59,800 nucleotides of DNA from Aurantiochytrium sp. KH105. Taxonomy: Eukaryota; Sar; Bigyra; Thraustochytrida; Thraustochytriidae. A program made the translations under genes and the position numbers. Positions 1 to 59,800 of this stretch are shown piece by piece. How positions within the stretch are numbered: position 1 is the first letter of the stretch; each line of letters starts with the position of its first letter. Where the stretch lies: the NCBI GenBank assembly GCA_003116975.1, contig BGKB01000264.1, forward strand, positions 1 through 59,800. The letters are read 5' to 3'. The notes below the pieces were generated by a model. That model saw nothing but the letters and a program-made list of their open reading frames with translations. It did no database searches and was not told where the DNA came from.

Positions 1-768
1 GGGAGTAAGGCAGGTCAGATCAAAGCAAAGCAGACCCGTATCGTAGCCAAGGAAAGAAAGATGGGGACCACGTTGAAGGACAAGGTGCTGGCCAAGATGA
101 AGGTCAAGCGGGAGAAATGGGTTCAGGAGAGGGAGGAGTTGCTCGAGAGAACGAAAAGGCAAGTTTCGGCGGTGCACAAGCTCACGGGGGACGTGAGTGA
201 CCGGTACATCCGCCTTTTCAGCCTCGACGGGCGCGCCATGCTCGACAGCGCCCTCATGGAATGCATGAGAACCGACGACGACGCGACCTTGGTCATGCAC
301 GAGGAATTCATTCGGCAAATCAAGACCGAAACGATGAGACAGAACCATGATGAGGTCCTGAAACACTGGATCACATGGGCGTCGACGCTCGAGGACCAGC
401 GGGTGGGTCGCTTCAGGATCAAGGCAGACGATTTTCGCGAGTGTCTGACCCGCATCGAGGCGTGCTTCGATGTCGCGGCGATCGGAGAGGAGTACCAGGA
501 ATTGTTTACTGACGCGGTCTTGGAGCTCATCCATGAGCACTCGCCTGGTCTCGTCGCCATTCGCTCGTACAAGGACGCGTATGAGGAGATGGCTACCCGG
601 ATCCGCGAGAGCGTCCGCAGGCAAGTTCAGAAGGAGATCTATCGCGAGGCCCAAAAGGAGGCCGCCGAAGAAGGCCGCAAGCTTGCACAAGATCTGCGCA
701 AGCGACGCCACCGGGGCAAAGCAGGCCAGGAAGCCTCCTCCCGGGTAAAAAGGTCTAAAAGGGCCTAA
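1..768 (+). CDS. Orphan helical basic protein, possibly 5'-truncated by the window edge
   Basis: The first in-frame ATG is at 61 and gives 235 residues. The same frame has no stop from base 1 to 60, so the coding region may begin outside the window and this may be only its C-terminal part. I do not recognise a family. The protein is charged and predicted mostly helical. Residues about 1-50 are Lys/Glu-rich, the middle (about 60-180) is mixed helical sequence, and the last 45 residues are a strongly basic tail with several KR clusters that could be a nuclear localisation signal. A candidate polyadenylation signal AATAAA lies at 787-792, about 20 nt past the stop. No function is assigned. Confidence concerns only that this is coding. 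Confidence 0.6.
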   Translation, partial: GSKAGQIKAKQTRIVAKERKMGTTLKDKVLAKMKVKREKWVQEREELLERTKRQVSAVHKLTGDVSDRYIRLFSLDGRAMLDSALMECMRTDDDATLVMHEEFIRQIKTETMRQNHDEVLKHWITWASTLEDQRVGRFRIKADDFRECLTRIEACFDVAAIGEEYQELFTDAVLELIHEHSPGLVAIRSYKDAYEEMATRIRESVRRQVQKEIYREAQKEAAEEGRKLAQDLRKRRHRGKAGQEASSRVKRSKRA

Positions 769-1700
769 AAGGTAAAAGTAACTCTAAATAAATCCTCTTG
801 CGGTATGGGTATACATAGTATGTTCATCTTATTTTCTACCCTTCCGCCCTCTTTCTTTCCCTTTCGCAGCAGCCCCCGTTTTTTTCCCCGCCACGAACCT
901 TTGGAGACGCGACCCGTTGCTGCTCACTCTCCTGTGCTGCCAAGTATTCTTCTCGAGGAAAAGGTGGCGGACAATGCGATGGACTTCGCCAAGCCAAGAT
1001 CCTCCTTGTCCGTGTTGCGTCGGCGAGGACTTTCGCATCCTTGTCCGTCGACCGGTTGTTGGCGTCTCCGCGCGACAACAGCTTCGGAGGCCTGCGGTTA
1101 GGCAACCACTACTAACCGTAGGCTAGGTTACTCGTACTGACAGGCCTTATAACCCCATCCCTTGCATGGTATGTGGCTGGTTGGACCGCTGCGCAAACTC
1201 GCCGCGCAAAGTGGACGCGGAGGCAAAATGCGCTTGCTTTCGAGTTGCTAGCTGCAGCTGCGCCCGCGCTTCTCCAGGCCGACGGCCGCCCTTCTCGGCC
1301 GGCTGCGGCGCGCGCGGCAGCAGCAGCAGACCGAGAACGGAGGTGCGAGAACTCGAGGCAGCTATAGCCAGCCAGCACAGCGAGCGAGCGCGGCGAGAAA
1401 AGAGACGTGATCGCCTGGGACTGATTCCCAGCATCAGTGGCAGCGCAAGTCAAGGCAAGACCCGACCAACAGGGAGCGCCACGGTCTTCCTTCACAGGGC
1501 GGAGGCGTCCCGTTGGTGCACGTGCTGTGGCACTCGCGCAGACACGCGCACGCAGTACGTACCACAACTGCTACAGCGCGGCGCGGCGCGGAGGCGAGGC
1601 AAAGCAAGGCGAGGCAAAGCAAGGCAAGGCAAAGCAAGGCAAGGCAAGGCCGGGTCAAGGCGAGTCGAGGCGAGGCGACCGATACGCGGCGACGCAGACG
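769..1700. other. Intergenic region with AAAGC/AAGGC repeats before the P450
   Basis: No convincing gene is present. An AATAAA at 787-792 may end the upstream transcript. Positions 1591-1680 are an imperfect tandem array of AAAGC and AAGGC pentamers directly upstream of the P450 start codon. A long reading frame runs through the array in frame with the P450, but it has no ATG before 1701. Confidence 0.6.
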
Positions 1701-3425
1701 ATGGAACGCCTTGAGAAGTTGGCTCGGCATCTCGCCCCGACGGAAACGGGATGTCAAGATGGCGCAGCAAGCGCTCTTGGACATTGCGAGCTGAGCGGCG
1801 TGGCCCCGAGCCCCACGGCCGGGTCTAGCACGGGCGCAGAGAGCACAGGGGCGGGCGTCCAGGGCGTGCAGGAGCTGCTGTCGATGCTCGAGGACAAGAC
1901 GAGCGAGGCAGAACGCGAGGCCTTGGCCGCAGCATTGCCCGGACCCGTCCGCGAGCTGGGCAAAGACAATGCAATGCTGGCCATGCAGCGCGCTGCGCGA
2001 TCCGGCAAGCTGCACGAGTTCTGGTTCGACTGGAGCAAGCGCGCCGGCAAGGGGGATCCGGGCACCAATATCCTGTTCCCAACTGCGGTGATCCCCAAGG
2101 GGTCAATGCCTTACATCGACTACATGCTGGTCATCGCGCATCCGGATGACTGCATGCGCATGGCGCGCACTCATGTCCGCAAAGCAGAAACGTATGGAAT
2201 TGCATTTCTCGGCGATGGCGTGCTGGCGACACGTGATGTTGACCACTGGCGCGAGCAGCGAGAGCACCTCATTGAGGCCTTTCTCCCCGAGGCCTCGCTC
2301 AGTAAGATTTTCGATATTTCCGTATCGCGCGCCGAATACGCGGCCAAGCAAAAGCTTACGGGACTGTCCGAGGACGGCCGTGGCGTCTTCAACATCAACG
2401 AGCTCTTCCTCTTTGAGACGATGGCCCAGCTGCAGTTAGCGCTCTTTGGAGAGTCCGAGGAACGCATGGAGGAGACAAATGTGCCCCTGCGCGCAGCCTT
2501 CAAGGAGGCGCTGACGCTCGACGGCCCGCCGCTGGAGGCTGCGCGCTTGCGGGGCAAAGCTCGTCGTGTTGTGCAGGAATACTCGAATACGCTTGTCGCT
2601 CGAAGCCAAGAGCAGGGGCGCGTGGGAGCTTCAGAGGCGATGGAGGACCCGCACAAGAACATTAAGGGACCTCTTACTGCGCGCATGGCGGACTTTTGCC
2701 CAATGAGCGCTCAATTCGACGCGAAAAAGGTGGCTCGCGATAACGCGAGCACGTTGAGCTTTGCGGGGCACGACACCACGGCAAATCTTCTCACTCACAT
2801 CGTGTACTATCTCTGCCAGTATCCGGAGTGGCAGAAGCGCTTGCAGGTCGAGGTCGACGACTTCCTTGCACGCCACAAGGATGGAATTACCTACGAACAC
2901 CTTCCTGAGCTGGTCGAGATGAAGAAGGTCATCCTCGAAACCCTCCGCCTCGCGCCCTCTGTGCCCAACGGCACATTTCGGGAGACAATGTTTGCGGACA
3001 CGATCCACGGTGCCGACGGCAAGGAGATCACGGTGCCCAAAGGGGTATCATTTGTTTTGCCCGTATGGAATCTGCATCACAATGCCAAACTTTGGGGCGA
3101 TGACTGCGAAAGCTTCAACCCAGATCGCGATTGGCTTCCCGAGGAGATGTGGGGCGCGCAAGAGAACTTCAAGGCTTACAATCCAGCCTCGCATCGGTTT
3201 TGCCCCTTCACGTTTGGTCCTCGCGACTGCATTGGCAAAGCATTTGCTCTGCTCGAGGCGCGAACCATCCTTGTGAGTTTCTTGAGCAGATTTACTTTCG
3301 AGCTTGCTCCGCCCTCCGCAGGCAAATCGGTCGCGGAGATCAGCATCAACATTGGGACTCTCGGGCCCAAGGATGGTCTTTACGTGCGTGCCATCCCGCG
3401 CATCGGTGGCGTGGCGAGAATCTAA
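1701..3425 (+). CDS. Cytochrome P450 monooxygenase
   Basis: Heme-thiolate monooxygenase of 574 residues. Three diagnostic P450 motifs are present. The I-helix oxygen-binding motif AGHDTT is near residue 354. The K-helix ExxR appears as ETLRL near residue 412. The heme-binding loop FTFGPRDCIG is near residue 500, and its Cys is the axial iron ligand. ATG 1701 is the first ATG in a frame that stays open upstream to 1437 through repetitive DNA. The N terminus is hydrophilic with no clear membrane anchor, unusual for a microsomal P450, so the enzyme may be soluble or differently targeted. The heme-loop and ExxR context resembles the CYP4/CYP52/CYP86 fatty-acid hydroxylase clan, but substrate cannot be read from sequence. 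It converges on the Sm D2 gene. Confidence 0.96.
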   Translation: MERLEKLARHLAPTETGCQDGAASALGHCELSGVAPSPTAGSSTGAESTGAGVQGVQELLSMLEDKTSEAEREALAAALPGPVRELGKDNAMLAMQRAARSGKLHEFWFDWSKRAGKGDPGTNILFPTAVIPKGSMPYIDYMLVIAHPDDCMRMARTHVRKAETYGIAFLGDGVLATRDVDHWREQREHLIEAFLPEASLSKIFDISVSRAEYAAKQKLTGLSEDGRGVFNINELFLFETMAQLQLALFGESEERMEETNVPLRAAFKEALTLDGPPLEAARLRGKARRVVQEYSNTLVARSQEQGRVGASEAMEDPHKNIKGPLTARMADFCPMSAQFDAKKVARDNASTLSFAGHDTTANLLTHIVYYLCQYPEWQKRLQVEVDDFLARHKDGITYEHLPELVEMKKVILETLRLAPSVPNGTFRETMFADTIHGADGKEITVPKGVSFVLPVWNLHHNAKLWGDDCESFNPDRDWLPEEMWGAQENFKAYNPASHRFCPFTFGPRDCIGKAFALLEARTILVSFLSRFTFELAPPSAGKSVAEISINIGTLGPKDGLYVRAIPRIGGVARI

Positions 3426-3895
3426 TCTCAAAAGGAATCAAAGCAAGGCAGCGAGTCAAGCAAGGCATCCACGGCAGTCCTACATCAGAGCTCTTCAATC
3501 TCAGCGTTTACTTATTGTGAAGAGAAGAAAGTCATGCCTTTTAAATTCTTTCATTTTACCTTCCTTCTTCGAAAGAAAGGAGAGAAAACTATTGTGGCCG
3601 ATGTGTCCATTTGTCCTGTTTGGTTTGGGTCATTTGCCATTTGAGCAAAGTAGTTGCGGTGAGCCATTGGGCGACATCAGATAAAATTGGAGATGTCGCG
3701 ACGCGGGCTTTTTCTTCTCTTCTCTTCCTTGGGAAAAAGTGGCAAAGCTTTCTTGCATCCCCTGTACCTCACCTCCGCCAAGTTGCGGCCTTGCCTCTGC
3801 TCTGAATCTTGTCGCAGCCAGAAAACGAGCTAGCTTTCTCATCACTTGTCGTGTGTTCGTGCGTTGCTTGCTAGAAGAACATGGTTAAAAGGTTA
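3426..3895. other. Convergent 3' spacer between P450 and Sm D2
   Basis: This is tail-to-tail intergenic DNA that presumably holds both 3' UTRs. It is more T-rich than the flanking coding DNA. I see no gene, RNA or repeat array in it. Confidence 0.5.
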
Positions 3896-4234
3896 TTATG
3901 CTGCCTGTGGATTCTTGACAACCATAATCACACAGTCACCACGAAGAAAGAGCTTGCTGATTTTACGGTCCTTCTCCACGGCTTTGGCGCGAGCAGCACC
4001 TTTGCCTTGCTTTGGAGCCTCGGTCCACATTTCGAGCACGTCTTCAAGGACCATGTTGCAGTGCCTGTCGAAAGCTTTGACTCTTGCAAGCAGTTTGTGG
4101 TTGTTACGCAGGCTGATCAAAACCTGGGTTCCGCTTTTGACGCTGTGCATAAGTACGGAGAGGGGGCCGCTTGTGACCATGTCTTTTTCCTCGTTTGCAT
4201 TGCCATTGTTGGCGCTGGCGACAACGGCAGCCAT
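3896..4234 (-). CDS. SNRPD2: Small nuclear ribonucleoprotein Sm D2
   Basis: Core spliceosomal Sm protein of 112 residues, close to the usual 110-118. The Sm1 motif is seen in [18 protein letters not shown] followed by [20 protein letters not shown], and the Sm2 motif in [16 protein letters not shown]. The insert between them ([12 protein letters not shown]) is typical of D2. D2 pairs with D1 in the heptameric ring on U1, U2, U4 and U5 snRNAs. I chose ATG 4234; the frame extends upstream only through a TTG codon. The short N terminus before GPLSVL matches family length. A complete spliceosomal core protein fits the short GT-AG introns found elsewhere in the window. A long frame on the opposite strand is a shadow. 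Confidence 0.98.
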
Positions 4235-4915
4235 TCTCTCCAAAACGAGCTGCGCCTTGCTTGCTTGTTTGCTTGCTTCACTGCGTGCGGGATCCGCACG
4301 AGCAGCAAGACAAGACAGACAGCCCCTCGAACCCCGTGCGACCTACGTCAACGCGGCCCGCGGGCTTGACTCGCGTTGCGACTCGCGAATTGAAAGGCGG
4401 GCAGCGGCTCGACACCAAGCTCGCCCGGTTGGCCAGGCTGACCTTGGGTATTTCTACGCCGACACGATTTAGGAAAGGAAAGAGGGCCCAGAGACTCGTT
4501 TCCTGCCGCCGTCTCCTCCGCGTGTACGCTTGTTGCAGGCTCCGCTCCGCGCTGCCCGTCTCTGCGCCGCGCTCAGCTGCAATAGAAGGTCTGAAAAAAA
4601 GAAAAGAAAAAAAAAAGGGCGCAGAAGTGAGGTGAGGGTGAGAACAAATCCAGGTGTAACAGACTGTTAGTCGGCAGCCTTGCGTGCGGCGAGAGCGAGA
4701 ACGTGGACGGAAAACGAAAAGTTTTTGCACTTTCCGCAGCAATCTTTGCAAAGGAACGCCACCACTTTATTTCATAATTCATTTCGTTTCATTTCATTTC
4801 ATTTCATTTCATTTCATTTCATTTCATTTCGTATTTATTTTTTCTCTCAACACGAGTTGACGGATGGTGCATTCGCAAGATCTTTGGAAAATTTTTAGTG
4901 AGGATACCTTGCGCT
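4235..4915. other. Intergenic region with (ATTTC)n microsatellite
   Basis: This region lies between the 3' end of the SNF2 gene and the 5' end of Sm D2. It should hold the Sm D2 promoter near 4240-4500. Positions about 4782-4833 are a near-perfect ATTTC pentanucleotide array, followed by a T-rich stretch. No gene is seen. Confidence 0.6.
4782..4833. repeat. (ATTTC)n pentanucleotide microsatellite
   Basis: About nine to ten uninterrupted ATTTC/TTTCA units sit just beyond the 3' end of the SNF2 remodeler gene. The AT-rich composition contrasts with the GC-rich genes around it. Confidence 0.9.
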
Positions 4916-7783
4916 TTAGAGCCTATTCATGATGATACTGATGGGGTCAAGATCATTCGCGAGTGCAGCCTCGAGCTCGGCATCAGGGCCACCCGTAACG
5001 TCAATATCGTCGTCTTGGGAAACGACGCGTTGCGTCTGCTGCGAATTGGGCCCCGAACTGCTAATGAGCAAAGCCGCCTCTAGATGCTTCTTACGTGTCT
5101 GGATCTGCAGAATGTTCTGGTCCACCGTTTCGCGCGTGACAAGCTTGATGATGCGCACCGGCTTTGTCTGACCGATGCGATGGCAGCGATCTTCGGCCTG
5201 GCGATCCGTAGCGTGGCTCCAGTCGAGATCATGAAGAATAACTGTGTCAGCAGAGGTAAGATTCACACCCATGCCACCGGCCCGTGTACTGAGCAGGCAG
5301 GCAGAGATGGACATATCCGTGTTGTAGCTGTCAATGATTTCTTGACGATCACCGATGGCAGTCGACCCATCAAAGCGAACAAAGGTGATATTCAACGCCC
5401 CGAGCATCTCCTCAATGACATCGAGAAGAGTGGTCCACTGCGAGAAGATGAGAAAGCGGTGCTTTTCTTCGACGAGTTTGGGCAAGAGCTCGCGCAGACG
5501 CAAGGCTTTGCTCGAAGTCCAAAGCGCCTCTTGAGGCAGCGTCATGCCACGGAGCTCGGCATTGCGCGAGCCGAACTCGAGCGCGAGGAGGTGGAAATCC
5601 CAGTCCGAATACGACTTGATTTCCTTTTCGATCATACGCACCGAGGCGGCAGGGCCAAAGGCTTTGACACGGTCGCAGAGCTCAACAAAGCGAGGGAGAG
5701 GGCGGCTCACACCGTCAGGGCTGTCTTCTGCAGACTTGCCAAAGTACTGGCGCACAAGGAGCGGGTGATTTGCTGCCTTGCGCAGCTGCGAAAAAAAGTG
5801 GGTCGTCGCCGAATCGGTCGCGCGGCTTCGCCTGCCAGAGCGAGCATCCGATTTCTTTTGCCGATAGGCATCGATGATCTCGCTGTATACCTTGCGCTGG
5901 ACGTCAGCCATCTCAAGCAGCTGGACATCCTCAATTTTTGGACTAAGCTGTCCAAGAACATCTGCTTTGAGACGACGCAGCACAAACGGCCGCATGGCAT
6001 CGCGGATGCGGGCGATCGAGGCCTGCCCGCGATTGTCAGCATCGTTAAAGTAGTCCGTGAGGCGCTCGCTCGAGGCGTTGAAGACTTTGGGCATGCAAAA
6101 CGACATGAGGGCCAGGAGTTCTTGCAAATTGTTTTGCACGGGCGTGCCGCTGAGAAGAAGACGTCTCCGGGACGAGAGGCGGACGAGACGGCGGTAGCGG
6201 GACGAGTTCATGCTCTTGAGGCCGTGGGCCTCGTCGTATATAATGTACTCAAAGTTGAATTTGCCAAGAAAGGCGCGGTCGGCCGTCGAGGAGTCGCGCT
6301 CAAAGTATGTGTACGTGGTGATGATGACATCAACCTGGGGATTTTTCCGCGCGCCACGCTCAAGCCGGGCAACTATTTCATTGCGGTCGGCCTGCAGACC
6401 GTGGTAGACTTCCGTGCGGGCCCACGGAATCCAGCGTTGCACTTCGCGGCGCCAATTCTCCAGCGTGGACCCGGGAGCGACCACGAGATGAGGCCCCGAC
6501 GTTCCCTGAGTCTTGCGCAGCCATGCAAGAACCGCGATGGCCTGTACCGTTTTTCCAAGGCCCATCTCATCGGCGAGAATTCCGTTCAGGTCCTGGGAGT
6601 AGAGGAGACGCAGCCAATTGAGGCCAACGAGCTGGTAGTCCTTGAGCGAGAAATTCTCGGGAAAGAGTTCATCCGCATTTTCGCGGCTCACGAGCTGCAT
6701 CTTTTTCGCGCGTGCTTTGCCTTCCGCAGAATTGTCGTCAAGGTGCATTTCTCGCACACTCTTTGCCAATCGCTTGGAGATGGCCTCACAATTATCGAAC
6801 ATGGACCGCACCTCGCGATGCTCGCTGTCGCTATCATCCCCACTGACATTCTCGTCAATGTCGTCGTCGTTTCCATTTCCTCTTTGTTCGTCACCATCGT
6901 CATCGTCGTCCTCGTCCTCGTCATCTTGGTCAGACTCAGCATCAGAATCAGACTCGGAATCAGACGAAGCAACGTCCATGATAGCCTCGGCACGTCGCTC
7001 GAGAACGTCGAGAGCATCCTCGTCGGCGTCGGAGTCCATCTGGATGACATCGCTGTCGTCGCTGTCTACGATCTCGACGACACTTGTTTTGCGAGATTTC
7101 GCAGCCTTGTTTCCAGAACCACTTGCGCCTGATCTGCGCAGGCGTTTCCCATTCTTTTCGGAGGCGCCTCTTTTTTCGAGGGTGCGGCCTTTGCGAACGA
7201 GTTTCTTGCCGCCTCCACTTGCACGCACGACCTTGGTCCTCCCGTCGCCCAGCCCGTCTTCCTCATCCTCTGATGAAGACGATTCAAGGTCACGGAACTG
7301 ACGCCTTCCGTTTTCATAGGGGCTACTGGCACGTTTGCTCGTGCTATCCTTGGTGTGCTTCTTCTTTTTCTTGAGAATTTTACCTTTGCTCGCGGCGGTC
7401 GTCTTGCCGTTGCTGCTTGCGTGAATGTCGAGGTCAACCTCCGAATCCGAAGAGGAGTCCGATACACCTGCCATGGGAGACGCTGTGACGCGGCGTGAGG
7501 TAGGGTGCTTGGCAATAGCCTGCGAGCGGGGCTTGGGCTTTTCCTGGACGCCTCCGTCTTCGTTGAGCCTCTGGTTTTGCGGGCTCCTGGCCCCAATGAC
7601 GCGGCCCAGCAGATCGGCGTGCCTTCTTCCAGCGTCGCGAGGCCTCTTCGGTTTGCCGGAGGCTTCTACCTTTTCGAAGACTGCGTTCGCCACCCCGTCC
7701 TCGTCGTCCTCGTCGTCCACGACGCCGCCGTGCTGCAGCAACGTTTGCGGCAAAAAGTACTTGGACCCCTTCTCCTTGCTCAT
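4916..7783 (-). CDS. SNF2-family chromatin remodeler, Fun30/SMARCAD1-like
   Basis: ATP-dependent nucleosome remodeler of 955 residues. Residues 1-370 are disordered and highly charged, with a long Asp/Glu run near 260-310, basic NLS-like clusters and Ser-rich stretches. The ATPase follows. It has Walker A DEMGLGKT near 404, the DEAH box (IIYDEAHGLKS) near 515 and motif III LLLSGTPVQNN. The C-terminal helicase lobe (about 730-880) has VRFDGST, LLSTRAGGMGVNLT and the arginine-finger motif DRCHRIGQTKPV near 861. The DYQLVGLNWL...LNGILADEMGLGK context is characteristic of the Fun30/SMARCAD1/Etl1 subfamily, which acts in heterochromatin upkeep and DNA end resection. No CUE domain is evident by eye in the N terminus. 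It is divergently transcribed from the FAMeT/NCBP3 gene. A 682-residue frame on the opposite strand is an artefact of this coding sequence. Confidence 0.96.
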   Translation of the reverse strand: MSKEKGSKYFLPQTLLQHGGVVDDEDDEDGVANAVFEKVEASGKPKRPRDAGRRHADLLGRVIGARSPQNQRLNEDGGVQEKPKPRSQAIAKHPTSRRVTASPMAGVSDSSSDSEVDLDIHASSNGKTTAASKGKILKKKKKHTKDSTSKRASSPYENGRRQFRDLESSSSEDEEDGLGDGRTKVVRASGGGKKLVRKGRTLEKRGASEKNGKRLRRSGASGSGNKAAKSRKTSVVEIVDSDDSDVIQMDSDADEDALDVLERRAEAIMDVASSDSESDSDAESDQDDEDEDDDDDGDEQRGNGNDDDIDENVSGDDSDSEHREVRSMFDNCEAISKRLAKSVREMHLDDNSAEGKARAKKMQLVSRENADELFPENFSLKDYQLVGLNWLRLLYSQDLNGILADEMGLGKTVQAIAVLAWLRKTQGTSGPHLVVAPGSTLENWRREVQRWIPWARTEVYHGLQADRNEIVARLERGARKNPQVDVIITTYTYFERDSSTADRAFLGKFNFEYIIYDEAHGLKSMNSSRYRRLVRLSSRRRLLLSGTPVQNNLQELLALMSFCMPKVFNASSERLTDYFNDADNRGQASIARIRDAMRPFVLRRLKADVLGQLSPKIEDVQLLEMADVQRKVYSEIIDAYRQKKSDARSGRRSRATDSATTHFFSQLRKAANHPLLVRQYFGKSAEDSPDGVSRPLPRFVELCDRVKAFGPAASVRMIEKEIKSYSDWDFHLLALEFGSRNAELRGMTLPQEALWTSSKALRLRELLPKLVEEKHRFLIFSQWTTLLDVIEEMLGALNITFVRFDGSTAIGDRQEIIDSYNTDMSISACLLSTRAGGMGVNLTSADTVILHDLDWSHATDRQAEDRCHRIGQTKPVRIIKLVTRETVDQNILQIQTRKKHLEAALLISSSGPNSQQTQRVVSQDDDIDVTGGPDAELEAALANDLDPISIIMNRL

Positions 7784-8445
7784 GACTCGCCGAGAAACAA
7801 GCGCGAATGGGCTGCTGCTGCTGCTGCTGACAGGTCGCGGGGCTTGCCGAAAGTAGGCCAGCTGGCCGCCTCAGGCCTCGCTTCTGCCACCGGGCCTGCT
7901 CTAGCCCCTGCCCGCCGCCGTCGGGCCTCGGCCGCTGTTGGCTTTGATGGTTCGCTCGCTCACTCACTCGCTCGCTCTGCCTGACCGAGATGGATGACTG
8001 ACTGACTGACTGTGTCTGCGTTGCGTTGCGTTCGTTAGGCCTGCCTCTCCAACGCGAGGCGCCGCGTTCCGCCCAGCCCGCCTGCCTGGGCGGGGTGGTC
8101 GTTAGAAAGAAGCCGCGAGGGTAAGTGGAGTATTCCCCCGGACGCAAGTGGTCTTTCCGCGCTTTGGGCGACTTGTTCGACGGTGCCTGCTACTGCCAGT
8201 AAACGCCGGGGCTGATGCTGTTGGCCGCACCGCTCGCTCAAGTTGTCAGTCACCAAGATTGGAGAAGCTGCGCTGCGCTGCGCTAAAAAGTAGCCGCGCT
8301 AAACTGCGCTGTGCCGCGTAGAGCTGCGTCGCGCTGCACGGCGGCGCTGCACGGCGCGGAGCCGCGGCCGCTGCTAGTGCCTGCAGAGAAGAAGGCGCAG
8401 CCGCGCGACGGCTAGCGGTATATATACAAAGCCGACAGCGGAGCC
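7784..8445. promoter_or_regulatory. Head-to-head promoter region, SNF2 remodeler / FAMeT-NCBP3 gene
   Basis: A spacer of 662 nt between two divergent start codons. It has short tandem motifs: ACTG/CTGA repeats near 7995-8012 and GCGCTGCGCTGC-like runs near 8270-8345. TATATATA at 8419-8426 is only about 20 nt from the ATG at 8446. No gene is seen. Confidence 0.6.
8419..8426 (+). promoter_or_regulatory. TATA-like element close to the start codon
   Basis: TATATATA in otherwise GC-rich DNA, ending 19 nt before ATG 8446. If it works as a TATA box with usual spacing, transcription would start at or next to the ATG. Confidence 0.35.
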
Positions 8446-10269
8446 ATGGACTTTGACAGCCTGCTCGCAGCGCACCAGAGCCAAGCTGGCGCGCCGCCGG
8501 CGTACGACCAGGGCGGCGGCAACGGCGGCGAGGGCCCTGTGCCCGGCCTCGACCGTGCTTTGAGCGCGCCGCGCGAGTCCAATTCGTATGGCGATGGCGG
8601 TGGCCAACACTACTATGAAGACGGCGGGTACGGTGGCGGATACGGCGGCTTCCACCAAGGGCGACACGAAGGCCGCCGTGACCGACGAGGCCGCGGACGG
8701 CGACGAGATAAACGAGGCGGCGGCGGTGGATACGGTCGCGATGATGGCTACACGTACAACCCGGAAGCCGGCCTCTTGCTGGAGCCCGAGCCCGGTCTTC
8801 TCAAGTATTGCGAGGTGATGGGTGCCTACCTCAAGTGGGACGAAGTGAGTTGGGACTCTGGAAAGGCCGGCGAGGTCGTCGTCCAGTTCGAGGCCAAGGG
8901 CAAGGACAATGTGGTGGTCGCTCTCTCGCCTGAGGCGGACCAGGTTTTTCCCATGTACGAGATTGTCGTGGGCGGCTGGAAAGACACCAAGTCCGTGATC
9001 CGCCGTGGGGCCCAAGATGCTGAGCGCGCACTGAGCGTCAAGCCACGACTCTGTTCAGAGGCGGAATTTCTTCCGTATTGGGCAATGCTCTACGAAGGCA
9101 CCGTGAGTGTTGGCGTTGGCACGGAACCAGGCAAGGGACTGGTTCTGGCGTGGCGCGATCCGGAGCCCATCGCCGCGCGCTACATCTCCTTCACGACCTG
9201 GGATAACACTACCTTTTTCCGCAATGTGCGCGTCGGCCAAGTCGAGGCCGGGATGGAGATGGACGATGCTGCCGACCCGGCTTCGTTTGTGCCCAAGTAC
9301 ATGGAAAAGCTTGAAGAGGAACGTGCCAGGCGGCGCGAGCGGGCGCAGCGTTTCGAGCAACCATACATTGAGCCCTCTATGGAGAGCCTTGCCAAGGAGA
9401 TTTTGACGCCGCAGGAGCTTGCCGAGATGAAGGCGAACGCGCGAGACCCGGTCCGCGGCGGGGCAAGCGGCTTTGTTACTGGTTTCGACCCGGAGTCCGC
9501 CGAGGAAAAGGAAAAGGCCAGGAAGCGCGCCGAGCGCTTTGGTCTAGACGAAGGAGCCGCCGGGGGCGAGCTCGCCTCAATGATGGAGAAGGACCGTGAA
9601 ATCCGCGAAGCGCGGGCAAAACGCTTCGAGATTCCCGTCATCGAGGATCTTGAAATGATCAAGGGCGTGGTGCGTGACTTGAGCGGCCTCCGTGTGCCGC
9701 GTCGTGATCCAGAGGAAGAGGAGCAGCTCCGTCCCGAGGCAATCCACATTTATGGCTCGTTTGATAGTGTCTACACGCCCGACATCATGCAATGGTTTGG
9801 AGAATACGGTGCAGCGCGCATCGAATGGCTCCATGACTGCGGCGCGAACATTGTCTTCAATGATGAACACACGGCAAAACGTGCGATGCGCGGTCTCTCT
9901 CGGGAACTTCCTCGCGTCGATGAGTTTGCAGAACAGATTGATGAGCTGCGTGCCAAACATTACTACACTGCTCCGTTTCCATTGCGCGATGACGCGGGCA
10001 TGCGATTCTTTTTGATCCGCATTGCAGGCGTGGCGGATGTCAAGGCCGACAAGTTTTCGGGTTACCGCACAACGATTGGCTACAATCGGCGCGGTCGCGG
10101 TCGCCGGGGAGGCATTCGTCGCCCGCCACTGCCGCCGCGCGATCCGTCGGCGCCCGAGGCGCCCCGGATCACGGGTCGCAGGCGTGCACGCAGCGAGGCA
10201 GAAATGGATGACGATGATGACGATGATGACAACGATGATGACTTTAAGCGTGTGCGCCGGGACGAGTGA
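8446..10269 (+). CDS. FAMeT-domain + NCBP3-domain RNA-binding protein
   Basis: A 607-residue protein with an unusual domain order. Residues 45-100 are a Gly/Tyr/Arg-rich RGG-like segment. Residues about 130-262 match the Methyltransf_FA (farnesoic acid O-methyltransferase, FAMeT) fold, with MYEIVVGGWKDTKSVIRRG as its signature; despite the name this is a beta-sandwich module without proven catalysis. Three RAxRF motifs follow, near 299-303, 361-366 and 390-394; the second, KRAERFG, resembles the UAP56-binding motif of Tho1/SARNP. Residues about 430-485 match the NCBP3 RRM-like domain, with YGAARIEWLHDCGANIVF corresponding to the family's YPPAHIEWLDD...NVVW core. The tail is Arg/Gly-rich and then polyAsp. 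NCBP3 binds capped mRNA and links to export factors, so a nuclear mRNA-export role is inferred. It converges on the next gene. Confidence 0.88.
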   Translation: MDFDSLLAAHQSQAGAPPAYDQGGGNGGEGPVPGLDRALSAPRESNSYGDGGGQHYYEDGGYGGGYGGFHQGRHEGRRDRRGRGRRRDKRGGGGGYGRDDGYTYNPEAGLLLEPEPGLLKYCEVMGAYLKWDEVSWDSGKAGEVVVQFEAKGKDNVVVALSPEADQVFPMYEIVVGGWKDTKSVIRRGAQDAERALSVKPRLCSEAEFLPYWAMLYEGTVSVGVGTEPGKGLVLAWRDPEPIAARYISFTTWDNTTFFRNVRVGQVEAGMEMDDAADPASFVPKYMEKLEEERARRRERAQRFEQPYIEPSMESLAKEILTPQELAEMKANARDPVRGGASGFVTGFDPESAEEKEKARKRAERFGLDEGAAGGELASMMEKDREIREARAKRFEIPVIEDLEMIKGVVRDLSGLRVPRRDPEEEEQLRPEAIHIYGSFDSVYTPDIMQWFGEYGAARIEWLHDCGANIVFNDEHTAKRAMRGLSRELPRVDEFAEQIDELRAKHYYTAPFPLRDDAGMRFFLIRIAGVADVKADKFSGYRTTIGYNRRGRGRRGGIRRPPLPPRDPSAPEAPRITGRRRARSEAEMDDDDDDDDNDDDFKRVRRDE

Positions 10270-10578
10270 GCGGGTTGTACTCTGTGTGGAGATCTCCTCC
10301 AGAGGCGAGCGGGGTCGAGCATAATCCTGACAAGGTAAACGTGATAGAAGAAAAGAAAAGCAGAAAAGAGAAAAGTTGAAAAAAAGAATGTGAACAGAAA
10401 ACGAAGGAGGAAGGTTTTTTCCTTGTGTTGTCTTTGCTTTGCTTTGGTCTGCTTTTTATGGGAAAAAGATGCCTGATACGTGGGTTTCAAGATGGCATCT
10501 TCGGGCGAGGCTGCTTGTGCGAAGTCAATTCTCGTTTTTTGTTTTTGTTTTTACCTTTTTGTTTTTAGATAATTAACA
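10270..10578. other. Convergent 3' spacer with TTTGC pentamers
   Basis: Tail-to-tail spacer, low in GC. It has CTTTGCTTTGCTTTG-type pentamers at about 10433-10448 and poly-T stretches near 10530-10566 that could contribute to 3' ends on either strand. No gene is seen. Confidence 0.5.
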
Positions 10579-11769
10579 TCATCGTTTGCGCAAACGGCGC
10601 ATCCGTGGCGACTCCGTCGCTTCGCTAGAGTCCGACCGCTCCGCACGTGTTCGCTTGCCACGGCGTCTCGAGTTTGCTGTCGTAGTCGTTTTCTTGCTCT
10701 CTTCGTTATTGTCATCTTCCTCCGCGCTTGCCTTTGCGCTCGTCGCATCCCCAACTTCGGAAGTGATCTTCGCATCTGCATCTCTCAACTTCTTGTTTGA
10801 ATCAGAGGCGAGCGACCCCTTCGTTGCATTTGCATTCTCGTTGCCGTCGGCATCACGTTCACTGCTTGTCGTTGTTGAGGTAACGGTTTCAGCAAGATTG
10901 GTCATTGACACAGAACTTGACGTTGCCGATGCAGGCGCTGATGCAGTTGCTGGTACTGCCGTTGTTGCTCCTGGTGCTACTGTTAATGTCGCTGCTGCTG
11001 GACCCGAATCAGCGTAACGGGCCTTCTTTTCCAAATCATGAAATGACAAAGGAGCATTTCCTCCCTGTTTGATGACCGTCGATAAGGTTGATGAGGAAGC
11101 AGTTTTGCCGGACTGTCCCGCCTTTGCACCTTCGCGCACCGCTGCGACTGATGCAGCAGCGTTTGACGATGACGAAGTGGAACAGGAGGAGGAGGAGAAA
11201 GAAGAGGAAGATGACGACGAGGAAGATGATGACGACGACGAGGCGGGCGGGGCCGGCCTAGTCGAGGGAGAGATCGTCGCGGACGAATAAGATGAGGGCA
11301 ACCCAGGACGGGACCCTGGTTGCGCATCAGCGTGTGAAGGGCGGCTAACGAGTCGCTGCAGACGTTTTGTGAGACGCGATACCGCCGAGGATCCCGAGTC
11401 GGTTCGACTGCGCTTTTTGTTAGATCTCGCTCCGATGACCGGTGTCTTGACCTGCTTGGTGAGACGGCGAACGGCATCAACGTCGCCAAGGTTTTCTTCA
11501 GCGCGTAGACGGCGGAGCTCACGCATCACCGTCAAGGCCCGGACCGCGTCCTCCTCGGAGACACCGCGACGTTTCATCATCGTGCTCACCTCTGTTGGGT
11601 CCGTGACAGGGACTGCGCCACCCAGCCGCTCGAGCAAGACTCGCACGGCATATTCTTGCGTGAGCCCATGTTTCCGAAGCCGAGCAAGTTCTCTCTGCAC
11701 GGCCTCAGAGAACTCTTTTTGCGCCTCCGTCAGCGCCCGCTCCGTGCCGCCAGCCGAAACGCGCGTCAT
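10579..11769 (-). CDS. Ser/Ala-rich orphan protein with helical N terminus
   Basis: A 396-residue reading frame with ATG at 11769; I do not recognise a family. Residues about 8-105 are predicted helical and look like a folded module (for example EEDAVRALTVMRELRRLRAEE near 73-94). The middle is low complexity, with a run of about 14 Ser near 185 and Ala/Thr/Ser-rich sequence to about 300. The C terminus is mixed-charge and ends in a very basic segment (RRRGKRTRAERS and RMRRLRKR) that could be a nuclear signal. The frame is open through low-complexity DNA, so length alone is weak evidence. The N-terminal module and the position in the alternating gene order favour a real gene. The opposite-strand frames are shadows of the Ser/Ala codons. 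Confidence 0.6.
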   Translation of the reverse strand: MTRVSAGGTERALTEAQKEFSEAVQRELARLRKHGLTQEYAVRVLLERLGGAVPVTDPTEVSTMMKRRGVSEEDAVRALTVMRELRRLRAEENLGDVDAVRRLTKQVKTPVIGARSNKKRSRTDSGSSAVSRLTKRLQRLVSRPSHADAQPGSRPGLPSSYSSATISPSTRPAPPASSSSSSSSSSSSSSFSSSSCSTSSSSNAAASVAAVREGAKAGQSGKTASSSTLSTVIKQGGNAPLSFHDLEKKARYADSGPAAATLTVAPGATTAVPATASAPASATSSSVSMTNLAETVTSTTTSSERDADGNENANATKGSLASDSNKKLRDADAKITSEVGDATSAKASAEEDDNNEESKKTTTTANSRRRGKRTRAERSDSSEATESPRMRRLRKR

Positions 11770-12249
11770 CGTCGTGACTCTGTTTTTTGTTTTTCGCCCT
11801 TTCTCTCTCTTCTGCTCCGGGGCCGCTCGCCTGACGACGACGCGGCGGGCCTTCTGCTGGCCGCTGACGCTGCCCGCCTCCGCCCTCCGTGCAGCGAGCG
11901 GGCTCCGCGCGCCTCGCCTCGCCGCGCCGCGCCGCGTTCTCGAGCGCCTCTGCCGGGCCTCGCCTGGCCTCCTCGCCTAGCCTACTTTCGCCGCCAGCCG
12001 CGACGTCTTCGCGGCTGTCGCCGTCCGCCCCGCCGCTGCCCGAGGGCGGGCACGAGGGGAGCGAGGAACACGGAGGGCGCGCCGAGAGGTCTGCGCCGTT
12101 GCCGGTCTGCCGCGCCGCCTGCGAGCGTCTGCGCGCCGTCGCGCGCCGTCGAGCGAGCGCCTCCGCCTTGCCTTGCACGAGAGCGAACGAACGCGAGATC
12201 GGGCTTTGTCTGCGAGTAGGCCTAGAGAATAGACTATGCACATACAGAC

Positions 12250-12250
<1 letters not shown>

Positions 12251-12311
<61 letters not shown>
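12251..12311. repeat. (CAGA)n tetranucleotide microsatellite
   Basis: About fifteen perfect CAGA units. The array is the reverse complement of the TCTG array at 13031-13079 in the same spacer. Confidence 0.95.
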
Positions 12312-13030
12312 GCCTGTACTAGTACTAGTACTATACGGGTCTTTCCTTTTCTTCTTTTTGCCATGCTTGCTTGCTTTGGCTTGCTTGCCTTTACTTTTGG
12401 GCCTCGTTCTCCGCCCGACCAAGAGCAGCCAGCTATACGCAAGCCTCTTTTCGTCGAGGCTTGGCTCTTTGATGACAAGAGAGGCGAGTTCTTTGCTCAA
12501 GTTCTCTTCTTCTCCTTCTTCTTCTTCTTCTTCTTCTTAGTTACTTTCTGACCGTCAAGAAGATGATTCCGAGTCCCACTCGCCATGATCGGTCGTTCGC
12601 GAAGTCTGCTGGCCACGCGCGACGAGGCGGCATGTCGCGGAGGCTCGCGAAAACCGCCGCTGCCGATGGGTCTGCCTACTCGCCTTCAGCCAGCCCCGCC
12701 TCCGCTATGGCGAGCGAGCGGGGTGCCCTGCGCGATCCCGAGACGATCCCGTGTGCCTACTTTCACGAAAATTCATCAACCAATGGAGAAAGCACCACTG
12801 GCAAGAGCCTCTGAGACTTTCCATTTTTTATCACAAGAAAAAAAATTCTCCATTTTCTTTTGGCGTTTCTTCCGGCGTTTCGTAACCTAAACGAACCGAT
12901 CGGAGCGTAGGTGCTGGCGCCATCGAGTGCCGCCTGGCGCGCCCGGAGAGATCGACTGTGCGCAGCCCGGGGCAAGTCGGCCATCGCGCAGCGCCAAGTG
13001 GAGGCTGCCGCCGTGACTGTCCTGTCTGCC

Positions 13031-13079
<49 letters not shown>
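13031..13079. repeat. (TCTG)n tetranucleotide microsatellite
   Basis: About twelve perfect TCTG units, complementary to the CAGA array 720 bp to the left. It lies about 210 nt before the next start codon. Confidence 0.95.
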
Positions 13080-13288
13080 GCACGCGCACGCGCACGACGG
13101 GCGCGGGACGCGACGGTGCGACTGCCTTGCCTCGCAGACGCGCAGCAGGGAGGGAGGGAGCCTGGCCTGGCCCGGCGGCGGCAGAGCGCGAGGCAGGGCA
13201 GGGACGGGGCGGACTCGAGGCGGGGAACGAGGAGGAAGCGCGACCCGGCCGCGAGGTGGGTTGCGAGGAACAGGCGCGCGCGGTCGTC

Positions 13289-13317
13289 ATGGACCAGACC
13301 CAGGCCTCGGCGCCGAC

Positions 13318-13352
<35 letters not shown>

Positions 13353-16240
13353 TGCTGCCGCCGCGACTGGCCACTGCCGGTCGCATGCACTCGCTCGAGC
13401 TCGGCGGAATCCTCGAGAGCGATGGCGGCGGCTACAGTGTCATAATTGACGACGACATTCCTGATGGCCTGGACACAGAACAAGATCATGCGCAAACTCG
13501 CGTGACGATGCAGCCTCCGCAAATGAACCATCACGAAGATGGTCTGTTTCAGGAGCGAGCGTACCAGGCGCAACACAACCAGCATCAGCAAAGGCAACAA
13601 CGAGAACAATCCGTATCATTGCAACAATCTTCTGGGGTGCGGCTCGGAAGATCTGTGTCGTCGCCTGCAGCACCAAGCGAATCTGGTCATATTAGACGGC
13701 CCTCGCTCAATGTTTTCACCCGTGAGCCGCCCGGCTTGGGCCCAGGTGCATCCTCCTCGTCATCGCTACTTACTTCCTCTTCCTCGCTCTTTCCCTCTGA
13801 AGAAGTATCCGACTTGGCTCCCCAACATTCTACAAGGCTCGCAGGTACAAGGACGAACCAGAGCAACGGAAGGGAGTCGAGCGAATCTGATCTTATCACC
13901 AGTAACCTCCGACAAATGGACCTTGCTCCCCTTCTGAGTGCAGACGGGGACGAGTTTGCGGCCCTCCACGAGCACCCAGATCCTGACGTGAATGGCGACT
14001 CTAACCTGCATGTTTTCCAGCGGATGACTCCGGGCGTCGGGCAAGCGCACGAGGGACCCGACTTGCTTCTGCAACGAGAATATGCAAGCGTAGACTGGAA
14101 CGGACTCTACGATGACCCGGATGAGGACGACGATTGTAAGAGCACGCATTCGCGCACGCAGACGGACCCCGTCATCTTCCTCACGACCGACACGGACCCG
14201 GTGCACGAAATCGTCAAACAGCTTCGATCTTGTCTTGAAAAGCCTGACATCTTTCGCGACGAAGTGTTTTGGCTGGCCTTTCGGGCGACGCCGCGGCAGC
14301 AATGGACAAAGAGATGCCACGACCAAACGCGCAAGAACACTTCGTACATGACCAAGCGTGTTCGCGACTTTGCCTGCAAGACGCTGGCGCCGCTGCTGGA
14401 GCAACGGGGTTGCGTAGACCTCGCGGATGCTGTCCGGATGGAAATGAAAGACGAAAGGGCGCTTACCGGAAAGCTCAAATATTTTTACAAAAAGCTGGCC
14501 TACGAGACCTTTCGAAGGCTCAGCGAGGACGCGCAAACGGCGGCAGACCTATTGGACGTTGCGGGAGACGACTCCGAGAAGCGGGCTGCTGTACGAGAAA
14601 ACGGTGAAGGACTCTCTGTCCTCATCGACACGCTCGAGTCCAACTTTGGGCTGGATCTCGGCCTCGGCCCCAGGTACATGGACATGCATCGTCCAGCACG
14701 CTCTGCGAGCGGAACGTTCTTCGACGATAACCTTTCGGATCCGGGAGCTGGCTTCTTCCCGCCGCCCTCTTCTTCACCGCAGTCCAACACTTTTCAAGGA
14801 CACAACGGGCAAGATGATGCGCAGCAGCGCCGAATGCTTATTCAAAGGCAATCTTCGAACAACACTGTACCCGATGAGGAAAGCGAGCAAAACCTGCTTG
14901 CTCAGAACCTACTTCCCATGTCCCAGCCCAAGTCCTCGTTGTCACGATCTCGCAGCTGGGCCGAGGACAGGAGGCCATCGCCGCCCTCTTTTGACCCCCC
15001 GACCGAGCTGGTGCCGCCCCTCATGAATGAAATGCCTCCAACTCTCACGATTCACCCCGTGGTGCATGGCCAGGGCGACCTGGGTGATGGTCCTGCGACT
15101 GGGCTCAATGGCTTCAACATCAAGGCAAATGGTTCGGGCGTAACGCTCCGTCGATGTGTGTCAGCCGGAAACGTCAGCACCAGCGGATCCGGTTTTACGG
15201 CCGGCGCAGACGATGACCGCGTCAGCCAAGTTGGATCCGTGTGCAGCGACGCGAGCGAGGGCTCGCGCGGTTCGCGCGGTTCGCGGAACTCTCGCGGCAG
15301 TCAGGGGTTGAGAAAGCGAAGGCAAAGTTCAGAGGCCCCCAAAAGCATGACGCTTGCGCAACACATTGAGTTTTATAAACTCATCGCTGACACGTTGAGT
15401 TTGAATCGGCGCAAAGAGCGCGATTGGAAGTCTTTTTACTACTCGATGAGCGAGAAAATTGGTTGGGCCGCTCAGCTCTTCCCGCGCGAGAATGACTTCA
15501 AGCAGAAGCTCAAGCTTCTGTTCCAAGAGCGTCGCAATCGTCCCCAAATGGCCTTTTGGCGGAAGATTCGCGAGCTCGGCGACCTCGCAGACCTGGAAAA
15601 GGCTTTGCGCGAGGAGTTGAGGGCCTCGATACCATTGCCGGAAATCTCCAAACACTTGCACCAGCGCATCTTTGGCGAAGAGAGCGGGACCAAGGATGGC
15701 CAGTCGCCAGGCGCAGTCCTGGCCGACTGGAGCGAGTCGTCCCGCGTTGAGCTCCAGAACCTGTTGCGTGACATTCATTTGAGCGGGCCAAATTCGCTCC
15801 CCAGCGTTCACGCTCGTCTGGCAAACTTTTTGTCACCTGGTGAGGTGGAGAGCGCGCTTTTGTTCTGTTGCGACTGTGAGACCTGCTGCGCCTGGGAGCT
15901 GTCACAGTATCAGGGAGATCCGCCGATCTTCAAGCAGAACTACACGCGTTCCCGATCGCGGCTCATGAGCAAGTTGCTGACGCTGCACCAGCAGAATTCC
16001 GACAACGCGGTGCTCGTGGTACAGGCTCGCGACCACCTTTTACAGGTGCGCGACTGGTCGGACTGCGAGATTCTCGACTTTATCAAGGCCGCACACAGTT
16101 CGGACTCTTGCATAGCCTGCGCAAACGCCATCTCTGACCCGGCGCCCGACGTCCAGCGCCAGCGCCGCATGAAATCTGGCGGAGCAAAGTCCACCCCTAC
16201 CATTTCTTCTCTCCTGAAAGCCAACTCGAAGTCTTCGTGA
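13289..16240 (+). CDS. Large orphan protein with two conserved-looking helical modules
   Basis: A 983-residue protein; no family recognised. ATG 13289 is the first ATG in the frame. The upstream extension to 12911 runs through the microsatellite without an ATG. The start is followed by polyPro (residues about 11-22, from GCC repeats). Long Ser/Gln/Asp-rich disordered stretches alternate with two folded-looking regions. Residues about 305-415 contain FRDEVFWLAFRATPRQQW and CKTLAPLLEQRGC. Residues about 685-980 contain HIEFYKLIADTL, WKSFYYSMSEKIGWAAQLF and a Cys-rich FCCDCETCCAW segment near 867. The Ser/Arg-Gly run near 655-670 resembles a phospho-regulated linker. Composition suggests a nuclear or signalling scaffold, but no function is assigned. 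It lies upstream of PIF1 on the same strand with a 544-nt gap. Confidence 0.8.
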
Positions 16241-16784
16241 AGCGTGTCAGCGTGCGACACACGCACTCACGGAGCTTAGGCCACGCCAAATTGCCGTATT
16301 GCTTTGCTTTGCTTTGCTTTGCTCTCGTGCTCGTGACAATCCCTTTCTAAAGTTTCTCTCGAAGTACGCGCCAAGACGAAACACATCCATACGATACTAC
16401 CGCACACGCAAGTATCTGACTGTCTGCCTGCAGACGTGCTTGTTGTCTTTTCCTTTTTTAGGCGGATTATATTCTCGCTGTCACTTCCCAAAAGGCGAAC
16501 GTCTATGGGGCCAATCAGTGTGGTCGATCTGTCTGTAATCATTTGAAAAAAAACGATTGATAATTCGTCTGGATGTCTAGGACCTCATGCGTCCACGTCC
16601 ACGTCGACTGTAACTTTTTTCAGAGTTGTGCTGGACTGTGCGGTCGCAGCCGAAATGTTGCGCGAGTTCCGCCAGAACGCAGTTCCTGCAGCAAACAAAC
16701 ACAGAACCCGCCAACCAAAAGCGCAAGCTCGCCTACGTTTCGAGCCGCGGAAACGACCCGCTGACAGCCGGCCGCCTGCCCAAG
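16241..16784. other. Intergenic spacer with GCTTT pentamers upstream of PIF1
   Basis: Tandem-gene spacer. It has a GCTTT pentamer array at about 16300-16323 and lower GC from 16330 to 16620. The PIF1 frame stays open back to 16626 but has no ATG before 16785, so a small upstream exon cannot be excluded. Confidence 0.5.
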
Positions 16785-18683
16785 ATGACCGCGACGAGGA
16801 CGGCGCGGCCAGCCGACTCGCTCTCGCGGCGACAAAAGTGCTGCTTGCGCGCTGCCCAGGCCGGGAGACATCTCTTTGTGACGGGAGGTGCAGGATGCGG
16901 AAAGTCAACCGCCGCTCGCAGCATCGTTGACGCCCTGCGCGAGCAACACGGCGCGGACAAAGTTGCCGTGACGGCGCCGACAGGACTCGCAGCTGCCAGC
17001 TTCACGGGGGCGTCGTCCCTACATCAGTTCGCTGGCGTTGGTCTCGCGCGCGGGTCAAAAGAGAGGCTCGCAGCCTCCGTTCGCGGAAACAGTGCCGCGC
17101 GAAGACGCTGGACAAGGTGCAAAGTTCTCGTCATCGACGAAGTGTCACAGCTCTCTGCGACCCTTCTTGACACGCTGAACTTTGTAGCGCGCAAAGTACG
17201 ACCTGCAAAGCTCGGCAAACGCGCTTTTGGCGGCATTCAACTCGTGCTGGTGGGCGACTTTGCGCAGCTCCCACCCGTGGACGCGGATCACGGATTTGCT
17301 TTCGAGTCTGAGACGTGGAGCCAGATTTTCTCTCGCGAGCAAGGGTGCATTGTGAACCTCGGTAGGTCTTTCCGTATTTCTGATACGGGGCAGAGTGTCT
17401 TTTTGGATTGCTTGAATCAGATCCGTCGTGGCGACCTCACCCCGCAGGCCGCCGACTGGCTTCGCAAGAATTGTCCCGCTCGAGCTCCTCGCACAGGACA
17501 GGAGCCTACGTACCTTTGCCCTCGGAATGCGCAGGTCAACTCCATCAACGAGTCTCATTTGCGACGACTCGCAGACAAGGGCGTCCTGGTTCGCGAATTT
17601 CACGCTGAAGACTCGCCCAACAACCCAGCACTGGAAGCTGCAATCGACCACGCGTGCCGACTCCCCCGAGTTCTTCGCCTCGCGATGGGCGTACCGGTCG
17701 TCCTTCTTGTCAACCTTGACGCGCGCGCCGGTCTCGTCAACGGTCTGCGCGGCACGGTTGTTGGGTTTGAAAGGCCCGCCGGCCTTGCTGTGGAGAACGT
17801 GGACCTCGTGCCTCTCGTCAAATTTTGTGTAGCGGGAGGTGATCCTGTGACGCGGCGCGTGGAGCCATGCCAGACAGACGTTGCTTTACACGGGCAAACC
17901 GAATGTGCCACTGTCTCACGATGGCAACTTCCTCTATCTCTTGGGTTTGCAATGACAATTCACAAAGCACAAGGTCTGGAGCTGTCCTCTGTACGTGTTG
18001 ATCTTGATGGTGTCTTCTCGGTGGGACAAGTCTACACTGCGCTCACGCGAACATCGTCTCACTCCAATCTTGAAATTGAGAATCTCGACGAGAACTGCGT
18101 GTGCGTTCACCCCAAAGTCATGCGCTTTCATCAAGCTCTCTTTGGTCATGACAATGACGATGACGATGACGATGACGATGAGGAAAAAGAAGAAGAAGAT
18201 GATGCTGATGCCGATTTTAACGATAAAGTTGCAGAAAACCAGCCGGAGGAGCTTGGCAAGGGCGGTTCCACGAGCCGCCGAATCCCAATTTCTGTCGAGG
18301 ACAAGCTGAAGAGGTCCAATCAATCTCCGCGTTCAGTAAGCTTTGCTCACGACCAATTGAACAGCGCACAGGCCAAGACGAATTGCAGTGCATCACGCGT
18401 TCAGGTCCGCCACTCTGCATCACCCTCCTCTTCCTCACTTCCGATTCTCCGCGTCGTTGCCAGCAAGAGACCCATCGAGGCCGCTGCAGAGGAGGCAAAA
18501 GCAACGAGAGCAAAAGTGAAAAAGAGGAAAGTGAGGCACGCATTTCCGCAAATGACTGGCTCGCTTCACCAAGACAGCGAGGGCAGAGTCCAAGAGCAGC
18601 CTTTACCTCCAACTCCTGAAGGTTACTGGGACGAATTTCCTGCCTCGCCCTGTAGCGTGATCCCGGCTTCACCACTCGTGTGA
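16785..18683 (+). CDS. PIF1: PIF1-family 5'-3' DNA helicase
   Basis: Superfamily 1B helicase of 632 residues from ATG 16785. Walker A is GGAGCGKST near residue 36, and the next motif (APTGLAAASFTGASSLHQF) is the PIF1-type Ia region. Walker B is VLVIDEVSQL near 115, motif III LVLVGDFAQLPP near 155, and the PIF1-type C-terminal motif MTIHKAQGLELSSV near 390, followed by YTALTRT. The last 180 residues are disordered. They contain an Asp/Glu run (about 455-480, from GATGAC repeats), then Ser/Lys-rich sequence with a basic KKRKVRH stretch like a nuclear signal. PIF1 helicases unwind G-quadruplexes and act in mitochondrial and nuclear genome maintenance. The gene ends only 83 nt from the 3' end of ATG10, the tightest spacer in the window. 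Confidence 0.95.
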   Translation: MTATRTARPADSLSRRQKCCLRAAQAGRHLFVTGGAGCGKSTAARSIVDALREQHGADKVAVTAPTGLAAASFTGASSLHQFAGVGLARGSKERLAASVRGNSAARRRWTRCKVLVIDEVSQLSATLLDTLNFVARKVRPAKLGKRAFGGIQLVLVGDFAQLPPVDADHGFAFESETWSQIFSREQGCIVNLGRSFRISDTGQSVFLDCLNQIRRGDLTPQAADWLRKNCPARAPRTGQEPTYLCPRNAQVNSINESHLRRLADKGVLVREFHAEDSPNNPALEAAIDHACRLPRVLRLAMGVPVVLLVNLDARAGLVNGLRGTVVGFERPAGLAVENVDLVPLVKFCVAGGDPVTRRVEPCQTDVALHGQTECATVSRWQLPLSLGFAMTIHKAQGLELSSVRVDLDGVFSVGQVYTALTRTSSHSNLEIENLDENCVCVHPKVMRFHQALFGHDNDDDDDDDDEEKEEEDDADADFNDKVAENQPEELGKGGSTSRRIPISVEDKLKRSNQSPRSVSFAHDQLNSAQAKTNCSASRVQVRHSASPSSSSLPILRVVASKRPIEAAAEEAKATRAKVKKRKVRHAFPQMTGSLHQDSEGRVQEQPLPPTPEGYWDEFPASPCSVIPASPLV

Positions 18684-18766
18684 AATTTTCACTCCACATT
18701 GCAAGGCACTAGGCCTTGGTTTTTAATGTGCATAGCCCCCCCAAAATTGAAAGGTTTTGAAACTCT

Positions 18767-19494
18767 TTATTGTTCAGTGTTTACTATTTGGCTGTCGACT
18801 TTCAAGTTTTCACGCTCCGAGACGATTCGTTTTTCTGCTGCGAGTGCAGCAGCCACGCAACCTGGACTGAGCCGGAGACCCATACTCGGTGCAACCATCG
18901 ACCACCATGTCACCATGGAAAATGATGTTTTCGGCTGTGCAATCTGCATGAGCATTTCAGTATCGCAAGCATGAACCATGAATGTTGTTGCAAAGGGATC
19001 GTGGGGGTGCTCTACTTCTGACACGGGCAATTGGCACTTTTGAGGCGGATTTGATTCATAAAAAGTCAGTTATTCTGGCTCACAGCCTCGCATCTCCATA
19101 CTAACTCCGTGCCATCTCTAGTTTCGCTCTAATAAACTTACGGGGCAGGGGACCTGCATCGTGTCGAGCTCCGAAGAGCTCAGGCGTTTGCGCGTTCCGT
19201 CATGGCCAATAACTGAGAAACATGCGACAGGAACTTTGTATGCCTCAGCAAAAAGAATTTCAGGCACAAGTAGACCAGTCTTTCGTTTTCCAGCAGACGC
19301 AGAGACCGATGAGGCGTCATCGTCGTCCAAGAGCGGCTCTTCCAAATCGTGGAGGAACGCCTCGGCCCCAGTCTCTTTGGGCGCTTGTCCCATAAGCTGC
19401 TCGGGATCGTGATTGGCCAAACTTTGATCACACGTACGCTGCGCCGAGTATTGATGCTGCTGAAGCCTGCGTGCTTCACAGCCTGGCTGGTACT

Positions 19495-19562
<68 letters not shown>

Positions 19563-19726
19563 TGCTGCTCTAAACTTGGTTGCAGTTCCAGGGGAAAACC
19601 CGGATGCCGCAACCACGTGAGGCCTTCCGCGTTACGAGTCCAGAACCAGCCGCTCCATGGGGGAACGTCCTCGCAGGCCCTCCGAAACACCTCGCCCTCG
19701 CGCAAGTACGCTTCGCGCCCTGCCAT
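18767..19726 (-). CDS. ATG10: ATG10-like E2 enzyme of autophagy, two exons
   Basis: E2-like enzyme that transfers ATG12 to ATG5. Exon 1 is 19726-19142 (195 codons) and has an N-terminal FRRACEDVPPWSGWFW segment as in ATG10. A polyGln insert of about 23 residues is encoded by CTG/CAG repeats at 19500-19567. The core strand follows (EILFAEAYKVPVACFSVI, matching the family's SYQVPVLYF). A perfect donor GTAAGT starts at 19141. The proposed exon 2 starts at 19036 and ends at 18767. It continues in phase with EVEHPHDPF, the catalytic-site motif FMVHACDTEM (usual LHPCKT) and MVTWWSMVAPSMGLRL (usual WLSIVGPVVGLNL). The total is 284 residues; human ATG10 has about 220, and the polyQ insert accounts for part of the excess. 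The acceptor (CAAAAG) is atypical and is the least certain part. A further ATG at 19858 would add 44 residues. Confidence 0.82.
19037..19141 (-). other. Predicted intron in ATG10
   Basis: Donor GTAAGTTT begins at 19141, with a CTGAC-like branch-point sequence near 19065. The acceptor ending CAAAAG at 19037 keeps phase 0. The CAG, AAG and TAG at the next three positions do not keep the frame. A GAG acceptor (exon 2 from 19009) would also be in phase but would drop the conserved residue before HP. The intron is about 105 nt. Confidence 0.6.
19500..19567. repeat. CTG/CAG trinucleotide repeat coding polyGln in ATG10
   Basis: About 22 perfect CTG units on the plus strand, read as CAG (Gln) in ATG10. 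The uninterrupted pure-codon run suggests length polymorphism. Confidence 0.95.
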
Positions 19727-21229
19727 GCCATGCGTGGGGAGTTGCGGGCGTGCGTCGACACCGCTCGGATTTGGCTGCGCGCTCGCAGATCGAAACAGAA
19801 GAATTCGGCGCAACTTTGCGCCGGATATAGCCGTGAGGCGGTGCGAACTTGGGCGCATTCTCGCGCCGAGTTATTTTGTTTTTTGGAAGTAGGAGAAAAT
19901 CCGTTTGAGCCGAGTCGAGCCTTCTGACTCGAACTCGGCCTGGCTGGGTTCTGATCGTGAGTCAAGTTTCCGGCTATTACAATCTTGGGTCCCCACGGCG
20001 CTTTCGGACCAGTCTACCACAAATTTTGTTCATGAGGAAGACCCGGGCTGTCGTTGAAGCTCTGCGATAGCTTTCACCCGACTTACAGTTAAAGCTCTCT
20101 AGGAACTCCCTCAGAGCTCTTGCCCTAAAGTCTACGAAGCAAAGGCGTCAGCGACGCCAACCTAGAGATAGTCTGTCAGCCAGATACTAGTCACCAACAG
20201 ACAGCAGCACTCGGCGAATGCTGCATGCAGCCAAGAGCCGTAGCTCCTGATTTTGCACACCCGTCCACTTGTCTGTTATGGTTGCGCCGTACAGATTGCT
20301 TGATGAGAGAAACCAAGGCCTACATTCGATTCGTTGGAGACACCTACAAGAGGCTTTCCAGGTCTTGCACAATGTCCATTGAGGGAAGTTATACTTGCTC
20401 GGAATTGAACGCAGTTTACCTTGTACATCGCTGAGCGCGGGTCCCGGCCAAGCAAGTAGGCCGCCGGGCCGGCCCAGGCCAGGGGTGCATTACTTGCAAC
20501 GGATCAATCCAGATGTTATTGTTATTATTGAGTTGCCTTGTAATTTGCCTTGCCTTGCCTTGCTTTTTAGGCCTTCCTCTCCATGAGTTGCTGCGATTGA
20601 CTTTTTGAAGGAGACAGACGAGTAGTGAGCTTGCGCTGGCAAGCTTGCGCAGGCGAGGAGGTGCTTGGATTGAACGAGCAGAAAGCTTTTTTGGGGTGGG
20701 GGGTTTGGGGGAAAGACTGTGCGCCAGGCGCGGATTGAGTGCGAGCTGCTCCTGCTGCTGCTCCTGCTGCTGCTCCAGCTGCTGCTTTCAAATAGCTTTT
20801 GCATACGTACTGCTTTGGCATCGCTTAAAGTGGTGACGACGACGACGACGACGACGACGACAACAACGACGACAACGTTGTCAAACACATTGTAAGGATC
20901 TGCTTGCAAACGACAAGGCGGGGTATGGGCAATTTCACAATCATCACCAAGCACACGGGTGTTTATTGTTGTCAGCATCAAGTCTTCAATATCTTCTCTG
21001 GGGGAAAAGTTCATCACAAACCATAAGCCTTGCGTGGGTGAGGCGAAGCAAAGGGGCGGGGAAGTGAGGGGCGGCGCCAGCCAAGCCGCTGCATGGCAAA
21101 CTCGCGTAGAGTGGTTGAGTGCCGCAAGCTTCAAGGTTGATCGCCCCTCAAACACAAAAAGTAAAGTTGCCTTCGCTTGGCAAAGCATAGGCGCGAGCCT
21201 CGTGTGGCGTGGACTGCGGCGAGTGCGAC
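19727..21229. promoter_or_regulatory. Head-to-head spacer, ATG10 / phosphodiesterase
   Basis: A 1503-nt spacer. From 19900 to 20450 the DNA is non-repetitive with moderate GC and only short reading frames I cannot assign. Repeats are CTTGC pentamers near 20545-20570, GCTCCTGCTG runs near 20748-20786 and a GAC/GACGAC array near 20833-20876. A minus-strand frame at 20490-21014 is listed separately with low confidence. Confidence 0.5.
20490..21014 (-). CDS. Doubtful reading frame with polyVal and Ser-rich segments
   Basis: A 174-residue frame from ATG 21014. The first 50 residues (beginning MNFSPREDIEDLMLTTIN) look protein-like. The rest consists of a 14-residue polyVal from a GAC-class microsatellite, a Ser-rich run from CTG repeats, and basic filler. 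No family recognised. It may be one exon of a small gene divergent from the phosphodiesterase, or a chance frame through repeats. Confidence 0.2.
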   Translation of the reverse strand: MNFSPREDIEDLMLTTINTRVLGDDCEIAHTPPCRLQADPYNVFDNVVVVVVVVVVVVVVTTLSDAKAVRMQKLFESSSWSSSRSSSRSSSHSIRAWRTVFPPNPPPQKSFLLVQSKHLLACASLPAQAHYSSVSFKKSIAATHGEEGLKSKARQGKLQGNSIITITSGLIRCK

Positions 21230-24200
21230 ATGGGCTCCACAGTGTCCATCACAAGCGGAAGTGAGGCACACGTAGCGCGAGATCTAAAGACTCGAGCAAG
21301 GTCACTGCTCGAGCAAAGAGCAGCAGGCAATGATCCGAGTGCAACGAGCGAGTGCCTGCGAGAGCTGGTGGAGCTGCATGAGCAGGCCGAGGTCGGCATC
21401 GAGATGCACGTGTCTCGCTTCCGAGATCTCATGACGGACTCCATGAGGAGCATAGGGGCTGTGATGCCCTTGCAGGAGACTGCACGCGTTTTCATTGACC
21501 ACGCAAAAAAATGGGTAGACGTGCCGAACGAGACATCACTCGTCGGTGTTTTCGTCCATAAAGATCTCGCCGATGTAGGCGACGACTATGCGAACGACTT
21601 TGGTCTCGTTTGCGTCCAAGGGGATGTGAACACCTTTAGTGAAGCAGGAGACATTCAGCATCTCTTCATCACGGAGGGCCAAAAACTTGCAGACCAATGT
21701 CTAGGGATGGAGGAAGTAGAGTCCGAGGTGGAAGGCGAATCCGGAGGTATCCTGCAAATGCTAGCGATTCCCATTTTCACGTATAGCGACGATGAGCGCA
21801 GCGCGCTGATGAGCCCACGAATGACCCGCAAATTGAGCACCCAGTCTGGATTGCAAGGTATGAACCCGAGAATTAGCGAGGCCGGCAGCCTGCTAAAGGT
21901 CCCTGAGGAGGAATCTGGAGATGATCTCGAGGAAACAAAGTCGGACGGGCTCGTGAGTCAAATTTCTTCCCCAAGATCAGAACGTGTCGGGGCTGTAATG
22001 GTGTACTGTCGGCTGAAATGCGTGGGCGACGAGATTGCGGAGAGCAGGTTTCGAGGGAATAAAGCGATGCTCAAGCTTTTCTTGGAAGCAGGCTCGTTTC
22101 TTAAACAAGCCGCGGAAACCGAAATTCGCCAAGCACGCCTTCACCGATCACAGCAAATGCTGACAGCTTCCATGGACTCGTCCTACATCTTCAACAATAC
22201 CGAAGACGTTTTCAAGGCGCTCGCCATGTACGAGGACTACCTCCGGGATTTGCTGTCCGCTGAATGCTGCATGGTGCTCCTGGTGGACGAGTCGAAGATG
22301 CAACTTTGGCGCAAACTGGGACAAACTTCCAGTGCGCGTATGGCGATTGAGGATGACTCGCTCCTGGGCGAGGTCGTGACGCAGGGTACATGCGCTCGGG
22401 TGTATGGCACCGGGCGTCTGGAAGGCGTCGCAAGTCAACTGTTCGAGCTTGCTGGCTTGGATCAGGCAACACAGCTATCGTCGCTCATGTGCGTCCCTTT
22501 TGGTACGGATACAGAAACCTTTGGCGTGGTTGTGGCACTGAACAAGAAACCCGGCGAGGAAGTTTCGTGGCCGCAGACGCGAAGCAAGCACACGAGTCTG
22601 CGACTGAGATCGTTTAGTTCGCGCGGCCTGCTGACCAAGATGAAACTCAGCGAATCAATCGACGCCAATTTCTATACGTCGCCAGTTCAAATGACAAGTA
22701 GCGACACGCCTGCGTTTGCCAAGACGGAGGAAAATTTACTCAGAGCTACAATTGAAGATCTGACGGACCTCATTAGCTTCAAGTACCTGGATCTTACATA
22801 TATGATGCAGGCCTCTATAGATGGTGATGAGGGCTCGAGCGAGCACCTGCAATCACTCTTATCAATGTACGACCCAATGAAGCGCAAGGTCAACGCGCGA
22901 GGCGCATATGGAAGCTCGACGAATCCCGGCGCGTTCCGCAAGGAAAACAGCATGACAAGAATCTCAGTTGCAGAGGACGGGCGAGGGGTGCACATGTCTT
23001 CCCATATAGATCTTAACAACACTTTGCACAGTGACGGGGGTGATGCGCTGCTGGGAGAACCCCTCAATCCGTATTGTCATCATCTGGAGAGCTGGGATCT
23101 CGACATTCTTTCGCTATCAGAGGATCATCTCGTTGGATGTTCTTTGGCTATTCTCGAGAAGTTTCAGGTCCTTGATCGGTATGGAGTCAAGGCGGCCACG
23201 GCGCAGGCTTTTGTCGAAGAGGTGCGCAAGAACTATCTTCCAAACCCGTACCATAATTTCGCGCATGGTGTGAGCGTCTTGCATGGAAGCTCGATGATGC
23301 TGCACAAAGGTATTTTTAAGCTTCTCAAAGCAAGCGACGTTCTTGCCCTTCTCGTGGGCGCTCTGTGTCACGACCTAGGCCATCCTGGCACAAACAATGA
23401 CTTTCAGATCTCGAGCGGGTCGAGTCTCGCCATTCTCTACAATGACATTTCTGTCTTGGAAAACTTTCACGCGAGCAAAACATTTCAGATCCTGCAGAAG
23501 GATGCATGCAACATCTTCGCAGACATGCCAGGAAGGGAAGCTCGCCAAGAGGTCCGAGAGACGATCGTGAAGGCTATTTTATCGACGGACATTTCCAAGC
23601 ACTTCAAGCTCATCGATGACCTCAAAGCCAAGTACCAAGGAGCGGTGTCGGATCAGCTGAGCACTAAGATGGCTGGGGAAAGTAATGTTCGGCGCGGCGA
23701 GGCTGGAGCCCCGGCCGCGGGCGGAGGGCCAAACCCAGACCTTCGTGCATCTGGTCGACGAATGACTTCGCTGAGCCCGATGCGCCGCGGAACCTTTTCG
23801 GTTGCGTCAGTGACCATTAAGCGAAAGCAAGCCAAGAGCGCCGCCAAGCTCGATGTGATCACCTCGGGGAAGATGGCTCCGATTACGTCAATGGGCCATC
23901 ATGGCGAGGAAGACGGCCCACGTGCCTCTGACGCAAGTGAGGCCTATGTGGCGATCGACGCTGCGGATATTTTCCATCGCGACAAGCGCGAGGACAGGCT
24001 GCTTCTTGTGGAGACGGTAATTCATGCGGCAGATCTCTCAAACCCTGTTCTGAGGTTCGATCTATATCAGGGCTGGACCGACCTGGTGGTGCAAGAGTTC
24101 TACAATCAGAGCCTACAAGAGAAAGCGCTCGGTTTACCATCTCAGCCTCACATGTGCAGTCCGCCCGACGACATTGTTGCGAAAGGAAAGCTTCAGATCA

Positions 24201-24439
24201 GCTTTGTAGACTTTATTGTCGGCCCCCTCTGGGCCGTGATTCAGGACATCTTTCCGCAGCTGGTCGACCGGTACGAGACGCTGGAGAGCAACCGGGCTGC
24301 GTGGAAAGAAATCGTTGAAAAAAGTAGTATCGCGCGTGCTTCCAGGGCAGAGCATGCGCCGGAGGGGACTGACGGTAATGAGGTTTTGGACTCAACAAAA
24401 GCAGATGAAGCCCGGGAACCTGCATCAGGTGACAAATAG
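21230..24439 (+). CDS. Cyclic nucleotide phosphodiesterase, class I, with N-terminal GAF region
   Basis: A 1069-residue enzyme that hydrolyses cAMP and/or cGMP. ATG 21230 is the first ATG; the frame extends upstream only through GTG. Residues about 45-290 and 310-430 are regulatory and resemble tandem GAF domains; the second contains ECCMVLLVDESKMQLW and a typical LMCVPF strand. The catalytic domain (about 610-1030) has NPYHNFAHGVSVLH (residue 672 on), ALCHDLGHPGTNN (near 712), HAADLSNPVL (near 931) and the purine-clamp segment LQISFVDFIVGPLW near 987. These supply the metal-binding His/Asp residues and the invariant Gln. An insert of roughly 95-100 residues (about 810-905), basic and Ser/Gly-rich, interrupts the catalytic domain before HAADLSN. 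The GAF regions suggest allosteric control as in PDE2/5/6/10/11. Specificity cannot be read. Confidence 0.96.
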   Translation: MGSTVSITSGSEAHVARDLKTRARSLLEQRAAGNDPSATSECLRELVELHEQAEVGIEMHVSRFRDLMTDSMRSIGAVMPLQETARVFIDHAKKWVDVPNETSLVGVFVHKDLADVGDDYANDFGLVCVQGDVNTFSEAGDIQHLFITEGQKLADQCLGMEEVESEVEGESGGILQMLAIPIFTYSDDERSALMSPRMTRKLSTQSGLQGMNPRISEAGSLLKVPEEESGDDLEETKSDGLVSQISSPRSERVGAVMVYCRLKCVGDEIAESRFRGNKAMLKLFLEAGSFLKQAAETEIRQARLHRSQQMLTASMDSSYIFNNTEDVFKALAMYEDYLRDLLSAECCMVLLVDESKMQLWRKLGQTSSARMAIEDDSLLGEVVTQGTCARVYGTGRLEGVASQLFELAGLDQATQLSSLMCVPFGTDTETFGVVVALNKKPGEEVSWPQTRSKHTSLRLRSFSSRGLLTKMKLSESIDANFYTSPVQMTSSDTPAFAKTEENLLRATIEDLTDLISFKYLDLTYMMQASIDGDEGSSEHLQSLLSMYDPMKRKVNARGAYGSSTNPGAFRKENSMTRISVAEDGRGVHMSSHIDLNNTLHSDGGDALLGEPLNPYCHHLESWDLDILSLSEDHLVGCSLAILEKFQVLDRYGVKAATAQAFVEEVRKNYLPNPYHNFAHGVSVLHGSSMMLHKGIFKLLKASDVLALLVGALCHDLGHPGTNNDFQISSGSSLAILYNDISVLENFHASKTFQILQKDACNIFADMPGREARQEVRETIVKAILSTDISKHFKLIDDLKAKYQGAVSDQLSTKMAGESNVRRGEAGAPAAGGGPNPDLRASGRRMTSLSPMRRGTFSVASVTIKRKQAKSAAKLDVITSGKMAPITSMGHHGEEDGPRASDASEAYVAIDAADIFHRDKREDRLLLVETVIHAADLSNPVLRFDLYQGWTDLVVQEFYNQSLQEKALGLPSQPHMCSPPDDIVAKGKLQISFVDFIVGPLWAVIQDIFPQLVDRYETLESNRAAWKEIVEKSSIARASRAEHAPEGTDGNEVLDSTKADEAREPASGDK

Positions 24440-24903
24440 GGCAGATTTTTCTGGGAATGATCGTAGTAGAAAAAATCAAGAATAGACCCTGACCTCCATT
24501 CAGGCCTAACTCTTTTTCTTTTTGGATAAATTTGTTTTGCAAGGGTCATGGAATGCACCGGGCTCTTCTTATTGGCGATAGTCAACCGATCTCTTACCGT
24601 TAGTTCATGCAGCGTAATCAAGATGTGCTAGGAGGACCAAAGCAAAGCAAAGCAAAGCAAAGCAAAGCAAAGCAAAGCAAAGGGAGATGGAAGTTTTTAT
24701 GGCCTTTTGTGCAAACAATCGCAAGAGCAAAATTTGCTTGACTTTATAGAAAGAAAAGGAAATGAAGGAATGAGACAAAGAAAAAACACAGATTAACGGG
24801 AAAGAGTCACACGGCAAATCGTCGTTGTAGTAGTAGTAGTAGTCGCGGTTGTTGTTGTTGTTAATGATGATGATGATGGAGTTGTTGATATTGTTGCTGC
24901 TGT
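24440..24903. other. Convergent 3' spacer with (AAAGC)n array
   Basis: Tail-to-tail spacer between the phosphodiesterase and the lectin-like gene. AAAGC pentamers fill 24638-24682. GTA repeats (24826-24843), TTG repeats and ATG repeats (24850-24880) follow near the lectin stop. No gene is seen. Confidence 0.6.
24638..24682. repeat. (AAAGC)n pentanucleotide microsatellite
   Basis: Nine uninterrupted AAAGC units. The same unit, or its complement GCTTT, recurs near 1591-1680, 10433-10448, 16300-16323 and 27466-27492. Confidence 0.95.
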
Positions 24904-26547
24904 TTATGCCCTGCCTTGGCCGTACTGCTTGCGGTCCGTCTTTGCTGGGGCCTGCACCGCAGGCGTGTACGAAGACTGCAACGCCTCCTCTTGCTGTGCT
25001 TCGCGCTTGAGCTTGTTCATCTCCTCGCGAAGCTCAGCGTTCTGGCGTTGAAGTTCGGCGATGGTGCTCGCATCGTCGTATGTGCTGTTCTTGCCGCTAC
25101 GCAGGCGCTCGAGCTCGCGCTCGTTCTCGGCGAGCTTTCGCTTCATTTCTTCGGGAGTACCGAGCATGGGATTCACCGAGTACTCGACCTCGTGGTCGAG
25201 AGCGTCGAGCTTGGCCTTTTCCTTGCCGGCTTCAATGTTTTCCTCGTTCTGCCTGAGCTTGTCTCTGTAGCGCTTGAGGCGCCAGACAGCGTAAATGAGA
25301 CCGATAATGATGAGGACAATGAGGACAATGAGAAGTGCAAGACCCCATGTGGGCAGCGCAGTACCGGCGGAAGGCTCGTGCGTCTTGAGCGCGTCTTCGA
25401 GAGGCATAGCAGCCGTCGCAACGCCCATGTACTCGACAGAGAGCCGCCAGGTGGCAGACACCCGGAAAGGAAGGTCGAATCGAATGTCGATTGCGCCGTC
25501 GTCGTTGAGAGTCAAAGACGCCGGGTTGTAGTAGTCGACACCAAGCGTGTAGTCAGACTCGTCCTCGAGATTGTTCTCCGTCACATAGTCGACGTTAGTG
25601 AGATTCGCCCACACCGTGTCACTGTATGTCTCGTTTTCGCCGAGGGCGTCAAAGGAGATCTGAGCTCCGCAGTCGTCTCGCAAGGCCAGAGTGAAAATGT
25701 ACGAGCGGCCCCAATCGATGCTCTCGCCCAGATCCGACGAAATGTATGTGTTGGAGGGTAGCGCAACAATGTCCAGATTGTCGACCTTGAGCTCCCCCGA
25801 GGTAATGCTATCGGTCACAGAGGCCGAGAAGCCGACATACGCAAAGCGAGACTCGAGAATGGACTCGAGATCGCCGACCGCGACGGTCAGAAGCGACTCA
25901 AGCGTGCCCGAGGCAGGGCCGATCTCCACTACCACTTCGCCGTTATACGCCGAGTACGTGGCAGCGACGCGGTAGACGGTGCCATCGGTCAGATCATACG
26001 AAATGTCTCCGGCGGAGGTGGATCCGACTTCAGTATCGGTGCCGTCGCTGGTGCGGGTCCAGACCTTGATGAGAGGGTCTTCGCAAGGGCTGTCAAAGTT
26101 TGAGCACGTTTCGATGTTGATGCCCAGGTATTTGTTGAATCCCCCAATGTACCCGAGGTTCGAATTGGTGCCGGTCATGGTGTTGATGGTGCGGTTGTTT
26201 TGCACAACGAAGGCGAGGCCGTCGACGTAGTCCGTGCTGGAGAAGTCAAAGGTGGCCTTGAAGCCGTCTCCCATGCGGAGCTGGTCCTCGAACCAGGCCT
26301 GCGAGGCCGTGCCGGACAAGGAGTCCAGCAGGACCAGGTTGCCGTCGCTGTCGATGGAGGAGAGGGCCTTGACGTCCATCTCGCTCTCCACGAAGGTGTC
26401 GCGCGACAGCAGCTCCACGGAGTTCCCGTCCGAGTTCACGTCGCAATCCTGCGCCCGCGCGAGCACCGCCATCGCGAGCACCGCGGCCGCGGCCCCGGCC
26501 GCACCGCGGCCCAGGAGGCCGCCATTCCTCCTCATCGTCGCCGGCAT
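24904..26547 (-). CDS. L-type-lectin-like type I membrane protein with cytosolic coiled coil
   Basis: A 547-residue protein from ATG 26547. The longer open frame upstream is low-complexity and without support. It opens with a signal peptide (basic start, Ala/Leu-rich core, cut likely after ARAQ near residue 32). Residues about 35-250 resemble a legume/L-type lectin beta-sandwich, with DGLAFVVQN, NLGYIGGFNKYLGINIETC and a final VGFSASVTD strand. A second lumenal beta-rich region follows (about 255-385). A membrane span (GLALLIVLIVLIIIGLIYAV, about 395-420) leads to a basic stop-transfer and a coiled coil (about 455-530). The topology recalls ERGIC-53/VIP36 cargo receptors, but bacterial-type L-lectin modules of surface proteins also fit. 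No C-terminal di-lysine or FF export motif is present. Sugar-binding residues cannot be confirmed. Confidence 0.85.
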   Translation of the reverse strand: MPATMRRNGGLLGRGAAGAAAAVLAMAVLARAQDCDVNSDGNSVELLSRDTFVESEMDVKALSSIDSDGNLVLLDSLSGTASQAWFEDQLRMGDGFKATFDFSSTDYVDGLAFVVQNNRTINTMTGTNSNLGYIGGFNKYLGINIETCSNFDSPCEDPLIKVWTRTSDGTDTEVGSTSAGDISYDLTDGTVYRVAATYSAYNGEVVVEIGPASGTLESLLTVAVGDLESILESRFAYVGFSASVTDSITSGELKVDNLDIVALPSNTYISSDLGESIDWGRSYIFTLALRDDCGAQISFDALGENETYSDTVWANLTNVDYVTENNLEDESDYTLGVDYYNPASLTLNDDGAIDIRFDLPFRVSATWRLSVEYMGVATAAMPLEDALKTHEPSAGTALPTWGLALLIVLIVLIIIGLIYAVWRLKRYRDKLRQNEENIEAGKEKAKLDALDHEVEYSVNPMLGTPEEMKRKLAENERELERLRSGKNSTYDDASTIAELQRQNAELREEMNKLKREAQQEEALQSSYTPAVQAPAKTDRKQYGQGRA

Positions 26548-28394
26548 CGCGCGCGCGCGCTCGCTCTCCCGCCGCTCGCCCTCCGCGCCGCCCGCCCGCA
26601 CGCCCTCCCTCCCTCCCTGCCTCCTGCCTCGCCGCCGCCCGCCGCGCGTCTGCTCTTTGCCGCCGCCCTCCCTCCCTCGCTCGGCGCGCGCGTACGTACG
26701 CAGGCTCGCTCGTCTGGACTCTGCTGCTCGCCTCTGCCTCCCTCCCTCCCTGCCTCCCTGCCTCCCTCCCTCCCTCCCCCACTGGGCGCTGGCCGGCCGC
26801 ACGTGCACACGCGCACACGCTCGCGCGGTCAGTGCAGCAGAGATAGATAGTGGAGTGTAGCAAAGCGGGGTCCAGAGTGGGAAGGAAGGGCCGAAGTAGG
26901 TTATGGGCGCGTCGGTGAGTGGGTTATCGAGCGAGCGAGTGAGGGAGCGAGCGCGCGCGGTTATCGAGCGGGAGAGGCACGCGCTGCCGGCGCGACCGGC
27001 CGCGGCGCGCGACGCGACGCGACGCGAGGGCGGAGCGGAGGAGCGAGGGAGAACAGCGCGCGCGCCCAGCTCCCCGGCGGCAGCGGGGCTGGCCGGCCGC
27101 CGGCCGCCCTCCCTTGGCGTTGGGGGGGGGCGCGAGGGAGGGAGGGAGGGAGGGAGGGAGAGAATGGACACGCGCTCGCCCTCGTTCGCACCTTCGCTGT
27201 GCCTGCCTCCTTGCATCCCTCTCTCTCCTTCCTTCCTTCCTTCCTTCCTTCCTTCCGGCCGCGCTTCCCTCGCCGGGAGCGCCCGCCGTGCCGCAGCCGC
27301 TCGAGGTACCTCGCTGCCGCGTTCCAGACGGCCCGCGCGGCTCCGAGCGCCTCCGAGCGGGAGGAGGGAGGAGAGAGGGGCCGGCGTAAACGCGCGAAAA
27401 TCGATCGGTCGAGGAAACCTATACGAAGAAAACAATGTATAGGCACGCAAGAAAACAAAGCAGCGCACAGCAAAGCAAAGCAAGCAAAGCAAAGAGCATC
27501 CACCGCTCACTCACTCACTCTCCGGACGTTCTTTTCGTTTTCGTTTCGCACACTCCCACCGCGGCAGAAGTCTGGGTGATGGACCGATCGATTGATCGAC
27601 GGGTTTGACGTGAATGAATGCATGCAAGAGACAGAGTATCTATCTATCGTGCGACATAACGAGCGGCGCCGGCGTCATCACAGACTGAGAGGCTGCCGCG
27701 GTCCGTGGCGATTAGCAGGCTGGCTGGCGATTAGTCTAGCGATTAGCCCATCGCGGTTCGACGCACTGCGGTGCTCGAAGGAATGGAGGAACGAACGACC
27801 TCGTGGTCGGTTTTTTGGGATGCACGCGCGGTGTTTCGGCCTGACAAAGTCGGGATGGGAGTGGTGAGTGAGTGTGTCATCCATCATTCGTCACGTCGGC
27901 AGGCCATGCCACACTCGTCGTCACCACCTTGCCGCTGGTGATGAGTTGAGTTGAGATGAGATGAGATGAGATGAGATGAGATGAGATGGGATGAGATGAG
28001 ATGAGATGAGATGAAAACTACAGTTGCCAGCCTAGCTGTAGCCGGCACAGATGTAGAGCGGAGTAATGGAATGGTTGTGAGTGCGGCTGTGACATTGTGC
28101 CACACAACGAGTTAAGGCGGGGACGAACTTTCTTACGGCGTCCTTTCCTTTCTTGAAAAGAATCCAATGCAAAGAATGCAAAGAGACGCTGGCAAATGAA
28201 GCCCAGAAGCTCACGAGGCGCCTGACCCTGCGAGCGAGCAAGCGCGCAAGCTCAGGCTTGGGCAGAGCAAGCGCAGTCTTGATCGAGCCAGCCAAGACAG
28301 CGGCGCGCCACTCCTCTCTTGATCGCACGAACCAGGCGTGCAAGAAGCAGGGCCGGGCGGCTCAACGTTAAAGCGGTTGACTGTGAGTAAGAGC
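26548..28394. promoter_or_regulatory. Head-to-head spacer rich in simple repeats
   Basis: At 1847 nt this is the longest spacer in the window. It contains CCCT/CCTC-rich runs (26600-26780), G-rich GGGA runs (27123-27160), a CCTT array (27226-27256), AAAGC pentamers (27466-27492) and a GAGAT pentamer array (27950-28013). Reading frames here are long only because the low-complexity DNA lacks stops, and no frame resembles a protein. I see no gene or RNA. Confidence 0.6.
27950..28013. repeat. (GAGAT)n pentanucleotide microsatellite
   Basis: About twelve GAGAT/ATGAG units with one interruption (GATGGGATGAG) in the middle. Confidence 0.93.
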
Positions 28395-29969
28395 ATGCCG
28401 TCGCCCACGCTTCGAACCGCACGCCTGCTGCCACTCTTGCTAACAAGCTTGCTAGCGGCTGCGAGCTGGGCCCCATGCAGTGCAGCTTTCGACCCGTTTG
28501 CAACGGGCTTCGAACCCATCAAACACGTAAAGCAAGGCTGGTTCTACAACAAGGTGGACCACTTTGGATCCTTGCAAGAAAAGGCAGGACACGATGAATG
28601 TTTTGCGCAGCGCTTCTTTGTCAATCTTGACCACTGGAAAGGAGACGGATACCCAATTCTTTTCTACAACGGCAACGAGGCTGATGTCGAGCTCTACGTG
28701 AACGCCACAGGACTCATCTGGGAGTCGGCTCCAGCCTTGAATGCAGCCATCATCTTCGCCGAACACCGCTACTACGGCGCAAGCAAGATCGGCAACAACG
28801 AACGCCTCGACTACCTCACGCACGAGCAAGCACTCAGTGATTTCGCCACGCTCTTATACTCTTTCCAGAGCAACCATTCGGCCTGGTCATCCAAAACTGT
28901 TGCCATCGGAGGTTCATATGGCGGAATGCTCGCCCTGTTCTTCAGGATGCAGTATCCCGCACTCATCTCCGGCGCCATCGCTGCGAGTGCTCCTGTACTG
29001 GCCTTTCGCGGACAGGGACTCGACTTTTACAACGACGGCGGCAACGCCTATTGGCGCGTCGTCACGCACACCGCCGGCCAAGATTGCGCAAACTGGGTTC
29101 GTCAGGGATTTGCGCAGCTTCTCAGTGACAAACACTCTCTCGAAAGCATCCAGCAACTTGGTAGACTTTGCGAAACTCCGCAAACACGCACCGATGTGGC
29201 GCTCTTCATCGCCAACGCCTTCTCAGTCATGGCCATGGGCAACTTTCCGTACCCGAGCTCATACCTCACTGGCGACGCGAGTGTCCTGCTTCCTGCGTTT
29301 CCCATTCGCGCAGCCTGCGATGCCGGCGCAGAGTATGCGTCAATGACGGACGGCGACGCAGTCAAAGGCTTGCTCGAGGCTGCGGCCTTTTTCGCCAATG
29401 CGTCCAAGCGCGAATCCTGCCTCGACGTCCCACGGACCGTCGAAACTGGCGACAGATTTTCCGGACCTCTTTGGAGCCATCAGTACTGCTCTGAGCAATT
29501 TCCAGAAGAGTTCTACATGACCATGACCGGCACTTCGGACATGTTTTTCGACTACCCCAACCCAGCCGAGTCTGTCAAAGAGGCCTGTCAGCGCTATTAC
29601 AAGCAGACGCCGGATGAAACACTTGTGCGTCGTCGCTATGGAAATGAGCGCATGATGCTGGAAACTGTGTCCAATGTAGTATTTTCCAATGGTCTCGCAG
29701 ACCCATGGAGCAGTGGATCCATCGTCTCCTTGGACGGCATTCTATCTTCAGAGGAGCAACGTCGTCGAGACCTGCAAGTGGTCAACATGGACACGGGCGG
29801 CCATCACGTTGACCTTATGTTTTCTCATGAGGGAGACACTGCACAGATGCGTCATGCGCGCAAAGTCGAGTTCGAGGCCATGCGTCGCTGGACGCGTCCT
29901 GTCGCCGCGCCTGCAGCCAGGCCGCAGGCCTTGCGCGCTGCATCTTTCATTGAAATTTCGGACGTATGA
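28395..29969 (+). CDS. Serine carboxypeptidase family S28 (Pro-X carboxypeptidase / DPP7-like)
   Basis: Secreted or lysosomal/vacuolar protease of 524 residues. ATG 28395 starts a clear signal peptide (Leu/Ala-rich core, cut likely after SWAPCSA near residue 30). The S28 signature follows: FEPIKHVKQGWFYNKVDHF near the mature N terminus, FAEHRYYG, and the nucleophile elbow GGSYGGMLA with Ser near 173. The other triad members are Asp in NGLADPWSSG near 433 and His in DTGGHHVDL near 468. The family comprises Pro-X carboxypeptidase and dipeptidyl peptidase II/7, which cleave after proline from the C or N terminus. The cap domain decides which, and I cannot tell by eye. Several N-x-S/T sites fit passage through the secretory pathway. 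Confidence 0.95.
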   Translation: MPSPTLRTARLLPLLLTSLLAAASWAPCSAAFDPFATGFEPIKHVKQGWFYNKVDHFGSLQEKAGHDECFAQRFFVNLDHWKGDGYPILFYNGNEADVELYVNATGLIWESAPALNAAIIFAEHRYYGASKIGNNERLDYLTHEQALSDFATLLYSFQSNHSAWSSKTVAIGGSYGGMLALFFRMQYPALISGAIAASAPVLAFRGQGLDFYNDGGNAYWRVVTHTAGQDCANWVRQGFAQLLSDKHSLESIQQLGRLCETPQTRTDVALFIANAFSVMAMGNFPYPSSYLTGDASVLLPAFPIRAACDAGAEYASMTDGDAVKGLLEAAAFFANASKRESCLDVPRTVETGDRFSGPLWSHQYCSEQFPEEFYMTMTGTSDMFFDYPNPAESVKEACQRYYKQTPDETLVRRRYGNERMMLETVSNVVFSNGLADPWSSGSIVSLDGILSSEEQRRRDLQVVNMDTGGHHVDLMFSHEGDTAQMRHARKVEFEAMRRWTRPVAAPAARPQALRAASFIEISDV

Positions 29970-30283
29970 CTCAGCCAGCTCTAACAGTAAGGCCTTTTTT
30001 TTATATCCTCCTTTTTTTTATCTCCCATTTACCGATTGATCGATCGATCTCTTCACGCCAAGCCAAGTTAGTTTGAGCGGCCGAGCTCATCATGCTCGCG
30101 CCGCGTAACGGGTAAGGGCATCTTCGCGCGCGCCTGCTTACCCCTTCCCGTCTTTCTGATCCTTGAACCGCCACCCGCCACCGCCACCGCAACAAGTTAG
30201 AAGGCGAGACGTCAACCAACCGGAAGAGGGTGGTTGACCAGCGCAGCAGCAGCAGCAGCAGCAGCAGCTTCATCGATCGACAA
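29970..30283. other. Spacer between carboxypeptidase and polytopic membrane protein
   Basis: A short same-strand spacer. It has a T-rich stretch after the stop (29994-30020), a GATC-repeat palindrome (GATTGATCGATCGATC, 30033-30048) and a GCA trinucleotide run (30242-30268) just before the next ATG. The GCA run reads as polySer upstream of the ATG. Confidence 0.45.
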
Positions 30284-33200
30284 ATGTCAACGTTACGGGG
30301 CCCTGACAACTTGAAGGAACTCGCGCCAAGGCAACGTCTCAAGCTTTGCCTGCGATGGCACTACTCACCAGGCGTATCTCTCATGCTCTTCCTTGGCTGG
30401 TTCTGTGGATGCTTTTTGCCCTTGACCGTCTTTATCCCAGCAGCGATCGCACTCCAAGTCCAAAGTCCATTTCATGTAGCCCTTTTGCTCTTCACGGTGC
30501 TTGGCCTTCCAACGATTAATTTTCTCGGAGTCACACAAGTCCAACTCGCTTCAAAGAGCTTTGATCTTGCGGAAAAGAACCGAATCAAGATAGTGCGCGA
30601 CCTCGCCGAGGCCATCTTTGCTTCCCACAACCAAGCGCAAGCCCTTGCGCTGCGACTGCAGCTCGAAGGCGTTTATGCAGCTTTCCTGCGCAGGCAACGC
30701 GACAAGAATCTGCAAAATCTACACACGATATCATGCTGTGGGCGAACCGCCCGAGGTCGCCTCGCATGCTGGAAGGCGGAGATCATCAGAGCTGCCATCC
30801 TCATTGTCTTTGCCGCTCTTCCCTGCGCAATCATGCTCCCTCTCGGCTACGTCAAAGATATTGATCTCTCGTTTTCATTGTCAGCCAAAGAGTCGATTGT
30901 CGTCACATCTATCTTCCTTGGCGCCCCGCCGCTTCTCTACCTCGCATGGGTCACGTTTCGTGCATTGCGATCGGTCATGCGAGCCTGGCCAGCAGCTCAC
31001 TCGCGAAAGCGATTCTTGCGCAACCTCTGGCGCAATTTACAGAGACGAGCTCATCGGGAACGCAACATAGAAACATACAGTGGCGCTGCCCACGCCGTTC
31101 GAAGTGAACATGGTATTCGTATGACGAGGTTTCACAGTGCAGAAAGCCCGGGGGTTAATTCACAACAACGCGAGACTCCGCCTGCTCACCACACGCAGCA
31201 GCGCCAAGTATCCCAGCAAATTCGCTCAGGGCAGGATAGCGCATGGGAAGCGCCTGATGAAATCCTTGAACAGGATACTCCTGGGCGCATCAATCTCGCT
31301 TCGCTCGTGATTGCAGCCGAAACACGCGTTCCCAAGTGGGTATTTTGGGAGCTTTTCTGCCTTTGGTTAGCTTGCCTTTTGCCTCTAGCGCTTTGCATCA
31401 CTACTGTCATCAATCTTAGGGATCGCATGCCACCGCCGCTTGAATGGAGTCATGAACGCGTCCAAACCGCAATGCGCGTGACGGGCTACGTCATCCCTGC
31501 CTTTTTCGCCGAAACACATCTCTTGCTGAGCTCTTTATCATCACAACGAAGCGCCCGCGTTTCACAAGCGGATGTGCGGCAGTACATTGCAGACGAACTC
31601 GAATGCGTGTGGCTTTGTCTTCGATATCGCTGGCCTCTGGAAACAATCGGAGACTATCCTTACTTTTCCATCGGGGAGGGCGTCGTCACCAAGAGCGTTT
31701 TCTACCATGACCAGACGACCATCTCAATCTTGCTCCAACGCATGAACTTGAATCTGGCACTTTGCGTGGCAGTCCCCGCCATCACGGCCTGCGCCGCCTT
31801 GACCCAATCGCCCGACAACATTGGCTGGGTCTTGCTCGTCGTCGTGACCATGCCAACATTGTGCCTCACCTTTTACGCTGCGAAACTTGTGGTCGGCGTG
31901 ACTCCAGCAAGGAGACTTTACGCATTGCCCAACATTGCTCTGTGGGCCTTTTGCGGCCTCGCCGTCCCGCTCGCGGCTGCTGTTGTGATTGTCGTCGTGG
32001 CGGACTTTAAGTACCTGGGCTTTATTCTTTTTGCAGTCTCGCCCGCGTGGTTCATCGTCTCTGCCGGTGTCTGGGCCTACAGCGAGCGACGCGCTTTTTT
32101 GGCATGGCTCCGCGCTTTGACCATTCAGCGATCCTGGCTTGTCAAAGTCACAAACGCAATTTGGAAAATGGCCTTCGGCGGTCTGCTGCTCATGGATATG
32201 GCCATGCTGTGCATTGGTGCCCTCCTCAGCACCTTTGATGCACGCAAGACCACAGGGCAGTTTTCCACGCTCTTGCTTGTTTTCTCTCTCTTTGCCAATG
32301 TACTTCATGTGTTATTCTACCTCTGTGGTGTCGTCTCGGGTGTCATTCGGGCTGACCGAGCCATAACAAGCTCTGCTTCTCTCGCGTCGCTATTTCTGCG
32401 ACTCGTCGTCTTCGGCTACGCTTGCATGGAAATGCACAATGTACGCTCCGGTTCTTTTCCTCACGCGGGCGTGAGCTCTCTGTTAACGCAGTCGTATTCG
32501 CTGCAAAGTATTACCTTTGCGTGCATCCTCAGTGTATTCGTGATTACCTTCGTGCAATCGCTCCGTCTCTACGAGACGTTTGCTCTTAAACGTCAGTATG
32601 GCTACTTTCCAGCGGATTGGGAACTGGCTTTCCCGCCTCGCAATATTGTTGAGCAGGCGCATCGCGTCGTTGAATATAAAACAGATTCCATTCTCCGCGA
32701 CCTGCGGGCACGTGGACTGATTGAGCCCCAAGCCCGCGAGCTCCTTCGCATGTACATTGACCCAAGGGCGACGGAGAGGGAACGTCTCAGCGTGAAGAAT
32801 AGACTTTTCCTTGCAGCAAGTCAAACAAAATATTCTCGTCGAGGCCTGGAAGTTCTTCTCGAGGACGCTATTTCCAAAGACGTGCGTCTCATTGCTCGTT
32901 TCGAGTCACGCCTTCGCGACAAGCGCAACCGCCAAGTCAGACGCATGCTGGACCGAGATGCTGTCCTGCGTTCCAAGTTGGCAGTTTTCAAAGGAAGCGC
33001 GTTGCTTGCAGCACTTCAGGCTGGTCCGCAAGTGGACATTAATGGTCTGGACCTACGAGATCAGGATGCGCTTGATCTATTGCACGATACGGCTGGACCA
33101 CGTGATACATTGCTGGAATCTGCCATGGAGCGAGACGCCGGCGCGATTGAGCTCCCAGAACTCTTTGCACAGAGTCAAAAGAGGTTCTCCGCCTTTGTAG

Positions 33201-33748
33201 TTGGTCGATATGACCGGCGGCGACCCGAGGATTATTGCACCATTCTGCCTTTCGATTTCGGCGTCACAAAGCATGGCACGCCCGTTCCGACAGATGCCGC
33301 TACGACTCTCTCAAGCGCTGAGGTAGAGCCATCTTTCGGGGAAGCAATCGAAATCGAGACGCCTGCAGAATTGTCGCCGACTTCGCAGACTGCCGCGAGA
33401 GAGCTCTTTGTCATCGACACCGAGCGTCACCGGCTCATAGCGCTCGACTTCCGCGTATGGCGCCTGTGGGAAGTCCCTTTTTCGCAGATGCTAGCGCTAC
33501 AATGGTTTCCAGAGGCATTGTCCAAGGCAGATAGTGTACGCGCTCTCTTCACGTTTGAGCGTTCCCCCCAGGCCTCGTGCTCGATTCGCTCGCGACCGCA
33601 GGTGGTCACGCGGAATCTCTATTTCACGAGCGAGCAAGAGCGGGAGCGCTTTTGCATGAAAATGTATGTGTTGACTTGTCTTGGAACGAATACAAACAGG
33701 GGCTTACGTTATGATAATCGCGGGACAATTTTCCGCCACGCGGTCTGA
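30284..33748 (+). CDS. Orphan polytopic membrane protein
   Basis: A 1154-residue protein; no family recognised. ATG 30284 is the first ATG; the upstream frame has only GTG and a polySer stretch. At least ten hydrophobic segments are visible between residues about 30 and 765. They come in pairs near 30-80 and 175-235, another near 350-380, and a cluster from 480 to 765 (for example WLACLLPLALCITTVINL near 358). Soluble loops near 240-340 are Arg/Gln-rich. The C-terminal 390 residues are cytosolic-looking and contain helical Arg-rich sequence and a final beta-rich region ending FTSEQERERFCMKMYVL, which could be a PH-like fold. Channel, transporter and receptor roles are all possible. It converges on the Tom5-like gene. 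Confidence 0.85.
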   Translation: MSTLRGPDNLKELAPRQRLKLCLRWHYSPGVSLMLFLGWFCGCFLPLTVFIPAAIALQVQSPFHVALLLFTVLGLPTINFLGVTQVQLASKSFDLAEKNRIKIVRDLAEAIFASHNQAQALALRLQLEGVYAAFLRRQRDKNLQNLHTISCCGRTARGRLACWKAEIIRAAILIVFAALPCAIMLPLGYVKDIDLSFSLSAKESIVVTSIFLGAPPLLYLAWVTFRALRSVMRAWPAAHSRKRFLRNLWRNLQRRAHRERNIETYSGAAHAVRSEHGIRMTRFHSAESPGVNSQQRETPPAHHTQQRQVSQQIRSGQDSAWEAPDEILEQDTPGRINLASLVIAAETRVPKWVFWELFCLWLACLLPLALCITTVINLRDRMPPPLEWSHERVQTAMRVTGYVIPAFFAETHLLLSSLSSQRSARVSQADVRQYIADELECVWLCLRYRWPLETIGDYPYFSIGEGVVTKSVFYHDQTTISILLQRMNLNLALCVAVPAITACAALTQSPDNIGWVLLVVVTMPTLCLTFYAAKLVVGVTPARRLYALPNIALWAFCGLAVPLAAAVVIVVVADFKYLGFILFAVSPAWFIVSAGVWAYSERRAFLAWLRALTIQRSWLVKVTNAIWKMAFGGLLLMDMAMLCIGALLSTFDARKTTGQFSTLLLVFSLFANVLHVLFYLCGVVSGVIRADRAITSSASLASLFLRLVVFGYACMEMHNVRSGSFPHAGVSSLLTQSYSLQSITFACILSVFVITFVQSLRLYETFALKRQYGYFPADWELAFPPRNIVEQAHRVVEYKTDSILRDLRARGLIEPQARELLRMYIDPRATERERLSVKNRLFLAASQTKYSRRGLEVLLEDAISKDVRLIARFESRLRDKRNRQVRRMLDRDAVLRSKLAVFKGSALLAALQAGPQVDINGLDLRDQDALDLLHDTAGPRDTLLESAMERDAGAIELPELFAQSQKRFSAFVVGRYDRRRPEDYCTILPFDFGVTKHGTPVPTDAATTLSSAEVEPSFGEAIEIETPAELSPTSQTAARELFVIDTERHRLIALDFRVWRLWEVPFSQMLALQWFPEALSKADSVRALFTFERSPQASCSIRSRPQVVTRNLYFTSEQERERFCMKMYVLTCLGTNTNRGLRYDNRGTIFRHAV

Positions 33749-34030
33749 GGATGATGATATTCTACGTTTTCCTGAGTTTGTGTTTTTTTTGTTATGTTTT
33801 TATGTTGTTGTTGTTGTTGTTTTTCTTATGAATTGGCACTACGAAGCGTCTTGGCGCGCAGACGCGCGTGCTACGTGTGCCGCATCTGCGAGCAATCTCC
33901 TAGCTCGCGACGAGGCAGTGCAAGCTAGCTAGCTCTCATGGAAAACTCTGATTCGCGGCGATTTGCACGGCGTCGAGAACAAGGCGCGCTGACCACCTTT
34001 GGGCCTTGGTTTGGGGAGTAGCCGCGGCCC

Positions 34031-34168
34031 TTAGTTCTTGCCGGTGACAGCTTCGATCACGAGCGGCACAGCGCGCACGATGGCCAGGTACGTGAAGAAA
34101 ATGCCGGCCTTGACCTTGAGGTCCTGGCGCACGGCGGCGTAGTTGATCTCAGGCTGCTGCATCATCAT
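34031..34168 (-). CDS. Tom5-like small mitochondrial outer membrane protein
   Basis: A 45-residue single-span protein. From the run of three Met codons (first at 34168) the sequence is MMMQQPEINYAAVRQDL followed by a hydrophobic helix, FFTYLAIVRAVPLVIEA. The R-x-D...F..Y.A..R..P spacing matches animal TOMM5 (REDV...FLIYVALLRVTPFIL). Tom5 is a small tail-anchored subunit of the outer-membrane import channel. An upstream in-frame extension to 34393 is Ala/Arg/Gln-rich low complexity and is probably 5' UTR. The protein is very short, so the match is suggestive rather than decisive; another small tail-anchored protein is possible. Confidence 0.55.
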   Translation of the reverse strand: MMMQQPEINYAAVRQDLKVKAGIFFTYLAIVRAVPLVIEAVTGKN

Positions 34169-34756
34169 CTTTCCTTCTACGATTTCTGCGCTCTGCGCTT
34201 GGCTTCGCTCTGCGGCCTCTGTCCTCTGCACCTGCTGTCTGCTCCGCTCTGCTGCTCTGTTCGATTCGTGCTTGCCTGCTTTCTCGCTCGTGTGTTGCGT
34301 TTTGCCGAGAAACCTGCGTGGAGCAGCAGCAGCACCAGCACCAGCGTGACTCGCAGCAGCGCCACCGAATGGATTCGGGTGCCTCCGACGCAATCTGAAT
34401 TGAGGTCCCTGAGATTGATCGATGCCCAGCGTTCTTTTTCCGCCAACCTTGCTAGCTAGTAACTAGTTGTTGCGTAGAATGACTTGGACGCCGCCGCGGC
34501 ACGCCACGGATACTCGCGTGCGTGGCCGCACCGTCCGTGAGAGAGCGGAGCACCACGACTGACACTAGTACGGGATGCTCGTCTAAGGAGCGCCGAGCAA
34601 GTTCGGTGCCCTCCTAGCTGAGTTTGGTTTAGCTGTCGCTCCGGAGCAGGTGGGTGCCCAAGTCGAGAGACTAACGACAACGTCTCGAGGCAGCACAGAT
34701 ACGAAAAGGGACTTTGGAGGATTTGTCAAGCAGACTTTGTCATCAAGAAAAGCACA
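34169..34756. promoter_or_regulatory. Head-to-head spacer, Tom5-like / GT61-sulfotransferase
   Basis: A spacer of 588 nt with CTG/AGC-rich short repeats near 34322-34345. No clear TATA box and no gene are seen. Confidence 0.5.
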
Positions 34757-37700
34757 ATGACTCCAACTATTTGCGTGCGTAAAACTAGGTGTTGGTCGAT
34801 GATCATGATGCTAGCTTACATATCATCAATAGCCTGCTCATCTGCTTCCACACCGCAACTTGCCTGTTTCCTGGGAGCACGTGATATCCAGGATGCAACA
34901 CTCGACATACGCTCACTTGCAACCTGCACTCCTGGGCAGCCGATGCTAAATACCGACTGCTGGAACGTTTCCACGCCGCAGGCACGAATCTTGTGCGAGC
35001 ACTTCCTTCAGCAACGAAGCAAGCAAATGGATGACAACGCGAGCTGGGAGGACCCTTGCAACGCCCATGAACACATGCTTCGGTACACAGACGTGTGCTC
35101 TACAACGCAAGACGCAGCAGCCGGTTTGTCTCGTGTGCTGCCGCGGACGCGACGTTTCTCGATGCAAAGCGTGGATGCGACGCCCTCGATGCACCGCAGC
35201 GCGATCTGCGAAGGATGCGCGTATGCTGGCAATCAGGGCAATGGTGCAACTCTTATTCTCAATGACCCGCTGGGGGCTCACGCCCATGTAGATAGCCAGA
35301 TGATTGGGTCGAACCGATGGTCAGACTTTATGCGAACTTCAGGTCTTCCCATCTTCACAAAAGCCCAAGTCGTCACGTCGTCAACCCCCATGGTCCGGTG
35401 CGCGCGCCGCGTCTCGCAGCCTGCAATCATCTTTGATCTTCTTGGATGGCATGTGGGCCACCTCATCATAGACGTCTTGGAGGCCCTTTACGAGGCGATG
35501 CGCGATCTGCGCGATAGAGGCAAAGAGCCGCTACTCTTCATTGACGTCGCCGACAAGGATAACTTGCGCTTGTATTCTGGGACGCTCATGTCTAATTTAG
35601 TCTTTGGGCAGACGCGGCAATCAACGTTTTCGCTTCTGCGGCATTTCTCAAATTTCACAATTCACTCGAAGCGAGCGCTCGATCTTTTGCCAGGCCTCAC
35701 CTGTTTCGACGATAGTGTACAGATTCAACTCGATGTCCAAGACACCTTTTCTGTGCGCGGTCCTGATCTGAGTGGCCTTGCAGCCAGGCGGCAGCATTAT
35801 TCGGCTCTGCGCTCCTTCTTGACTGAAGCGGAAGGAATTCGTCAACCCGCACCACAAGCACAACCTCTTGCGACGCCTCGGCGTGTCACGGTCGTGAAAA
35901 GGGCTGGGTCACGCATTGTGACGAATTTCGACGCGGTCGTGGACGCCATGAAGCAGGTGGACAATGTTGTCATACGTGTCGTGGCGCTCGAAAAAATGGC
36001 ATTTGCGGAACAAATGACTCTTTTTGCGCAAGAAACCGATGTGCTCGTGTGCCAACAAGGCACAGCAGCACACAATGCAATGTTCATGCCGGAAGGTGCA
36101 TCACTTGTGCTTTGGATGCAGCCAGGATGGTGTGCTTGGCACTGGCAGTTCACGTCACAGGCAATGGTCGGCTCGCAACGCGCAGTCGCGGTCTGTCAGT
36201 CCCCCGAGGTGGCTCCGTTGCAAAGTATAGAATTTCCCGTGCGTTGGGGCCTAAAGAGCTGGCGCCAGGGACCTTGGTGGTCAAAAGACGTTTCGATATC
36301 TGTGAACATCACCCTCGCGCAACATGCCTTACGCCTCGCACTATTGGCCGAAACGCACGAATCCTACGGGGCTCCGTTCCTTCTCGGTAGCGATTTGCGT
36401 GAAGTCGAGCCGGCGGCTTTTGCTGAGGAACCTCTTGAAAACGATCGAGGGAGTGAGTGTGAAGAAGACCAGGCTCTGTCTGTGCGACCCGTGTTAGCAC
36501 AATTTGACACTGCCGTGTCTCACCCTGATGAACCCGTCGTCGTGTACAAGGCCGTGTTTGAAGCCGCGTTCCGCATGCCAGACGTCCAGACATTTCCAAG
36601 CATATCGGAACAAGAAACCTTCATGGCTGCTTCAAGAATTTGCGTTCGATTGTGGAGATCTGACACATGCCAAAGCCGTAGCGGCCAAGCAAGAGAAGCT
36701 GCCCATGAGTTTTCGTGTTTTGCGAGCGAAATTTTCAACGAGTTTGCCTCGCTAGACTTTCGCATCGAAGACTCAAGCGAGGACAGCGGGTGGGTCATTG
36801 AGGCGTGGTTTGAAAGCGATGCAGCGCAGGAAGAGCATGGGGTTTCCAAAAGGGCGTTATATCAAAGGCTGATGCCTGCGCTTGCGGGCAAATTTCGACT
36901 GTCAAGACCAGTCTCTGTAGGTAGTAGCAGCGTGCCCGTTCGGACTTTAGCGGATCTGCAAGCGGCTGTTGCGCAGGATTGCAAAGGCGACGTAAATTCG
37001 TGCGCATGCGTAGCACTCGCTCGAAGGTATGGCGAGCAACTCGCCCAAAGTGCAGCGGTCGAGCGCGCAGGATTGTGGCCACCGCCGCTTCACGTGCCTC
37101 GGATCGAAACCCCGTTTGTCTTCCTTCACCTTGAGAAAACAGCGGGCACATGTTTCCGCAACATTCTTGATCAAGTATCGCAAGCCGACCCTAAAGTGCA
37201 GGCCTTTCTACCGTGCCATGGCGGCGTCCCGTGCATGACCTTCTCCATGTCCAATGCTCCGCCCTCGTCAAGCGTGATCGGCGGCCACTTTGAATTTGGA
37301 GCGTGGAAACTGCTGTTGTCCCCAGGCGCACAAGCGTACTGCGCAACAATCCAGCGACATCCGGTGGCGCGGGTGATCTCGTTTTACTACGAACGCGTGT
37401 TTCCTTCGCTTCAAGTCAGATTGAATGAGCTGCCCGAGGCCAATCTCACGTTTGTGATGGAGCAGTGGCGGGGGTCTGCATTCGGTCGTTGGCGCGACGA
37501 AGGTCTGTCGAATGCCGGATGCAAGATGATGTGCGGCATTCGCGAGTACCGCGGCTTTCTTCCGGAGGAGTCCCCCTATCCTCAGTCTCTTGAAGCGGCA
37601 GAATGCACGCCAGATTTGGCGGTGCGACGCCTTGAAGATGAATGTCTGATTGGGATGCAAGAGCGCTGGGAGGATACCTTGCAGGTGTTTTCATACTTTT

Positions 37701-37912
37701 TGCCATGGGCTTCTGCTGCGTTGCGTCAAGGTTGCCCGGCGACGACGCACGGGTCGAATCGGCGCGCAGTGGTGTTTGAGACGATGGAGACGCTCTCCGA
37801 CACGGCACGGCGCGTAATCGAAGAGTACAATCAGTGCGATCTTGCGTTGTATGCGCGGGCACAAGAAAAGTTTGAACGGCAACTTCGTGTCGTGCAATCC
37901 CTTGGTAGTTGA
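34757..37912 (+). CDS. Bifunctional GT61 glycosyltransferase + sulfotransferase
   Basis: A Golgi-type protein of 1051 residues. The N terminus (MIMMLAYISSIACSSAS, near 15-31) is a signal peptide or type II anchor. Residues about 190-500 resemble GT61 (DUF563) transferases. They contain RRVTVVKRAGSR near 375, then FAQETDVLVCQQGTAAHNAMF and MPEGASLVLWMQPG near 425-455, corresponding to the family's G-x-H-G-A-x-L-x-N-x-x-F-x-P region, here with Gly-Thr-Ala-Ala-His. A linker region of about 280 residues has no assigned domain. Residues about 785-1050 resemble Sulfotransfer_2-type enzymes: 5'-PSB-like FLHLEKTAGTCFRN near 787 and 3'-PB-like QRHPVARVISFYYERVF near 865. PAPS-dependent sulfation of a glycan made or extended by the same protein is inferred. 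It converges on the F-box/hydroxylase gene. Confidence 0.8.
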   Translation: MTPTICVRKTRCWSMIMMLAYISSIACSSASTPQLACFLGARDIQDATLDIRSLATCTPGQPMLNTDCWNVSTPQARILCEHFLQQRSKQMDDNASWEDPCNAHEHMLRYTDVCSTTQDAAAGLSRVLPRTRRFSMQSVDATPSMHRSAICEGCAYAGNQGNGATLILNDPLGAHAHVDSQMIGSNRWSDFMRTSGLPIFTKAQVVTSSTPMVRCARRVSQPAIIFDLLGWHVGHLIIDVLEALYEAMRDLRDRGKEPLLFIDVADKDNLRLYSGTLMSNLVFGQTRQSTFSLLRHFSNFTIHSKRALDLLPGLTCFDDSVQIQLDVQDTFSVRGPDLSGLAARRQHYSALRSFLTEAEGIRQPAPQAQPLATPRRVTVVKRAGSRIVTNFDAVVDAMKQVDNVVIRVVALEKMAFAEQMTLFAQETDVLVCQQGTAAHNAMFMPEGASLVLWMQPGWCAWHWQFTSQAMVGSQRAVAVCQSPEVAPLQSIEFPVRWGLKSWRQGPWWSKDVSISVNITLAQHALRLALLAETHESYGAPFLLGSDLREVEPAAFAEEPLENDRGSECEEDQALSVRPVLAQFDTAVSHPDEPVVVYKAVFEAAFRMPDVQTFPSISEQETFMAASRICVRLWRSDTCQSRSGQAREAAHEFSCFASEIFNEFASLDFRIEDSSEDSGWVIEAWFESDAAQEEHGVSKRALYQRLMPALAGKFRLSRPVSVGSSSVPVRTLADLQAAVAQDCKGDVNSCACVALARRYGEQLAQSAAVERAGLWPPPLHVPRIETPFVFLHLEKTAGTCFRNILDQVSQADPKVQAFLPCHGGVPCMTFSMSNAPPSSSVIGGHFEFGAWKLLLSPGAQAYCATIQRHPVARVISFYYERVFPSLQVRLNELPEANLTFVMEQWRGSAFGRWRDEGLSNAGCKMMCGIREYRGFLPEESPYPQSLEAAECTPDLAVRRLEDECLIGMQERWEDTLQVFSYFLPWASAALRQGCPATTHGSNRRAVVFETMETLSDTARRVIEEYNQCDLALYARAQEKFERQLRVVQSLGS

Positions 37913-38205
37913 TGTGATAAAGAATAGAAAAAGAGAAGATCAGACGCATGGCGAAGTGTGGTGTGCTCGAGGTCGTGCGGGAGCCGATAAACAATGAAAA
38001 GCAAAACAAAAACCAAAGTGGTAATCAGAAGTTTTCACCATATAATTTTGTGTGTGTTTGGGCTGAGATTTTTTTTTTCAAATGTTTGAGAAGAAGTGGG
38101 GAAAAGGAGAAGGAGATGGGGAGGAGGAGGAAGAAGAAAATGTCGAGCCGGTGAGAAGAAGCAAGACTGAATTCTGGGAAAATCAAGTGACGAAGAGATT
38201 TCTCG
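37913..38205. other. Convergent 3' spacer
   Basis: Tail-to-tail spacer of 293 nt, A-rich on the plus strand with GAAGAAG-type runs near 38125-38160. It becomes a short 3' UTR once the second exon of the hydroxylase gene is included. No gene is seen. Confidence 0.5.
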
Positions 38206-40491
38206 TTACCAGAACCAGTTGGTAATAGCAACGCGGCCATGAAATGATGGGCGAACCTCGTGGTCCAGTAGTCCACTCAAAAAGACGACGAGACGGCCCG
38301 GCAGGGGCCTCAGGTCAAGGACTGGCTCAGAGGGCAAATGACTCAGCCACAGACGAAGCTATAGATGTACGCGTGCAGGTTCGAGGAAGAAAAAAGGATG
38401 AACAAGACAGAAAGCGTTAGTATGATGGGTCGAACTGGAAAGCGAACGGTGGCAGTGGCCCCGTGAGCGCGTGCGATAAAAGAGCGAGAGCAAACTTACC
38501 TTGCCTCCGTGCGATTCGTCCCAATTCGGATTGCAATAGCAAATAGCAGATATTCTGCGATTGTCGGTAATCTTGGTGGCATCGTCCGGCGTCGCATCTC
38601 GGTGCCGACGGTAGCTCTCACCTTGATCCGGATAAAAAGCAAGCTGGGCCTCCCGGCCACCTTGAAGCTTGACAACAGACCCAAGTTCCTCATATAGTAG
38701 TGTAAATTGGTCCATGACCCCTGAAAAAGGCGGCTTGGAGCCTGGCGGCACCTCTCGGTTGAGCCACAACAAGCAGTCGCCGCGGGCAGACGGCGGGTCG
38801 CCCCGCATCATGAAGAACGATGAGGGCTCGGGAAGGCCAAGCTTCTCGAGCTCGTCGGCAGGAAGATTCAGGACAGAGTTTGTCATTTTCACAAAGTCCA
38901 CACAGCGCTGAAAGACGGCTCGAACGGCCCCCTCCGAGATGAAGTCGTCGATAATGCAGAAGCCGTTTGTGTAGAGGCTTGCGACGCGTTCCGACGTCAA
39001 AATCTTGTTTTGGGTCGCCTCTGCCACGCTGCAGGCCGCGTTCCATAGAGGGAACCGCAGCACGCGGCTACAGAAGGCAAATTGGTTTTCCACCAGATTA
39101 ACAATGGCATTGAGCGCATCCTGTTTCTGATGATAAAAGTCTTCGCTTCGAGAGGACCCCGACAGGATGGCAAGTCGTTCTGCAACTTCCTCGGACTCGG
39201 CGTCCTCTGGGTCAAAGTCGTTCTCGCCGACGCTAGCGGACTGTAATTTGTCTTGTTCGCGGAACGCGGCGTCCTCGTTCTTGCTATGCGTGCTGTTCTT
39301 GAGCCCGCTGCTCACGCTACTGCTGCTGCTACCGATATTTTGCGGCGCGACAGCTTCTTTGCTAATCGTACTGCTCCGACTATTGCTACGTGAGGCAAGA
39401 GAGGTGGCTGCAGCCGTCGAAAACCCCTTGATGCCGGTGGCAGTGCTGCGACTCCCTGCGTTCGCGGCGAGCTTTTCGTGCTGCTGCTGTTCGGCAGCAG
39501 ATTCGGAAAGAGCCATCTCCACGTCTCCGTCATCCGTGCTGGCGTCGTGAGCCTTGTGCAGCTGGCGCTGCTGGCGCTTTTGCTGCTGCTCTTCGCTCTG
39601 GCCCCTGTGCCCGCTTTTGGCACCGACATGACGATTTGCCTCTTGGGCGGTTTCGTCGGAAGGGGCCATGTCTTCGTCTTCTTCGCCCTCGGAGCGGGAC
39701 CGCGTGCACGGAATGCTCATGGCGTCGCCATGTTGCTCTCGGGACTGGCGAGATGCGCCTCTTGGACGGCGCTTGGCATCGTCCGTGCGCCAGTCCCCCA
39801 TGCTCGATGAGTCTTCCATGAGATCGTCCGTACCGTTTGCCTTCATCTCGCCATCGGCGTGTTCAAGGTCCTCGTCCACGTCGTCGACTTCGTCTAGATC
39901 CTCGTCGTCCACGTCATTTCCGGCTCCGCTGTGGATGCTCGAGTTAACGGCGCCCAGGTACACTTGGCGCTGGCACGAGCGCGCGGCGTCCAAGAGCGCT
40001 GGCGGGATGTCGAGGGCTGAGATGCAGGCCTCGCTGCTCTGAAGGATCAGGTCCGAGAACTCTGGGGGTAGGAGCTTCATGCAGAGCGTGTCCACCACCA
40101 TGGACCCGATCTGTTGCGTGCTTCTGTAGAGCAAGAGCGCCGAAAGTTTTCCGCGCAGGAAAGCGAGCTGGACCAGGATATCCCACTCTTGTGCGGTGTA
40201 AGGCGACAAGCTCGAATACCGTTTGCAGAGAGCGACCCAAGGGTGCACGACTGCGATCGTGGGGCGCCGCAAAAAGTCGTCGGCGTCATGGACATCGTAG
40301 CACGCCGAGGCGGCGCGCATGAGGTGGGCTGTCACGAGGGCGAAGACGCGGCACGACGTCCGAAGCGCCTGCGCCTCGCGCGCGTCGAGGAAGCCCATCA
40401 CCAGGCCGAAGGCGCTGCCTGGGAGCGCCAGCAGCTTGCAGGGGCTTCCCTTGCCCTGCTGCTCCCCGCCTGCCATGCTGGCGTCCGCCAT
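38206..40491 (-). CDS. F-box + PHD/EGLN-type prolyl 4-hydroxylase fusion, two exons
   Basis: A 714-residue protein. Exon 1 is 40491-38500 (664 codons) and exon 2 is 38358-38206 (50 codons plus stop). Residues about 20-55 read as an F-box: LLALPGSAFGLVMGFLD then LRTSCRVFALV, matching the LP...fLd...LR..CR.f pattern. Residues 195-470 are acidic, Gln/Ser-rich and disordered. Residues about 506-714 are a 2-oxoglutarate/Fe(II) dioxygenase of the EGLN/PHD type. They contain NGFCIIDDFISEG near 509, iron ligands His630 and Asp632 in RRHRDA, and CYCNPNWDESHGGK. Across the intron the domain continues LRLWLSHL, PLPGRLVVFLSG, iron ligand His697 in DHEV, and the 2OG-binding Arg706 in GRVAITNWFW. Without splicing the frame runs into the intron and loses the last iron ligand. 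Skp1 hydroxylation (as by Dictyostelium P4H1/PhyA) is the inferred activity. Confidence 0.87.
38359..38499 (-). other. Predicted intron in the F-box/prolyl hydroxylase gene
   Basis: Donor AAG|GTAAGTTTG at 38500/38499 and acceptor CATCTATAG at 38359. The length is 141 nt, phase 0. The unspliced frame ends at the TAG of the acceptor itself. Joining the exons continues the EGLN pattern SGGILRIFP...RLLFFWSD...HEV without a gap. Confidence 0.88.
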
Positions 40492-40569
40492 GCCCCGCGC
40501 CTCGCCGTCCTTTCCCCCCTCGCGCGCCCGTGCGTTGCTGCCGCTGCGCCCGCCGCTGCGCCTGCCGCT

Positions 40570-40594
40570 NNNNNNNNNNNNNNNNNNNNNNNNN
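40570..40594. other. Assembly gap (25 N)
   Basis: A run of 25 undetermined bases inside an extremely GC-rich stretch. The true gap length may differ. Confidence 0.99.
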
Positions 40595-40839
40595 CCGGCG
40601 AGCCCGCGCCGCGGCCTGCTCGCCGCGCCTCTCCGCCCCTCGCCGCCGCTGCCTTCGCTCTCTGCCGCCCTCCGCCGGCCGCGCCGCCCGCCCGCCCGCC
40701 GCTGGCCGCCGCCGCCTGCCTCGCCGGCGCCCGCTCTGCCCGCCGCGCCCGCTGCCCGCCTCCCTCTGCCCCGCGCGAGCCGCCGAGCGCACCAGGCCCT
40801 CGCCTCGGCGGCCGGAAGGCGAGGGAGGCCCTCCCTCCC

Positions 40840-40842
40840 TCC

Positions 40843-40881
<39 letters not shown>

Positions 40882-40897
40882 GCTTTCTTTCTTTCTT
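40840..40897. repeat. (CTTT)n tetranucleotide microsatellite
   Basis: About fourteen CTTT units with two single-base interruptions near 40881 and 40896. Confidence 0.9.
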
Positions 40898-41454
40898 CGT
40901 TTCTCTCTTGCCGCGCCTCGCGCCGCCTCGGCTCCCTGGCCGCCCTCCCTCCCTGCCCCCGCTGCTCCCGCGCCTCGCCTCGCCGCGCCGCCGCGCTCCC
41001 GCCTGCCGCTTCTGCTCTGCGCTGCGCTGCTGCTGCTCCGCCTGGCTGCTTGCTCGGCTCGCTTGCCCCTGCTTGCTTGCCTGGGTCTTCCCCCCTGCTC
41101 GCGGCCGGGCTTGTATAGACGGGGCTCAAACGCTCGTTTGGGGGAGAGAAAGGGAGCCAGAACTAGTGCGGACTAGTGCAGCAGCTGTGCGCTGCGCGCG
41201 GATGTGGGCGGAGATCATGGGGCAGCTCGGGAGGCAAAGAGCGAAGAGCCTGAGAGCACTGTCGACCCGAGCTCGAGGGGCGCCAGCCAGATCCAGCTAG
41301 CCATGAAAGCAGATCCAGCTAGCCATGACTAGTTTTGCCGCGTCTATGGAAAAGAGCAAAGTTGCAAGACTGGTTTTTCGTGTTTTTTGATTTTTCCTTG
41401 TTGCATCAGACAGACACCATACGACCGGGTGGCCGGCCGCACGCAAGGCCACGC

Positions 41455-41509
41455 CCGGCTTTGACCCGGCCTTGACCTGGCTTTGATCCGGCCTTAACCC
41501 GGCCTTGAC
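41455..41509. repeat. Five tandem 11-nt units
   Basis: Five consecutive 11-mers with consensus C(C/T)GGC(C/T)TTGAC, diverging by one or two bases each. They lie 160-215 nt upstream of the RING-CH start codon. Confidence 0.85.
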
Positions 41510-41669
41510 TGGCCCGACCTCAGCTTCGTCTCCGCCGCTCCGGAGGGAACAAGCACGCAAGGGCAGCAGAAGAGCGTGACCGACTCGTAAGAAAAGATAT
41601 ACATACTGCAGGCAGAAGAAAGAGCGCGCAGACCCAGAATAACAAGCCGTGCTTTCCTCGTCCAGCATC

Positions 41670-42872
41670 ATGCCGGCAGCGGCTAATGGCAGCAGAGAAC
41701 TCACTCTGCGCACGACGACGGGCGACGTGAGCGCGACCGTTTCCTGGAATGAGGATCGTATCTCGCAAGATCGCGTCAGCGAGTTCGCGCGCCAGGAATT
41801 TGGATGGGAGAATCCTCGCATTGTGCATGAGGGCGCTGTTCTCCTGCCCGGGGCGACCATTGATCTTACACGTAGCAGTTCCGTCTTCATCATCGTCCCG
41901 CTGCGGCCGTTCGCCGCACAAGATCGACCCAACGTACCCTCCGGCGCTCCATCACCTGCGGCACCCACGCCATCTACGTCTTCCGCATTGGCCGGATCAA
42001 ATGCAGCAAGTGCGCTGCCTGCAGCTGCGCCATCTTCGCCAGCTGAGCCATCATCGCCGCCGGCGCAGACGCCCAATGCGGCCCCGCAAGAGCCCAAGAC
42101 GTGCAGAATTTGTCTCGAGGAAGAGGGCGAAGAGACCGTGGAGGCCTCGACGACGACCACGGGAGGGTTCTGGCACGATCCGAGCTGGGATTCGCGCTTC
42201 ATTGCGCCTTGCATGTGTCGAGGGACAATGAAGTACGTGCACATTGGCTGTCTTAATCAGTGGCGGCTTCGCGCAGCTTCGGGATCGGGATTCTTCAAGT
42301 GTCAACAATGCGGCTTCGAGTATCTCGTGGCAAGAACTCATGCTGCTCAAGTCATCGACATTCTCGCAAGCGACCAAGTGTGTGCCGTCGTGGCAGCCGT
42401 CTTGCTCGTACTTTGCATCGAGCTTGCAGCCGTGCTCCTCGACAAGTCAGGTGGCGGCCGCTGGGTACGGCAATATGCCACGCTGCCAATACCGCGCGAC
42501 ATTCGCAAGGTCTTTATCAAGTACTTTGGTGTCGCCTCTCAAGCAAGAATGGAATATCACTGGAGCGGACTCGTCGCAGTAGGGGCAGTTGGCGCGGCAC
42601 AACATATCGCACAACTTGTGGACCGCCACTTTTGGCGAGTGCGGAACCACGTCAATCCAATCGACATGTTCTGGGACAATCCCAACGTTCTATTCATCGG
42701 CGGATCGTTAGCAACGCAGACGCACGAGTCGCTCTCGCGAAGCTTGCTGGGTGTTGGCCTCATTTACTGCGCGGTTGAAATCTTCAAGGCCCTCAAGAGC
42801 GAAACGCTACGAATACTCCAGACGCTTGGTGAAAGGGTGCTCGAGCCACCCCCCTCCGCAACTGCCAGCTAG
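41670..42872 (+). CDS. RING-CH (MARCH-type) membrane E3 ligase with possible ubiquitin-like N terminus
   Basis: A 400-residue protein from ATG 41670. Residues about 10-75 could be a ubiquitin-like beta-grasp: ELTLRTTTGDVSATVSW, then WENPRIVHEGAVLLPG and SVFIIVPL. An Ala/Pro/Ser-rich linker follows. The RINGv domain (about 144-218) has the C4HC3 pattern: CRICLEE, PCMCRGTMKYVHIGCLNQW and CQQCGFEY. An acidic insert of about 25 residues lies between the first and second Cys pairs. Two hydrophobic segments follow (near 235-260 and 360-380), as in MARCH/Doa10-related ligases that ubiquitinate membrane proteins. A candidate AATAAA for this transcript is at 43046-43051. It is head-to-head with the F-box/hydroxylase gene. 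Confidence 0.9.
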   Translation: MPAAANGSRELTLRTTTGDVSATVSWNEDRISQDRVSEFARQEFGWENPRIVHEGAVLLPGATIDLTRSSSVFIIVPLRPFAAQDRPNVPSGAPSPAAPTPSTSSALAGSNAASALPAAAPSSPAEPSSPPAQTPNAAPQEPKTCRICLEEEGEETVEASTTTTGGFWHDPSWDSRFIAPCMCRGTMKYVHIGCLNQWRLRAASGSGFFKCQQCGFEYLVARTHAAQVIDILASDQVCAVVAAVLLVLCIELAAVLLDKSGGGRWVRQYATLPIPRDIRKVFIKYFGVASQARMEYHWSGLVAVGAVGAAQHIAQLVDRHFWRVRNHVNPIDMFWDNPNVLFIGGSLATQTHESLSRSLLGVGLIYCAVEIFKALKSETLRILQTLGERVLEPPPSATAS

Positions 42873-43188
42873 CTAGCTAGTGTATACAACTAGCAGCTCG
42901 TCAAATGTGAAAGCGAGTCAACGCTTGGCCCGTGTGGTGGGCTGTTGTGGTGTGTATGTGTAATTGTTGTAATCATCTTGACGATGAAACATTTTGTGTG
43001 TGAGAGAGAAAAAGAAGAAGAAGAAGAGATTGTGTGTGTGTCGTCAATAAACGATTACGCTTGACAGCTGCTGCAAGGCTTTCCTTGCTTGCTTGATTGT
43101 GTGTGTAAGTGTGTGTGTGTGGGAGACAGAGAGGGAGAGAGAGCGAGACAGAGACAGAGACAACGCGACACGCGTCGGACAAGACATC
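42873..43188. other. 3' region of the RING-CH gene with GT and GA runs
   Basis: It contains AGCTAGCTAGCTAG just after the stop, an AATAAA at 43046-43051, TGTG runs (43100-43120) and GAGA/CAGAGA runs (43120-43162). No gene other than the possible small spliced frame starting at 43189 is seen. Confidence 0.5.
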
Positions 43189-43377
43189 ATGTCTAAGCCC
43201 GAATGGTGTTACGAAACTTGGATGTACGAGAAGAAGACACCGGTAAGTGTGTAAAGACGAAAAGGCAGGCAGCACAAACGCTACAATCGATCACAGATCC
43301 TCGTTTTATCAACCGCGATTCTTTTGGATTGGAAAAAAAAGAACCACCAATCGAAGATTAAACGAATAGGAACCTGA
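43189..43377 (+). CDS. Possible small two-exon protein of 44 residues
   Basis: ATG 43189 opens an 18-codon exon rich in Trp, Tyr and Lys (MSKPEWCYETW...). It ends at 43242 on a consensus donor GTAAGTGTG. A CACAG acceptor at 43292-43296 joins in phase 0 to 26 further codons (a short hydrophobic ILVLSTAILL segment, then a Lys-rich tail) with stop at 43375-43377. The intron would be 54 nt. I do not recognise the product. Length, hydrophobic core and basic tail would suit a tiny membrane subunit, but a chance combination is quite possible. A different, more distant second exon is also possible. Confidence 0.25.
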
Positions 43378-43878
43378 CGGCTCCGACAAATGTGTCCGTT
43401 TCGTTGCGCGGCAGTGTACATCGCCTTTGCACATAGCGCTACGTCCCATCCTTAATACTTCCCGAAAGAAATCTCGTGCGCCTCTCCTCTCTTTCGCTCC
43501 TCACCGCCCCCCCCTTAATTCCCCTTTTTTTTCTTTCTTTTCCTTTTCTGTTGTAATTCCGTTTCGAACCCTTTTCCTTTCCCTCTTAACCTTTAACACC
43601 ATGCCCGAAGCGACATTCGTTTCGAAAAAAAAAACAATCGCAGAGCATCCTTACCCAGTCGGCAAGAGAGAGAGTGTGTTGTGTTGTGTGTGTGTCGAGA
43701 TCACGACGTCCGTGTAGCTTCGTAAAAAACAAAGTCAGACACGCACGAGGTGCCGTGTGTTATGTTGTGTGTGTGTGATGAGGGAAGACACTAAGCAGGG
43801 CCGCCGCCAGATCTCCAAAATCTGTCGTCGTCGACACGCCCAGAAGAGTAAAAGTGTGTGTGTGTGTGTGGGTGCCCT
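43378..43878. other. Convergent 3' spacer before importin-alpha
   Basis: T-rich and C-rich stretches (43495-43590) and several TGTG runs (43672-43695, 43755-43780, 43855-43871). The last runs up to the importin-alpha stop. No gene is seen. Confidence 0.5.
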
Positions 43879-45531
43879 CTACTGCATGTTGTTAAAGGAG
43901 AAGCCGCCCTGCTGGCCGCCCTGCTGGCCACCACCACCAAAGGGCGCCTGCGGCGGGTTGCCGCCCATGTTCTGGCCACCAAAGGTGAACTGCTGACCAG
44001 AGGCATCGACGTCCGGGCCGTCATCGAGAAAGTCATCGTCGCCATCAGCAAAGTATGCAGCGTAGATCTTCGAGGCCTTCTCAGCGACCTCTGGCTCCGA
44101 GTTGTGCGTAAGCTCAAAGATGCGCTCGTCGCCGTTCTCCTCGATAATGCTGCGTGCAAACACGTTGACGCCCGTGCTGGCCTTCTCAATCTCACCGACC
44201 TTGAGGATGTTGTCCAGACCCTCGAGCGCGACGTTGCGCACGCGAGTGTCCATCAGGCCAATGAGCTCGCAGTACGGCCGGATGCAGCCAGCCTCAACGA
44301 GGATCTTGATCTGTTCAGGAGTGCCGCCGGAGGTGGCGTTGGAGATGGCCCACGCGGCCTCCTTCTTGATGTCGAGCTCCTCTTGATCGAGAAGGTGGAT
44401 GAGAATCGGGATGATCTTGGCGTCAATGACAGCCTGAATCTGGTCGCGGCTACCCGCCGTGATGTTGGAAATGGTCCAGCAGGCCTCCTTGCGAATGCCC
44501 TTGCGCTCGTGGCTGAGGAGCGCCAAAAGGTGCACGAGTGCGCCATTCGACACCACCACCTGGGTCTGCAGGTCGTCGCCCGTGACGATGTTGCCGACCG
44601 TTCGAAGCGCCGGGGTCTTGACACCCGTGCTCGTGTGCATGAGGAGCTCAATGCAACGCGGCACGACGCCGCTCTCAATCACGGCCTGGATGTTGATCTC
44701 ATTCGGACCGTCGGAAAGGTAGGAAAGCGCCCAGCAGGCGTCCGTCAAGACGTCGACATCGTCGTGGTACACGAGCGAGGCGAGAGTCTTGAGAGCGGGA
44801 CGCACCGTTTCGAATTCAGGTGCAGGGCGTCCGCGGCAAAAGTTCGACAGCGTCCAGGTGGCGTTGCGGAGCATGCTGAGCTTCGACTTGCCGTTGATCT
44901 GCGCCAACAGAGCCGGAAGCGCATTGCACTCGAGCACCTGCTTGCGGCACTCGTGACCATCACCAGCAATGTTACCGAGAGCCCAGACGGCCTGCTCGCA
45001 GACGTCTTCCTCGGGAGAAGACAAGAGTTGGACAAAAATGGGGATGGCGCCGGCTTCGATCACGATCTTAGTCTCCTCCGGGGTGCCACTGGCAATGTTG
45101 GTGAGTGCCCAGGCAGCCTCAAACTGCAGACGCGGGTTGTCAGCGTACTGCAGGAACTGCACGAAGCGCGGGACGACGCCGCTTTCGATCACGTTACGGA
45201 TCGGAGGGTTCTGCTCAATCGAGAGCAGACGGCGAAAGTTCTTCGTATGCACGAGCCACTCCTGGGGGTTGTTCGACATGACACCCTGCACATAGAGCGG
45301 GATGTCGGTCTGCTGCGGCTGCGGAGCGGCCGCGCCGCCCATTGCGCCCGCCATGGCATCGCCGGGGGTGTCCTGCCGCCGCCGCTGGCGCAGTCGGTCA
45401 GCCTTCTTCTGCTTTCGGATCTGGACCGAGGTCTCCTCGCGGTTCTTGCGCGCCTCCAAGAGGTCCACGCCGGCCTTCACATTCTCTCCGGTAGGCGCCT
45501 GCCCGCTTCCAAGGTCTCCGAACGCGGACAT
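43879..45531 (-). CDS. Importin subunit alpha (karyopherin alpha)
   Basis: Nuclear import adaptor of 550 residues, the usual length. The N-terminal importin-beta-binding domain is basic ([20 protein letters not shown] near 29-48, then RQRRR). About ten armadillo repeats follow (about 85-500). They carry the repeated W...N pattern of the NLS groove: [60 protein letters not shown] and [12 protein letters not shown]. The C terminus is acidic and then Gly/Gln-rich ([13 protein letters not shown]), a stretch typical of importin-alpha from several protists. It carries classical NLS cargo with importin-beta. An opposite-strand frame of 643 codons across the gene is a shadow. The promoter is shared head-to-head with the methyltransferase gene and contains a large palindrome. 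Confidence 0.98.
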
Positions 45532-45696
45532 CTTCTCCTGCTCCTTGTCCTCGTCGACGAACGCGGCCTTCTCCTACTTCTTCTCCTTCTCCTTCTCCTT
45601 CTCCTCCTCGGCGAGCGAGCGAGCGCGCGCGCGGCTGCGGCGAGCGGGCGAGCTCGGGCGCGAGGGAGCGAGCGGCTGGGGCGAGCGAGCGAGCGC

Positions 45697-45697
<1 letters not shown>

Positions 45698-45735
<38 letters not shown>

Positions 45736-45736
45736 T
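45698..45736. repeat. (GTGC)n tetranucleotide microsatellite
   Basis: About nine to ten GTGC units upstream of importin-alpha. Confidence 0.93.
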
Positions 45737-45803
45737 CCGCGAGCGCGAGTGAGCGTCGGCCCTTTCTGTCTTTGCCGCGCCCGGCCTGACGAGGCCCGCT
45801 CTT

Positions 45804-45872
45804 CGACTTGCGGGCCGGTGCTGCAAGTGCGAAATGGCGCCATTCCGCACTTGCGCCGCGGCGCGCAAGTCG
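45804..45872. repeat. Nested palindrome (potential cruciform)
   Basis: The inner arms at 45824-45853 are complementary at 14 of 15 pairs around the centre AATGGCGCCATT. The outer arms CGACTTGCG (45804-45812) and CGCAAGTCG (45864-45872) are perfectly complementary and share the same centre, near 45838. Internal sequences between the arms pair only partly. Confidence 0.9.
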
Positions 45873-46301
45873 GCTATGCGTGAATGGCCGCGGCGCAGGC
45901 TGAAGCGGTTGCACGCGGACGTGACTAGGGTTAACGCTAGCTATGCCCTATGACCAGGAAGCCTGGCGAAGAAAGCGCGGGGCGCGGAAAGTTTTTACCG
46001 CGATTTTCGCAGCAAAATGAAAGCCAAAAGATACGCCCGCAGTCCACCACACAGTCGCAAGGTTTCGGGCGGACTTTGTGTGGTCTGACCCCCTTTGAAA
46101 GAGGTAAATCTCGCGCCCCGCACCTCCGCAGAGGCGATCGCCGTCCGGACCGTCGCAACTCTCAAGGCGGAGCAGCAGGGGTGGGGGAGAAGGGGAAAGG
46201 ACGGGGAACAGTCACCACAGCGCTCCCACAGCGATCCCCCAGGGGCCCCGAAGAACTCCGGCGGCCAAACGCGGCACTGGCCACGAGAGCGAGCGGCGGA
46301 G

Positions 46302-47492
46302 ATGGCGCGCGGCCGCAAGCGCGCGCGGGCGGCGGGCGCGCAGCAGGCCAGGGGATGGTTCTCTGCCGCGGCGCGAGGCGGCGGCGCCGCGGGAGGCGCC
46401 GCGGACGAAGGCGCGAAGGGCGGTGCGCCCCGCGCGGCGGCGAAGGCGGACGAGGAGACTCGTGGTGAATCGGGGTTCTCGCTCCTGCAGCAGCCCCGCG
46501 TCAAGAAGCGCGTCAAGCGGCTCGAGCATCTCGATACTCATGTCGGGGGAAAGCCTCTTGGGCAGGGTAGGGTGCGCGAGCATGTTCATAACTCCTCAAA
46601 TATGCCAACGTCGACGACAAAGAATAAGATGAAGAGCAAGAGGATGAACAAGAATAGCAATTCATCGTCGATTCATCATCATCATTTCGTAAAAACCAGT
46701 ACGCCTAGCAGCGCCAACACATTCCCGTTCCCTACGGATGAGAGCGACCATTGTGAGACGCCAAAGGAAGCATTCCAGGACCTGGCAGCTTTATTGGATG
46801 CCGTGGCCACCAAGTTGCAAAAGTCTAGAGCAGATCTGAAAATATATGACCCGTACTATTGCGCTGGGCGGTCTGCACGCACCTTGGGCTTGCTCGGCTT
46901 TGACAATGTGTACAATCGCTGTGAGGACTTTTACAAGATGATCGAAACTAGTTCTACGCCAGAATTCGACGTTGTCGTCACGAACCCGCCTTTCAGCGGC
47001 GACCACATGGAGCGCATTATTCAATGGGCTGCCAGCACAGGCAAGCCTTTTTTCCTGCTCATGCCAAACTTCGTATACACTAAGCCTTACTACGCGGGCG
47101 CCTGCGGCGACAAGCAGCCTCGACTTCTTGTCCCTCTTGCACGAGGGCGCTACAAGTTCCTTCCTCCTGCATGGGTTTCCGCAGCCGAGGGCTCCACCAG
47201 CATTGCCAAGGGGAAAACAGCAACGTCACCGTTCCTTGCTTTTTGGTACTGCTGGGCTGAAAACATTGACGCGGCCGGGGCTTCGTGCGGATCGCTCCAC
47301 GTTGTGCTTACGCCCCCTCGTCGTGAGGAGGATTTTTACAAGAACCAAGGCCTTCTGCTTTGCGCTGGGCCAGATGCCCTTCCGCAAGAGGTCCGCGGCG
47401 AGCTTGACACGGCACGGAAGCGTCCGAGTCCTAAAATTCGCAAGAAGATCGCTCAATTGAGGCAGACAATGCGAACTGCGTTCTCGCGCTAA
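46302..47492 (+). CDS. NPPF-motif SAM-dependent methyltransferase-like protein
   Basis: A 396-residue protein from ATG 46302, the first ATG in the frame. Residues 1-100 are Arg/Ala/Gly-rich with basic clusters (ARGRKRARAAG), followed by a Lys/Asn/Ser stretch and a poly-His run near 126. The folded part (about 145-390) has DLKIYDPYYCAGRSARTLG, corresponding to the SAM-binding motif I region, then CEDFY. The catalytic tetrapeptide NPPF is in FDVVVTNPPFSGDHM near 227, followed by PFFLLMPNFVYTKPYY. NPPF/NPPY marks enzymes that methylate the exocyclic amine of adenine or the amide of glutamine. The substrate (DNA, RNA or protein) cannot be read. It does not look like METTL3/14, METTL16, N6AMT1 or HemK by neighbouring motifs. 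A candidate AATAAA is at 47596-47601. Confidence 0.78.
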   Translation: MARGRKRARAAGAQQARGWFSAAARGGGAAGGAADEGAKGGAPRAAAKADEETRGESGFSLLQQPRVKKRVKRLEHLDTHVGGKPLGQGRVREHVHNSSNMPTSTTKNKMKSKRMNKNSNSSSIHHHHFVKTSTPSSANTFPFPTDESDHCETPKEAFQDLAALLDAVATKLQKSRADLKIYDPYYCAGRSARTLGLLGFDNVYNRCEDFYKMIETSSTPEFDVVVTNPPFSGDHMERIIQWAASTGKPFFLLMPNFVYTKPYYAGACGDKQPRLLVPLARGRYKFLPPAWVSAAEGSTSIAKGKTATSPFLAFWYCWAENIDAAGASCGSLHVVLTPPRREEDFYKNQGLLLCAGPDALPQEVRGELDTARKRPSPKIRKKIAQLRQTMRTAFSR

Positions 47493-47723
47493 TCGTCATA
47501 CTGTTACGGCGGCAAATAACCATTGTTATTTTCCGAATGCCATAAGAAGATCATGACCTAGTACTCTGCGTATAAAAAAACCACGTAATTTCGCAAATAA
47601 AACAGATACGATGTCTACAAATTTTAAAAATAAGAGATACATGGCCTACTTCCTCTCCCTTGGAGTCGTTGTTTTGGAGATGTATCAGTTGTCATGCGAA
47701 TCTAAGCTTCGACTCTTGTCAGC

Positions 47724-50540
47724 TTATTGTGCAGTGGTAGAGGAGCAGGATTCATTTGAAGCCTTGCTGGACCGTGGTGTCCCCGGCGGGTCTGCTATTT
47801 TCTTCTCAAGCGCTGCAAAGCGCTCCTCTTGATTTGCAAGAATTTCCGCGAGGGCACTCTGCACCGCATCGAGACGATTCGCTACCTCCAGATTGACCTC
47901 AACTTCGACGCGATTACTGCGAAAGGAACTGTAGCAGCTCGAGTTCCTGTGCAATGGGAAAATTGGAGAGTTATCGAAGCCATCTTCTTCCGCGTCTTCA
48001 GCAGCCTGGTCTATCTCTCGCGCCGCGTCTTCCGAAATATTCGAAGCGCTTGGCTGTGCGGTAGAGAAAAACGATGGGCGGCTCGGGGTTTCGGGCTCAT
48101 CGTGTGCATGTGAGAGATTGGCGAGCTTGTCTACAGCAGGAGCGAAGATCGATTGACGCCCGGGCTTGGCATTCATTGTACTGTAACGAGAAAACTTTTC
48201 GGGTGACACGCGCTCAGGTGCTCCTCTGTCAAGAGAGCGTGTCGAATCAGCGCGAACACTCTTTTGAAAGATGGCAGGAATCGCTTTGGATATTGAAGAT
48301 ATTCGAGTGGAATGCACATCACCTTCGTCTGAATCTCTTATGGCGTCATGAGCGCCATCTGTGCCACCGCTACCGCCAGCACCAGTCCCACCGCCGCTAG
48401 CTTCGTTCGCTATCTTTAAAGCCGCAATTTCATTTCGATCGGGACCTTGATCCTGCTCCTGATCTTGATCATGGTCTTGATCTTGATCTTGACCTTGACC
48501 TTCCAAGTCTTCATTCTCTTTTTCCTGCTGATTCTGTGTCATTGACTTGCGAAGACTCGAAAAGATGACACTCCCAGAGGTGACCTGGGTAGGCATCTGC
48601 GATTTTCGGGACGTCGTGCTCTCTTTAGCGCGACGGGATGCAACACCCCGCATCATCTTCAATACCTCAGGGGAGTCGCGTACACAGGACATGAAGGCAT
48701 CCTTGGTCAATGTCAAAGTTTGAACTACCGGGGCCACCGCTCGAACCGAGGCCCCGCGGCGCTCACCGTAAAGCAGCGACCCTTCCCCGATGAAAGCGCC
48801 AGGCCCGCGCGATACCACAAAGTAACTATCTGCGATAATATCGTCAAAGTCCATGTTTGCGACATCTGCGTTCTTACCTTTGTGCGTGTACACTTCAATA
48901 TTGCCCTTGACAATGAAAAACAGCTCCCGTCCCTCATCACCTTGGCGCATGAGGAAGTCGCCACTCAAAAAGATGTCTTGCGTGAAGCACATGACAACTT
49001 TCTCGAGAAGACGCTGGGAGCATCTCGAAAATATTGGCACCGTGCGCACGAGATCCATATAGAGAAAGACCATGATATCAATCTGCGCAGACTCTGGAAC
49101 GCCTTCCATAATATCCCCAACGAGAACTTTGCGAAGTTGCCAGGTCGCCTCGTGGTAGCGAACAAGTCGCTCGCGGACGAAACGCGGCAAATGATTTGAC
49201 CGTGCAAAGTCATTAATTCGCGCTACGCGCTCGTTGTACTGGTTCCGATGCCTGTCCCGCTCCTGAATCAGATTTGTAAAGGTTCCAAAGATCGATGCGT
49301 ACATGATCGATCCAAAGAACATGACTACAATTGCAAATCCACGCTCCCAGAAGCTCACTGCTGCAATGTCACCGTACCCCACGGTGCCTAGCGTCGCAAA
49401 TGCCCAATACAGGCACGAGAGGTATTGAAAACCCGTTGACCTATCGATAATGCTGTATTCGTGCAACCAGTGACCCGTATCGCTATATAGCGCCTCGATT
49501 CGCCCGAGCGCGAAGTACATGCATCCGATCACATGGGCCATCACAAGAAAAGTACCGAGCAGCTTGGCGATGCGCAGGTAACCGGTCAGCACCATTTCAT
49601 CCAGCCTCTTGATGACACGTGTAATACGCGCGAGCTTATTGATAGGAAAGAAAACTTGATACTCATCGGCAACCACGCCTTTCAGTATGAGATCGAACTG
49701 CATACACGCGAGAAAATCGACGACAAACCATGTGTTGAGGTAGCGCCGTACAATCTGCCTGCGATCTTTGATTTCATACCTGTCTTCGTCCAGGTACGCC
49801 GTTCGGAAATTCAAGTAGACATCCACAATGAATACAATGTCGGTAATACGGCTCACGAGGCTCAGAACAAGATGCGAACCGAGCTCATTTGCAAATGCAA
49901 TCTGCAGAGGAATAAGGATGATGCTGTAAAAGGTCAGCACGATGATTACCCAGTCCCAGACATACTTGTACGGATTGTCATAATCGATGATTCCAAAAGC
50001 CAACTCATAAAACGATACGCGAGAGGCTTGCAATACGTCTGTCAGTGATGGTGGCTCTTGCAATTTAGGCGACGTCAAGACGCTTCCAATGTCCCGCAAA
50101 TCTATGGAAGCCCGCTTTGGTGTTTCCGAAAGCGCATGGTGTTGTTGTAAAGTTAGCCAACGTGATCCGTCCTTAGCGTTTCCTATCGTTTCGGTCTGCA
50201 GACATCTGGCGGTAAACTTTTCCTCGAGGGTTCGTATTTGCGCGGCAGAAAACGTCCTTTTATCGAGCTCGTTGCCCGTTCGCTGGGGGCGACCCTCGGG
50301 CAGGCGAGCCGATTTTTCAACATTTTTCCGAAAATTTTTCGCTGCCCGCCGTGCAAGAACGATGCCCGCAAAGTCGAGACCCGGGGACGTCTGCGAAAGT
50401 CCTCCTCCGGCTTCTTGGTTTCTTGCAATGGAGGTGGCGTCCGTGGCATGATTTTCCTCTGCGGTCAAATTTTCTTCTTCTGACGCTTCAACAATCTCTG
50501 AAGGATGCACTTTGTATGGTGCGCCGGTGGAGTCCGACAT
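47724..50540 (-). CDS. Voltage-gated-type K+ channel with cyclic nucleotide-binding domain
   Basis: A 938-residue channel from ATG 50540; the frame extends upstream through a TTG only. Order: a disordered N terminus (1-185); six transmembrane segments (about 195-430), with S1 starting near YVWDWVIIVLTFYSII and an S4-like INKLARITRVIKRLDEM; the pore filter TVGYGD near 385; a C-linker; and a cyclic nucleotide-binding domain (about 505-640) with FLMRQGDEGRELFFIVKGN and a PGAFIGEGSLLYGERRGASVRA phosphate-binding cassette. The architecture is that of the EAG/HCN/CNG and plant Shaker group. The intact GYG filter predicts K+ selectivity. S4 has only four basic residues, so voltage sensing may be weak. 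The tail contains a Gln-Asp dipeptide repeat near 685-705 and ends Ser-rich. It is divergent from the PG-rich repeat gene. Confidence 0.95.
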   Translation of the reverse strand: MSDSTGAPYKVHPSEIVEASEEENLTAEENHATDATSIARNQEAGGGLSQTSPGLDFAGIVLARRAAKNFRKNVEKSARLPEGRPQRTGNELDKRTFSAAQIRTLEEKFTARCLQTETIGNAKDGSRWLTLQQHHALSETPKRASIDLRDIGSVLTSPKLQEPPSLTDVLQASRVSFYELAFGIIDYDNPYKYVWDWVIIVLTFYSIILIPLQIAFANELGSHLVLSLVSRITDIVFIVDVYLNFRTAYLDEDRYEIKDRRQIVRRYLNTWFVVDFLACMQFDLILKGVVADEYQVFFPINKLARITRVIKRLDEMVLTGYLRIAKLLGTFLVMAHVIGCMYFALGRIEALYSDTGHWLHEYSIIDRSTGFQYLSCLYWAFATLGTVGYGDIAAVSFWERGFAIVVMFFGSIMYASIFGTFTNLIQERDRHRNQYNERVARINDFARSNHLPRFVRERLVRYHEATWQLRKVLVGDIMEGVPESAQIDIMVFLYMDLVRTVPIFSRCSQRLLEKVVMCFTQDIFLSGDFLMRQGDEGRELFFIVKGNIEVYTHKGKNADVANMDFDDIIADSYFVVSRGPGAFIGEGSLLYGERRGASVRAVAPVVQTLTLTKDAFMSCVRDSPEVLKMMRGVASRRAKESTTSRKSQMPTQVTSGSVIFSSLRKSMTQNQQEKENEDLEGQGQDQDQDHDQDQEQDQGPDRNEIAALKIANEASGGGTGAGGSGGTDGAHDAIRDSDEGDVHSTRISSISKAIPAIFQKSVRADSTRSLDRGAPERVSPEKFSRYSTMNAKPGRQSIFAPAVDKLANLSHAHDEPETPSRPSFFSTAQPSASNISEDAAREIDQAAEDAEEDGFDNSPIFPLHRNSSCYSSFRSNRVEVEVNLEVANRLDAVQSALAEILANQEERFAALEKKIADPPGTPRSSKASNESCSSTTAQ

Positions 50541-51426
50541 CGGGGTTACTTCGCGCTCTCGACAGCGCGCGCACTCGCGCAAGAATGTGCTAGCACGCAA
50601 ATGCGCGTGCCTTCGCAGTCTAGACGAAGGCCTGCTTGATGTCAAGAGCGCAGTCTGTGCTTCGCTCTTGAGCACCCATGCGCCACCTAAAAGTGAACAC
50701 CTTCTACTCAATCAAGTCTGCGCCTACCACGAAATTCGCGCGACAAATTTCGACGCTCTGAGCCGTTATTCCTGTAGTGTTCGACTTCAATGCCCATCAA
50801 GCGACTAAACTGTCCATGGATGATCGACTCGGCCGAGGCGGATGGTTGCTTCCAGCGGACTATCCGTTATATCCGGTGAAAAGTTTCCTCGGGAAAAAGT
50901 TGAACTTTGACTTGAAATTGGAAAGAGAAGTCAAGGCCTTGCAAGGTAGGGCCTAACAGTGTTCTCCGAGAGGCCTAAACTGTTTGATTAGGCAGAAGCA
51001 GGCGAGGTCCCGGCAGGCTATCTGCCGTGTGACCAAGATGTAACCAAGGCTCGGAAGCCAAATACGGGGGGTTATCCATTTTAGTGAGAACGTCGCACGC
51101 GCGTACACACGCGCTCTCAAAGGAATGTGCGAACGCGCGGCCGCTTTCGCCTGAGCGTTGTGACTTATACCACTCGCCTCAACTTAAAGGGGCGCTCGCT
51201 AGCGAGCGAGCAAGCAAGAGGGAGAGCCGCCAAACACCACCGCGCCGGCTGGCTGGCTGGCTGGCTGGCTGGCTGGTATACCAGGGAGGGAAGCGCGCGA
51301 AGCTGCCGCGTGTTGCAGCGAGAAAGCCGCGCGCCGTATAAAGGTGTACGTAAAGCGCTGGGGACGTTCAAGGACAATTCGAGACATTTGACGTGATCCA
51401 AGGCCTTCGCTTGGCGTAACGAAAGC
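50541..51426. promoter_or_regulatory. Head-to-head spacer, K+ channel / PG-rich repeat protein
   Basis: An 886-nt spacer. The left half is non-repetitive. The right half has a 14-bp palindrome GCTCGCTAGCGAGC (51193-51206), a GGCT array (51247-51276) and a TATAAAG at 51337-51343, about 84 nt upstream of ATG 51427. No gene is seen. Confidence 0.6.
51337..51343 (+). promoter_or_regulatory. Candidate TATA box of the PG-rich repeat gene
   Basis: TATAAAG in GC-rich DNA, 84 nt before the start codon at 51427. This is a plausible spacing for a short 5' UTR. Confidence 0.45.
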
Positions 51427-53217
51427 ATGGCTTTTGTTTATCGAACCACCCGTGAAACATGCCGCATCGACGGCTTCGTACCTGAGACAAATTGCACGCA
51501 AGACATTGGCCCAGGACACTATGACGTCGAGACAGGAACCGCCATGCTGCGAGACCGCACCAAAGCGAGCTCCCGAGCACCATTCCTATCGACTTCGCTT
51601 CGCGACACACCTCAGCGTGGAAAGGCCAATCTTGGCCCAGGAGAATACTACGACGCCACGAAGCGCCCAGAAACGCTTGGCGTTGGCTGCCAAGGCGCGT
51701 TTAAGTCCCGCACGAAGCGTTTCCAAGATAGCAATCGGGACAAGGCATCGATGCCTGCACCAGGACAATATGAAGTCTGCCAATCTCCTCCTGCGCGTCC
51801 ACCAAAAGTGAAAGATTTTGGGCGTGATACGGAAATTTTCGCAGCGTTTGATCACGAAGCCACAGCTCCGTCTATTCCCGCCGGCGACCTTTCGCATGGC
51901 TACGTTGTTGATTCCGAAGGTAAGATTCGTCCCCGGCGACGCGCATCGAGTGCTCGAGGCAGAGGTCCTGGTCCTGGAGAGTACAGCGGATCAGCACCAA
52001 CATGGTCTGGCGCTCGAGGTGCTGTTGCATTCGACAAGCAGGCACCGCGCACCGTAGGGCAGCGGCCAAACGCCGTGCCTGGGCCAGGTCATTATCATAA
52101 AGAGAGCGCTGGCGAAAATCAGCACACCTGTGCGCTTCTCAACCCGACATTGGCGGACTTTGTTCGACCTTCGCTCCACTCGTCGTTTGCCTCCACATCC
52201 CAGCGAACGAGTGGCGCTCCCAAAGCTGCAGCAGAGATGCCTGGACCTGGCCAGTACGCCATTCACGAGCTTTCTTCCAAGCAATGGATCAAAGGTTCCC
52301 CCAACGTCCGAGCCAAAGGCTTTGGAAGCACATCATCTCGCTTCAATGATCCTGCGTGTAGGAACGATGACGATGAGTTCGGTGGGCCAGATTTCATGCC
52401 ACCCAAGAGTAGTTTTGTCGACACCTGGCAGCGGGCTTCCACAGCTCAACAGGTACATCGCCCTGGTGTTGGATTTTGTTCCAGCTCCGCGCGCATTCCA
52501 GAGTCGAAAAAGGCAACGGAAGGTCCCGGTATTGGAAATTATCGTCTTCCCGGTATGGTGGATGATTTGATGCTCAATTTGGCCACAGGGCCAAAGCGAA
52601 AAAAGGCGCCGTTTGGTAGCTCAAGCTGCCGTTTCCGACGAGCCCCAGCAAAGGTCCACAAGGACGATACTGAGCAGAAAGCTCGTCTTCGTGCGATCGA
52701 GAGGCGGCGTCGAGCCCATTCGTCGCGCGCGAAAACGTTGGCGAGTCGCGAATCAAAAGCATACGCCTCGGTATTTGCGTCGAAGACCCGTCGCTGGTCC
52801 GGCGCACGGGCCCAATCGGGGCCCGATCCTGGAGCGTACGATGTGGATCGCGTGCAGAGTCTTGCAGCAGACCTTGCACGCAAAGGAGCGACGACTCACA
52901 AGGGAATCATGGAATCCAGCGGAGATCGATTTCGAGCAGCTCGCTCTGAAGATGCTGACGTCCCAGGGCCTGGTCAGTATTACAAGGGCGAGCCAATGGT
53001 CGCAAAGGCAAAGCGAAGAGGAGCTGGCCAGCATCGGGCGCATCCTCAATCACCAACACCACGTCGGCAGGGTACAGCTTGTGCTCGGGATTCAACGCCG
53101 GGACCAGGGCAATACAACTTGTCGGATGCTGCATCGAGTTTTCTCAAGCCAACGTACAATCTTTCCATTGCGGTCGAGGAGGAGCAAGCCTTGCGGCGCC
53201 TTGGATATCTTCCGTAG
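51427..53217 (+). CDS. Sperm-tail PG-rich repeat (SHIPPO) flagellar protein
   Basis: A 596-residue protein with about ten Pro-Gly-x-Tyr repeats: GPGHYDV, GPGEYYD, APGQYEV, GPGEYSG, GPGHYHK, GPGQYAI, GPGIGNY, DPGAYDV, GPGQYYK and GPGQYNL. Several are preceded by the usual aromatic/Ser-Arg-Phe strand (for example FKSRTKRF and FGSTSSRF). STPGR proteins of the ODF3/CIMAP group are microtubule-associated proteins found inside or on axonemal doublets. Their presence implies that the organism makes motile flagella at some stage. Residues about 395-455 between repeats are Arg/Lys-rich. ATG 51427 is the first ATG in the frame and a TATA-like element lies 84 nt upstream. It converges on CSN1. Confidence 0.92.
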   Translation: MAFVYRTTRETCRIDGFVPETNCTQDIGPGHYDVETGTAMLRDRTKASSRAPFLSTSLRDTPQRGKANLGPGEYYDATKRPETLGVGCQGAFKSRTKRFQDSNRDKASMPAPGQYEVCQSPPARPPKVKDFGRDTEIFAAFDHEATAPSIPAGDLSHGYVVDSEGKIRPRRRASSARGRGPGPGEYSGSAPTWSGARGAVAFDKQAPRTVGQRPNAVPGPGHYHKESAGENQHTCALLNPTLADFVRPSLHSSFASTSQRTSGAPKAAAEMPGPGQYAIHELSSKQWIKGSPNVRAKGFGSTSSRFNDPACRNDDDEFGGPDFMPPKSSFVDTWQRASTAQQVHRPGVGFCSSSARIPESKKATEGPGIGNYRLPGMVDDLMLNLATGPKRKKAPFGSSSCRFRRAPAKVHKDDTEQKARLRAIERRRRAHSSRAKTLASRESKAYASVFASKTRRWSGARAQSGPDPGAYDVDRVQSLAADLARKGATTHKGIMESSGDRFRAARSEDADVPGPGQYYKGEPMVAKAKRRGAGQHRAHPQSPTPRRQGTACARDSTPGPGQYNLSDAASSFLKPTYNLSIAVEEEQALRRLGYLP

Positions 53218-53488
53218 CTGATTAGTCACTTAGGCAGCCCAACCAGCCAGCCACTCACTCGTAAGGAAAGAAGTCTTCAAGTATGCTTTCTGCTCTCTTT
53301 GTCGTGGAGACCAACACACTCGTGCGTCGAACCCCATACATAGTCCCAAGCCTTTACCAACCAACTACAAATTTGACACTTACTTCTTTACTTCTGGCAA
53401 TATTTTCTTGTTCCTCGCAAATCAAAAGAGGAATGAGAATGTGGCGGGTCTTTCTTGGTTTGGCTTGCCGCCTCGGCGGCGGGCGCAC
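53218..53488. other. Convergent 3' spacer, PG-rich repeat gene / CSN1
   Basis: Tail-to-tail spacer of 271 nt. No gene or repeat is seen beyond short CCAGCCAG runs near 53240. Confidence 0.5.
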
Positions 53489-55015
53489 TCAGCTGGGCGT
53501 CGCAATGGCAGATCTGTCGCCACTGTCGTCCATTTCCACATCGGACTCGTTCTCAGACTCACCCGTATCAACATCGCCGCCGTCATGAGAGAGATTGGGT
53601 CCGGATACGCCGCGACCACTCGGGTCATCGCCAAGACTTTCACTCATTCCAGCTGGATCATCACTCAATTCCATGCTAGGCCCAGCGTATATGATACCGC
53701 TTTTTTGCAGACTGCTGCGAAGGATAGAAGCCTCGAGGTCAAGCGCGAAGCGCTTGCCAACCCGCAAGGTTTCGCGAAAGGCCATTTCTCGTGGATTCTC
53801 GCTTGTTACGTCAAGAAATCCTGACTCCCGGTCGATCGTGGCTGATATCTCCTTGTCAACAACAAGCTTGGCAACGTCGCGCTCGATTTTATCGCGGGAA
53901 TTATGAAACACGGTGGCCATAAGGTCGAGCGAGGCCGAGGAAAAGGGTAAAATATACTGCTTGAGGCAGCGTCTTTGAATGCTGCGAGCGAGGTCCGCCC
54001 AGCATTTGCGCAGATACAAATCCTCTGCAGCCGAGACACGGAGTTTGGCGAGCCCTTGCGAAAGAGCCGCGTACCGCGATCCAACAAAGTCACTCAGCAT
54101 CTCTCGCACAGACGGCACGGCCTCGAGCATTGTCCGAAAGCTTGAGTGCGAGAGCACGCGACTGCGCAGCTCGTTCCTATCAAAGCTGGCGAGAGCGCAC
54201 ATCCCCCCGTAGAGCGCCACGTCTTCACAGGTGATGACGTCTCTAAAGGAGGTCCCTAACTCAAGGCCCACATTCAAAAAGCTTACGGCGGCCGCCTGGT
54301 AGTCTTCCTGCCACATGTTCACCAGGCCAGAGGCCGCGTGCAGCTTTGCGGCAGCTTCTTGGTCCACTTCTTGGCGGCCCGCGAGAATGGTTGTGGCGCG
54401 GTTCACCCAGGATGGAACATTGGCAAAGTTTCCTGCGCCGAGGCTGGCGCGGATCACCCGAAGTGCAGTATCGAGGTGGTGCGCGCTGTCAGAGCCATAA
54501 TCGCGGGCGCGCGTGTACGATTTGAGCGCTTCATTAAACAGGCCCAACCGGTAGTGGAGGTCGCCGACTGCGTTGAGACACATTCTGATCTTTTCTTTGA
54601 CCATCTCAGCGCGAGCTGCGTTTCTTTCTTGCTCCAAGCGCTGTAATTCCAGCTCCAACTCGTGTTTGCGTTGCTCGGCCCAGGCTTTGTCTGTTGCCAA
54701 GCTCAAGCCTTCACCTGCACCCGCCCCTGCAAAAGCGAGGTAGGCATCGGGGACATCATCTTCACGAGCGCACTGCATCCCAACCTCCACAACTTGCTTC
54801 AGGCGCGCCGCATCGCCGCTCGCCTTGGCGGCCTCCAGCGCCGCGTGCAGCCTCTGGACCTTGGTGAACCCGGAGTACCGGTTGATCGCATCGCGCAAAT
54901 CCGGGGCCCCCGCATCTCGCACCCCGCCGCCGCTGCTGCTGCTGCTGCTGCTGCTGCCGCCGCCGCCGCCGCCTTCTCCCGCGCCCTCGCGCGTCGCCGC
55001 CGCCGCCGCCTCCAT
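53489..55015 (-). CDS. CSN1: COP9 signalosome subunit 1
   Basis: A 508-residue PCI-domain subunit of the COP9 signalosome, which removes Nedd8 from cullins. After a low-complexity Gly/Ser N terminus (1-32), the family-specific YSGFTKVQRL lies near 47. The helical repeat region contains EKIRMCLNAVGDLHYRLG and ALKSYTRARDY near 185, then VALYGGMCALASFDRNELR and VLSHSSFRTMLE near 285-305. The PCI winged helix follows at about 330-420 (LKQYILPFSSASLDLMATVF; DKEISATIDRESGFL). The acidic C-terminal tail is short. These signatures separate CSN1 from the related proteasome lid subunit Rpn7. The spacing to the divergent LC8 gene is 523 nt. Confidence 0.96.
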   Translation of the reverse strand: MEAAAAATREGAGEGGGGGGSSSSSSSSGGGVRDAGAPDLRDAINRYSGFTKVQRLHAALEAAKASGDAARLKQVVEVGMQCAREDDVPDAYLAFAGAGAGEGLSLATDKAWAEQRKHELELELQRLEQERNAARAEMVKEKIRMCLNAVGDLHYRLGLFNEALKSYTRARDYGSDSAHHLDTALRVIRASLGAGNFANVPSWVNRATTILAGRQEVDQEAAAKLHAASGLVNMWQEDYQAAAVSFLNVGLELGTSFRDVITCEDVALYGGMCALASFDRNELRSRVLSHSSFRTMLEAVPSVREMLSDFVGSRYAALSQGLAKLRVSAAEDLYLRKCWADLARSIQRRCLKQYILPFSSASLDLMATVFHNSRDKIERDVAKLVVDKEISATIDRESGFLDVTSENPREMAFRETLRVGKRFALDLEASILRSSLQKSGIIYAGPSMELSDDPAGMSESLGDDPSGRGVSGPNLSHDGGDVDTGESENESDVEMDDSGDRSAIATPS

Positions 55016-55538
55016 CGCCTCGCGCGCGGCGATCTCCTCGCCACCGCCGCCTCGAGCCGCGTTTGCTCTCCGAGCCTCGCGGCGCCGGGCACTTGCGGCA
55101 TCTGGCGGAAATTACCCCGGTGGGGCCTATGTTGCACCTCTCTGCGGGTTTTTCGATTCAGCCGTGGCTGTAAAGCGCAGCGCTTCTACGTTCTGGGAAT
55201 GAAAAGAATCCTCAAGAGTACCCTCGGCAAATTGAGAGGTGTATGTTGGGTGCAAGGATGGAAGATTTCGAGTAGAGGAGGTGGGGATAAAAAGGAGTCG
55301 ACATTGTATCCTTGAAGAATGTGTCTGTCACACCCCCCCGCTTCGGAAGAATATCGGGAGAAGACCGTTGAAAGAAAGAGCCCTCAGCGCATGGCCGACT
55401 CAAGGTAGCCAGCCTACGAGATGGCACGGCATGGCAATGTCGGGTAGCCCGCGACGCCTCGAGGCGGGCGGAGCGTGAATCAAAGCCAAGCGCAGCGAAG
55501 CCAAAAGGGCTCGGAGGAGTCGTGGGCGGGTCTGCAAC
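55016..55538. promoter_or_regulatory. Head-to-head spacer, CSN1 / LC8 light chain
   Basis: A spacer of 523 nt containing only short frames. The CSN1 start is embedded in GCC-repeat DNA (54935-55012), and the same GC-rich character continues to about 55080. No repeats of note and no gene are seen. Confidence 0.5.
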
Positions 55539-55959
55539 ATGGTAGCCGCGAGCGCAACCGCGACCGCGACTGCCGGCGAGAGGAGACCTGGAGACGGGGA
55601 GCTGGTATCGGCATTTGGCCACGTGAAAAACCACTACCCGAACTCCGATCCCGAACTCGTAGCAGCAGTTTTGGAGGCAACAAATAAGGTACGTGATACT
55701 ACAAGTCTGCAAAGGGTCTGGACATTACATTGACAAAAAAATAAATGAACTACAGGCGCTACATAGTTTGCAAAAAGGAGAAATTTCTCGTCACTTTGAG
55801 ATGGCGCAGGCCATCAACGAGACCCTTGTTGACGCTCGTGGAGGGGCTTGGCACACGATGGTGGGCAAGAGCTTTGGTAGCTTCGTTACGCACGAAAACA
55901 AGCTGCTAGTGTACATTAGTATTGGACAGATCTTCATCATGACATTCAAGCACGGCTGA
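55539..55959 (+). CDS. LC8-type dynein light chain, two exons
   Basis: A 117-residue protein. Exon 1 is 55539-55688 (50 codons) and exon 2 is 55756-55959 (67 codons plus stop). After an Ala/Thr-rich start, ELVAAVLEATNK joins across the intron to ALHSLQKGEIS, matching LC8 helix 1 (DCATQALEKYNIEKD). The LC8 core follows: GGAWHTMVGKSFGSFVTHE (family NPTWHCIVGRNFGSYVTHE), then LLVYISIGQIFIMTFKHG (family FIYFYLGQVAILLFKSG). LC8 is a dimeric hub of dynein and intraflagellar transport that binds short linear motifs. The N-terminal extension of about 25 residues is longer than in the canonical 89-residue LC8, and the helix 2 segment is diverged. The axonemal DNAL4 branch is the alternative. No single frame shows the complete protein because of the intron. 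Confidence 0.9.
55689..55755 (+). other. Predicted intron in the LC8 gene
   Basis: Donor AAG|GTACGT at 55688/55689 and acceptor CTACAG at 55755. The length is 67 nt, phase 0. Joining restores the LC8 helix 1 sequence. The intron is AT-rich relative to its exons. Confidence 0.88.
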
Positions 55960-56306
55960 AGAAACAAAACAAACTTGCGAACGTACGAGCGAATGTACGA
56001 ACGAACGAATACACGTTTCCACATCACCACATCACCAAATCACCAAACAAACAAAATCAGAAAAAGGAGGATTTTAAAAAGAGATATAAAGTAAAGATCC
56101 CGGCATCGAGCAAGGACGTGCGCCATCTGGCGCATGCAAATCACTTTCCAACGAGCGAAAGACGCAGTCACAATCCAAGTGCCGTGCGCATAAGGACATT
56201 TTCGAAGTAAAGATTGAAGGATGGATTCGAGAACAGATTTAATTCTTCGATGCTTGCGTTGATCGACTGTTCTGCCCTTCTTGCCCCATCTGCTGTTGCG
56301 CTTAAG
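55960..56306. other. Convergent 3' spacer, LC8 / MON1
   Basis: Tail-to-tail spacer of 347 nt with GAAC/CGAA short repeats (55976-56012), ATCACC repeats (56022-56046) and an A-rich stretch. No gene is seen. Confidence 0.5.
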
Positions 56307-58175
56307 CTACCATGTAGCTGGTTTTGACATAAAACGCTCGTGGCGCGCCGCCCGTGCCCACGCCGCAAATCGTGCGACGCAAGCCATGGCTTGCGTAGCG
56401 CTCGTAAAGATATGAAATGCTGCGTAAAGTTCATACTGCCCAGGACTGACAACAGCAAGCACGGCCTCGGTTTCTCGAACATCCCACAAATGGCCCTGTT
56501 CGCAGGCGTCAATGTACGAGGTGGCGGAAAAATTGGAACCCTCCTCTTCCTGTTGCTCTTGCTGTTGTTCTTGTTGTTGCTGCTGATTATGCTGATGCTG
56601 ATGCTGCGGGTACTGACTGTCCCCGTTGCCATCTTGCGCCGAGGGCAACGGTGCGACAGCCTGTATTCGACGCGAATTGCTATGAAGCCTCTCGCTAACG
56701 TTGACATAGCGGGCAAGGAGTCTACGTCTCGCTGGAGGCGTCTTGTGAAGCGGGGCATGACTTGCGACTCTTGTTTCGAAATACTGATCAAACTTGAGCG
56801 ATCGGTACACGAGGTGCACTGAGGTAGCCGCCTCACACGCCTCTGGTGCAATGTCGCCCGCTGCAAGTGCTCTTTCAAGGCGCGTCTGCAAGCCACTCGA
56901 AGCGAGCTGAGAAGCTATCTTGGTCTTGGTCTCTGAACAAAAGTGAAATTGGTCGAGGGACTCGCCCGATGACAAAAGAAGGAGGCAGAGATGCTCTGAC
57001 AGATAAGCCGCATAAGCATGTAGGAATCCCGTTGAGTTGAAGGCTGGTAGGCAAAGGGGCGTCCATGTCTCTTGCGAGCGCAGCTGCTTGGCATTGTGCA
57101 CAAAATTGATCAAAAGCACCAAATCTGAAGCATGCAAAGGATGACGCTTCGGTGAGATATAAGCAACAAGCTTATCGTCAGCGAGCAAAATAGCGTACAA
57201 AAGGTTGGACTGGCGAGCGGTATAGAGCGTGTTGATGGCCTGGGTGCGAGCATCTTGCGGAATCGCTAGCGTTGGCACGGCTTCTAGCATGAGCGTAGGG
57301 GTCGATTCTGCGAGCTCGACCACCCCTAGCAGCTCCGTTCGGGCTCCTCCGAGCATTCCGCGCATGTCGTATCCAGGGCGTCTGCGAAAGGTATCCATAA
57401 GCGCCGTAAGTGTAAAGTGGAAAAGAATCTGCGCGTAAATGTATTCAAGCTGCACTTGCAGGTAGCCCACAGGCTCCTGACCACGCGAAGCTGCCGCCAA
57501 AAGCAAGGGTCCGCGCGCTGCAAAGACAATAACAAAGTTCTTGCCTGCGCGAATCACCCTGAGTCGATCATCTGTCTTGGCGAGCATGGCTTGTAGTAGC
57601 CCAAAGATTGACGACAGCTGGAACTCGTCGCCTCCGCTCGAGTAGATGGGCTTGCCGGCGCGACTGAAGATCACTACGTTTTTTTCTCTTCGAAGCCATG
57701 CACGCTCTGCCTTTTCACGCTGAATCGATTGCTCCTCCTCGTCTTGCTGCTGCCGAGCCTCTTTCTGCTGTTGCTTCTCTTGTTGCTCAACTTGCTGATC
57801 ATCCGTTGACGCTGTGCTTGCATTTGCGGCATCGCCATGATCATGATCATCATCATCATTGCTACTCTTTCCATGGTCATCATTGTCCCCATTCTCTTTC
57901 TGCGTCTGCTCTTCTCCCTTTGGCGCTAATTCGCCCTGGACGTGGCCTTCTTCCTCTACGTTATCGTGAGTATCTGCTTCCTTATCCTTGTCCTTGTCCT
58001 TGTCCTCGTCAACCTCATCAACGTCGTCTTCGACGCTTCCAGCTACGGGCAGCTCGTGCGTTTGGTCTTCGCGAGCGTCAGGCCCTGCGATATCCTCCGC
58101 GGCTTCGGCTTCGCGCTGCTGCGCGTGCCCGCCATCGCCCTGCGCAGCGCCCACCCCGCCCGTGCTGGGCTCCAT
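56307..58175 (-). CDS. MON1: Vacuolar fusion protein MON1
   Basis: A 622-residue subunit of the MON1-CCZ1 complex, the guanine nucleotide exchange factor that activates Rab7 during endosome and autophagosome maturation. Residues 1-170 are acidic, Gln/Lys-rich and disordered (including a KDKDKDK run). The first longin domain begins near 180 with NVVIFSRAGKPIYSSGGDE, the family hallmark. It is followed by RVIRAGKNFVIVFAARGPLLLAAASR, RRPGYDMRGMLGG near 267 and LAIPQDARTQAINTLYTAR. The second longin domain includes LLYAILLADDKLVAYISPK and the hallmark WTPLCLPAFNSTGFLHAY near 375. The third, near the C terminus, is interrupted by a His/Gln-rich insert (about 520-545, from CAG/CAT repeats) before its last strands. 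No CCZ1 partner is in the window. Confidence 0.95.
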   Translation of the reverse strand: MEPSTGGVGAAQGDGGHAQQREAEAAEDIAGPDAREDQTHELPVAGSVEDDVDEVDEDKDKDKDKEADTHDNVEEEGHVQGELAPKGEEQTQKENGDNDDHGKSSNDDDDHDHGDAANASTASTDDQQVEQQEKQQQKEARQQQDEEEQSIQREKAERAWLRREKNVVIFSRAGKPIYSSGGDEFQLSSIFGLLQAMLAKTDDRLRVIRAGKNFVIVFAARGPLLLAAASRGQEPVGYLQVQLEYIYAQILFHFTLTALMDTFRRRPGYDMRGMLGGARTELLGVVELAESTPTLMLEAVPTLAIPQDARTQAINTLYTARQSNLLYAILLADDKLVAYISPKRHPLHASDLVLLINFVHNAKQLRSQETWTPLCLPAFNSTGFLHAYAAYLSEHLCLLLLSSGESLDQFHFCSETKTKIASQLASSGLQTRLERALAAGDIAPEACEAATSVHLVYRSLKFDQYFETRVASHAPLHKTPPARRRLLARYVNVSERLHSNSRRIQAVAPLPSAQDGNGDSQYPQHQHQHNQQQQQEQQQEQQEEEGSNFSATSYIDACEQGHLWDVRETEAVLAVVSPGQYELYAAFHIFTSATQAMACVARFAAWARAARHERFMSKPATW

Positions 58176-58869
58176 CGTCGCGGCGGCCGGGAGGGTGGGT
58201 TGCTTGCTCCTGCCAAGGTCCGCGGTTCGTTTGCTTGCTCGTCTGCGCGCGGCGTGTTTTGCTCAAAGCGACCTAACGCCGCCGCGGAGTCGGACCCGCG
58301 CGATGGGCCTGTTCTCGGGAGTCCGGGCGTTGGGTCTCTTCCCCTCTTTCCTGCGCGCGCGGCTTCCTCTTCCTCCCTCTTTCGAGCATTGACACGAGTT
58401 GATTATTAGAGTGAGTCCAATCGGAGCGAGCAGCCCGAGCACACGGCCTGGGACGCAGACCATCCCGCGGCCGCGCGCAGTCGGCGAACTGCGCGAGGAA
58501 GCGAGCGGGAGCGGGCGAGCGAGGGAGGGAGAAGCGCCGCGGCGCAGCGCAGTGTCGGAGCGGCGTGCAAGAGCGAGCACGAGTCTCTCGAGCGGACCAG
58601 CAGAACCGGCTTGGTCCCGCAATTCTTGGGCACGCGAGCAAGCAAGCGAGCTAGCAAACTCGGGGCTGGAGCCTGTCCAGAGGCGTGGGGCGCGTGGCAG
58701 AAGAAACGAGCGCAACAGATATACAGGCGAACAGCAGCGAGGGCAGGCGGCGGCAAGCGCGAGGAGCTTACTCGTACAGGCGAGGATAGAATACCTCGTA
58801 AGCAAAGCGAGCACTGTGCCTTGCGTTCGTCAGTCAGTCAGACAGTCAGTCAGTCAGTCAGTCAGAGGA
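58176..58869. promoter_or_regulatory. Head-to-head spacer, MON1 / RING-CH ligase
   Basis: A spacer of 694 nt ending in a CAGT array (58829-58864) that reaches to within six bases of the ATG at 58870. Upstream frames lack an ATG in the ligase frame. No gene is seen. Confidence 0.55.
58829..58864. repeat. (CAGT)n microsatellite in the 5' leader of the RING-CH gene
   Basis: About eight CAGT units with one interruption (CAGACAGT) immediately upstream of the start codon, so probably within the 5' UTR. Confidence 0.9.
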
Positions 58870-59721
58870 ATGGACACTCTTGAAGCTGATGGTCAGCCTT
58901 CGAGGTGCTGCAGAATCTGCCTTTGCGGAGACGACAGCGGCAATGACAAAGATGTCACGAGTCTGGATGCGGCAATGAGAGAGACCACACGCGACTGTTA
59001 CGGCGACAGGGCTTCCAAGGGCATCGATGAGCTCATTGCACCGTGCGCATGCAGAGGAAGTTGCCGTTGGGTCCATCGAACATGCCTCGACGCGTGGCGA
59101 GCAAAATCCTGTGCGTCAAACGCGGTTTCAGCGTGCACTACGTGCAAAAGTCCTTTCCTTCTCGAGCCGTCGAAAGAGGCTGCATTGATCATGCGGGCTG
59201 AGATGGCATCCACTGCGCTTGGCGTTCTGACTTTAGGCATGATCTTTCTGTCCCATCTGTATCTGTGGTTCTCCTACGCACTTTACGAGTGGATTTCTGC
59301 GTCTCTCGTTAGATTATTAGGAGGTCTCGCGTATGTGTGCCTCATGATGGCATGGCGTAGTGAGTTCCACTGGAGCCGAGATTCACGAGCCTTCCTGACC
59401 GTTCACGCGTTTCCACTCGCTCGACTTGTTTGGCTCGCGTGTGCGTCTTGGGGTCTTCCGGCCCCGAATGTGTGCATCTCGGCGAGTCTCGAGAGTCTCG
59501 GGGTTTGCATGCTTCTCTGTTCCATGGACGATTTTCGGGCGCTCTTGACCACTTTTATTCACACACGCATACTCCATGTCGCGTCGTCGACCTGCCCTTC
59601 GGCTTTCCCATGGGCGCAAGGAGACATGAAAAAACAAAATGCCTTGCCACGCGTTCAGTGTCGCGCGCGCCTCCTGTGTGAAGAAAAAGCAGCATCAGAG
59701 AACAGATCGCTTCGGTGGTGA
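58870..59721 (+). CDS. RING-CH (MARCH-type) membrane E3 ligase, second copy
   Basis: A 283-residue protein from ATG 58870. The RINGv domain (about 14-95) has C4HC3 spacing: CRICLCGD, then an insert of about 35 residues, IAPCACRGSCRWVHRTCLDAW, and ACTTCKSPF. Four or five hydrophobic segments follow (about 112-140 with LGVLTLGMIFLSHLYLWF, 145-160, 180-195 and 205-222), so the protein is anchored in a membrane with the RING probably in the cytosol. It is clearly the same family as the 400-residue ligase at 41.7-42.9 kb, but it lacks that protein's N-terminal ubiquitin-like extension, and the sequences differ outside the RING. They are therefore relatives rather than recent duplicates. Only 79 nt remain to the window edge. 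Confidence 0.88.
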   Translation: MDTLEADGQPSRCCRICLCGDDSGNDKDVTSLDAAMRETTRDCYGDRASKGIDELIAPCACRGSCRWVHRTCLDAWRAKSCASNAVSACTTCKSPFLLEPSKEAALIMRAEMASTALGVLTLGMIFLSHLYLWFSYALYEWISASLVRLLGGLAYVCLMMAWRSEFHWSRDSRAFLTVHAFPLARLVWLACASWGLPAPNVCISASLESLGVCMLLCSMDDFRALLTTFIHTRILHVASSTCPSAFPWAQGDMKKQNALPRVQCRARLLCEEKAASENRSLRW

Positions 59722-59800
59722 AGAAAACAAGTCGTTTCACGCAAACTGGGATCGATCTCTTGGAAATGGGTTGCGCAAAATGGTCCCACTTTGTTTCGTG

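Follow-up and report, generated by a model that had tools for sequence, protein, structure and literature searches.

An F-box-like segment and a PHD/PhyA-class prolyl hydroxylase predicted in one protein of the thraustochytrid Aurantiochytrium sp. KH105

Aurantiochytrium sp. KH105 carries a gene whose spliced product joins a prolyl hydroxylase of the PHD/PhyA class to a conserved N-terminal domain, part of which is likely, but not proven, to be an F-box. The gene lies on the minus strand of a 59,800-nt stretch of contig BGKB01000264.1, the whole of which was analysed and is called the window here. The best explanation of this layout, which in our judgement could go either way, is a PhyA/PHD-class hydroxylase that would be tethered to Skp1/SCF by its F-box-like domain and would hydroxylate Skp1 or an SCF client. 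The features on which the argument draws are as follows.

38500..40491, minus strand: exon 1, codons 1-664, start ATG at 40491-40489 (ORF list, spliced translation)
38359..38499, minus strand: intron of 141 nt, GTAAGT...CTATAG, with TACTAAC at 38422-38416 (read from the DNA; the homologues P0002-P0005 continue across it)
38206..38358, minus strand: exon 2, codons 665-714 and stop, containing H697 and R706 (spliced translation, alignment)
39952..40434, minus strand: conserved N-terminal domain, residues 20-180, made up of the F-box-like part and a remainder (alignment)
40327..40434, minus strand: F-box-like segment, residues 20-55 (profile-profile comparison for; Pfam and the family-profile PDB search against)
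39157..39924, minus strand: acidic/Ser/Gln low-complexity linker, residues 190-445 (alignment)
38206..39144, minus strand: PHD/PhyA-class prolyl hydroxylase region, residues 450-714, with the intron inside (Pfam, PDB relatives, protein database, tree)
38596..38604, minus strand: iron ligands H630 (38604-38602) and D632 (38598-38596) (translation, alignment)
38233..38262, minus strand: iron ligand H697 (38262-38260) and 2OG-binding R706 (38235-38233) (translation, alignment)

Gene model and splicing

Joining 40491-38500 to 38358-38206 yields a protein of 714 aa with the C-terminal end ...RVAITNWFW. The first-pass annotation of this DNA had proposed that the protein is complete only after splicing and that unspliced models miss a 50-codon second exon, and the spliced translation of 714 aa confirms it: the unspliced ORF (40491-38359, 710 aa) runs into the intron, and its stop is the TAG of the 3' splice site. 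The intron is of the GT-AG type, with TACTAAC located 57 nt upstream of its end and with a pyrimidine-rich tract.

The public protein P0001 of Hondaea fermentalgiana is without eleven residues (LRLWLSHLPSE) at the junction in the alignment, apparently owing to a different 3' splice site 33 nt further in. These residues are kept in P0002 and are represented by LRLWLSDVSKK in P0003 and by LRLFCCHLPNQ and LRLFGCHLPNQ in P0004 and P0005, respectively. Because P0002-P0005 all have residues aligned there, the two-exon junction 38499/38359 is preferred over an acceptor of the P0001 type. In P0003, which comes from the MMETSP transcriptome collection ('type:complete'), both halves are held within one 461-aa ORF, which argues against two separate genes. 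Judging from these comparisons, the gene is real, and the two-exon model of 714 aa is the best available.

The gene was found once by searches of the 76.0-Mb genome (367 contigs), a count that is a lower bound, and many loci of this genome occur as near-identical pairs, consistent with two haplotypes. Upstream of the start codon there are a run of 25 N at 40570-40594 and a stretch of AAAG repeats at about 40840-40900. The position of the earlier Met of the Hondaea protein is AAG in the window.

Protein layout and close homologues

The arrangement of an F-box-like segment followed by a hydroxylase is common to the five homologues aligned with the window protein, while the linker between them (residues 190-445) is weakly conserved and much shorter in P0003. 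The orthologue P0001, annotated 'Egl nine-like 2', is from Hondaea fermentalgiana, a near relative of this thraustochytrid, and shows 96% identity in the hydroxylase region and 97% across the full alignment. Outside this small family and P0006, no F-box-PHD fusion was found in the protein databases (6, 4, and 4 matches) by a search that requires shared 5-residue words and that in one run scored only the 7997 best candidates; nor was such a fusion noticed in the titles and abstract openings among the literature matches listed. Nothing in the window was matched by Rfam or by a tRNA scan, and an NCBIfam scan gave no useful match.

The hydroxylase domain

Pfam 2OG-FeII_Oxy_3 (PF13640) matches residues 616-714 at 1.6e-17, with 64.6 bits against a curated cut-off of 27. 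The first-pass annotation had named His630, Asp632, His697, and Arg706 as the residues of a 2OG/Fe(II) hydroxylase; all four stand exactly as it gave them, and none varies across the alignment of the window protein with its five homologues. R570-G571-D572 is also invariant in the six sequences and aligns with the RGD of the solved EGLN, PPHD, and DdPhyA chains. The closest solved relatives in the PDB are PPHD (59.4 bits), Dictyostelium PhyA (55.7), and EGLN2 (52.4), to the fragment of which the window protein is 34% identical. On this evidence we regard the assignment of a prolyl-hydroxylase domain as certain.

To which branch of the class the enzyme belongs is a finer matter. When the DdPhyA fragment was compared by BLAST with 19 other sequences, its best scores were with P0003 (85.5), P0004 (81.6), P0006 (79.7), and P0005 (77.8), and the window protein and P0002 (both 77.4 bits) exceeded, by small margins, L024 (74.3) and L022 (63.5), two hydroxylases of the same genome. 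By these scores the enzyme appears slightly nearer to Dictyostelium PhyA than to animal EGLN. In a tree of 20 rows, whose bootstrap had not settled and whose support is rough, the window family formed one clade (93/99), and L024 grouped with human EGLN1/2 (85/89), which the window protein did not, while DdPhyA, PPHD, L022, and P0006 had no firm placement. The earlier label of 'EGLN/PHD-type' therefore stands in the wider sense of the PHD/PhyA class and not in the strict sense of EGLN, for which L024 is the better fit in the tree. In the alignment with the solved chains, the C-terminal end of the window protein also falls in the column where DdPhyA finishes. According to passages of PMC7864055, DdPhyA stops directly after the last core strand and is much shorter than other structurally solved prolyl hydroxylases, although the C-terminal helix is also missing from PPHD and OGFOD1, and not from PhyA alone.

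The F-box-like segment

The first-pass annotation had placed an F-box at residues 20-55, and the evidence for it is divided. At E<=10, neither the full window protein nor residues 1-189 alone were matched by any Pfam F-box model, and an F-box scan of the N-terminal domain alone found one of the five family members, P0004 (F-box_4, 0.044; F-box-like, 0.057). All ten F-boxes of the genome that were scanned do match the Pfam models, but they had been chosen because those models had found them.

Profile-profile comparison gave a different picture. A profile of the five family sequences matched a profile of 12 F-boxes of the same genome with a score of 25.2 (76%), whereas none of 200 column shuffles reached this value (maximum, 15.3), the reversed profile scored 11.1, and the 63 other windows of the family alignment scored at most 11.6; these sliding windows began at residue 61, with rows of >=20 gaps dropped and windows of <3 rows skipped. 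True F-boxes, when left out, score 24.7-39.7 against the same own-genome profile. Against this profile the single sequences scored 17.0 (window protein), 12.3 (P0002), 17.6 (P0003), 16.7 (P0004), and 15.3 (P0005), and 400 random single windows from 26 ORFs reached a maximum of 14.6, with six of them attaining the 12.3 of P0002. With a second F-box profile, built from nine families aligned by MAFFT, the match was 72.8% for the short segment as query and 45% for the whole N-terminal domain.

This nine-family profile found 43 distinct sequences in the PDB, 26 of them named as F-box and 10 more being Skp2 or KDM2A/B, although its matches include at least one non-F-box protein, ribosomal protein L18A. 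The reverse search of the PDB, with the profile of the family's own F-box region, gave four weak matches and no F-box chain, and single-sequence PDB searches with two F-boxes of the genome were uninformative. In the aligned register, LP, FLD, LxxxC, and an aromatic residue fall at the F-box positions, with P0003 being without the LP. An absence of any F-box score in profile searches, which the first-pass annotation would have held against its own reading, was thus seen with the Pfam HMMs and not with the profile-profile comparison. Taken together, we consider it likely, but not proven, that the segment is an F-box.

The N-terminal domain might instead be an unrelated, lineage-specific domain with some other partner, in which case the protein would be a hydroxylase of the PHD class extended at its N terminus. 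This is rather unlikely in our view, although the silence of Pfam on the window protein and the lack of an F-box chain among the PDB matches of the family profile speak for it, as does residues 56-180 (window 39952-40326), where the domain runs on for ~125 conserved residues past the F-box-like part with invariant residues of its own. It is opposed by the in-register profile-profile match, which exceeds the shuffle, window, and reversed controls, and by the top Pfam matches of the five members, which are F-box_4 and F-box-like, in P0004 only.

It is far less probable still that the LxxxC segment is a BC-box of the SOCS/VHL type, binding Elongin C instead of Skp1. Measured against what we take to be the BC-box consensus, ALRTSCRVFA of the window protein and ALRASCRVFA of P0002 do fit, and the L and the C are invariant in the alignment, but the last position is broken in P0003 (SLHSTCNVFR) and P0004 (RLRATCAALR), and the LP and FLD positions suit an F-box.

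A likeness of the later part of the N-terminal domain to the C-terminal region of histone H2B was rejected as homology, being weak and picked post hoc from a PDB-wide scan. Its score of 22.6 was reached by none of 100 shuffles (maximum, 14.4); since this match beats its shuffles too, such scores can come from selection, and they call for caution against over-reading.

Candidate components of a Skp1 pathway in the same genome

The first-pass annotation had asked for two companions of a Skp1-directed enzyme, a Skp1 bearing the acceptor proline and a Gnt1 glycosylation enzyme, and candidates for both are present. The best Skp1 (L007, 172 aa; Pfam Skp1, 1.1e-28) has the proline of NDFTPEEE aligned with the glutamate E147 of human Skp1 (NDFTEEEE), which a passage of PMC7864055 gives as the position equivalent to the acceptor Pro143 of DdSkp1. 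Three Skp1-like ORFs stand in tandem at L083 (G000:C8:486500-496400), the first two with a nearly identical 3' half by eye, and two of the three have the acceptor proline, which, also by eye, is present in the second (ELTPEGE) and replaced by alanine in the third (NLTAEQE). About 2 kb past this cluster lies a Cupin_8/JmjC gene without an F-box by eye.

The Gnt1-like GlcNAc-transferase is fused to another P4H. Two near-identical copies, L022 (G000:C74; ORF 238-2283 of the locus, minus strand) and L023 (G000:C174), combine a P4H and a PF11397 GlcNAc-transferase in single ORFs of 681 and 708 aa. The PF11397 part may be a Skp1 Gnt1, and a two-step Skp1-type hydroxyproline-GlcNAc enzyme is possible. 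When the GlcNAc-transferase part was searched against the PDB, no meaningful solved relative came up, and PF11397 also occurs at several other loci of the genome. P0006 also contains a PF11397 piece and a P4H, in the order opposite to that of L022/L023, and its P4H, which scores 129 bits against the window protein, is the family's nearest outside relative. The genome further encodes a JcdI/FBXO13-like protein with an F-box and JmjC/Cupin_8 in one ORF (L060/L061; G000:C7:556572-557612 and its C10 pair).

The P4H that is joined to the Gnt1-like enzyme is a rival candidate for the Skp1 hydroxylase, at least as good as the window enzyme. The window protein could accordingly be an F-box-tethered hydroxylase that acts on something other than Skp1. 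Skp1 would then be modified by the P4H-GlcNAc-transferase fusion, and the window enzyme would hydroxylate a client, or its F-box would only control turnover. We keep this as a possible reading, if on the unlikely side; it shares some ground with the best explanation, and the odds that we attach to the several readings do not sum to one. L022/L023 would unite both steps of the Skp1 pathway on a single polypeptide, and PMC9485057 proposes that the F-box oxygenase JcdI works parallel to PhyA. On the other side, the BLAST scores of DdPhyA are higher for the window clade than for L022, and the P4H of P0006, likewise accompanied by a PF11397 piece, is closest to the window clade.

Conversely, the window enzyme could itself be a Skp1 hydroxylase whose own F-box brings it to its substrate, a one-chain modifier of SCF ubiquitin ligases that is set by oxygen and works with the Gnt1-like transferase, beside a JcdI-like F-box oxygenase. 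Such docking is plausible because PhyA seems to recognise Skp1 by determinants beyond the active site (a passage of PMC7864055), but it may be counted against it that F-box binding could order and hide the Skp1 tail bearing the acceptor proline. We consider this narrower proposal doubtful.

Comparison with known systems

The window protein resembles PhyA of Dictyostelium and Toxoplasma in its PHD-class sequence and its iron- and 2OG-binding residues, in a genome whose Skp1 keeps the acceptor proline, and DdPhyA in particular in where the chain ends. It differs by the added F-box-like domain and long linker, and its activity on Skp1 is putative; to our knowledge, PhyA has no F-box. EGLN1-3, the HIF prolyl hydroxylases, belong to the same superfamily, with the differences that EGLN1/2 group with L024 and that the window protein is without residues after the last core strand.

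KDM2A/KDM2B (FBXL11/FBXL10), which are JmjC histone demethylases, likewise pair an F-box with a 2OG oxygenase on one polypeptide. The F-boxes in their PDB chains were matched by the nine-family profile, and unlike the window protein they are without a PHD-type domain. Oxygen signalling in Dictyostelium and Toxoplasma proceeds via hydroxylation and glycosylation of Skp1. A link of this signalling with the F-box dioxygenase JcdI is described in PMC9485057. In the same source, JcdI binds Skp1 through its F-box and has an O2-dependent activity, its O2 effect is independent of its F-box, and SCF may lower its level. JcdI/FBXO13 of protists is alike in having an F-box near the N terminus and an O2-dependent dioxygenase in one chain (passages of PMC9485057 and PMC11570480), and unlike in that its catalytic domain is JmjC/JMJD6-like instead of PHD-type and its F-box is confirmed by mutation. 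Pfam gave no JmjC or Cupin_8 match in the window protein, and the F-box-JmjC protein of this genome (L060) is separate from the window gene.

The first-pass annotation knew of no described protein with this fusion. No PHD-type precedent was found in the protein-database and literature searches described above, but with JcdI/FBXO13 and KDM2A/B known, a claim of wholly unprecedented architecture is too strong. What appears to be new is that a catalytic domain of the PHD/PhyA type, instead of JmjC, is joined to an F-box-like domain.

Proposed function

The gene structure, the catalytic residues, the conserved layout, and the proline at the acceptor position of Skp1 are established here; we infer the F-box fold, the binding to Skp1, the substrate, and the oxygen-sensing role of the window protein, and the best explanation would run as follows. 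The F-box-like domain would tether the hydroxylase to Skp1 and thereby to SCF ubiquitin ligases. With O2, 2-oxoglutarate, and iron, the enzyme would then hydroxylate a proline on the SCF assembly, either the acceptor proline of Skp1 or one of an SCF-bound client, and O2 supply would set the modification of SCF or the choice of the clients that are marked. Association with SCF may also control the level of the enzyme itself, as proposed for JcdI of Dictyostelium in part of PMC9485057.

If both halves are functional, oxygen sensing and protein destruction would meet in a single chain. With a PhyA-class hydroxylase that bears an F-box-like domain, one could test whether Skp1 hydroxylases take free Skp1 or the assembled SCF as their target. 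The finding also points to a lineage of thraustochytrids that combines a Skp1 retaining the acceptor proline with a fusion of a P4H and a Gnt1-like transferase.

Genomic neighbourhood

A glycosyltransferase family 61 protein is encoded at window 34757-37912 (plus strand), convergent with the hydroxylase gene. Elsewhere in the window there are two RING-variant (RINGv) proteins, at 41649-42872 and 58399-59721 (both plus strand), and an RPN7 and PCI domain protein of the CSN1 or Rpn7 type at 53489-55015 (minus strand).
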